In this document: positions 1 through 64,000 of the stretch, one piece after another
How positions within the stretch are numbered: position 1 is the first letter of the stretch
Layout: each line of letters opens with the position of its first letter
NCBI RefSeq assembly: GCF_963576615.1
Contig: NC_088717.1
Location: forward strand, 50,569,026-50,633,025
Direction: 5' to 3'
DNA: 64,000 nt
Source: Watersipora subatra
Lineage: Eukaryota > Bryozoa > Gymnolaemata > Cheilostomatida > Watersiporidae
Made by a program: the position numbers and the translations under genes
Notes under the pieces: model-generated
Told to the model about the DNA's origin: nothing
The model's input: the letters and a program-made list of their open reading frames with translations, nothing else
Databases searched by the model: none

Positions 1-980
1 AAGACGAAGTAGAAGGCTTTCGTCGAAGGAAATGCGATGACAAATATTTGGATAACCAGAAAAATGACTTCCTCTGATTACTACTAACAATAATAAAAAT
101 AAATACTATAAGATCAAACAAGGCTGTGATTTCACTGTAGGTAATAAACCTGTTGATAGTACTGAACAAGACGGCATTTCAAACTTGCCTGCAAGAGCCT
201 ATTTCTTTGCTATTCACTTACATGTACATTAGCTAGATTAAACATTAAATACAAAGAAATTCCACCAGAAACTTTGAAGTTTGATTTACTTGCTGTCTTT
301 TGTCGAGATTCTTTGAGAGGCCAGAACTAAACATAAACTCAAATAGTTTAACATATGTCATAACTACACAGAGAGAAAAAGTTTACCATAAAGTGAGCAG
401 TCACTGCAAGGCTGCTTTTCACACCTGGTCTAAGATGTTATACAATCATCTTCGTAAACTGCCTTCAAGGGGTAATTCTAAAAACAACTTGTTTGCAACC
501 TACAATAACCACTGACGGAGTGACCTTGTTCAATCATTAACAACCATGAGTAATAAATAATATATCTTTAATATGAGTTAATCGCGCGGAATCATCAAAG
601 ATATTTTAATCTTTGTCACAGTGTCTCTCAAGTGTATAACGCTTCATGGTGAATACACGCATACATACAATACAGTTTCATTTCTGAATAGTTTATAATG
701 TATAAATAATATATGTGATAATAATATTTATATATAACATGGAAATAATGTAAACGTAATAATGGGATGTAATGTGATAAATGTGAACATGTGACAAAAT
801 AACTACTGTTATTCTTCGTGTTTTATTAGATCAAAGCGGATGACCTTGAGCAATGAGCAATACTTACTGCATTGTGGTATAATTGTGCACATAATTATTA
901 CACGTGGTGGTCTCTCGCACCGGGACTGTTAGCCTACTAGTAATTATAGCCTACTAGTAATTATAAATTCACAGAAGCAA
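1..980. other. No gene recognised
   Basis: AT-rich DNA with only short chance frames; nothing supported. Confidence 0.5.
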
Positions 981-984
981 AAGA

Positions 985-1130
985 ATGGCTCGAGTGGTAG
1001 CATACCGGGTGGTGAAGGATAATATCATGATCTTTATTCGCTGACTTCCATCCATAGCCTCGCACAGATGGCACGACTCTCATTATAGTAAAAACTAGTC
1101 AAATGCCAGGCGTTGCCCTGGTAACAGAAT
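985..1130 (+). repeat. SINE-like repeat with CTCTCATTATAGTAAAA tail
   Basis: GGCTCGAGTGGTAGCATACC start, a tail like that at 5785, and then GCGTTGCCCTGGTAACAG, a motif of the region's SINE heads. Confidence 0.4.
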
Positions 1131-1335
1131 AATTACCTAATGAATTTGAGTCACTTGCCTTGAAAGCTAGATCTTTACAAAAATATTTACTAAAACAATA
1201 CTCCCGTTTTGAGCCAGCATAGTAATTATTACTCGTAACTGAGTGCAGTGCTAGTTATTAACCCCAAGCAAGCGCCTTAAACGCGAGTATCTTAATTAAT
1301 GTAATGACTATTTGCCCAATGCATTGCAGTGAATT

Positions 1336-1410
1336 CCGTGTGGTTTTATGGTTAAGTTTGCTGTTTCCAGATATGGAGGTCCTGAGATCAAATACAGTGT
1401 CATGAAGATT
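1336..1410 (+). repeat. tRNA-like repeat
   Basis: TGGTTTTATGGTTAAG (A-box-like) and GGTCCTGAGATCAAATAC (B-box-like) at tRNA spacing; arms do not pair as a full tRNA. Confidence 0.4.
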
Positions 1411-1618
1411 TTTTATTGCTAGACTTTATTTGCTATAACTAGACACAAGGTTTAGCAAAAAAGACAAACACTGATATATAGATTTATATATTGTTTATCA
1501 ATAGATATCAATAGATATATTTCTATTGATATCTATAAATCTATATATAGATTTAGGAGTTTCGTTTTAGCTCCTTTGAATTGTTTTATTTGTTGTTTAT
1601 CATTCAGTATTCTTGTCT

Positions 1619-1690
1619 AAAGACAACCCACAGCCTGCAACTCATCACACTAAAGACAACTCACAGCCTGCAAATCATCACACTAAAGGC
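1619..1690 (+). repeat. ~38-bp tandem duplication
   Basis: TAAAGACAACYCACAGCCTG unit occurs twice, followed by a partial third TAAAGGCTG. Confidence 0.7.
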
Positions 1691-2265
1691 TGTATTAAGC
1701 CAAATGTCCTTGGTTTTACCTATAGCCAAGTTTTAAAAATGAACATACTTTTATTTGCAGCGAAATACATGTAGATACGAATTGCAAAACCAAACTTTGA
1801 AACGAAGTCCAGAGTTCTTTAAATATTATACAAGTTGTTGGCTGACTACAGAGGTGAATATTTTAAGCAGTGGTTCGGCCTGCAGCTAGAAACAGGTAGA
1901 AATAGAAAATACTAGTTGTTTACATGTCTAGGTCAAGATACTATTTTATTCGCTATCAAATAACGATAGATTTATTTCATGTGAAACAATGCTGATATTT
2001 CTTACTTTTAAAAAATTATGTCATCAGGTCAAAGGAAAATAACCAAGTGGTCACTAGGGGGGAACGGTTGGGCCAAACTTGACATCTCGGTTAAGCAACA
2101 TTTTAATCAGAATCATATTTGGAAAGTGGTAAGTCTTGTTGTTTAGTGTAATTTTGTTTGTATAATATTGTGGAGGACCGGGACATGCCTGTGTACTATT
2201 TACTGCACTTATATATATATCCGCACTATCATTTAACCGAACCTCTCGAACTTCCCTTATTGCAT

Positions 2266-2430
2266 ACTGAACTGCCTTTTTATTATTATATAACTGTATT
2301 ACTGAACTGCCCTTGTATTACTGAACTGCCTTTTTATTATTATATAACTGTATCACTGAACTGCCCTTGTATTACTGAACTGCCTTTTTATTATATAACT
2401 GTATCACTGAACTGCCTTTTTGTTACATAA
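2266..2430 (+). repeat. 54-bp tandem repeat, about 3 copies
   Basis: Units begin ACTGAACTGCCTTTTTATTA and include ATATAACTGTATYACTGAAC; the last unit is shortened to about 32 bp. Confidence 0.8.
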
Positions 2431-2496
2431 CCATCCTGTTATATCTGGCATATCCTTTGTGATATAAATAGATCAGTAGGCGGAGTTAAACGATAG

Positions 2497-2519
2497 GCGC
2501 TGGCTATATAAGCCAGCGC
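2497..2519. promoter_or_regulatory. TATA box inside a perfect hairpin
   Basis: GCGCTGGCT - ATATA - AGCCAGCGC: 9-bp perfect arms around the TATA core, about 100 bp before a polyadenylation-like AATAAA. Confidence 0.5.
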
Positions 2520-3196
2520 GGTAGACAGGCAGAGTGTGCTTGATTCCACTCATACTTGTGCATACTTGTATTAAAGATATCGATAATAAACTGCTATATA
2601 CTCATACGAACCGTTTCTATTGACGCCTGCCTGGTTGGCTCACCGATTGTATAAGCAGACTCAGTGCAACCAACAGACGGAACTGCCAGGGTGACTCTAA
2701 GAAGGCTAGGAGGCGATCCACGGCCTTGTCTAGACTCGATCGGGTGTGCCATGGCACTAGAGATCCAGTCTTAAGACCAGCCATTAGTGGATCCAGACTA
2801 GCCTGGGATAGAGATCCAGAGGCAGGCCGGGGGTTTGGTTTCAGAGCAAGCCTGACTACTAGATTCTTGTCTTGGACTGACTTGACCGCCACAGGCAGGT
2901 CAATCAGGCCTCGGACAAGGTCAGCCAGTAGCCCAGGTTGCGACTCCCTTGTTAGGACGTAAAGCTGACTCAGCTACCGGAGTCAGATCCTTTACAATAT
3001 TACTCATACCCTGTCTACAAATATGCTCTTTTGTCTCGTTTATTATCTACTGCCTGTACTGACTCTAGCTAATCACTTTACCAGTTATTATTGAGGCTAG
3101 ATATGTACCCATATCCTATTGCTGTTATCATACCTATATTATGTGTGTTCAGTTCTAACAAAGTGGTTGTTGGGATAAGACAAGAATTTCGACAAA

Positions 3197-3256
3197 TATC
3201 GCATTGTTATAACAGTCCGCATTGTTATAACAGTCCGCATTGTTATAACAGTCCGT
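3197..3256 (+). repeat. 18-bp tandem repeat, 3 copies
   Basis: CGCATTGTTATAACAGTC repeated three times. Confidence 0.85.
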
Positions 3257-3299
3257 GTAACCTTGACTTCTAAATATGGCCACAGCGTGTGAAAGTTCT

Positions 3300-5280
3300 T
3301 CACCGATTGCTTTCATTAGACCTTGAAAACAGGTCAATAAAATGTAATCAAACAGCTACATGTAGCTAGCTTGCTTATTACACAGAGCCCATCATGTGTT
3401 AATTGAAGTGGAAACTTGCCAAGTGTGTAGATTAATATTCAATATTTAATATCATAAACATGACACCTGCTTTGAAATTCCTCTTAGTGCCATACTTAGA
3501 CACGCTTAGACTAAGTGTTTAATGTTTGAGTTGGATTATTGACCTAAAGTTCACGGCTAGATCACCAGGGCAGTGAGTGCGAGAAATCATAGCTATGAAC
3601 ATCTATATTAATATGACCCACTTGGTGGCACATGTGTCTGTTTGTCCGCGTAAACGCTATGAGCTTCCACATTTGTCATTTATAGTTTTTATATTTGCAA
3701 TTTGGTCGATTTTCTCAAAGTTCACACGCATATGCTGGAGGCCATCCGTTAAATCGCAAAAAATATTTCGTTTCAAATCTTCGTTTGAAGCATAATATTT
3801 CCGAACACCAGCCTCTTAAGCGCTTATTATTTAATTAAACCAGATTAAATGTTATTATCTATCATATATTTATATATAATATCATTAAATATTAAATTAT
3901 CTCCACTCTGAGCAATGCCGGGCTCAATGGGCAATTTTAGAACTTTCATTTTCTGTATAAATGTACTATAATCTATCTGAGTAGATACTCATGAATACTA
4001 GTTCACATGCATTAAGGACAATTGCTCTCAATGAACATGCTCATGGATCGTTGTTATGAAAACCGTGAAATAATTTGCATGGAAAATCTACACGCTGCAG
4101 GCTCTCTGATTAAATATGAAAAATGTTTGGGCAAAACCAGTCTTAATTCTAGTCATAATTATGTTTTATACATGTTTATATTATGTTTTATATACATGTA
4201 TTTCTTGGCAGATAGCTTGAAAGGTTAATTTTTTAAAAGAAGGTTACTACACATCTACAAAACGTTTTCCTAAAAATACAGACTGTGCACAAGTGTTTAG
4301 TGCAACAATGAATGTTGTTTTTTAGAAAGAGTTCGGCTAAATAATTGCAAGTTAAACAATAATACTTGTACCGGAAAATGTAAAAATTCTGTTGAATTTG
4401 CTCTGTGAGATATTCGAGTAGGTGTTCATCTAAATACGCATAATTTTCTATTTATGAATGAACCAAATAACCAAACCTAGCCTGATATGTATGAGTCACC
4501 CAGAGATATCGAATAGGTATCGCTTCAAACTTCGGTAAAAGATAATATTTGTTACAGCTGATTATAAAAGAACAACAAATGGAATCGTTGTTTGACACTA
4601 GCAACACGCAGATCAGACAAAACACTCTCATCCATATTCACAAATATCATGCATTGCTGACCAACTATTGGGAATATGACCTATTGACCTTTGGTCTATT
4701 GCTGAGGAAGATGCTAGTTGCTGAATACGTAATAGCCTGTCTGTTTTTAAATTTTTATGCCGGAAGGTCGAGTAGTCCTTAGTCAGCCGTAAACATCATA
4801 AATGATTTTATAAAAATGTGGTACATCACCCAGAGTTTTGGGAATACTCGCAAAGGTGCTGGATGCAACAAGGGCACTATCTTTGACCTTTGACACGCAA
4901 GTAGAGAATCTAGAATTGCAGCGTTATAAGAGTAACAAAAAGTTAGATAAAAGTTACTGAATACAAATTACAATTGATAATTTTTTCAGCTTATTAAAAT
5001 GCTTCATACAAGCTATTAAAATTATTTACATTTCTCAAACTATGTAACAGATGTTTATGGTTGAACAGAAAAGTCACAAAACCACAAGATTGACCTTCAA
5101 TCACTAAACATGCAGTAGGAAATCTTTCAGTTATCTGCTTGTCCCTTTGATTGGTCAATTTTTACTGTGGGTGTTTTTATATGAGATTGAAAAATTCTAA
5201 GATTTTGGCTATCACATATATGTACGAAAACCTCAATAATGGTATGTTAAATTATATATAGTAGAAAGATATATATATAT
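3300..5280. other. No gene recognised
   Basis: AT-rich. One CAATGCCGGGC motif at about 3912, like the SINE heads elsewhere. The frames at 3577, 4022 and 4549 have no protein-like features. Confidence 0.5.
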
Positions 5281-5375
5281 AGAATTATATTAATATATAT
5301 ATATATATATATAAAAGTTATATTGATACACATTAGTAAAAAGAGTGCTCAATGCTTAGAGTAAAAACAGAGCTG

Positions 5376-5573
5376 ATATAAAACTATGTGTACTAAAAAA
5401 ACTACAAGTTTAATTAAAACATTTTATTACTTAAAGTTTCGTGCGGTAGGCTTGCACTCTTCAGATAAAATCATTTTATCATAACCATTTTATCTGAAGA
5501 GTGCAAGCCTACCGCACGAAACTTTAAGTAATAAAATGTTTTAATTAAACTTGTAGTTTTTTTAGTACACATA

Positions 5574-5582
<9 letters not shown>
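5376..5582. repeat. Perfect inverted repeat, 96-bp arms, 15-nt loop
   Basis: Arms 5376-5471 and 5487-5582 are exact reverse complements by eye; the loop is 5472-5486. Arm motifs include TTTCGTGCGGTAGGCTTGC. An (AT)n tract follows directly at 5580-5612 and another lies at about 5290-5315. Confidence 0.92.
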
Positions 5583-5618
<36 letters not shown>

Positions 5619-5659
5619 TCAATGAGAGATCAATGTATGTAATAACTATGTGCACAATT

Positions 5660-5805
5660 ATTCTTAGGAAAGGTGGTCAAGTAGTGCGGTCTCCGTACAC
5701 TTGCCCTTAAACAATCAGGTTCAATTCACGGGTAATGTAATCTTTTTCCCTAATGCTCTTAGAGTGGCCTAGGACAAACTTTGCTCTCACTATAGTAAAA
5801 TTGAT
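5660..5805 (+). repeat. tRNA-like SINE fragment
   Basis: A-box-like GTGGTCAAGTAGTGCGG and B-box-like GGTTCAATTCAC, with a CTCTCACTATAGTAAAA tail shared with the repeat ending near 1092. Confidence 0.5.
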
Positions 5806-5983
5806 AAAAATATAATATATATTACAATTGCTTCATGATTGTCCACAACCTTACATCCAGCACACAGTGACACAATTGGGGTAATTGGGGTGAAAAAGGT
5901 TTATTGAGCATATTGGCAATAAATAATCACCCAACACACCAAGCAATTCATGCATAGACATGTAATACATATGTAACAATATA

Positions 5984-7112
5984 CAGTGAAACATGGATAA
6001 CTCACCCTCGGATATAGCGAACACATGGTTAACTCGACTGGATTTGCTTGGTCCGTTCCCACGCAATGATAAATGGCTCTATATAACTCGAACTCAACAG
6101 TGTTAATTCGAACTGTTTTTTGCCCAACGGCTACCGAAACGGTTGCTATCGCTTTAGAAAATCACTTTATTCCAAGCCATAGAGGTAAATCTCAACTTTT
6201 CGTAATTCATAAGCGTCGTTACTACCTCCATCGGCAAAATATTTTTGTCAACGACTGTTCTAAAGGTTTGGTGAAATTTGATTTATACTGATATACGATG
6301 ATTAGCACGGGCTAGCCGGGTCACAGGCGCAAGGATTTTTGCCACGCACATACAAAACAAAAACAGCATGCTGTTTTTGTTTTGTATTTGCATGGCAAAA
6401 ATCCTTGAGTGCGTGACCCGGCTAGCCGGTGATGAATAGTTTTCCGACGTGGATTCCGTGTTGAATCAACGTCGGAATGTTGAATGTTTAAAACGTCTTA
6501 AAAATTTTTGTAATTAAACGTATGCGTTGTCTTAGCTAAAAAAAACTATTCATCGTTTGACCTAAACACAGAATACGTGTGTACATTCAATAAGTATCCA
6601 TTCAAAAAACGTTAGTGATATACAATGTACCGTAAAACCTCGTAAAACTTTTAATTGAACTGCCTCGGAGTGTTGCTCTCAACGAATGCCAGGTAAAGTA
6701 AGTTAACCTTTGCATAAACTTCAAGAAAAATCGGCAAAATTGATCGTGGGTAAAACGCTCAAAAGAAAAAGATGTCTTTTCTTTTGAGCATTTCAGCAAC
6801 GATAAGTTTTGCCAATGTCAATCTAAAAAACGTCCTGGCAATAACGTCACTTCAAACAACAAACCAATCTCAAGTTATAGAAAAATCTCTATACTTTTTG
6901 ATAAAAACGTTTTAAACTTTACATTAGAAGCATTTAATTTGAAACAAGCCATTTGTGCTTTTGATTTATATTATAGTTTGTATATGTTCATGTATCTACT
7001 AATAAATAAGTAAATACATGGACTTGTGACAGTGCTCTGATAACTTGAACACTCTGATAATTCGAACACTTTTGCTCGGTCCCTTGAAGTTTGAGTTATC
7101 CGAGTTTCACTG
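5984..7112. mobile_element. Tigger-like MITE, family 3 (CAGTGAAAC ends), 1.13 kb
   Basis: Flanked by TA at 5982-5983 and 7113-7114. The left end CAGTGAAACATGGATAACTC mirrors the right end GAGTTATCCGAGTTTCACTG. Subterminal TAACTCGAA-type motifs recur on both sides. No transposase; it contains a nested foldback at 6306-6431. Confidence 0.75.
6306..6431. repeat. Foldback with ~63-bp arms and no loop
   Basis: Centre GCATGC at 6366-6371. Arms share GGCTAGCCGGGTCAC, AAGGATTTTTGCCA and ACAAAACAAAAACAGCAT with about six mismatches. It lies inside the family 3 MITE. Confidence 0.85.
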
Positions 7113-7119
7113 TACATAT

Positions 7120-8640
7120 AGTTACGCGCAAACTCCCATAAGACAGGAATCGAACAGAGAACCCATAGGCCAGTGTATTCATAGATCGATATTCTCCATT
7201 AGCAAATTGTGCATTAATAGATATCCACCCAGAGGTGACAAGGTAAAGAAATTCACAATGATGGTTATAACCTCCATGTATTAAAAGTACCACTAAAGAT
7301 AATATGCTAATAGGGAAGCAACTTCAACCTGTACTAAAACATTATCTGTGGCCAGAAATGTCTTCATTACAATACTCCAAAACTAAGATCTAACTCCACC
7401 TAGTCTCTCTATTGCCTCTACCTAGTATGTCTATTCATAAATATCTCATGTGAAGTGATGTTGTTAACATTCACTCGCTCGCATTAAAAACACTGACAGG
7501 GAAATATGCAAGTGACCCTACTCTAAAAAATTATATAGATGTATTTGATAACTGGGATCAAAGCTATTCCACACTTTCCAGCGTGTAAAGGAATATTTAG
7601 ATATGCAACGATATTTTGAAATACCTTAAGGAATGGGTTTCGATGTGGACATAAAGTTTTAGGTGTTAGAAACCAGTATTTTATACAAATTAATATTATC
7701 CTGAGCAAATATTTAACTTATCAAAAGAAGCAAAACAAATTTTAGCACACAAATAATCAAGACCAACATAAAATGCTCAGTAATCTATTACGATACCATA
7801 ACATAATATAGTAATGTGAAATAATTGTTATTCACTATGAAAAAGCACTATTAAGACTTGAACAATATCTCATATAACAAATATCAGGAGAAAGTTACTT
7901 AACATGTAAAAAAGAACTATAACTTGGGGTAATATAACCTTACATGTAGGTAAGCTAGTTTCTCTTTATGCTGTCAATGTCTAAGCAGCGCACAGATTTT
8001 TCAATCGAACAAAATTTATTTGATGATACCAAGTTGTTTTCAAATGAAACTACTACGCAATATGACCAGTTGTTTTTATGCAACTTCTGAAGACGGGTGT
8101 GCGGAAGCCTCGTACAATTGTAAAGATAAGTCTGTTTTATGTTACATGGAACTAACATAAGTCAAGAGGAACCATTCCAAGTTCAGCGATGATACATATT
8201 CAACTTGTAAATGTTGTCCAAATGTAATATTACTCAGTCCTCAGAATTAATTTAATGACCGCTTGAAAAGACAATAAAATTGTAAACTTCACTTGAAACA
8301 AAATGGAAACACAAAGTTAATTTTTACTAGTATATAAGCTGAGTAATGGTTGAAAGTTTCATTTAAAGTAAATTACTCATAAACATGTGCGATTCATTGA
8401 GAGACCAGCATTCTCTTCTGTAGCAGAGAATGCCAACTATTCTCACCGGTCTCCTGACCCTAACATAACATCTGCTGTGACAATGAACTGTGCGAGAAGC
8501 CTATTATGTTACTCAATATCTTATTGGGCTTTAGACAGTTCTACCTGCGCTCTAGAGCTACCTGCGTGCATTGACCCTAGTAAACCAATTACGGTAATAA
8601 CATGAAAAATACTTATCCCTGCTATTATCTTCATAACATA
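7120..8640. other. No gene recognised
   Basis: AT-rich, short chance frames only. 7125-7185 has a weak minus-strand B-box-like motif. Confidence 0.45.
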
Positions 8641-8712
8641 GCCATGTTGATGACAAGAGGCTGAAGAGTGTTTGAACGCGCCCCACTAGATACAAGACAA
8701 ACATCCCCTAGG

Positions 8713-8928
8713 CTAGCATATCGTGCTGAAAGCTTTGACTGAATCAATAAACGTCTGCAACCCTGCGAACAATAAATAGGCTTTGCACTCCATTACTACA
8801 AATTGTGTCTCATGCCAAAATGTCATCTTCAATTTTCCTGAAGCATTTGAATCGATTGGTGTAATCTCATAACATCTGCTGACGACAAACTGATCAAGAT
8901 AGTCTGCGGATGCTCCAGAGCGCCACAC
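8713..8928 (-). CDS. Possible isolated exon or gene fragment, unknown
   Basis: A 71-residue minus-strand frame whose first two thirds have protein-like composition (ASADYLDQFVVSRCYEITP, LKMTFWHETQFVVMECKAYL). A possible acceptor (CATCCGCAG) precedes the residues YLDQF. No partner exon was found on either side and the family is not recognised. It lies downstream of the ZNF330 stop on the same strand. Confidence 0.2.
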   Translation of the reverse strand: MWRSGASADYLDQFVVSRCYEITPIDSNASGKLKMTFWHETQFVVMECKAYLLFAGLQTFIDSVKAFSTIC

Positions 8929-8944
8929 AATTCGTAGCTATACA

Positions 8945-9190
8945 TAAGAGCGTCACACAAGTGTGTCACAAAATAGCATCGTATAATAGTGTTACACAAT
9001 AGTGACATACAATATTGTCACGCTACAGTGTCAGACAATAATGTCACACTGCAACGTGACACAACCATGTCAAAGTATTGCTTCACACTAGTGTCACGAA
9101 ATAGCGTCACACGATGTCACGAAATAGCGTCACACGATAATGTCACGAAATAGCGTCACACGATAATGTCACACTATAGTGTCACATAGG
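8945..9190. repeat. GTCACA-rich irregular repeat
   Basis: Many AATAGYGTCACA/GTGTCAC modules at irregular spacing. The end becomes a regular 22-24-bp unit (CACGAAATAGCGTCACACGA). Confidence 0.75.
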
Positions 9191-9359
9191 ACTTGAGGAG
9201 TTTTTTGACTCATAGGAGTTTTACAACGCTGGCTCATATCAGTCCTTCAATCGCCTAACTTTGTGAGTTTATGGCATGAGTAGCTTTTAGGGAGTTTAAT
9301 AGTGAACTGCTGGTACATGCCATAGTTGTGATAGTTTTAATAGAGACCTGTTGTCACAT

Positions 9360-10631
9360 GTCAGTGTTGCACTGAATATAATTGGAACATGTCCACAGCT
9401 GTCAGTGTTGCAATGAATATAATTAGGACATGCCCACAGATGTCAGTGTTGTACTGAATATAATCGGAACATGTCCACAGATGTCAGTGTTGTACTGAAT
9501 ATAATTAGAACATGTCCACATCTGTCAGTGTTGCAATGAATATAATTAGAATATGTCCACAGATGTCAGTGTTGCACTGAATATAATTAGAATATGTCCA
9601 CAGATGTCAGTGTTGTACTGAATATAATTGGAACATGTCCACAGCTGCCAGTGTTGCAGTGAATATAATTAGGACATGCCCACAGATGTCAGTGTTGTAC
9701 TGAATATAATCGGAACATGTCCACAGATGTCAGTGTTGTACTGAATATAATTAGAACATGTCCACATCTGTCAGTGTTGCAATGAATATAATTAGAATAT
9801 GTCCACAGATGTCAGTGTTGTACTGAAAATAATTAGAATATGTCCACAGATGTCAGTGTTGTACTGAATATAATTGGAACATGTCCACAGCTGTCAGTGT
9901 TGCAGTGAATATAATTAGGACATGCCCACAGATGTCAGTGTTGTACTGAATATAATCGGAACATGTCCACAGATGTCAGTGTTGTACTGAATATAATTAG
10001 AACACGTCCACAGATGTCAGTGTTGCAATGAATATAATTAGAACATGTCTACAGATGTCAGTGTTGCAATGAATATAATTAGAACATGCCCACAGATGTC
10101 AGCGTTGCAATGAATATAATTAGAACATGTCCACAGATGTCAGTGTTGCACTGAACACAAATGGAACATCTCCGCAGATGTCAGTGTTGCAATGAATATA
10201 ATTAGAACATGTCTACAGATGTCAGTGTTGTACTGAATATAATTAGAACATGTCCGCAGATGTCAGTGTTGTACTGAATATAATTGGAACATGTCTACAG
10301 ATGTCAGTGTTGTACTGAATATAATTGGAACATGTCTACAGATGTCAGTGTTGCAATGAATATAATTAGAACATGTCCACAGATGTCAGTGTTGCAATTA
10401 ATATAATTAAAACATGTCCACAGCTGCCAGTGTTGCAATGAATATAATTAGAACATGTCTACAGATGTCAGTGTTGCAATGAATATAATTAGAACATGTC
10501 CACAGATGTCAGTGTTGCAATGAATATAATTAGAACATGTCCACAGATGTCAGTGTTGCACTGAACACAAATGGAACATCTCCGCAGATGTCAGTGTTGC
10601 AATGAATACGATTGGAACATGTCCACAGATG

Positions 10632-10640
<9 letters not shown>
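9360..10640. repeat. 41-bp minisatellite, 32 copies, no net indels
   Basis: GTCAGTGTTG starts at 9360 and 9401 and at every 41 bp to 10631 (31 x 41 = 1271). Units vary by point changes (GTACTG/GCAATG, TTAGAA/TTGGAA/TCGGAA). It abuts the 3' end of ZNF330 and includes its stop codon. Confidence 0.92.
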
Positions 10641-21873
<11,233 letters not shown>

Positions 21874-21924
21874 GTTTACCCTGTTAAATTCACCCGTTGA
21901 ATTCACAAAAGTATGAATAGATTA

Positions 21925-22330
21925 GCGGAATGCCCGGCATTGCAAGGTTATTAAAAATCAGCTTATTAGCAGTGACTGGTAATGTAGTTGCCTGCCACTT
22001 GCCATTAGCCTGGCACATTACCAATGGCCAATTTGTGTAAGCTAAACTTACTAAGAAGAACGTTACTTACGAGCTTACTACTAAAAATGTTGCACCGTTG
22101 CGCAGAGCGGTATGCACATTTTCATCCACATAATGACATCAATCTATCTGCATGATCTATCAATCTCGTGCAGTTCAATGATAAAGCATATCGTCTGGGA
22201 AACGGGAGGTTCCGATATCAAATCTTCTGCGATACGGATTCTTTATGCCAATATTTTAATAGCTATAGCTGGACAAACTGCATTACGCGCACACAGACAC
22301 ATATACACACACAAACTTTGAGATTTATAT
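21925..22330 (+). repeat. tRNA-derived SINE, plus-strand copy
   Basis: Head GCCCGGCATTGC and ATTAAAAATCAGCTTAT, then CTGCCACTTGCCATTAGCC, then a tRNA-like block with B box GGTTCCGATATCAAATC, then a TAGCTATAGCTGGAC tail. The same order is found in the copy at 60195-60545. Confidence 0.65.
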
Positions 22331-22458
22331 ATATACATCTACTATATGAGGGGCAAAAAATCTGTCTATATATTTGTGTATACGTGTGTTAGTTCACCTT
22401 ACAGAGCGGTTTTTCCTTTTTTAATTCGGTCGTATGAAGCGAATTGAATTAATATGAG

Positions 22459-22768
22459 TACCGTACTTTTCGGACTATTAGACGCTACTTTTTTCTGATG
22501 ATTTGAGCCATGCGGCTTATATGAGGGTGCGACTTTTTGGTGGTTTTTTCTTTCACCACTAGGGGAAAAATAACCGGAATCACTGGTTAGTGCGCCTCTA
22601 GCAGTGAAAGAAAAATGAAACAATGCCTAACGGTACTGTTCCGTTAGGCATTAGGTTAAAAAACATCGGTTAATACGAAACAGTACCTAACGGCACTGTT
22701 TCGTTTTAAACAGCAAAGTTCATGCCGTAGTAAATAGCAGTCCTGAGTTCTGCGACCTATAAAAAGGT
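22459..22768. mobile_element. MITE fragment between 15-bp direct repeats
   Basis: Begins TACCGTACTTTTCGGACTAT, a terminus seen in widespread animal MITEs with GCGGCTTATA motifs, and ends CTGCGACCTATAAAAAGG without the expected outer terminus. The 15-bp GAATTAATATGAGTA occurs at 22446-22460 and again at 22769-22783. Confidence 0.45.
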
Positions 22769-22930
22769 GAATTAATATGAGTAGTAAGTAAATCAATAAA
22801 ATTTACTACTCATTAAATACATTAATAAGTGGTAAATTTAATTATAAAATTCAATTAGTAAATTAATATTTACTGCGGGTGGAAGGTATTGTCTTTTTCA
22901 GCCACCGAGACATTTGTCTTTGCTTCAAAA

Positions 22931-23400
22931 CTAACCTACTAAATTTCTACTTCAAAAAGGTAAGTACTTCTCATTCAATGTTGTATTGTCTATGAATTGT
23001 CACATCTCAACTACTTAAAAACGTTGCATTTGCCACTGTTGGTGATCGTAAACATGATCATTTTCTTCCGCGGCTGAGATACTTGTATTTTTTTTCCAGA
23101 TACGAGTACTATAGCTACTACAGAACTTGCACGGGTATTGCTACTGCGTTTTACTTAATAAATTTCTATTTCAAAAAGGTAAGTACTTCTCATTCAATGT
23201 TGTATTGTCTATGAATTGCCACATTTCTACTATTTAAAAACGTTGCATTTGCCACTGTTAGTGATAGTAAACGTGTTCATTTTCTTCCACAGTGGAGTTA
23301 CTTTTATTTTTTCCAGGTGCGAGTATTACAGCTACTACAAAATTTGCACCGGTACTCCAAGTGTTGCGATAGGCGACGGTGAGAAGAAAGAGAGCAGCTG
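22931..23400 (+). repeat. ~219-bp tandem duplication
   Basis: TTCAAAAAGGTAAGTACTTC occurs at 22951 and 23170, followed in both by TGTTGTATTGTCTATGAATT and a pyrimidine-rich TTTTTTCCAG. Each unit carries splice-site-like AGGTAAGT and TTTCCAG, but no coding sequence was recognised. Confidence 0.8.
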
Positions 23401-23681
23401 GTATCAACTTACTGTCACCCCGCTTTAGCCATGGTCAGCTGTACGTTGCCTCCTTAAAAGTAGGCACAAGCCGAAAACTGTTCATACACCCGACAGAAAA
23501 ATAAAACATTTTGTTTATCCGTGTTAGATTGCCATCATAAAGCTTAAGTCAAGTTAACTTTGTGCTATCTATTCTAATATAGCTAAATATTCTAATACAA
23601 GTGATGCTTTTGCTTAGCTATTTACTACATAGCCATAGCTCAGGCTTATATAAACTAGGTCTGTAAGGCAACAGTGCAATG

Positions 23682-23834
23682 CATACTATGAGAGTGAATA
23701 AACCACATCTTGTGCTATTATTCATACAGGTAACATTTATTACTGTTATACTTTCCTTGTTGTCTCTACATGTTAATGCAATACATACTATGAGAGTGAA
23801 TAAACCACATCTTGTGCTATTATTCATACAGGAA
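23682..23834 (+). repeat. ~102-bp direct duplication
   Basis: CATACTATGAGAGTGAATAA with the following ~30 bp recurs at 23784. Confidence 0.8.
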
Positions 23835-23839
23835 CATAA

Positions 23840-24825
23840 CAATCCGCAAGTGTTGCATTGAATTAACATTGTGTTATTGTTATGTCATGCTTGCATGGAG
23901 TTAACATTATGTTAATGTTATGTCATGCTATGTTCTTCATGTTCTGCTATACCTAAATAATATCCACATGCAGCATTTTCTAACATATTTTGCAGCATAT
24001 ATAGTTTATATTTTCATGCATTCGTTTTCGTCATTGTATCTCAGAAAAAGCCTATCATGTTGGCGTTGTTTTATTGTTAAGTGCTAATGCTGTGTCTGCC
24101 TTGATATCACTGTCTGTGCTGTTATACATATAAATTGTATCAACACAACTACACTACTTTTGCACTGTTTGTATATACCATGTCAAAACACAGGCTATAG
24201 ACGAAGAACTAGTGAGCCATGATTAGTGTTTTAAGCATGTAGAAGTCTCCATTCAATAAACGCTGGCGATAGCAAAATACTTTGTAGAATTTCTTAAAGG
24301 ATGCAAAAACTTTTCAATACTGCCAGTTTGAAGAACTTCAATTTGCCTAGCAATGTCAATTTCATTATCAGTTCTCTGTACAAAAATAGGGCAACTCTGA
24401 TTTAAAAGGTTTGAGAATGATGCATTGTAGACTAGCTGTAAAGTGCTTACCCAAGTGTAAAGTGCTTGGGGTTACTAACTAGCACGCTTGATCATTACGC
24501 GTAACGTAATGTTTATGAAGGTAGATTCTGGCGGAGCTCTTACTATAGTAGCAACTAACCTCAAAGTTACTCAAATTCATGGGGTACTTATTATATCACC
24601 ATGCAATGCCGGGCATTCATTTAATTATATTATAACAACATCTACATAGGAGTGCTAAAATATTTTTTGTTATTAATGCATTATTCAAAACTAAGGTATC
24701 TATTTTTATTTAATGTGTACATCCATCTCTACCAGGTAGATCGTTGTAATAATCTCATGTTCTGAGGTGCTACAATGGAAAAATATGCCCAAATTATAGC
24801 TGGTTGGTCTTCTGGGTTACAACTA
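23840..24825. other. No gene; one SINE-like piece
   Basis: 24440-24615 resembles the reverse complement of 1100-1290 (ACTAGCAC...GTAACG..., CAATGCCGGGCATTC). Otherwise nothing seen. Confidence 0.4.
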
Positions 24826-27488
24826 CAGTCATACATCAACATATGAGTGTCCCAACATACTAAAAATTTGAGATACGAGGAAAATTCCGAGCAAATTTTA
24901 GCCTTGAGATATGAGAATAACTTGAGATATGAGAATATGAGACAGCGTGGCTTGTTTTGTCTGGTTGGATAGGGTTAAAATATTTTTAAAAAAGGTTGGA
25001 TAAAAGTGAATTCAAGTCAAAAAGCGCAGTAAAAAAACCAAAACTGGAAAAAACATAAAACTGAAAATGAGAACCAAATTAGAATTAAAGCTTTGTGTAA
25101 GGTTGCAACTGATTTTTAAATGTGTGAGTGTGCGTTTGAGTGAGTGTGTGTAGTGAGCCAAATTCATTTAAGTTAAATTTAAAATATATTATGTTACTTT
25201 GTGTCACAAAAGTGTATACAGTGCACCCTCGAAATACGATTACCCTGATATACGATTTTTTCACCTTATGAAGTCAAACATTGTGAGATCTTCACCTCGC
25301 TATACGAATTTTATTTCACCATACGATTTTAAAAAAGTATCGCCCGAGTTAAAATTTGGCAGCCAGTGTGCTTATAACGCATGTCGAAATAAAAAAAAAC
25401 ACCAAAATATAGTTTGCCGAAAACATTTTCAGAACTTTTAGAGGAGACACGACATGATGATCGACTTTTTTCATGTCAGCATTCCGCGTGGAAAAACTCG
25501 TGTAAAATACACAAGCGAGAGCAAATATTCATTTGTAGCGTTATAATATATTTTACTAAAAACTTTCAGCATACGTATATAACTACAAGTATCTACATTT
25601 AATTCGTTAGCTATGGAATCTGAGACCGATACAAATGTTAAAAAACGAAAGAAAAATGATTTCTATGTCAACAATGTTGGATGTCGTAACTAAGAAGGCA
25701 CCCGTATTATTAACATTGTCAAGGAATATGATCGCAACCAATCAGCATTTGCAATTATTATTAAAACAAGAACTCCATTAAAGCAAGCACAAGAAAGAGC
25801 TTACGACTGAAGATTTGAAGGAGTTAGAAGGCCATGCACGCGATCAGCATTCAAAAGTAGCAACCATTTAGTAAGGGCAAGAAAGTAGAAGATACAGAAA
25901 ACCCCACATTGGCAGAAATATTTCAAGTGTAATTTACTGATGTGGACTGGTACATTAAAACAATGCATGTATAATATATATTATTTATTTCTTGTGTGGC
26001 AGGTTTTTCATATTTTATTCATTTTATTTGCTTCCTTTTGATTTTATGTTTTCTTTTCTTGTTTAACCATGTCTTTGCAGGTGGGTTTGTTATCTCCTAC
26101 GTGAATACAATTCACCGTATGTATGTAACTCGTATAACTAGCTACTCAAGATAGTTGACGCATTCACATTAGTTTCTGAAACTTGTTAAAGCCCTGACCT
26201 CTAGGGTATAAATACGTGCAAACTTTGTATGTATAGTTACATTGATTCTTGTGCACATTTCATACAAGAAAAACTACTGTAGCACCTTCTCTGGATCCTT
26301 CTACAAGCGTTAGCTAGCTAACAGTTTTCTGCATTTCACCAGCATTTTTTTCTTTTAAACCAGAAGAAAAATTGGACAAGACTAGACAACTTTCTTTAGC
26401 CTGCTAAAACTTCCATTTCATTACGTATTAAATTAATCTTCAAGTGTACAGCAACATAATTAGCATTGATACGTTTTTGCCTCCTCTTCTGCTTTATTTG
26501 CTACATGTACCAGCTAAAGTCACGTTACTCCAAAGGTATGTATGTCCTGTATAATAGTAAATAAAGTTTCATTTTTCTTTTCGGTAGCCATTAAATGGTC
26601 AGGTGTGTGAGAGGCTGCTTTCGATAACTGCATCGCTCAGCCTTTCTTATTGAAAAAGGTTTCAACCAGACACGCTAAATTTTATAATGAAAGTGAAGAC
26701 AGAAACCGATAGGTGATAAAATTTTAGTGATAAAAAGTTGAAATTCAGTAAAATAGTTACAAATACATACTAAAACCTAGCTTCTAATGTGTGTGTGTTT
26801 TGTAAGCTAAACTTATTTAAAGTGAATTTAAAGTTTGTTATGCGTACCTTTTGAAGGTAAGAACTTCTTACCGTACGATCTGCATTTGGTACACAGATTA
26901 CAATATTACAGTATTGCAGATTATAATCACTAAGTGCACTTAATACAATGCAGCTACTGTAGGTAACTATAGTTACTAAAGTTAACATACTATTATGTAC
27001 AGCATTTTTAAAAAATTTTGGACGATTTTTACCTTTTTTTTCATTGTATAATTACAATGGTTTCTATACCCGGACATACGATTTTTTCGCCATACGATGC
27101 CAACCTTGGAACAGACCACATCGTATCTCGAGGGTGCGCTGTAGTACTATACCTGTTGCCATCAAGTGGCTCTCACACCACTATTAGTCGCTACTGTCCG
27201 TCTCAAAGGTAAGAACTCCATACAGTATTGTACATAATAATGTGCCATTTTATTGCAGATCAACCAGTAGATAGTTATTTGTTACTTTGTAAGGATAGTT
27301 GACGATTTAGAACAAATAAAAATACTTTTTTTACTGCAATATCTTGTTTTTAGTTGTTTGTTAGAGAATGGGAATAGATTAATTTGTATTTAGTTATTTT
27401 ATATATAAAAATTTGATTTGAAATACGAGAGGTTAGACAAACGAGCTCAGCCCCCAAAGCATTGAGCTTGTATGTCAAGAGAGGAGTG
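24826..27488. mobile_element. Tigger-like element, family 2, interrupted by family 1 copy A
   Basis: TA then CAGTCATACATCAACATATG at 24826; right end ...GTATGTCAAGAGAGGAGTG at 27488 followed by TA. Subterminal GAGATACGAG motifs occur on both sides. Without the inserted copy A the element is about 740 bp, close to the related copy at 13088-13776. Confidence 0.6.
25219..27141 (+). mobile_element. Tigger/pogo-like element, family 1 copy A (CAGTGCACCCTCGA ends)
   Basis: The left end, after TA, reads CAGTGCACCCTCGAAATACG; the right end reads CGTATCTCGAGGGTGCGCTG before TA. Subterminal ATACGAT motifs repeat on both sides. Around 25612-25930 broken frames survive, for example KKRKKNDFYVNN and, in another frame, IINIVKEYDRNQSAFAIIIK, which resembles the N-terminal helix-turn-helix of pogo/Tigger transposases; stops and frameshifts make it inactive. 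It is inserted inside a family 2 element. Confidence 0.75.
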
Positions 27489-27709
27489 TAATGATAACTG
27501 TAAGGCAGTGACAACATTTTACATGCATTTACAGCATATTTCGGTAGTTAAATGTTAGTAGAAAAGGGGTATTCAGATGTAGCATTAGACTGATAACCTA
27601 GTAAGCATTCTAAGGATACATAACTCTTGTGGCTATCATTTGCTTTTTGCTTTAATGACTGCATATTCTCTCTAGGTTTTAGCCACTACCCACCAAGTAA
27701 CCTCTAAAT

Positions 27710-29040
27710 CAGTGGTTCCCAACTACCTTGGAGCTACGGACCCCCAGAGCTCTTTATTTAAAAGTCATGGACCCCTTTATAAACATCATAATATATGGTG
27801 TTTATAACAATGCATTGTAAATTGGCGTGCATTATAAATTAGAATAATATAAGAGTTAATAGATTTGAGATGTTTCTATTTATTTACTTATATGAAGCAA
27901 TGCTATACTAAATTGCTTTGACTGTTAATTTTCAGTAGTCAGTTTGTTAGTTGGATGGATTGTACTTTTTATTTTTCACCAAATTCTCAATCTTAGGGGA
28001 AATGGTTGACAAAGCGCATCGCATGTTGCCTTCAAGTCCCAGTCGGTTTCGTTGTTTCAATTTGAGAACAACCATGGAGGAGAAAGCAGACTCGCATAAG
28101 TATGTAGACACAAATGGGAGCAGAGTTTGAAGGGCGTATTTGGCTGCCTGTGGATATGAATGAATCATAGAAAGCCAAAATTCTTCAATGGTTTTATCTT
28201 CATAAACATCTTTGGTTATTTTACCGATCTGCTGGTTTCATTTTGTTTTCAAATAAATATAGTTGCTAAATAATGTGACAATTATGATCAGTCAGCTGCC
28301 ATTAACAAGCATTCATGATATTAATAGTCAACATTGTGAAATGACCCAAATTTGGCTTTACATTTGGATTTTGAGTATGAAAACTACACTGCACAGCTTT
28401 ACCGCTGTCCCATCCTATTGGCCAGGTCAAACAATGTGACAATGACAAAAGACTGCCATTTTATATTATAGGTGGAAAAATATTAATTAAAAACTAGAAA
28501 AAAAAGGCCGTTGTTCGGGTGATTTCGGGTAAATTATATTTAAATTTAAGCATATACTAAGACCCCTGAAGAAAATAAAAAAATTGGTAAAAATAAGTAA
28601 GCTGAAATGTCTTATTTTCCATGGATCTTAGTATATCGCTGAAATTTAAGAGGGACAGAGAAAATTACGTGTTTGCCGGTTACAGGTTGTGTTGTTTTGT
28701 ACTACTAACCGAAAATCGGGTACTATCCAGCGATTGACGCACATAGGTGATAAAAGTCTAGACACAGAAGCCTAACAAGACAATGCGACCACCCCGCGGG
28801 AATTGCATTAGCCCCGAAACCAAGGCTAGCACAATCCCAACAGACTTCAATCATTAAACTCCGCCCATATGATAGCCGTCGCCTATCCTTTTAAGGTTTT
28901 ATATCATTGATCCAACCACTATGACAGAAATAGCTGTAAATATCTAGCTAGAAAAACCAATACTGGCACCAGCCTGTGGACCCCCTTAAAGCCTCCTGTG
29001 GACCCATATGGGTCCATGGATCACCAGTTGGGAACCACTG
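27710..29040 (-). mobile_element. hAT element with 8-bp target duplication and transposase remnant
   Basis: Ends are CAGTGGTTCCCAACT at 27710 and its inverse AGTTGGGAACCACTG ending at 29040, flanked by CTCTAAAT (27702-27709) and CTTTAAAT (29041-29048). An 8-bp duplication and CAGTG-type termini define hAT. At 27947-28220 the minus strand encodes the end of a transposase: TIEEFWLSMIHSYPQAAKYA, then LLPFVSTYLCESAF and RNRLGLEGNMRCALS, which is the C-terminal hAT dimerisation region of the ZBED/SCAND3-like group. The rest of the transposase is missing, so the copy is non-autonomous. Confidence 0.88.
27947..28220 (-). pseudogene. hAT transposase C-terminal (dimerisation) fragment
   Basis: Open minus-strand frame ending at TGA 27947-27949. 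The motifs FW..., STYLCE.AFS, KxRNRL and MRCALSTISPKI follow the hAT family dimerisation domain in order. Only about 90 residues remain of a protein that is normally 500-700 long; the zinc-finger and catalytic parts are absent. Confidence 0.85.
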
Positions 29041-29049
29041 CTTTAAATA

Positions 29050-32000
29050 CAAATCTCACACATAAAACTAGCTATTTGTTACATCTCAATATTCTTTGAA
29101 AGCATACTTTCTAGCAGAAAAGTTGTTAGAAAATTGTTTATTGAGATATTGCAAAACTTTGTTCTTGGTTTTGTGTAGGCCTACATGGTGATATTTCTTG
29201 GTTAAGTTAGTGTTAGGCAATCAACTTGATGAGTCACAGATCAAAATTTAAATATGAGTTTGATTAAATTTGTAATAAATCCCATCATCTTTGTTCATAG
29301 TAAACTTTATGCTTAACCTTTTGGCGGTTTACATATATGACTGGAGGAATGTGTATACTTTCAGCTTTGAGACCAATTATCAACTCTTGTTCTTACATTC
29401 AAAATGAACTAAACATTCCAAACTTTAAAAATAACAACACAAATTAATAATAATTAAAAGAAGTTATAGAAAGCAAAAATTGTTATGCCAGTGATGGCTC
29501 TGCTTTAAAACAAAACTGTCATAGCCAGTCTACGTTCAATTAATAGTTAAAGATTTTGCCAGCTGAAATGTGATACAGGCAAAAAGTTTTCATGAAGGAG
29601 TGTTATAAGTAAAGGCCAAGCTCCACATCTATCATACATATCCAAAGAGTATATCAGAATTTGAAAAACAATTAGAGAATATAATATGTAACCATAATAC
29701 GATGTCAGCTACATAAAGAATATTCCACCGATGAAACTGGCATAAGCAATTGTTTTTTGACAGTTGTTTGTAAAAATAGCAACAAGTTTAACATGCCCGA
29801 AGACATGCACCACCTTTCAATATTTTGTATGAAGACAATACTATATTTCTTTGATAACAATCCCCATTAATTATGTTGTATATAGTATTGCACATTGTAA
29901 ATATTATTCATTATAGCCTATTCATTATCATTGTGGAATCCTATTAATCCTCTTTCACAAGAAACAATTCCTGACTGCCCAGACATTAGGCAATTAGGGA
30001 AACAGTCCCAACATCGACAAGTCCGAACCTAGACAAGTCCCAATCTCGACAGAGGTTGGTCCGAATCTAGACAAAGGTTGGTCCGAACATCGACAAAGGC
30101 TGATGCAGTTTTACAATAATTTAATCTTCAACAAATAATAAATGTCTTTTTGCAGCTCTATCCTCACTTCAAAAAATAAAAACCAAAGCTACTCACTGAA
30201 GTTTAGTCTTCAAATAAAACATTTTGCTAGCATAACAGTCAACCATATTTATGATTGTTACTTGTTTTAGCATTCGTTCTATATTTAGGTTGGGCAAAAT
30301 ATTGTTAGGCCTACATAAGCTGGGGAGTGCTGCATCAAATGGATAACAATATATTTTTGCGCAAATAAATCTTTTACATATAAATCACTCATTTACTATG
30401 AAAATAGTAGATGGTAAAATAGTAAAACTGCTGTCGAGATTGGACCAACCGTTGTCGATATACAAACTCGTCGAGTTTCAAACCAGTCGAGGTTCGGACT
30501 ATAAACCGGCAATTAATGCAAGTTTATAATCCTGATTACGACAACGAACGATAGCATATAACTAAACATTTGCTCTTAATACAAACTGTACACAGTGCAG
30601 CACAGTGCGATTGCTACAAACAAATCCGATGATGGTTATTTTAACTTTTTAAAATAGTTTTTCGTTATCAATTGGTAACAACTTGAATTCTATTATTATC
30701 ACAAACTCTTTATTAGGAAGTTTAAACTCTCACGATTATCATCACAAAGCATTAGTTTCAACTTTTGAATTACATTATTTAAAAAAAATTACACTAAGCT
30801 ACGACCACATGGTGAGCACAGAGAAATTGTAGAAAAATTGAATGCAAAAGGTAAGTCATCACGTTGCAAAATCGTTCGTGTAGAAGGAAATAGCCCACAA
30901 TTTACTGGACGGTCATCTCTATCTCTTCACAAGCTTCCCGGTAACCCTCATACAAAACATTGCTAGGGCTAATTGTAACGCTTAATGTTATTATTTTTCT
31001 AAAACATTGCTCTCGTAGCTCTCTGTAGAAGTACTCGCTGTATGTAGCGTAACACAGTATATGAGGCAACGCCTTCCGCAACACACAGTACCAATGTGTT
31101 ATGTTGTAGACGAAAAGCGTCAAAAACGAAGCAAGCTAATTTTTTTGGCCGAGTTATGGTGTCAATGTCACCATGGTGACATTTTAATCTGTGCGTTATC
31201 CAAATCAGCAGTTGCACACTTAACCAAGAACTTTGTTACTGTTGATTTACTTATCGGCTCTACTTCTAAAAGTACGTGTACATAACATTCTTAGCAAACT
31301 AGTAACACCAAAATCAAGATTTGCCTACTCTTGCTAACTTTAGTAAAACAACTCCTAAGTTTTTTATCTTTTCACATTACGTATTCAGAAATATATTTCA
31401 AGCATGATAACTTGAGTCTAAAGAGGAACACAATTGACACTAACCTAAATTGCCCAACCATAACTTGCTTTACTTTACACTTGCTATTGATTGTACTTAT
31501 GAACGATTTTAAAGCCAGCTTAAATACTCCCACGTATCAATATAGAAAGGGGTGATGTGCCAAATGAGATAAGAAACATGATGTTGGTAAGTAGAAAGCC
31601 TGGTATTATGAAATAAAGTTTTGAAACAATTTTAAGGATGATGTGTAACAAATATACAAGACTTGTTAAAAAACAGAACAAACCAAATATATTGATTCCA
31701 GAACTAAAAGCAGATTAGCTAAATAAAAAATTCTTGCGTGATGCCAACTTTGTGGTACAATGAGTGTAAACATATTTGAGATAAATTCCAGAGCCCATGA
31801 TGAATGCGCTCGAGTGTTATATTTCAGAATTCACATCACACTGTTGTGTATCATTGACAATCAGGTATGAGCGACAATTTTCATTGCAAAATTTCAGCCA
31901 TTTGTGAGCAAAATCTTACGCGTCTAAACCACGCCTGTAGTAAATCAAACTGTAATAAATCAAACGGCTTCACATAACTATTACATAACAATTTGAATTG

Positions 32001-32090
32001 TGAAAATTAAACAAAGATGAATAAGGCCTATGTACAGTGTGGTACTTCAAAATCCAACGACATTATTCCGCACTTAAATATGTCACAAGC
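29050..32090. other. Intergenic DNA downstream of the S28 gene
   Basis: Apart from the element at 30003-30500, only chance frames. TTAACCTTTTGGCGG at about 29313 could be a piggyBac-type end, but no partner end was fixed. Confidence 0.4.
30003..30500. mobile_element. Foldback-like element with subterminal GTCCGAACCTAGAC repeats
   Basis: Left modules (CAGTCCCAACATCGACAAG, GTCCGAACCTAGACAAG, GGTTGGTCCGAA) recur inverted at 30430-30500 (GTCGAGATTGGACCAACC, GTCGAGGTTCGGAC). The interior has no ORF. This is modular TIR structure like that of the 45010 element but with unrelated sequence. Confidence 0.55.
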
Positions 32091-35000
32091 CTATTGGTTC
32101 AACCACAAACCAATCTTCTCTCTGATGACAAGTCTTGCTTGCTTTAGGGCTGGTAAGTCATCATCACTCTCTGGATACATGTTGGCGCAATGAGCAGTTC
32201 CTGTAAAAGCATTCAGCATTGATAGTGACAGTTGAGTTGAACAACAGGTCTAACTCAATTTAATATGAAAACTGAACATCAAATGCTAATGAATTACATA
32301 AAATTATTTTTTGCATCCGGTGTTACCCGCTATTGCCTGTAACAGAGGGCTAACGCAACATGAAATACACAAATTACTAAAATTGAAAGGGCGCAAGAAA
32401 TAGCTCCATAGCCTGAACAATAAAGACATTTTTGTGATAAGGAGGCTGACCAAGTTTACAAGACTTCTAACTTTGCTCCAGGTTGTCAATAGCCTCAGGC
32501 TATTGAAAACCAGACTGTTAATAGCCTGAGGCTATTGACAGTCTGAAACGCCTCAGGCTGTCAATAGCCTCAGGGTATTGACAGCCTGAGGCTATTGACC
32601 AACACCCACACACGCTCTCCCAATAACCAGCAAGTATGCAGTACGCCAATAGTGCAGCAAATAATGACATGTTCAGCACGGCCACATTTTGCTTGAATCC
32701 ATGTTCTCCAAGTCAGCGCATATTGTTATAAAGATGCAGTTTATGTTGAAAAGTTTGACACCGAGTAGCGTCAGCCAGACTAAATTTGCGTAACTAATCC
32801 TTGTTTTTTATAGGACGATAAACTTTCTTTTTATCTATCAGGAATTTCCCAATTCACAATTATTTCTTCACGAATGTTGTTTATTCGCCGAGTACACAAA
32901 AAGGTCAAACTGCTGTAAACCTTTTAAAAAAGATTTGCAAAGATTTGAGTTGATTTAGAGTTGCAAAGATTTGAGTTCAGTTTGAGTTGATTAAAAGTTG
33001 CAAAGATTTTTGATTGAATTATAGGTGAATGCCATTTCCCACTTTTTTGCTACTAGATGAGTCCCTACATTTGTCAGTTCAGATGACAGCTTATCACAAA
33101 ACTATAGCGGCCTTGATAGCAAAGCCCTTTCAAACTCTTCTGTGACCTAAAATCTTAAAATCCGATGAACGTGAAAAATTGGACTAGGAAATGATTAGCC
33201 CAGCAAAGCTGTCAATACTAGCTGAAGACCGTAGAATGCTTTAATTACCATCAATAAATTAAATTATTAAATTAGTAAAATTACCATTAATAAAAATGGC
33301 TGTTGCATCTTCTGATATGTCTTTGGTGATGGAGAGGGCATGCCAAGGATCTATGGAGCCATTAGGCCATATAATCCTAGAAACCTTGACCCCTAAACCA
33401 CCGTAGTTGGCATTGGTGAACCTTATGCCATTATTGAGAACATTGTCATCTATAGACAGTCCAAATGCCTCATAGCACTGTTGGGTCCAAAACCTGAAAT
33501 ATTCATCATAAATATCTTTAAAGGTTTACTCGCAACAAAATTCACATTACAATTATTTGATATCAAAAGATCCACCATGTCTTACTCTGTTGTGTTGTAG
33601 ATGCTAAATATGTGGAAATGTGATTACAAGCTCTTAAAAGCTCAAAAACGAACAGTTAATCGCAGCCATCATGAAACCGCCGTAGATCGGAATTAGTTTA
33701 TTTTTCTGGCGTAGTCATTGTATTTGGTTATTGTTTTGTCACGTGATGTTCTCACGTAATTTGAAAGGCCAATAAAAAGCTCAATATAAAACTTCTGGTA
33801 GAACTAGTCTATGACAAACACTTCGGGTTTTACTGAAGAGCCCTTACTAAATATAGACGCTCGCTAGTTTACAGTTTTGTTTCGGCTAATCAGCTAGTCA
33901 TAATCTGAATATGTAATTCTTGAAATTTACAGGTTTCTCAGTGTGAGCATTGAGAGTCAATTGGATATTTTTGACAAAATAATCAGTAATATTACCTACA
34001 AGCATAGAAGTTTATCTGTAATATTAGCCATAAGCATACAAGTATTATACGTCCTTGGAGAAAACTTACAAAAGTGGAAAGAAATCACCAAATGGTTGCT
34101 GGTCATAAGCTGAGGTTTGATAGTATCCAAATTCGGTACAAGTTTGGTATGTCCACTGCCTGCCTCCTTCCGCAGCAGAGCCTGCCCAACTTGTATTGGA
34201 AAGATCTGCAACCATTTTAGCAATACATTTGAAACATCCTGGCAATCAGATCACCTTAAACATCAAAAACAATCGTAAATGATAGAAAAGTACCAATACT
34301 TCATAATAAAATTTACTAAAATATTGTTTTAAGTTCATCTTGCACAAATTTTTGGATAGCTGTAAAATCTGTTCGAAGCCTGCTCAAAATGTTAAATGAG
34401 CTAATTGGGAAAAGCAACTCAATAGAAATACGTGATAAATTCAATTTCTATTGAGTTAATCTTTAACTATGATAAATGGGAGCTCGCTGTAACTCAATAA
34501 ATTAAATAGAAAGACTATTGACAGGGTACACAGCCAGAGTACTCACCATCTATTACGTTAGAGAACTTGTAATCGAGACACTTTTGGCTATAGGTTTCAA
34601 GCATAAAGGAACTGACACGGGCGTAGTTCTCTAAAGGAGTCTTGCTTGAATCATTCATAAAAGCGCAAAGTGTATCTACTGTTATATTGGCTCCGACTCC
34701 TCCCTAAATATCAGAGGTAAAAAATGGATTTGATGTCGGTAGCTAAAGTAGTATAAATGCTCACCAAACCAGCAAACTAGTAAATTACACCCACTCATTT
34801 CATCGGTGTTCCCGGCGATCAAACCTCGAATAATAATACTAAAAAATAACATTAAATTGTTTCCCATGAAAGTGGAAAGGGAGTTGGCAACAGTATACAG
34901 GTATATTTTGATTTCCACAGAGAACTTGGAATAATTTCAATCTGCAGAGCAGGTCCTAGCATCAAATCCATATCAAACAACTCACATTTGCGCTGCATGG

Positions 35001-38000
35001 GAGCTTATGAATCTGTTCTCTACAGGCTCTGTTACGGCTAGCTAAAACCAAGCTATTTCATTGCTCTTCTAACGAACCTCCTTGGCCTTTTTCAGGTAAA
35101 ACCACTTGTTAACATGGTGTTGTTTGTTTTAAAGGTCATCTATTCAGGTGAACGATCTGTTAACATCGTGTTAACATATGTTCAAACAGTGTTAACATAT
35201 ATTGACACTGTGTTAACATGTGTTAACACTGTGTGGCTAAGCAGAGTCTTTTTTATGTTTTCATGTAGAATCACCAAACTTCAGGTCATCTGAAGCCTCA
35301 GTGCTCTCATAACTGGCTAAAAGGGTTACACATAATAGGCCCCAGCTCAAAAAATGATTACATTCTCGATATGACCATCTACAAAAAGAGCTGCATGTTA
35401 TTGTTCACAAAAATCTCATCCGAGTGCCTAAATGTTTCAATCAATTCAGATGTATTTCTAAAGTAAAGATCTTTTGACAGCAGTAGACGCAGAACATTTC
35501 AATAGTATAGTCGTGCAGGCACCAATAACGTTCAGTGAAACTAGTGCGAGATTTGACCTTGAACAACATACTCTGCCCCCACATCGCTAGAACATTCTAT
35601 TTTTTACAAGTTTATAAACTCATTGAATAGGTAATAATAATAGAAATAATCAAAGGGGTTGCAAGTGAAGATAATATTTTATCTGCTTCTACAATGATTT
35701 AGTTTCATTCAATAGGATAGCGGAGAAATTCAGTTGCTAGTTTTTGCACAATCGTTTTTTTGTCAGGTTCGAACTCCGTTAATTCATAGGCCAGCTGTCC
35801 TAAACAATAGCGTGCAATTTGAATAATGGTTCAAAACTGCAGATGGTTTTTGAGCCATGACAGAATATGCACACACATTATAGACAGCTACACGACTACT
35901 TAGGAGTGAAATGACTTGACGTTTGATGATTCTAGACAAAAGACTCTACATAACGATACGGTGTAACAGATTGTTTCACATGAACAGAGGACCTTTAACA
36001 CGGAGAGAGGATATATAGAAATTACCACAAATTGAACAGCAACCTAAATTCCCTGTTCACTTCGACTATTTAATGCTGCTTTCTGATTGAGGTAAGTAAA
36101 TAACTTACCAAAATTGAAACTATATTGATTCATGTCAAACAACTTGTGCTAAAAGTTAATTTTACGCTGCCGTTGTTTAGGTGCTAATATGGAACACCTC
36201 GAGTAGCGTTAACATAAACCGTCCCAACAGCTTTAGTGTTGATCAAAGTATCTAACAATGTCAGATTCTTATAGTGACCTGTTATTGTGTTTTTCTAAAA
36301 CATTAAAACGGTGCAAGGGTTGTCAAGTTGTTACCAAATATAACAGAACAGTGTTTGCAGAAATGAATGTATGCAAGTTGTAAGATTATTGTGGATTAAT
36401 TATGTGAAGTCTAAGATTGGTGAAGATATGTTACCCAGTGATCAGCACTATTCATTCTTATGACAGCCATCACTTGAACACTTGCAGCAAGGAAAAGTAA
36501 CTCTTTGACCATGGCTAAACAGTAATAAAATAGTTGTTAAAATACCGTTTATGATTCTCTCCATCGCAAATGCTCTGTTTATATCTTACCTACCTCAAAC
36601 GCTCTGTTATCCCTGTTGTACTGTACAACCCCTTCAAAGTTCCCAGCTAGAGAGCTGACCAAGTTGGCGATGTCATTTTTGTTACGGGGATCGATGTCAT
36701 CGCATAGCCTGGTCACATAGAAAAGACTAAATCAAAATATATTCCTCATAAGCTGATCAGTCTTACAACCAACCACATACAGAGTCTGGCTTGTACATAA
36801 CGAGCAGTTGTAAGGATGACATCTGCAGTTTGTTAAATACAAATATAAATAATTTTATGAATAAATGTATAAATTCAAGACAAAAAAATGTGAAATAATA
36901 TGCAAGCTATATGCTCGATAGCCTGTTTGCTACAATGATTACAATGAAAAATGATTTGGTTATGATACAATTAATACAAGCTGAGACAACACAATAAAAA
37001 TTATGAATATGTTCAATTAATAATTACAACGAGTACACATAAGTGTGTATAAAATAGGTTACTGTTGCAGCAAAAGCTATCTATCAGAACTTTGAATACG
37101 ATGATACTGGTACCTCTCAATACTGGCACAAACGTAAAAATGAGATACCAAACTGTCTTTGTCTGATGCTTTGTCTGACTGAACGGAGAGAGAATGTAGA
37201 GACAATTCCTACTCCAATTAATACAATCGCCCGCGTGAAAAGTATTTCGCCTTTACAGATTTAACGATCGAACTTTACGAAAAACTGGAAATAGGAGGTT
37301 AATGGCACATTTGCAATTGAAACAGCAAATTTGAAAATTACAAATAAAAAATAGGTAATGTGTAATGGTAAAGAAAACTTTGAAAAATTTCAAAAAAATA
37401 ACAAACACAAAACATAATATTAATTAATAATAAAACGTGCACATTTGGCGTGTGAACTCGAGAGAAGAGTATACAGCATATGGTAAGTGCAATGGGAATG
37501 ATAAGAACGGCTTAGCCTTGTGGTTACATGCTTTTTACTAGACTTGCGATTTGATTGTCGCAAGTTCAAATCCAGTATGTAGGTGATTTTTCGTTGCTAA
37601 AACCTTATCACTATTACTGGACAGATGAACGCAGACAAAAACTGAGATTTGCATAAATTAAAATTTTTTGTTTGCTTAGGTTTAGCTTATGTGGCCAGGA
37701 ACTTATCTTTGGTCTATGTGACAAGTCACATATTGCCAACTACACCGAGTGTAGGGATAAATATTTGCTAGAATTGCTCATCCGACGCTGAGAAATGTTG
37801 AGGTCAGGTAAAAGTTTAACTATTGACTTCGGGCTGTTGCAACATCAAAAATAGGTTACATCTATAACGCTATTAGAGCTACTGCTATTACTTGCGAGAG
37901 AGGATAAATCTTGATTTGGTGTTTGTGAGCAGGACCAGAACTGCATGAATATTGTAGGATATGATTTGCCATCAATATCACAAAACACCTACCCTTAGCT

Positions 38001-41000
38001 TTATGTCTCTTGTCATGCCTAATCAATTTGAAATGCATGTTAGATAAATAAACTAATAAAAAATATATATAACAATAAAACATGCAAAGGAAAAAAGAGG
38101 TGCAAGATACTTGAAAATCAAATATATTTTGAAAAGCATTTTGGCAGCCACAACATAGCATTAGGTCCCTGCGTAGAAGTTTCACATATCTGAGAGCAAT
38201 ATCTCTGTGTTATCTACATTCCACCACAGTCCCTCACCCTGACCCCATGTGTCCCAGTTGAACATAGAACTACTACCAAAATACTTTATTGCCTACTTAA
38301 ACGTGGACTTCAGCTGTTGTCTGCCAGTATCAGTGTCTAGCAGGTTGGTGAGAGCATCCGTAGCCTTCTGTATACTTGGCACACACATGGGCCCCGTGGT
38401 GTCTAGCGACTCTTTCACCACTCTCAGATAGTCTGTAGACAAGTACATTGTAAAGACATGGCTACACACTGAATACTACACAAAGGCAATCACTGTAAGC
38501 TTGTTTGAGAATATTACAGCAAGCGTCCACTTTATCAACCTCATACCAGAGTTTGACTAGCCACGGTGTATGATCCTTGAGCTAACATTTGTATGCCTCC
38601 AGGAATTATCTCCCCCGTAATAACACCAACCAACAACCAACTCTCCGAACTACACTAAGGATGCATCAAGTAGCTATTTTTTTGGCTGTTTTTGTGATTT
38701 GTGAAATAGCTGTTTGAACGTCACCAGTAGAATTATCTCCCCACACTAAAGCTAAAATCCCCGTTAAAATTCGGTTAACTCTCAATAAATATTTTGATGA
38801 AATCACAAGCTGAGAAAAACTGCCCTCAAAACGACATCCATGCAATCCCAGCAGCGTACAGCCATCACAACAGTACTGCATCCTATTATAAAACTTCGTA
38901 AAGTAAATACTTCAATTGTTAAACATCAAACTACCCCTTGTGTTTACCAGAGTAGTTGATGACCTTTTGACTGGCCTCTGTATACGACCTTTGGCAGCTT
39001 ATTCATGCAGGACCTTTTGACACCATACTGATGCACCAGCAAAACAATTTGCTTGCATCCTTTGCATTTACAGAGACTAACGCAAAGACTGTTAAAAAGT
39101 AAACAATGTATAATGGCCTTTCAAATCTCCAGTTTCATAATAATAATATGTCTGGAGTGCAAAATAAACCCTGTTGTTGGAAAACTAAAACTCTTATTTA
39201 AAACATAGTTACTCATTGTGTATTTAGTCAATAGCCATAAATTATATATTCGATTAATTATAATTTTGTTCTGCTTTTAATTATGTAAACTAAACAGCTA
39301 TAACAATCATGTTTATGAAAGGTTATTTAGGCTAAATTCTGAAAATTTCATTTGTTAATGGTTGAAGATAACAATCTGTACACATATGATTACACCACAT
39401 ACATTCTATTAGCTTATTTGAAGTTATATGGTTTGAATAATTCTTTGACCAGCAATAAGTGGCACTGCAAAAGACGACTATGGTAATATGAAGGTAAAAT
39501 CTTAGTCAATACTTGGTTGAGCAGCCTTTGATCTAGCATTGGCTCAAGAAACTGCATCTATTCCAATTTGGTTAGTAAGATTCTTTGATGGAATATGCCG
39601 AATCTTGGAAAGATTTTGAATCTAGTATCTAGTATATAATTTATGTTTTACTCGTAAAAAAGACGGGAACAACAAATTAGAAATAAGTTTGAGAAATTTG
39701 TTTGATGAGCAAAGGTGTGGTCCAGTTTATTTTGTGCATGACTGTATGTCTGGTCTAGATGGAAAATTCATAGATGCTATTGCTGTGAATGGAAGAGGCA
39801 TGTCTGCTTGCTATTTTTTTTTAGCTGAATGTTCATTTCTTTGCATAATTTGAATCAAAAACTTTAAACCAAACGAAGCCAAAATAATGGTCAAAAAGAA
39901 TATAGATAGCCAAAACATTGTTAAACCTTTTGGATCTGATCAGATGACTGGGTGAGGAAATCAAAACATGTTTTTAAGCAGAAGTTGCTAAAGGGATTGA
40001 CGGCAAAAAGAATTATAAAAGGACACAAGTATTGAAATCACTGCAAAATGTAACTTGAATGGAAACTTCAGAGATAGACTCACCAGAGAAATCAGCTACA
40101 GCAACCAAGGGGGCACTAGAAGCCACTGCAGCATGAATTAGGTGTGGATACTTCATTCTCATCCAGGTAGCGAGTGACCCTTTACAAAGATCATATGGTT
40201 AATAATGAGAGAAGACAAGTTGTCTTGACCTCATAGCATGACAGTTGGCACAATAGGTATCAGCAGACAGGAAAAATAAATCATAGCTGACAACATACAA
40301 CAGGTAGTTAGTTGTTAATCAAAAAAGCATCTTCTTCTTGGAGTGAAAAAAGAACTATTATTGCTTCTAATGACCAAAGACTTTTCAATAATTCTCAAAC
40401 AGCCCTAGCAGTAAATACCAGAACACAAATATGAGAAAATCTGCTACCAAATGTCAAATTATTGATCAAAGAATGTCTTCTGTTTTCGAGTTGTAATATT
40501 TTTGACAAGGAAAGCTGAAAAAGCAACCAAGATACAGCAAAATAAGTGAGTTGCAGTATTATGAACAGCTTGTTTCTGGTTATCTGGTTCTATTTGGAAG
40601 TACAGACATGAAACACACCTATCTATGTAAATAGACAAGAGCTGATCTCTTTGGCGTCAAATGGCTCAGGCTTGCTAATTGGTTGATAATCTAAAATAAT
40701 GTTCTCACAAATTTATTTACTTCTTTTTCAATTGCAGGATTGTGATTCTGAGTGATCAAAGTGATTCGAATTGAAAGTGATCTGCGGCTAAGAGAAGTAC
40801 TGTAAAAACACAAAGATTTTCAAATGTGAGCCAGCATTATTTAAATTCCAGCAAGTATTTAAATTGGTTACGTATAAAAAACTCAAAATTATGGAAGGTG
40901 GAAACCATACCGAAAATGAGATTTCAATATTTCTACAAAATTATCTCGTTTATTTACGTTTTTGCTGCATCCTAAATACCAGATAAAAAAATAATTTTCA

Positions 41001-44000
41001 GACTTATCTGCCCTGCCCTCATTTCAGTGAAAATGTTGTAGAACAATTTTTCATAAGACAACCATATGTCAATATTGTACTTGCAAAGAATCTTTTAATT
41101 TCAAAACTTATCTTCAACGAGATAGTCTCCAGATTAAAGCTCAGGAATGACACGACTCTGAATGATAACTATACATACCAGGATAGGATCCGCCAAAGGT
41201 AATCCATTTTGACCCAGTCAAGTTCATTTTAGCACTAGTGGTGGTGATGAAGTTGGCCAAGTCCTCTAACGCTTGTTCGCTAGTTAGATATTTCATATTG
41301 GGAGTGGAGAGGTCACTGAAATACAAAGTTCCCTCACCATGTCTTAATATGATCATGGACATTGCAGACAACAATATCATACATGAGTGATACCTAGACC
41401 TTCAAGTCCCAAAGCATTAAACACTTTAGTGACACCAGCTGCTATCAGATAAAGAAAACAATATATTAATTCGGAATTAATTATTCAATTCTAAATTGAA
41501 TAATTCAGAATAATAATTATTTATATTAATAATTATTAAAATAATAAATTAATTCTTAATATTAAATCTTGAGGGTATGTGCTTGTCTGCTCGGTAGTTG
41601 GCTTTATCGGTTCACTATTACCGAGAAGAGCTCAGTGGAGCATCAAACTCATCTTTGATGGCGCCACAAAGAGTACTTTCAATGCTGGTTCACATTATAT
41701 CGCAGTATGTTGGCGTTAGTCAGACACTGCATCGGTGATCGTTTGGGACAGCATTGTACACAATATCACAAACCCACCTACGTTTACATCAGCAAATTGT
41801 CTGTGGCATACCGTTCTTATTATACAATGTGGTTGTGCAAACGATTAAATACAAGTCCAGCAGCAACTACCAATAATCACCGATCACCGACAACCGATCA
41901 CCGTCGCTGGAGTACTGCCTATTACATCAACTGTGTTGGATGCTCAGTGAAATATCAAGAAAGATTGACAGCTGCAATGTTTCTCGTCATATCTATGTTG
42001 CCTAGATGATGTCATCCATCGATATAGTCGACGAACAAAGGACACCCTGACATACAGCTATAAAGTGTGAACCAGCCTTTAGATGTCATACGTATTCCAG
42101 CAAAGTACACGCCTACATATCTTAGCTGTGTGAATAACATAGATATATTTTTACTGGAAATCAACGCATTCACATCATCAGACCTTAAAGTCTGTTTACA
42201 TCGTCCTTTTAATACTATGTATCACTATCTATATGGTTTTTTCAGCTTCTAGAAATAGGGTTATTTTTCATGTTACTATGAACAAAAAATGGCGGTTGGT
42301 CATTGATAAAACTTTCCTACAATTAAATGAGCACTAATGGTAAGCCAGTTCTGGCACACACTAAATGGCCAACCCACAACAGAAGCATTTGAGACGGATG
42401 TTTATCCCGTGTAGTGTAATCCAATCTGCTGTTACAGTACCCCTGTGTGTTCTGTTGCAATACTGACTGAGCACCCCTAGAAGATTGAGTATGATGTATG
42501 CATAGCAGAGGCTCTGTATGTCTTCAAAAGCATTGTTGTACAATGTCTCTATGATCTTGCCTGGATATGTTGGAGTCCAGTGGCAAAGGAACCTGGACGA
42601 CTGGAGATGTGCCCCAGTTGCAAAGAGCAATTTAACATGGTATGTCATGTCTGTCACAACCGGCGGCCTTTTTGGGAATTGAATCCCAACCTGTTGTTAG
42701 CAGGTCAAGCATTCTAAACCTACATGTATAGCTAGAAGTTCTAGAATGTTCTAGACTACAGCTGCACTAAAGATCAAGGCAACAAAGCTAGCATTATATA
42801 TATTTAATGGGTTGAAGCAGCAAACTAGATGTTTGGCTGTTACTAACAAACAGTCAGCTAAAGATTGCTCATGTATAACTGCTAAGCACGTCAACAACCA
42901 CTCGGTGGCACTGGATCAATGATGAACCAGCTAGGCATACCTTACAGGATGGCTCTTGCCATAGTAACGGTGCTCCACTTGGAACATGAGAGCGTTGTAC
43001 TCCTGAGCGTATGTTGTCCAAGCACCTGTTACCATCCATATTGGATCCGCTGTTCCTTCTCCACCAATTTGTAGAAAAATTGGTCCACCTGGCTTGTAGA
43101 AGGTACCATTCGTAAAATATCTCTACAAAATTATCATATTTGCTTAAGTTTTGATGCATCAAATGTAGGAAATGAAAACATTATACGTACTTTTTAGGCC
43201 CATCTTCCCTTGCTTTCAATTTTTAGTGAAATCTAGGTGTTTCTTTTCTCATCGATGTGCAAAGATGAGAAAGGTGGAGTGCTTAATGACTAATCAGAAA
43301 TATACGTCAACTGTTAACCTACAGAAACTTTATTTTTGCATTTTTGTTGAATTTGGATAACTCCCTATTTTTTGTGAGTTTTGATCATTTAAAAAAAAGA
43401 TAAACCTATAACTTTTACACACAAGCCAACCAAAATCAGCCCAGAATGAATGCCCTGCAGACTAGTTGAATCCAGAACTAAAATTCCACATTAGTAAAAC
43501 AATATTTAACAGTTATAGCTTATAATAAAGACTTAACTGGCTAAGAGACTGTTTGACTCAGTTATTCAATATTGAGTTTATTGATTCAATTCACATATCC
43601 TATGGCTCACACCACATCTTTTGAACCAACTTGCTAAATATACTAAAAAGACATACTTCTATTGATATAATATATTTCCTGACCAGTTGCAAAGCCGCTG
43701 AGAGCTGTTACTAGTAAAATCTATCAATGATTTTGTAAAAATAGTTTTTTTTATCAATTGATTTACACCTGAGAAACAGAAGTGAGTCAGTTTATGAGTA
43801 GATGTCTACTCTAAAATGAATAGAAATGTAAATTTTAATTAATTTTGACCTAAATTAGACGGTCATTGCGGAATAAAAGCTGACAAAATTGTTGTCTGTC
43901 ACATGAACATTTTACATTGACTATTAATTATCAACTCATTAAATTTTGGCAAAGTATACTTTATCTTTCATAGGCTCAAATTCATTGTGTCGCAAATTGA

Positions 44001-44948
44001 CATGGCAAACCCATTTATTACTCTCTTTTCCACTGCCATTTGTAGACTAAGCATGACAGAGCAAAATATGATAATAAAGACAGACTGTGTATGTTGATAG
44101 GTGAAATACCCAGAGCAACTCAATGTTAGAAATAGAAGAGCAATAAAAAAGTGTTGCATACTAGCAAATCAACAAGTTGATTAGAATTTCATTAGACAAT
44201 GGATCAGCAAAGGTGCCATAATCACTGCTACTGCTGGCTACAGATCAACAAGAATAAATAGATGCTGCGCTGATTGGCTTCAACTCTACTTAGATTTTTT
44301 ACATTTTGTAGCAGAATAAAAAACACAGAAGGCCTTGCCCCTTACATATGGGAATCGTCTACAAGCAACCCGCTGGCTTGCTCACGGTCTGCCCTTCCAC
44401 AAACATCTTTAACTTATCGCATCACCTAACACTCTCCTAGGTTTTTTTCTTTATGCAACCATATGATAGTTGTAGACTGGTAAAGGAAGGACATAAAAGA
44501 GTGTATAGATCTAGTCGTATGAGCGTGATTTTTCCTCGCAGTTTATTTTAACCCTAAAAACTATGTCCTGGAATTATATTTTTTAAACCTAGCTTAAATG
44601 AACCATGCACTTACAATATTTAACCATCACTTTCTATTTTATGCTGTGACAGTTGCAAAAGTTTCTCGTTCAATGTTTGGAGCACGTACGCACGCTCACA
44701 AAACCAAATATAATACAAACAATCAAACCAACATCTAATCGACTGCAAACCTGCTGCCATGTCCTTGTTTCTTGAGGGTTGAAGTGGTCAAGCTGCTGCT
44801 GAAACCACTGATCAGGAGGTAAAGAACCTTTGTGCTCATGTCGTGGAGGTTGAAGAAAACCACCACGGTATCGTCCATTACGAAAAGCAAATCCATTACA
44901 AAGCACAATGGAAGCAAAGAAAACAAAGTACATGTAGAAAGCTGCCAT
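32091..44948 (-). CDS. Secreted S28 serine carboxypeptidase (PRSS16 / K12H4.7-like), 10 exons
   Basis: Exons: 44948-44751, 43122-42941, 41315-41179, 40179-40084, 38432-38297, 36708-36594, 34703-34547, 34205-34070, 33493-33285 and 32200-32091. Together they give 1476 nt, 491 residues plus TAG, with every splice phase consistent and the usual length for S28. The first ~20 residues ([20 protein letters not shown]) are a hydrophobic signal peptide. Family motifs follow in order: [10 protein letters not shown] near 50-59, [24 protein letters not shown], then the nucleophile Ser170 in GGSYPGS, Asp434 in PNGSIDPWH and His459 in [10 protein letters not shown]. The complete triad and absence of internal stops imply an active enzyme. 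S28 enzymes cleave next to proline or act as endosomal/lysosomal peptidases; the exact specificity cannot be read here. Orthology between the vertebrate PRSS16 and nematode K12H4.7 groups is not resolved, so no symbol is given. The start codon lies about 60 bp from a large transposon in the divergent promoter. Confidence 0.95.
32480..32600. repeat. Cluster of palindromes in S28 intron 9
   Basis: GTCAATAGCCTCAGGCTATT and its reverse complement repeat about five times in 120 bp. Confidence 0.85.
33606..33905 (+). mobile_element. Single-ended relative of the 19385-20112 element, S28 intron 8
   Basis: About 300 bp colinear with the left half of the ZNF330 intron 2 element, including AACGAACAGTTAATCGC, CTCACTATAAAACTTCT-like and TACAGTTTTGTTTCGGC stretches. 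The right terminus is missing. Confidence 0.7.
35155..35235. repeat. GTGTTAACA repeat in S28 intron 6
   Basis: Five to six GTTAACAYRTGTT-type modules, self-complementary. Confidence 0.7.
35715..35790 (+). repeat. tRNA-like repeat in S28 intron 6
   Basis: ATAGCGGAGAAATTCAG followed by B-box-like GGTTCGAACTCC; the stems are imperfect. Confidence 0.4.
37507..37582 (+). repeat. tRNA-like repeat in S28 intron 5
   Basis: GGCTTAGCCTTGTGGTTA then GTCGCAAGTTCAAATCC (B box) at tRNA spacing. The acceptor arm does not pair, so a SINE head is more likely than a tRNA gene. Confidence 0.45.
37884..38265 (-). repeat. Copy of ZNF330 intron 4 / exon 4 end inside S28 intron 5
   Basis: About 380 bp colinear with 18448-18800. 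Shared blocks in order: GAGAGGATAAATCTTGATTT, TGCCATCAATAT, ATATATTTTGAAAAGC, ACATAGCATTAGGT and GTCCCTCACC then TGACCCCA. In ZNF330 the last block is the exon 4 splice donor and final codons. The copy is in the same orientation relative to transcription. Confidence 0.8.
41683..42077. mobile_element. MITE (GCTGGTTCACA ends) in S28 intron 2
   Basis: Left GCTGGTTCACATTATATCG and right (reverse complement) GCTGGTTCACACTTTATAGC are inverted termini about 25-40 bp long, enclosing ~340 bp. The plus frame across it is not a convincing protein. Superfamily uncertain. Confidence 0.6.
42661..42735 (-). repeat. tRNA-like repeat in S28 intron 2
   Basis: Minus strand GTTTAGAATGCTTGACCTGC then GGGATTCAATTCCC (B box with a paired T stem). 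Confidence 0.45.
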
Positions 44949-45009
44949 ATTGAATAGTCATGTGATCATCCACGTGATTTTCCAAAGTTTGATTTTCCTA
45001 GATAATTTC

Positions 45010-47448
45010 GGTAACTGGACTTTTGGGCGACAGTCACTAGGACGACAGACACTTAGGCGACACTTTCGGTTCGAAAGGCGACAACTTCAGACGGAAAGGC
45101 GACACGGCAGACAAACCGGCGACAATTCTAGACTAAAAGGCGACAAATTGGTTTGCTGTTTGGTTGAAGGCAAGGTAATGTACTGACAAACTATAAGATG
45201 CTGTCGTTGTGTGCAATGCTTACGTATATTTTTGAAACGTAGCCTTGACAGTGTTAATGTTTTTTTACAGAATTTTTTATAAATCGAAATTGCAACATGT
45301 ATTTTTAAACGCCATTGGTGGGATTGAGATTTCTCTGATTATGCTAGCCCAGACAGTTAACAGAATAATAAGGTTTTTTTTTCTAAACATGCATTTAGCT
45401 TATTCAATTAAAACATCAAAACTTGCTTTTGTATCAGCATGTTTGTTCAAAACTGTTCGAAAAGTCACATTCTCGGCTGAATTGTGGACAATCTTGTCTC
45501 TGATTATTGAAACTTTAGAGTTATCTTGTCTCGGATTGTTGAAACTTTAGAGTTATCTTACTTCAAGAAAAAATAGTTTTATGGTTTCGATCGTCGAAAT
45601 TAACAGTAACCTGGAGAAGAGTTTGCTCTTTGTGTGAGATGAAAAGACAATTCCCTATTATTGTGTTTTCTCATTTACTTGCGGAAATAATGATTTCCTT
45701 ATCCTTGTTTCTTTACAATTATAATAATTATTCAATGTCATTATAATGCAGACTCAATAGGCTAAATTGCGGTTCACACTGATCTATATTTGTTGAGATT
45801 TTATTTGAGTATGAAGAATGAAGGCTTTTTCTGACATAGGTGTCTAAGATATATCCATATTTTACTAACTTCTGCAGCTTGTTGCAAGAAGACTAAACAG
45901 CATCACAGAAAGCTTATGGAGAAATGGTCCATTCCAAAGCATAGAAATCAACCGGTCCTGATGCCATGTTACCCTAAAGTCACTTGGGATATTTGACCGA
46001 ATTACCCTTGTCACAGATCCCGATGGCACACACAACCTGTAGTTTGAGACAATGAGGAGTGATCAACACCTCAAAGACCTTTGTGATATATACTCAGTTG
46101 CAGGTTAATGCTGCCATGTGCCACATCATGGCATCTTTTTTATACACGACTGTTTTAGCAAAGGACAGACTTCAGAAAAGATGGGAAGATATTACATAGG
46201 CAGCCATCGGCTTGAACTTTAATATCAACTTTATTAAATAGTGGTGTAGGGAATTTCCTGCAATTATTTTTGTGTATGATTGGAAGTGCAAGTGCATTCG
46301 AGCACCTGCGAGTCACTGTGTACAATTATACTTCTGTAATTCAAATTATCTTTTCATGTAAGTTTTAGAATTAGTAGAAAGTAATATTCAGTTGCCAGTT
46401 TATAACCGTGAACCTGATCTCGTCATTCTAGATAGGAAAGAGAAGTTCTATTGCTAGATGGGTATATCTACATAGTATCAATCAGAATAAAGTCATTGTA
46501 AAAAAAATTAATGCTGCAAACTATTGATATACGTATTTTTAAAAGTTATATATGATAAAAATCAGCTTTAATATTTGTATAAATGTACCGAAAAGCAAAT
46601 TTATTAAAATGTATAAAGCTGAACTCATATGTATGTATTTATTTTCATACTGCAATCAGAACAAGAATATACATTAATTTGAGATCTACTACTGAGGGTC
46701 CTAATACATGATACATGAGCCAAAGGTAGTATAATGACTCATCAACAGCGGTATGCTAGTGACTCAAGAATGCATCGCTTCAAAGGGGTTGAAAAAGTTG
46801 GTACATCTATGATGTCATAAATTAGGCGGTAAGGAATCTCAGACTCTTGCCACACTGATAAGCAACTTGCCAGTTTTTCCAAGCATTCAAGAAAGAAAGT
46901 GGAAAAAAAATAGTGACTGGCTAAATGACGTCTGAGCGTGTTGACAGATTCTAAAGTTAAATTTGTGGAAAAAGATGAACAGAAGAATAGTTGGGCGATT
47001 AAAGGCAGATTAATCTCAGCAGTTTTTTTAAATAATAACTATCTCAATTAAATAAATATTTGGTACATTCATTAATACAATATGAAATTCTACTGTGTGT
47101 AAAAGAATAATGTAATCAGATTAATGAGGATATAAGCAGGTAATAGATGCTAAGGAAATAAGGTGGAGCAATGCGTAAAAAATATACTAATGCAAGATTT
47201 CCGATCTGGGCATCAATAAAGTTGGTGTTTTGTTAGTTTTCACTACTAATTCACAACAACATAACAAGCCATAACAGGACTTAATATTTTCAATTAATCC
47301 TGTCCTCAGAATTGTCGCCTCAATGTCCAGAATTGTCGCCTGTTTGTCCGCTGTGTCGCCTTTCCGTCTGAAGTTGTCGCCTTTCAAACCAAAAGTGTCG
47401 CCTAAGTGTCTGTCGCCCTATTGACTGTCGCCCAACCGTCCATAATTC
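45010..47448. mobile_element. Mutator-like element with long TIRs and 9-bp target duplication
   Basis: The left end (about 45018-45165) and the reverse complement of the right end (about 47300-47440) match over roughly 140 bp. Both are built of repeated GGCGACA modules, for example AGGCGACAACTTCAGACGG in each arm. The element is flanked by GATAATTTC at 45001-45009 and 47449-47457, a 9-bp direct repeat. Long TIRs and a 9-bp duplication are hallmarks of the Mutator superfamily. The 2.1-kb interior has no intact transposase; short plus-strand frames near 45885-46100 (KHHRKLMEKWSIPKHRNQP-like after a frame choice) may be decayed coding sequence, but I recognise no motif. It separates the start codons of the divergent S28 and MEAF6 genes. 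Confidence 0.75.
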
Positions 47449-47614
47449 GATAATTTCATGTCTATGCACTCTATGAAACTTGGTGCTTTGGTTTAGGAAC
47501 CGAGTACAGTATAACTACGGTTTCCGTTTTCTAAAATTGTTAAACCGTCCGAATCGAACTTCTCTAGTTTGTGTTTTTATGATCTTCAGAGTGCTTGCTT
47601 AAACAAAAGCCTGT

Positions 47615-50600
47615 ATGTCTAAGTCAGTACTAACAGATAGTCGACAAGATTTAGTTGATTTAGTTAAACGTAAAAACGAGCTCGCTGTAAGTAACTTTCT
47701 TAGCATTAATTGGTTCTAAGATGAAACTAACTGTCGATTTGTTGTCTGGCCGTAGATGCTCATTGCTCACACACATTGATGTTGATATAGTAGTGTACAG
47801 GTTTAAATTTGTTAATTTATAAACAAACATTGATTGCAGTTAGCGTTTGAACACTAGAATCTCAAGATGTTATAATGATTTAGCCTGTTTTGTCGGCACT
47901 TGTCAATGGAGTTTCAATCAAACTTGGAATAAATAAGTGGTGGTACGGCTTGTGGATTTTGTTTTGGTATTTCATTTTTTGCCAGTACATAGTAAAAATC
48001 AGTTTGGTATTTTACTAGCATCTGACAATTTCTGTATTAAAAGTTTTAGCTAGTCTAATGCGATTAGGCCTATATATTTAGTATTAAATTAATAACCATC
48101 ACCAGTTTTAGCCATAGTCTAAAGCCAACTTATAGACCTACATACACCCCTTTTTATTGAAACTATACGTACAGTATTAAACCTATGAATACATGCAAAA
48201 ATTTGTCAATAGCATATGCTATATCACATCACTCTTTCTTTGCCAATTTTATGACAGCATATGTATTATTTTGTTATTTTAATAAAGGATTCATTGGCGA
48301 ACTTGGAAAGACAAATTTACAAATTTGAAGGCAGTTATTTAGAAGATACTCAGCTGTATGGAAACATCATAAAGGGATGGGATCGTTTCTTATCAGTCAA
48401 CAAGTGAGTCGGCCCTAACAAGAATTCAATATTTAGTTGATACAAAAGGGGTTAGCGTGAAAAAAATCAAGGGATTTAAATCATGATTTTTTTTACGAAA
48501 AGCTCACAATTTTTTCCATAATTTTGCAAATTTAGCGTTTCTTGACAAACAATCTAGTTTTGATGTGTGTAACAAATCTGTGAACACTCTTTTGTCATGA
48601 CATGAGTTAGCAAGTGTTATAGAGATACTTGACTGCATGTGTAGTGCAATGCTACAGAAGGATCTTTGAAGTTACCAAGTGTGAGTTAATTTAGTAAATG
48701 TTAAAGCAGTATTAATTGTGAGGTAGCAACTGTAACTGGTTTTCCTTCACTGTTCTCTTTAGTACACAACATCATGACATCAAGCTCTTTACTGCAATCA
48801 GCTCATGTGCAAACATTAAAAGTATATTCTCCACCTTTAGCTTTATTCATTAAAAAAGAGATCGGCTAGGCGCTGAAACACCAGCAAGCTGGTATTTATA
48901 TTTCGCATGATCAATCGGTCCAAGGAGGATTGTGTCTTTTTAGTCTTTGACTTATTCAAACTTTGTGCTGAAACTGCTAGTAGCTCTACTCCACTAAGTT
49001 AGATGTAGTTTGCACATGTTATAATTTTAGGCTCTGTATGGCTGTTGATCGCAAAAATAAAAAGAATTTGTAAAATTAAAGTAGACCAGTCACTAATGAT
49101 GAAAAGTAAGTTCATTCTGATGTACAATGCAATACGCACACAATATGCATCAGCAAAAACATTAAATATATCAAAAAATCATATAGCCTACATCAATTTA
49201 AGTTGAAAAAATCAGGGTTGTTCCAACCCTGGATAAAAATTGTTAGTGTATAGGTATGGCTGGCTATGTGCCATGACTAAAAGCATAGCTGATGCATGTA
49301 CAGACATTTGCTGTGGCTGCATCCATCGATGCTACTAAACAATACGTCATGTCACCAAAGTAGGTTGACCAATGATAGTTCGTCTCTGGTTTGTGAAGCC
49401 CGTGGCGTCCTTGCCGGATGGTCCAATGCGTACGTTCATTCATTTAAGCGTCGATAAGATATTTGTTTTCTATAATAGATCGTAAAAGATTTGTGGCAGC
49501 AATGGAATTTGTAAAACTATTTGCATTTTTGTTTTTGCTGAAAACAGATGATACTCACTTACATGACAGATTATATTGTAGGAAAAAGGAGTTTGAACAT
49601 TCTTAATTCTCAAAGAAATTATCTGAAATGTTATCCAAACAGTGTTAGTTTGTGATATTAATGATCATGAGTTACGAAAAGGTTTATTCTTCTCTATTTA
49701 TAAATAGTTTAATGATCTTCTAAAAGCCAATTTTACACCAAAGTTAGTCGATATAAATTTTAGCCAATGACAAAGTTGCAGTTTAGTTTAGTAAAATACA
49801 TACTAAAACTTAGCTTTTAATATGTATTCAGTAAGCTAAATTCGTTTAAGTTAAATTCCACGTTTATATTTTACATGTCTTGTCGTTTATATTTTACGTC
49901 TGTCTTGAAGGTAAGAATTTGTAATGTTACATTTTGTTTTCAGATCATAACCCGTAAATACACTGAAGTTACTGTAGGTAACTAACTATAATTACTAAGG
50001 CTAAAATATTATTTTGTTACTAATTTTTAATATGTACATTACGCAAATAAAATTTTGATGATTTTTACCAGGGAGTGTTTTCATTCAATAATTACCGGGG
50101 TTTCTATACCCCTCTATATGACATTTTCACCTTACGATGCCAACATTAAAAATAATTTAAATCATATGGCGGGTGTCCATTGTAACACATTTTTCGTTAT
50201 TTTTTTGAAGTTTTAAAAGCTACTTTAAAAAAAACTAGCTTTTAAAAAACTTTCGGTTTATTGTGAATGCGGAAGATAATCGTCATGTGCTAATAATCGT
50301 TTTGGATGATTTTCGTGCACCCCTTCACTCACGTGTGGCTCAGTCCTCACTGAGAAAATTCAATCAATTGAACTTTGCGAACCACATCACACAATGAGCT
50401 AAGTCTAGCGATTTGCTCATTCTAATGACTCATATGCTTCTTGGCAAACATGTCACATTGCTGGTGTTGCCTTACGGGGTGCACCAGTACACTCCTTTTG
50501 TGTTCCTGTAGAGACCAGGTGTGAATGATGCAGTTGTATGCTTAAGATAGCCTCAAGGGCTCCATGTTTATGAACAAGTTATACTTTTGAAAGGGTACAT

Positions 50601-53600
50601 GTCCTCTTTGGAATCGCATTTCTTTATGGTATATGTCTTCCTTTTGCATTTATTAATCCCTTCGCAGTCTAGTCGGAAGAGATCGTCAGGTGTGCTGATA
50701 AAGCAGAGAGGTCATGTATTTACATAACTATTTTACTATGTTGGAAGTGAATAGTTAGCGCAAGTGGAAGTGTCGGGCTACTAAACCGAATGTTACAGGT
50801 TTGAGCCCTGTATGAAGCAATAATTCACCCCAACCTTTGGCCGTGCCTTCAGACACACACTATTTCCTCCATGACTGATAGTTTGTAGAATAAAGTCAAA
50901 CCCAGTGTTTACACCTTTTTTCAGAAATACACCAGCTACTAGTAAAGCGGACAAACGAAATAGAAAGTTTAAAGAAGCAGATCGTCTCTTTTCAAAGTCA
51001 TCTGTGACATCGGCAGCGGTGAGTTCACAAGTAACCAAATGATCTTTATTTGTGATAGGTCAGGTTCAGTGGCAGCGTACAAAAAGAAATCCAATCAACC
51101 TTTTAATCTTTGGATTTTAACCATGATGCTTTGAAAGTCGGTACAAACCTGGGATAAGTGTTCATAAAGCTATCCATAGTCCATTTTAAAACGACATTTT
51201 TAACTTTTCTATTCATGCAAAAGAAGAATTTCTTGCTAGTGGTGTTATATTAGCACTCACCACGGTCTTCACTAGCTAAAGGAAGCTCTTCTTTACACCC
51301 CAGTATGTATATATACTTGGGCATCCATAAGTTGAGAAGTCTACATAATCCTATAGGCTCGGTTTAAAGTGTGGCCTCCCTAAGCGTGCATCAATGCGTC
51401 TCTAGCCCAAGTTCCTACAGCATAGTCGGGCGTGTGAGAGATGCCTGCATGTACAACAAGCAGTTTAGCGTAATTTGATAACCGCAGCTCAAAAGTTCAT
51501 GCATGACGTGTAAACATGGTGCAGACTTTTTCAGTGTTTGTGGAGTCTGTTTTCAGCTTTCGATTCTCTACCATAATAGTTATAGCTATAATTCTCTGCC
51601 ATGTTGGGTCACCATAACAACATAGCATGTTGACTAGATAGTGCACGAGAATGTTGCCAATTTTGTTAGTGCTTTTGTCTCATGTTCACTCATTGGCGTC
51701 AACATTGTAATTCATTAGTCAATGTTTTGGTGAATATTTGATCACCTTATGTCATAGCTTGCCGCTTGCATTGCACATGCTTTGTTTCTGAAACTGATTT
51801 TATGTTCTTCTAACATCAAAATAATTGCTGCAAAGTCACATATCATTATTATATTGGTATAAATTTAAGTAGTTTTAAAATGCTATCATTTAACGTTTAA
51901 ACCTAACAAGCTAGCATTTCTCTTCAAACAACTAGTATCTTGGCATATGAGTTACAAAAACTTAGGAAATTGTTTTTTTTTTCTAGGAAATAGATTCTTG
52001 GACTGAACAATCTTGTTACCTGTCTAATGACAAACCAAGCTTTATTCCTCCGTCAATATCGGTAGTTAGGTTTCAGCTAATATAGTTCTCATAGACTGGA
52101 GAACCGGCAGAATGCTAGCTATACCTTTTTATTGCGTCTGAAGACTTCATTGAAGCAATTCATCTGCATTTTAATCAAAGGTTAACGGACAAGAGATGTT
52201 GCTCTTGCTTAGTTTAAATCTTTAAATTCTCAATTTAAATTGAACTTTTTACAGGTGTTTTTTGTTGAACATCAAATTGGGTCACGGAAACTGCAATTAC
52301 ACATTGTTCTCTTGTAACAATTGCTAACTATTATATAATGAGTTTCAAGTGCCTATGACGCTTAAAGGTAAGGAGGACCTTTATTTCACTTACAGTAGTT
52401 TAATATAGGGTATATGGGTGTAAAACGGGCTAGTGGATGTGATATCATTCATGGAGCTTCAGTAGCCATGATTGCCGTTACAACCTAGAGAACTATATTC
52501 TCTATCTGACAGGCAGTACAAGGTTACCTTGAGCCATACGAAGCATCAAGATCCAAGACTGCTGAATCTACCATATCTGTCTCACCTAATGCACGTAAGT
52601 TATTATCACCTCCTTATCTGTCTCTGCTAATAGATGGGAGTTATCATCACTACCATCCTTATCTGTCTCACCTAATACATGGGAGTTATCATCAATACCA
52701 TCCTTGTCGGTCTCACCTAATACATGGGAGTTATCATCACTACCATCCTCATCTATCTCACTTAATACATGGGAGTTATCATCACTACCATCTTTATCTG
52801 TCTCTGCTAAGAAATGGGAGTTATCATCACGACCATCCTTATCTGTCTCGCCTAATACATGGGAGTTATCATCACTACCATCCTTATCTGTCTCACCTAA
52901 TTCATGTGAGTTATCATCACTACCATCCTTATCTATCTCACCTAATACATGGGAGTTATCATCACTACCATCCTTATCTGTCTCACCTAATTCATGTGAG
53001 TTATCATCACTACCATCCTTATCTATCTCACCTAATACATGGGAGTTATCATCACTACCATCCTTATATATCTCACCTAATACATAGGAGTTATCATCAC
53101 TACCATCTTTATCTGTCTCTGCTAAGAAATGGGAGTTATCATCACGACCATCCTTATCTGTCTCGCCTAATAAATGGGAGTTATCATCGCGACCATCCTT
53201 ATCTGTCTCACCTAATTCATGTGAGTTATCATCACTACCATCCTTATCTATCTCACCTAATACATGGGAGTTATCATCACTACCATCCTTATCTATCTCA
53301 CCTAATACATGGGAGTTATCATCACTACCATCCTTATCTATCTCAGCCATAATTATTGCAGTCTACTAGCATTTTTCATAAAACGACTCACATGATATTG
53401 TGGTCATTCCTTTCTTACATTTGCTACCGGTACACCAGGTGTGAGCAATTGTAGCTATTAAGTACACTGCTGTAAACTAGAGATGCTTATTGCATGAAAA
53501 AAAATTTTAACAGAAGATAAAAAATCGACATTGAAGAACAATTCTGCAACTCCAACCACTCACCGCTACATTCTCACCCACTTTTGGTGATGTTTGTAGC

Positions 53601-54246
53601 TGTGTAGGATGTTTGGTGATGTTTGTAGCTGTGTAGGATGTTTGGTGATGTTTGTAGCTGTGTAGGATGTTTGGTGATGTTTGTAGCTGTGTAGGATGTT
53701 TAGTGATGTTTGTAGCTGTGTAGGATGTTTGGTGATGTTTGTAGCTGTGTAGGATGTTTGGTGATGTTTGTAGTTGTGTAGGATGTTTGGTGATGTTTGT
53801 AGCTGTGTAGGATGTTTGGTGATGTTTGTAGCTGTGTAGGATGTTTGGTGATGTTTGTAGCTGTGTAGGATGTTTCGCTTGATCTGAGCGTTGTATCCAT
53901 AATCAAGTTTTGTGGACGTTAGTCTTAAAACATTCTGGCAGTCCGACCACCTCAAACACCACAAATAATTGAAAATGATAAAAAATTACCGTTAATTTTT
54001 TATAAATTTTACTGTAATGAAGTATTTTTATGGCTATACCCTGTGGGTGTCTCTATTGTAGAAGGAGAGGAGAACTCAATGGACAGTCCCATACCTACAA
54101 CGATACGTTCCAAGGGCTCAAACAAAAGGGCTCATGCCTCCCCTCCATCCAGCTCATCTAAAAATAAGCTTAAGAAACAAAAGAAGCTGGAAGGGTCTTC
54201 TAGCAAAAAGTCCAAAAAGTCGCGAGACAGCGGTAAACTACGATAG
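47615..54246 (+). CDS. MEAF6: MEAF6 / EAF6, subunit of MYST histone acetyltransferase complexes, 5 exons
   Basis: Exons: 47615-47686, 48288-48403, 50925-51018, 52513-52594 and 54062-54246; 549 nt, 182 residues plus TAG, phases consistent. The start [20 protein letters not shown] leads into NELA, then exon 2 gives [20 protein letters not shown] and [13 protein letters not shown], the near-invariant coiled-coil core of the EAF6 family. Exon 3 holds [20 protein letters not shown], matching the human [20 protein letters not shown] segment. The C-terminus is serine/lysine-rich ([18 protein letters not shown]), as in vertebrate MEAF6. In the family this protein is a scaffold subunit of NuA4/TIP60 and of MOZ/MORF and HBO1 complexes. 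Human MEAF6 has extra residues between exons 3 and 4, so a skipped exon in 51019-52512 is possible, though none was recognised. An AATAAA lies at 54447-54452. The exon 4 donor is the first unit of a 45-bp tandem array. Confidence 0.94.
48410..49730. other. MEAF6 intron 2, first part
   Basis: AT-rich intron; no exon or repeat recognised. Confidence 0.45.
49735..50182 (+). mobile_element. Tigger/pogo-like element, family 1 copy D, 3' part only
   Basis: In MEAF6 intron 2. Colinear with the last ~430 bp of copy A: shared ACATACTAAAACYTAGCTT, then the TACCxGGGGTTTCTATACCC region and a diverged end GGTGTCCATTG before TA. No 5' end was found. Confidence 0.6.
50751..50818 (+). repeat. tRNA-like repeat in MEAF6 intron 2
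   Basis: TTAGCGCAAGTGGAAGTG, GTCGGGCTACTAAACCGAA (anticodon-arm-like) and ACAGGTTTGAGCCCTGT (paired T arm). The best tRNA-like fold in the window, but without a paired acceptor stem. Confidence 0.45.
51019..52512. other. MEAF6 intron 3
   Basis: No exon matching the extra residues of vertebrate MEAF6 was recognised here. Confidence 0.45.
52574..53349. repeat. 45-bp minisatellite starting at the MEAF6 exon 4 donor
   Basis: The phase marker TGTCTC/TATCTC occurs at 52578, then 52619, then every 45 bp to 53339. The first unit is 41 bp long and contains the exon 4 end and its GTAAGT donor (52595). Later units have GGGAGT or GTGAGT at that spot. All units after the first are exactly 45 bp, so the array is open in several frames on both strands. 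Confidence 0.92.
53583..53875. repeat. 29-bp minisatellite in MEAF6 intron 4, 10 copies
   Basis: GTGATGTTTGTAGCTGTGTA units at 29-bp spacing from 53587 to 53848, nearly identical. Confidence 0.92.
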
Positions 54247-54446
54247 CTCCGTGATGCTTCAGAGATGTCGACAACGGACGATCTCACATGTAGAACTCTT
54301 ATCTTGTGTGCATTACTAGATGTAGGTAGTAGGACACCCAATAAGTAGTGCATTCATCACATTTAATTGGTAGTTTATGTTTATAAACAACTCTGTACAT
54401 AGATGGAATGTTCCATAGCATGCTGATCACACAAGTTTGGACTGTA

Positions 54447-54452
54447 AATAAA
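54447..54452 (+). promoter_or_regulatory. Candidate poly(A) signal of MEAF6
   Basis: AATAAA about 200 bp after the MEAF6 stop codon on the same strand; position and sequence suit a 3'-end processing signal. Confidence 0.5.
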
Positions 54453-54459
54453 TCGCTGA

Positions 54460-56270
54460 ATGCAAGAGAATTTTCTGCTTCCTTTACTGATATGAAGAAA
54501 GGTCGCATTAACTTATTACTACACTGATTTCTCACGCACTATGTTTTCATGATGTGGTTGATTCACAAGGTGGCTGCAATGGAAACAGCATAAATCTGCA
54601 AGTCTAGTTTTGTTACTCACAAATTTCTTACTGAATGTTTCGTGCTCGTGAATGATGGAAATAGCCTTTGCTCGGGTTCAAGTAGATGCTACGCAAGCTA
54701 TTCCATTTTAAACAATTATCACATTTCAATCTTTCTTACTTCGATTCGAGCAGTTTCCAATGTGCTGCTATGACATCTGACATAGAAATCAATGTCTTTT
54801 TTAACAAAGCTCCCACGTTAATCCTCAACATTCAAATGTCCATTGAAACACTTATTTCACGGTAACTACATGAGTGCACAACTCCAAATCTACATCACAG
54901 TGATCATATCAAGTTTATCAATGGGCTCTTAACTAATCAGAGAGTGAACCCTGATTCACTCATGTACAAAGTATTGCCCGTGAAGGATTTTTTCTTTTAA
55001 AAGTGAATGCTGATGTCTTATGTGGTGTTATATTCATGACCAGCTAACTCAGAATGCATCGCCATACATCAGATAATTCAATGTGTAGTATCTGAGTGAG
55101 TAGCTTGTCTGACTCAGTAATCTGTCTAGATATCTACTATCTTGCCAGACTTCCTTTCTCTCCACAACTACTTGTAATTTGCGATGGACTTGTACAATGC
55201 ACTTGTAAGATATACATGTACTTGTATGATATACTTGTAAGATATACTTGTATGATGTACTTGAACGATGTACTTGTGTGAGTTATTTGCACAATGTACT
55301 TGTACGCTATACTTGCACTTGTCAGCTTCAACTTTGCTGTAGTTCTCTTTCCTTCTCTGCTGTCTACCTCTCACAGCAACTATGTTACCGCTTGAAATGG
55401 ACAATCTGAGGAACACAAGAACGTTTTCAGTAGTTAGCAAATATGTTATCTGTCTCATTTGCAATCCCCTGTTGTTCCTCATTGTTTTTTAACTTTCGAC
55501 ACTCAGATGTTGATACCATGATTTCCACTATTAGGTAGCCTTTTAGGTAAAAATCACATAATCCTATACCATTTCATTTTCATTTTTAGTTGATTTTTGA
55601 CCTACCCCATTGATTAAACATCGTAATGTGTTCTCTGTAAGCCAGCTGAAATTTCATTTAGTATAATGGCCGATCAAATATAGTCAAATTTTATGTTATA
55701 GCATAGCACTCACTTTTTGGTATCAGTTAGACATCCACTCCACAATTAAACGCTATCACTACAGAAATATTGAATTATTGATCCCTCAGTAATAGTAGTG
55801 CTTTTCACTGCAGCCTATGAATACAGTCCCATTTCTAGTCCCATTCACAGTCCCAGTCCCATGATTATTTTGTCAGCTTAGTCAGAATGACAAGATTCAT
55901 TTGTCAACTAACAAATCAATGAAATGGCAATCGTCGCGACATCTAAATCTTCCACATCATTTTTTGGCCACCTGTTAATCTATAGCCATACCGACTGAAA
56001 CAAAAACAATGTACACCATACTTTTACATTGATAGCGTAAGCGGGCTTAGGTCACATTTTCTTTCTGTAGTAATTTGACGTAACGTGTTCCCTAACGTTG
56101 GGCATGCATTGTTACTGAGTGCAGTAACGAAGAAGGCTTTTGTTCACCTTCTCCGTTCTTCACCACTCATTTCGGCATTTTTTTATTTGCTAATAAAAAA
56201 CAAACGTGTAAGATAGAACACTAAATAATACATACATCACGCAACGAAGAGTTCTGTATTAACTCTGCAC
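54460..56270. other. Spacer between MEAF6 and the secreted-protein gene
   Basis: Holds the ~15-bp repeat at 55185-55325 and an AGTCCCA-rich patch near 55825-55860; no gene supported. Confidence 0.45.
55185..55325. repeat. ~15-bp tandem repeat (ATGTACTTGTATGAT-type)
   Basis: About nine degenerate units of TACTTGTANGATATAC. Confidence 0.75.
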
Positions 56271-56274
56271 AAGC

Positions 56275-59200
56275 ATGAGGGAAGCCAAGAGCTACACAGA
56301 ATTAAGCATATCGCCTCTCTTGACTGTACTCTTGTTAGTATTTGCGCAAGTGGAGATAGGAGTCAATGGCAGACGTAAGTTTGTCGCGTTTCATATACAA
56401 TTCAATACAAATAATACTTAATTTCGTATCTAGCACACTGAGACTTAGCATACAATGTTACAGTTGTTCGTAGTCCTGATTTAGTTCAACGATGACTGCT
56501 GTTATTATTTAAATTTACTATTTTCTTGCATTCTTTAGCAGCTTATTGCATATCTTATTGCATATTTCAAGCATATTATTGATGCATACAATAATGGTGG
56601 AATTTGAGCATCAAGGAGTTATCAACTCATTAATATTATTCCCGCGCGGTTGATATGGATAAGTTTTCTTACGAGCAGACAACTTTCTCAGTGAGTTGCT
56701 TACAAAAACAAATGCTGAATTCAAAAAATCTCGCTGAAAGTTCTTGTATAATCGGATTTTAGCTTGTCACTAAACTTTCCTAACCTACGGATGAGACATG
56801 CAGTATGCCTACCAGATCTGAGTTAGTCACGCCACATGATAACCTATGTTATGACCTTATCATGTGCAGTTCCTCTCACACATGTCAAAGCAAGCATTGC
56901 ATACGAAAATTGCATATGTTAGCTATGAAGCTGTTAAAGTTAACTAAAATACAAGAATACATCGACGTCATAAAGAAAGAATGTTTCATGGAAACCAGCA
57001 TGTCGAAAGCTTTGCGGCAGACGATGACTACAAGAAAGCAGCTTCCTGTACCACAACCAGCAACTGCTTTGAGCACTCTTGCATCAATTATCTAAACCAA
57101 AACATTTTTACAAAAACTTACAAGTTTTTACCAACTTGAGCTTCTCATTAAATTTCTAACTACAATGCCAATCTAACTGATGCAAAGCCACAGAAGTTGC
57201 TGCAAAAACAGCAACGGTGATTTCGATGTTTATGCAAATGGTATGGCGAGGAGCATTAGAAGGGGATATGCAGAGTGCTAGAAATGGTGCCAACCATGGG
57301 ACTTGTCTTCATGAGAATTTCGGTTCTGATCAAAATAAAATATATTATTCAATTAAAGATAACACTTATTACTCTATGTTTAGTTATGTTACGATATTTG
57401 AAATAGTTAATGCAATTATACTGTAATAGTTTTGTCCATGAAGTAAAGCTTGAAGCTTGCTGGAAAAACACTGAGTTTGTTCACAGGCACTGATGGTGTC
57501 GCTGACACTTACTGAACTTTAGAGAATTTGTCTGATTGGCCTGCCGATTGTCTGTCAATATGTTTTAAAATGAAATTCAAAACATCGAAAATGAAAGTAA
57601 ATTAGATTTATAATGAAACCTAAGCCACGACAAAAATTTTTTGTTAACATTAGGTCATGTTGGTACCAATGACCAGCCGGCATCCCCGGCGCGAGTTTTT
57701 ATGAATTACCTGATTTCAGGTGAGTTTTTCTAAGGTTGGCTTATGTGCGAGAGTCTTATATGCCGAGATATACAGTAGTTGGTAGGCTGCCCCTGGGTTC
57801 AATAGAATATAAATGGGGTTTATTTCATGCTCGTACCTACCTAAGCGTTAACCCTTTGAAGCCGGGGCCGCCATAGCTCGGACATAAGTTTTTTCACCTG
57901 ATCCTACGGACTAGTAAACTTGAATTTGTAGTTTCGTTTTGTTTTTACGTACTTTGGGTTTGTGAGAGAGTTTGAGAGCAGAGCTTTGAGAGCTTTGTGT
58001 GGTATTGCTCTCTCTTCTAATCCCAATGTTTCAAGTCGATTAGATTATTAGTTTTTTAGATATAGCAAAAATAGTGACAACACTTAAGTTTGAGCAATAA
58101 ATTACAAGTTTTGTTTGCGATTCGAGACTCCTGGCTTATGTAAAGTTATGAAATTTTAATGGCTCTGCGCAGTGTAGTTGAACATCGGTTTTCGAACATA
58201 ATCCATTCCAGAATATTGTTTGAAAACTGAGTTGGTCAAGATCCGAAACAATTATTCCCATTAAAATTAATGTATGTAAATTTTAATCCGTTCCAAGCCG
58301 AGAAAACCACTTTGGTAAAGTATTTTTTAACATTTTATACTATAAACTGTACTGTATACTGCATACTATAAATAAAATTGGGTAGGTGTAGATATATAGA
58401 TAGAAGATACATACAAGAAGATCTTATCTTATCTTAGAAGATGTAGATATAGATCGTGTTTAATTTTAATAAAAGATTATCTATGATGATGAAAAAAAAA
58501 CAAAAAGTAAAAATTTCGTATGTTTTGCTCTTTAAAACAACGAAAACCTTCTAGGTTAAGATACAATACCAAAAATTGCAGAAATTGATAATGAAACAGC
58601 AAAAATGCAACAGATCAGTTACATGAGAAGTTGTGGGAAAAAGAAAATACAAACAGCAATGGCACATTTACTCTACATCTTTGAAGGAGAATAGGCTACT
58701 CCAAAACAATTTAGGGTGACTAGACTGGAAGAGTTGTTTCCTTAGCAAATCACTTCGGTATAGGCACGTCATTCCAGACAGTTTCTTCCTTTTGTAAAGA
58801 ATTTATGAAGCGTAACTTGCTTCTCCCTGTGTTAAGGAATGTTTCCATGCTGTTTCTGGAGCTGTTGCAAACGTTTAATTCTAATGCGCATGCTCCAGTT
58901 TGGTCAAAAACTGAATTTATGTTCGTGATCCGAGACGAGCAAATCTCAATTTTTTTAGTCAAAAACCGAATTAGTCGAGAATCAAAGTGTTCGAGAATCA
59001 AGGTTACACTGTATATGGTTTCAGTGTGATTCACATGTTTCAAATTGGTTGGACTAAAGTATTATTTCTTGAGATGTTGTCAAAATAAAGAGAACACTTT
59101 TAACAGACCAAAAAAAGAAAAATCACTGCCGACAGAACATTAGTTTGCTGTACTTCCAGTTCATGTAGCATCACCAAACTTTGATTGCTCTAAGGGGTAT

Positions 59201-59937
59201 ATAATGTTCTGGAGTAATTGTCAAAATACCTCGGGCACTTCTAACCAAGGAGAAAAGATAAATTGCTGCCGTCAGAGCATTAGTTTCTCAGGATATACCA
59301 GTTGAGATTCTTAGTAATGAAGTTGTGAAGATAACAAACAGACAAACTAACTAATAGCAAACTAAAAAGCTTCTTCTCTTCAGCTACACCATCTTGACAT
59401 TAAAACTATTTCTTTTTCTATTAATAAAATATACACTCTATCAGGCTCGGTTTACTTCAACCGCGTTATCTCAGTTGCCTCTGAATCATCACATCTTTGT
59501 AAGATTATAAAGAACTATTTGCTATATTTAATTTCTGTTTTTAGTTCTACAGGTTCGGAACTTCAATATGAGGCTCAGTTCAAAAGGAATTGTGTCATTT
59601 TAAGTACTTTTACAGTAGATTGAAATTAACTAATACAGTTTAGTTAATTAATTAATACAGCTTGCTTGTGTATACAAGGTTGGCCTTGAAAGTGTTAAGG
59701 GTCCAAAAGCGCCAGATGTTGTCTCAGCATTAGTCATACATCAGTTATGTTTTACGTAGGTTAATAACAGTTAATTTGTGCAGTAATTCACACATGTTGT
59801 TCTTATAGTTATGTCCCAAAATTTTGGAAAGCCCACATCTTCTCAAGAGGCCTGTACGATTGATCAGTTTCTCATGCTCACCACTCCATGCTTTCCTGAA
59901 GGACTTGAAGTTCTATATGGCCGACTTGCCAACCGTT
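56275..59937 (+). CDS. 5' part of an unidentified secreted-protein gene (two exons seen)
   Basis: Exon 1, 56275-56374, starts ATG and encodes MREAKSYTELSISP then LLTVLLLVFA and QVEIGVNGR, a typical N-terminal signal peptide, and ends AGAC|GTAAGT in phase 1. A second exon, 59809-59937, follows TCTTATAG, is open in the matching phase, and ends CGTT|GTAAGT, again phase 1. It encodes a segment containing KPTSSQEACTIDQF, LMLTTPCFPEGLEV and LYGRLANR, with two cysteines. The join is inferred from strand and phase; exons in between cannot be excluded, and the rest would lie beyond the window. I do not recognise the family. The signal peptide points to a secreted or membrane protein. Confidence 0.55.
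56784..57095 (+). CDS. Cysteine-containing ORF of unknown status
   Basis: An open frame from just after a TAA to TAA at 57093-57095, with ATG at 56805. It encodes clustered cysteines (DNLCYDLIMCSSSHTCQSKH then C) and a lysine-rich helix-like stretch (LKLTKIQEYIDVIKKECF). It is unusual for this AT-rich DNA. It lies inside the presumed first intron of the secreted-protein gene, but its acceptor phase (CAG|T ATG) does not match that gene's first exon. It may be an alternative exon, a separate small gene or chance. No family recognised. Confidence 0.25.
   Translation, partial: PTDETCSMPTRSELVTPHDNLCYDLIMCSSSHTCQSKHCIRKLHMLAMKLLKLTKIQEYIDVIKKECFMETSMSKALRQTMTTRKQLPVPQPATALSTLASII
57100..58169. 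other. Presumed intron of the secreted-protein gene
   Basis: 57181-57426 is open in more than one frame but AT-rich at its end, so no exon is called. TTAACCCTTTGAAGCCGG at about 57850 looks like a piggyBac-type end without a located partner. Confidence 0.4.
58170..59011. mobile_element. Tigger-like MITE, family 4 (CAGTGTAACCTTGATTCTCG ends)
   Basis: Left CAGTGTAGTTGAACATCGG and right CGAGAATCAAGGTTACACTG are imperfect inverted ends; TA follows the right end. Subterminal TTCGAGAATCAA motifs repeat. It lies between the two known exons of the secreted-protein gene. Confidence 0.6.
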
Positions 59938-60194
59938 GTAAGTATTTATTAATTTCTTATTCATCCAGTTAAGATTTGGGTTCCAATTACTGATAGCCAT
60001 ACATTGCTGAAGTGATTCTTTACTTATGACGGTCATGGTTTGGCTGGTCAATTCACCAACTAGGTATTGCTGCAAGTCATAGGCTCCTTCTGAAAGTTTA
60101 TTGTAATAGTAATAATAGATATTAGTAATATAGCTTCCAATTACTATTATCTATCTTCTATCTATATATAAATTTCTCAATGTTGGTCATCCGT

Positions 60195-60545
60195 CATTGT
60201 ATATGTCCAGCTATAGCTATTAGAATCTTGGAATAAAGAATCCGTATTGAGGAAGATTTGATCTCGGACCCTTCCGTACACCAGTGCAGCTGCCTTACCG
60301 ATTCGGCCACAGAGATTGATAGACCCACTAGGCCATATATGTCGGTATATGTGAGCAAATACGATGACGCGAAGTCATGGCATACCATACGGTCATTAAA
60401 AGCCATAGTTCTTATTAGTAAGCCTACTGAAATTTTCCATTGGCAATGTGCCCGGCTAATAGCAAGTGGCAGGCAGCTTTCATTACTTCTCTTTGTTTAT
60501 AAGCTGGTTTTTAATACCCGGGCAACGCCGGGAAGCACAGCTAGT
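60195..60545 (-). repeat. tRNA-derived SINE, minus-strand copy
   Basis: On the minus strand: GCGTTGCCCGGGTATTAAAA, CTGCCACTTGCTATTAGCC, A-box-like TGGCCGAATCGG, B-box-like GGTCCGAGATCAAATC, then ATACGGATTCTTTATTCC and TAGCTATAGCTGGAC. Confidence 0.7.
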
Positions 60546-60655
60546 TATTACTATTAATGAAAAGCTCATGAATTTCCCGAATTCCAAAAAACTTATGAGC
60601 TTCTAGAGTTTTTTGGATTTTTAATTCTGTTTCAAATGAGCTTTATTTTTATATA

Positions 60656-63112
60656 CAGTGTGCTCTGGGTTATGATGATATGCAGTGTGCTCTGGGTTAT
60701 GATGTCCCTGTTATCTGATTTCTTTGCCTGACAATGTGCAACATGCCTTTTTTCCTTTGTCGTCTTATGACATTTTTTTCGTTATACGATACAGTGTACC
60801 CTCGAGATACGATGTTAATCCATTCCAAGGCTGGCATCGTATGGTGATAAGATCGTATGTCGGGGTAAAGAAACCATTGTAATTATACAATGGAAAAATG
60901 CAAGGTAAAAATCGTCCAAAATTTTATAAAAATGCGGTACATATTGAAAATTAGTAATAAAATAGTATGTTAATTTATGTTTTAGCATGTATTTTGAATT
61001 AGTTTACTGAATTTCAACTTATTATCACGAAATTTTATCCTTCATAAGTTTCTGTCTTCACTTTCATTATAAAATTTAGCGTGTCTGGTTGAAACTTTTT
61101 TCAACCAGAATTCCATAAGAAAGGCCGAGCGATGCAATTATCGAAAGCGGCCTCTCACACACCTGACCATTTAATGGCTACCAAAGAATAAAATGAAATT
61201 TTATTTACTATTATACAGGACGTACATACCTTTGGAGTTACGTGACTTTAGCTGGTACATGTAGCGAATAAAGCAGAGAGGAAGTAAAAACGTATCAATG
61301 TTAATTATGTTGCTGTACACTTGAAGGTTAATTTATTACGTAATAAAATGGAATTTTTAGCAGGCGAAAGAAAGTTGTCTAGTCCTGTCCAATTTTTCTT
61401 CTGATTTAAAAGAAAAAATGCTGGTGCAATGCAGAAAACTGCTAGCTAGCTAACGCTTGTAGAAGGATCCAGAGAAGGTGCTACAGTAGTTTTTCTTGTA
61501 TGAAACATGCACAAGAATCAATGTAACCATACGTACAAAGTTTGTACGTATTTATACACTAGAGGACAAGGCTTTAACAAGTTTCAGAAAGTAATGTGAA
61601 TGCATCAACTATCTTGAGTAGCTAGTTATATGAGTTACATACATACGATGAATTGTATTCACATAGGAGATAACAAGCTCATCTGCAAAGACATGGTTAA
61701 ACAAGAAAATGAAACAAAATCAAAAGAAAACAAATAAAATGAATAAAATATGAAAAACGTGCCACACAAAAGATAAATAATATATATTATAAATGTATTG
61801 TTTCAATGTACCATTCCACATCAGTAAATTAAACACTTGAAACATTTCTGCCAATGTTGGGGTTTTCTGTATAGATCTTCTACCTCCTTGCCCTTACTAA
61901 TTGGTTGCTCCTTTTGAATGCTGATCGCGTGCATGGCTTTCTAACTCCTTCAAATCTTCGGTCGTAAGCTTCTTCTTGTGCTTGCTTTAATGGAGTTCTT
62001 GTTTTAATAATAATTGCAAATGCTGATTGGTTGTAATCATATTCCTTGGCAATGTTAATAATACGGGTGCCTTCTTCTTATTTATGACATCCAACTTTGT
62101 TGACATAGAAATCATTTTTCCTTCGTTTTGTATTGGTCTCAGATTCCATAGCTAATGAATTAAATGTAGATACTCGTAGTTATATACGTATGCTGACTAA
62201 AAGTTTATAGTAAAAGATATTATAACGCTACAAATGAATATTTCCTCTGCCTTGAGTATTTTACACAAAATTTTCCACACGGAATTCTGACATGAGAGAA
62301 GTTGATCATCGTGTCTCTTCTAAACGTTCTGAAAATGTTTTCGGCACACTATGTTTTGGTGTCTTTTTTTATTTCGACGTGCGATATGACCACACCGACC
62401 GCCCAATTTTAACTTGGGCGAAACTTTTCTCACAATCGTATGGTGAAATAAAATTCGTATAGCGAGGTGAAGATCTCACAATGTTTGACTTCGTAAGGTG
62501 AAAAAAATCGTATATCAGGGTAATCGTATCTCGAGGGTACACTGTATTAATGAATATTTCTTTCAAAATTAAAATTTGGCAGTCGGTGTACAGATTATGT
62601 CGAAATAATGAAGATGCCGATATGCTATTTGCCGAAATCCTTCTCACAACCCCGGAAAGAGATACAATGCTTGCTCTCTCTCATTTCAGCGTTACTCATT
62701 ATAAGTTTAAATAATGAAAGTGAAATCGGAAACAAATAATTGATAACACTTTAGACGATGACAAAGTTAGAGTTTAGTGAAATACATACTAAAACCTAAG
62801 CTTAATGTGTGTGTTTAGTTAACTAAATTCATGTAAGTTAAGTTCAACATTTATGTTAAAAAGGTCACATCTGTCTCAAAGGTGACCATAATCACTAAGT
62901 ACACTAAATGCACTAAGGTTACTGCAGGTAACTATAGTTTCTAAGGTTAACACATTATTTTGTTACTAATTTTTAGTATGTACAGTACGTATATAAAATT
63001 TCAATGCTTTTTACTAGGGGATTTTCGCATTAGATAACTACAATGGGCTTCTACATCCCCTTTATGATGCTAACACTGGGATAAATTAAAATTGTATGGG
63101 GAGGGTCGACTG
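60656..63112 (+). mobile_element. Tigger/pogo-like element, family 1 copy C, split by copy B
   Basis: The right part (62547-63112) is colinear with copy A's interior and 3' end and finishes GGGTCGACTG before TA. The left part (60656-60791) is a diverged terminus starting CAGTGTGCTCTGGGTTATGA, partly duplicated. Copy B sits between the two, flanked by TA on both sides. Confidence 0.6.
60792..62544 (-). mobile_element. Tigger/pogo-like element, family 1 copy B, reverse orientation
   Basis: TA-flanked, with both ends matching copy A (CAGTGTACCCTCGAGATACG at the left; TATCTCGAGGGTACACTG at the right). The interior is colinear with copy A in reverse, including the decayed transposase start near 61890-62150. 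It is inserted into copy C of the same family. Confidence 0.75.
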
Positions 63113-63114
63113 TA

Positions 63115-64000
63115 TATGTAATTTGCATAAGCCTTTATGCATCTCTTATATAGGCGTTGCCAGTAAATATCAGTTGACAGTTTTATTGAGAACTTTTTTG
63201 AACTTTTACAGTTTAAACACAAATTTGCCTGTTCTGAAGTTTAATGTCGGTGCTTCTATCCCAACATGTAATTATAGTTTTGGAATGGTAGTCAAGAGAG
63301 CATAACTTTCTGTTTTTTCAGTTTGATCAATTGTACTGTATCAACATTTATTAAAGGGTTTGCTCTGCAATCTATGAAGATTCACTTCTGCTGTTTCCAT
63401 ATTTCTTTATGATGTTTTACTAGTTTTACTAGACATGTACATTGTAGTGCTGAAAATCTTAATAGATTTGGAAGACAAGCATACAAATTTTTTTGTACAT
63501 AATAGTATCAAAAACTGGAATTAGTCATAAAATACCGTAGAACAGATTTAGTCATGTTACTAAAAAATAAATGCATTTTTTGTATAACTTAGGCAATGCT
63601 TGACACAAATTTCCCTGTCAGACTCGATTCGAAACAACGTAAATTTGAATTGATTTGATTGAGTTCATGTTTGTGCTGTGTGTATCAAACTGATCACCTA
63701 GGAGAACACAGAAACCATTATACGGTGAGATCTGGTGCTTGACGCACTTTTGAATACTCCATGTACAGTGTACTAACAATAATTATGCTGCAGGCTGGTG
63801 ACTCCTCCAAATTAATGTCTCATGCCTAATGCTGCAACTTATCATCTCCTACCAGTTTGATAAAATAGATGGTTGGCAATACCATCGAGCAAGGGTTTCT
63901 TTTTTAGCAATTCTATATGTTATTACATTTGCTCAGTGTACGTGTATTTTAACCATGAAGCTTTAAGACAATACAACCATTTATGACAATTATTTTCAAC
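63115..64000. other. No gene recognised
   Basis: AT-rich DNA. No phase-compatible third exon of the upstream secreted-protein gene was found before the window ends. Confidence 0.4.

Follow-up and report, generated by a model that had tools for sequence, protein, structure and literature searches.

Introduction

Tandem repeats that run across exon–intron boundaries were named mirages in lancelets, where they are described from the globin genes BflGb6/BflGb9, with Adh3 cited (PMC3087553), and extended to PGBD5, with troponin C cited (PMC3902484); retinol dehydrogenase joins the lancelet examples by citation only. Mirages affect both 5' and 3' boundaries, with units of 10-72 bp published for Adh3 and of 150-160 bp for the globins (PMC3087553), and the class is characterized by splice signals in many, not all, units and by array lengths that are unstable, either between haplotypes or somatically. 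The published data suggest that regular splicing is undisturbed by mirages (PMC3087553, PMC3902484), and the splice signals of the units could act as cryptic sites (PMC3087553).

Several other repeats are related to this class. The human gene IFI6 (6-16/G1P3) uses two downstream repeat units as donors, giving three mRNA species (PMC4526556), and its minisatellite with multiple splice donors goes back to Turri 1995, as cited in PMC4526556 and PMC2572611. Human variable internal tandem repeats at exon–intron boundaries are linked to new introns and to repeat-keeping transcripts (PMC2812944), the length of an intronic VNTR in ABCA7 correlates with splicing, including skipping of exon 19 (PMC5954066), and an intron gain in potato is ascribed to duplication of a boundary (PMC4974935).

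Here we describe a 45-bp minisatellite across the predicted exon 4 donor junction of MEAF6 in the bryozoan Watersipora subatra, located in a stretch of 64,000 nucleotides that was analysed as a whole (the window). By its sequence features, the array is a member of this known, if little-known, class of splice-site repeats. As in the lancelet mirages, the unit lies across an exon–intron boundary, which is predicted in our case and contributes 21 exonic bases to unit 1; the gene (MEAF6), the number of units (17) and an open frame running into the array are different. Donor signals are found in some of the units, a minority. Both IFI6 and MEAF6 have repeats that supply donor sites, in MEAF6 as predicted or candidate sites, but most later MEAF6 units are without the donor GT and the rest would shift the frame. 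The human boundary repeats share the position at an exon–intron boundary, but lie in recent segmental duplications and are transcript-supported, whereas the MEAF6 case, also when set against IFI6, is known from DNA alone. The ABCA7 VNTR is likewise a tandem repeat in an intron; it is called intronic and associated with exon 19 skipping, whereas the MEAF6 array is a repeat of the junction. Human MEAF6 is alternatively spliced by SRRM4, a route unlike the array here (PMC5891588), and we found no report of MEAF6 together with a minisatellite in the literature searched. What is new is MEAF6 as the host gene, and the recurrence of the class in ordinary genes of the same genome.

Results

Gene model of MEAF6

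The gene at the locus is MEAF6, and five exons with predicted borders make up its model on the + strand (a slash marks a splice junction):

47615-47686, + strand: exon 1 (coding part), donor GCT/GTAAGT; the joined coding sequence is open
48288-48403, + strand: exon 2, donor CAA/GTGAGT; NuA4 match in the genome search
50925-51018, + strand: exon 3, donor GCG/GTGAGT; gene prediction
52513-52594, + strand: exon 4, of which 52568-52593 (26 bp) is homologous to the repeat unit
54062-54246, + strand: exon 5 including the stop codon; gene prediction

The coding sequence joined from the five predicted exons is open throughout its 549 nt (182 aa plus stop). In agreement with the gene identity proposed in the original prediction, the product matches the NuA4 domain (PF09340) over residues 13-92 with an E value of 1.6e-27 and 95.6 bits, compared with a curated cut-off of 25. 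A search of the genome (783.7 Mb, 239 contigs) for the NuA4 family scored two candidates and gave one match, which is MEAF6 exon 2, and no solved structure is related by sequence to the MEAF6 product at E <=0.001. COX1, also looked for in the assembly, gave no match.

Two further features are observed elsewhere in the window. An exon of NOA36, which we take to be ZNF330, lies at ~14632-14746 (- strand; PF06524, E 2.9e-12), and its predicted donor is followed after ~48 bp by a 17-bp array (13867-14583), whose unit is not similar to the flank. A fragment of a hAT transposase C-terminal dimerisation domain lies at 27947-28237 (- strand; PF05699, E 9.8e-06).

The 45-bp array includes the predicted exon 4 donor

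The last MEAF6 intron and its border contain the following features:

52574-53345, + strand: 45-bp minisatellite, 17.2 copies, 89% matches (TRF), across the exon 4 donor junction
52595-52600, + strand: predicted working donor of exon 4, CAC/GTAAGT, the sole one among four GTRAGT sites whose junction with exon 5 preserves the frame
53583-53875, + strand: second minisatellite of the same intron, 29 bp x 10.1, 98% matches (TRF)

The array begins within exon 4, includes the donor GTAAGT and occupies roughly half of intron 4. Unit 1, with a length of 41 bp, reads TATCTGTCTCACCTAATGCAC/GTAAGT..., its first 21 bases being the end of exon 4 (predicted at 52594). Exon 4 alone aligns with the unit consensus over 52568-52593 with a score of 39 and one 4-base gap, whereas the maximum among 5000 mononucleotide shuffles is 29 (0/5000 reach 39) and the other four MEAF6 exons score 10-15. 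The array and the predicted splice junction thus share sequence well beyond chance, and the earlier claim that the first unit is the exon–intron boundary itself, with its donor GTAAGT, holds by the TRF borders, the exon end and this score. We note that the 45-bp and 29-bp arrays together make up ~70% of the 1467-bp intron.

At the place of the donor hexamer, the 16 later units carry GGGAGT (12 units), GTGAGT (three) or AGGAGT (one), so that 13 of them are without GT. The original prediction of GGGAGT in most later units is correct for these 12, but missed the three intact GTGAGT hexamers, as well as an AATAAA at 53169 that falls within the open frame. Splice signals are therefore present in a minority of the units, as GTAAGT in unit 1 and as GTGAGT in 3/16 later ones.

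The array has one match in the assembly. A dispersed repeat was considered and rejected: a 27-base core of the unit, searched with <=3 mismatches, has at least 16 matches in the genome (a lower bound, as for repeats generally), and the 16 counted are all inside the array, whereas the reversed core as a control has no match in the genome. Within the array, units 8-9 recur unchanged as units 10-11 and 15-16, and the mean difference between units is lowest at an offset of seven units. Such multi-unit duplications indicate past turnover, from which it is likely that the length of the array differs between individuals.

Junction-spanning arrays in other genes of the genome

Elsewhere in this genome, three further clear junction-spanning arrays are found, each at an acceptor, in SEPHS1-, RAP2- and RAB11-like exons; MEAF6 is the only donor case among the clear cases found. 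The loci are:

L029:7971-8164: predicted SEPHS1-like exon, match to selenide, water dikinase 1 (PDB 9hjt/3fd5, E 3.1e-17)
L029:7750-7985: 26-bp array reaching into the start of the SEPHS1-like exon (acceptor side)
L029:8219-9999: 41-bp array, 43 units read, beginning 54 bp downstream of the predicted SEPHS1 donor (GTAATT), same strand
L033:97-437: 71-bp x 4.8 array over the acceptor of a RAP2-like exon
L070:548-942: 68-bp x 5.8 array over the predicted acceptor of a RAB11-like exon (gene on the - strand)

The RAP2-like array includes the junction ATAG/GTACAGAACAGTTTGCCTCTATGAGAGACCTCTATA, and ATAGG(T/C)ACAGA is found in five copies spaced by 71 bp, one of them at the real junction. Translated, the exonic portion of the unit gives GTEQFASMRDLY, which is identical to human RAP2A (PDB 1kao). 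Since this portion codes for conserved protein, the exon came first at the RAP2-like locus, which demonstrates growth from the junction into the intron. In the 26-bp array of the SEPHS1-like locus, GCAG/GCCC occurs in seven units, among them the one at the real junction, and GCAG/ACCT in one more. The exonic portion of this unit is translated as PYNA and aligns with PDNA of human selenide, water dikinase 1, which supports the predicted exon as the ancestor of the array. The RAB11-like array has five copies of the junction at 68-bp spacing.

The 41-bp array past the SEPHS1 donor has GTAAGT in 34/43 units at a fixed register, and its flank resembles the unit with a score of 28 (0/2000 shuffles). 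It was rejected as a clear case, as the SEPHS1 exon itself scores only 13 against the unit. We observe that it forms a row of donor-like sites nearer to the consensus than the predicted real donor GTAATT.

Large junction-spanning arrays are present in 2/60 Ras-family exon loci (3.3%, nominal 95% interval 0.4-11.5%), the 60 being picked by hand from 150 matches and so not a random sample. Four loci (L033, L036, L044 and L070) were read through; elsewhere the exon ends come from the profile match, so cases may have been missed. Not counted as junction-spanning are a 22-bp array just past a Rab donor (L036), a 15-bp array ~30 bp before an acceptor (L044), and three short arrays (period 8-10, 2.0-3.1 copies), each in contact with a match end or located inside the exon (L033:708-733, L081:511-529 and L082:406-425); the count also leaves out an AT-rich array near a match end (L046). 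Splice junctions are not shown to be hotspots of array birth, since two junction-spanning cases compare with 0.91 expected from random seeding of 14 arrays (P = 0.23). These 14 are the arrays of >=90 bp and >=2.5 copies in the 60 exon loci, and that of L080 falls outside because its best-scoring period has only 2.0 copies.

Arrays of period 10-120 cover 12.5% of the background (200 kb, as 20 stretches of 10 kb, of which L029 is one). The open reading frame pieces beside 24 other large arrays, inspected by eye, yielded no further recognised case.

An open frame and donor-like hexamers in the array

Read on from exon 4, the array is open in frame:

52510-53352, + strand: open frame (stop-to-stop) covering exon 4 and the array and closed by TAA (53350-53352)
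52586-53362, - strand: antisense frame across the array, nearly as open, with 258 aa between stops
53169-53174, + strand: AATAAA in unit 14, within the open frame
52906-52911, + strand: GTGAGT donor-like hexamer of unit 8, whose use would extend exon 4 by 311 nt and put exon 5 out of frame
52996-53001, + strand: GTGAGT donor-like hexamer of unit 10, extension 401 nt
53221-53226, + strand: GTGAGT donor-like hexamer of unit 15, extension 626 nt

The earlier reading of an open frame from 52595 to the TAA, about 250 codons long, is confirmed at 252 codons. Retention of the intron would add 252 residues after exon 4, including 70 His and 44 Tyr, to give a hypothetical protein of 373 aa. The units differ from their consensus by 19 distinct substitutions, of which 16 are nonsynonymous, three synonymous and none a stop in the frame of exon 4; at random, one would expect 3.9 synonymous changes and 0.84 stops, with a probability of 0.42 of no stop. 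Purifying selection on the long frame was therefore rejected, the counts being neutral. The antisense frame is open for 252/257 codons; in a third frame, the array contains a single stop. Among background arrays of >=200 bp and >=4 copies (the same 20 x 10 kb), 6/21 have a period divisible by three; four of these six have at least one frame whose open stretch falls no more than 4 codons short of the array length, which holds for 9/36 frames overall. Given neutral substitutions, an open antisense frame and open frames in background arrays, the 252-codon tail requires no function, and it looks like a passive outcome of repeating a 45-bp unit that contains no stop.

An antisense gene was considered and rejected, its only Pfam match being below threshold (16 bits, cut-off 27). 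In the antisense frame, 8/19 changes are synonymous where 3.7 are expected (P 0.019, uncorrected for six frames), which is probably chance.

Origin of the array and use of its splice sites

We consider it highly probable that the MEAF6 array is a mirage minisatellite, derived from a duplicated donor junction, spread into the intron and normally spliced out. A stretch across the exon 4/intron 4 donor junction would have been duplicated in tandem, and the junction-derived copies would then have multiplied into intron 4. The claim that the array had grown from the junction is borne out as to the shared sequence; its direction cannot be given by the MEAF6 locus alone. An unlikely alternative is that the array was born within the intron and then replaced the end of exon 4, making the exon end repeat-derived. 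Such an origin would agree with the fact that exon 4 is without demonstrable homology to human MEAF6 (268/3000 shuffles score as high against the human tail), but the exon is ancestral at the RAP2-like locus, where the case is clear, and at the SEPHS1-like locus, where three of four residues are identical. With support from these two exons of the same genome, the direction from junction to array is likely, not proven, at MEAF6. The donor most probably used in splicing is the exon-proximal GTAAGT (52595), in which case the array would leave with the intron and the normal product would be the 182-aa MEAF6.

Two other outcomes of splicing were weighed. Intact GTRAGT stands at 4/17 donor places of the array, a count that includes the working donor, so that other donors could be used, and the three GTGAGT units might at times compete, a frame-shifted tail then replacing the lysine-rich tail of MEAF6; we regard this as decidedly unlikely. 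The hexamer is identical to the predicted donors of MEAF6 exons 2 and 3, the three sites are in register, and IFI6 offers a human precedent for donors in repeat units (PMC4526556), but GT is missing from 13/16 later units and the exon-proximal GTAAGT is, in our judgement, at least equally near the consensus. In addition, each extension is 2 mod 3 and would lose the native tail; exon 5 would be translated out of its normal frame as far as a stop at 54317, and the predicted proteins have 310, 340 or 415 aa. That intron 4 is retained in some tissue as a functional 373-aa MEAF6, with a His/Tyr-rich tail of 15-residue repeats of individually variable length, is extremely doubtful. The original prediction of a meaningful long C-terminal isoform can appeal to the 252 open codons and to a frame that is preserved by changes of whole 45-bp units, but finds no support in the neutral substitutions (P(no stop) 0.42), in an antisense strand nearly as open (252/257) or in comparable arrays, where open frames are common (9/36). 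A stop without an exon junction downstream can escape nonsense-mediated decay, and because the array sits in the last intron, the stop of a retained or extended form would lie in the last exon and could do so. The AATAAA at 53169, however, lies inside the frame, and cleavage soon after it would remove the in-frame stop (the next AATAAA within 52501-54700 is at 54447), and no Pfam family matches exon 4 plus the array frame at E <=1. Human boundary repeats often have a transcript in which the repeat stays part of the exon (PMC2812944), whereas mirage loci are reported as splicing normally (PMC3087553, PMC3902484). The long MEAF6 protein thus looks like a by-product of repeat length, not a real product.

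Discussion

With an origin at a duplicated donor junction and removal with the intron as the preferred reading, MEAF6 adds a host gene to a class of arrays described from few genes in the cited papers. A much broader proposal, which we find very improbable, is that splice-junction minisatellites are common in this genome at donors and acceptors of ordinary, conserved genes and provide a standing and length-unstable supply of duplicate splice sites, and that donor competition or retention of the last intron at MEAF6 generates C-terminal tails that differ from one individual to the next and evade nonsense-mediated decay.

New introns and new exon ends have been proposed to arise through arrays in which splice sites are duplicated (PMC3087553, PMC4974935). 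A genome in which 2/60 hand-picked exon loci of one family carry such arrays would be a good test bed for how the spliceosome chooses among similar sites, and the same genome would be suited to measuring how often junction arrays turn into introns or isoforms.
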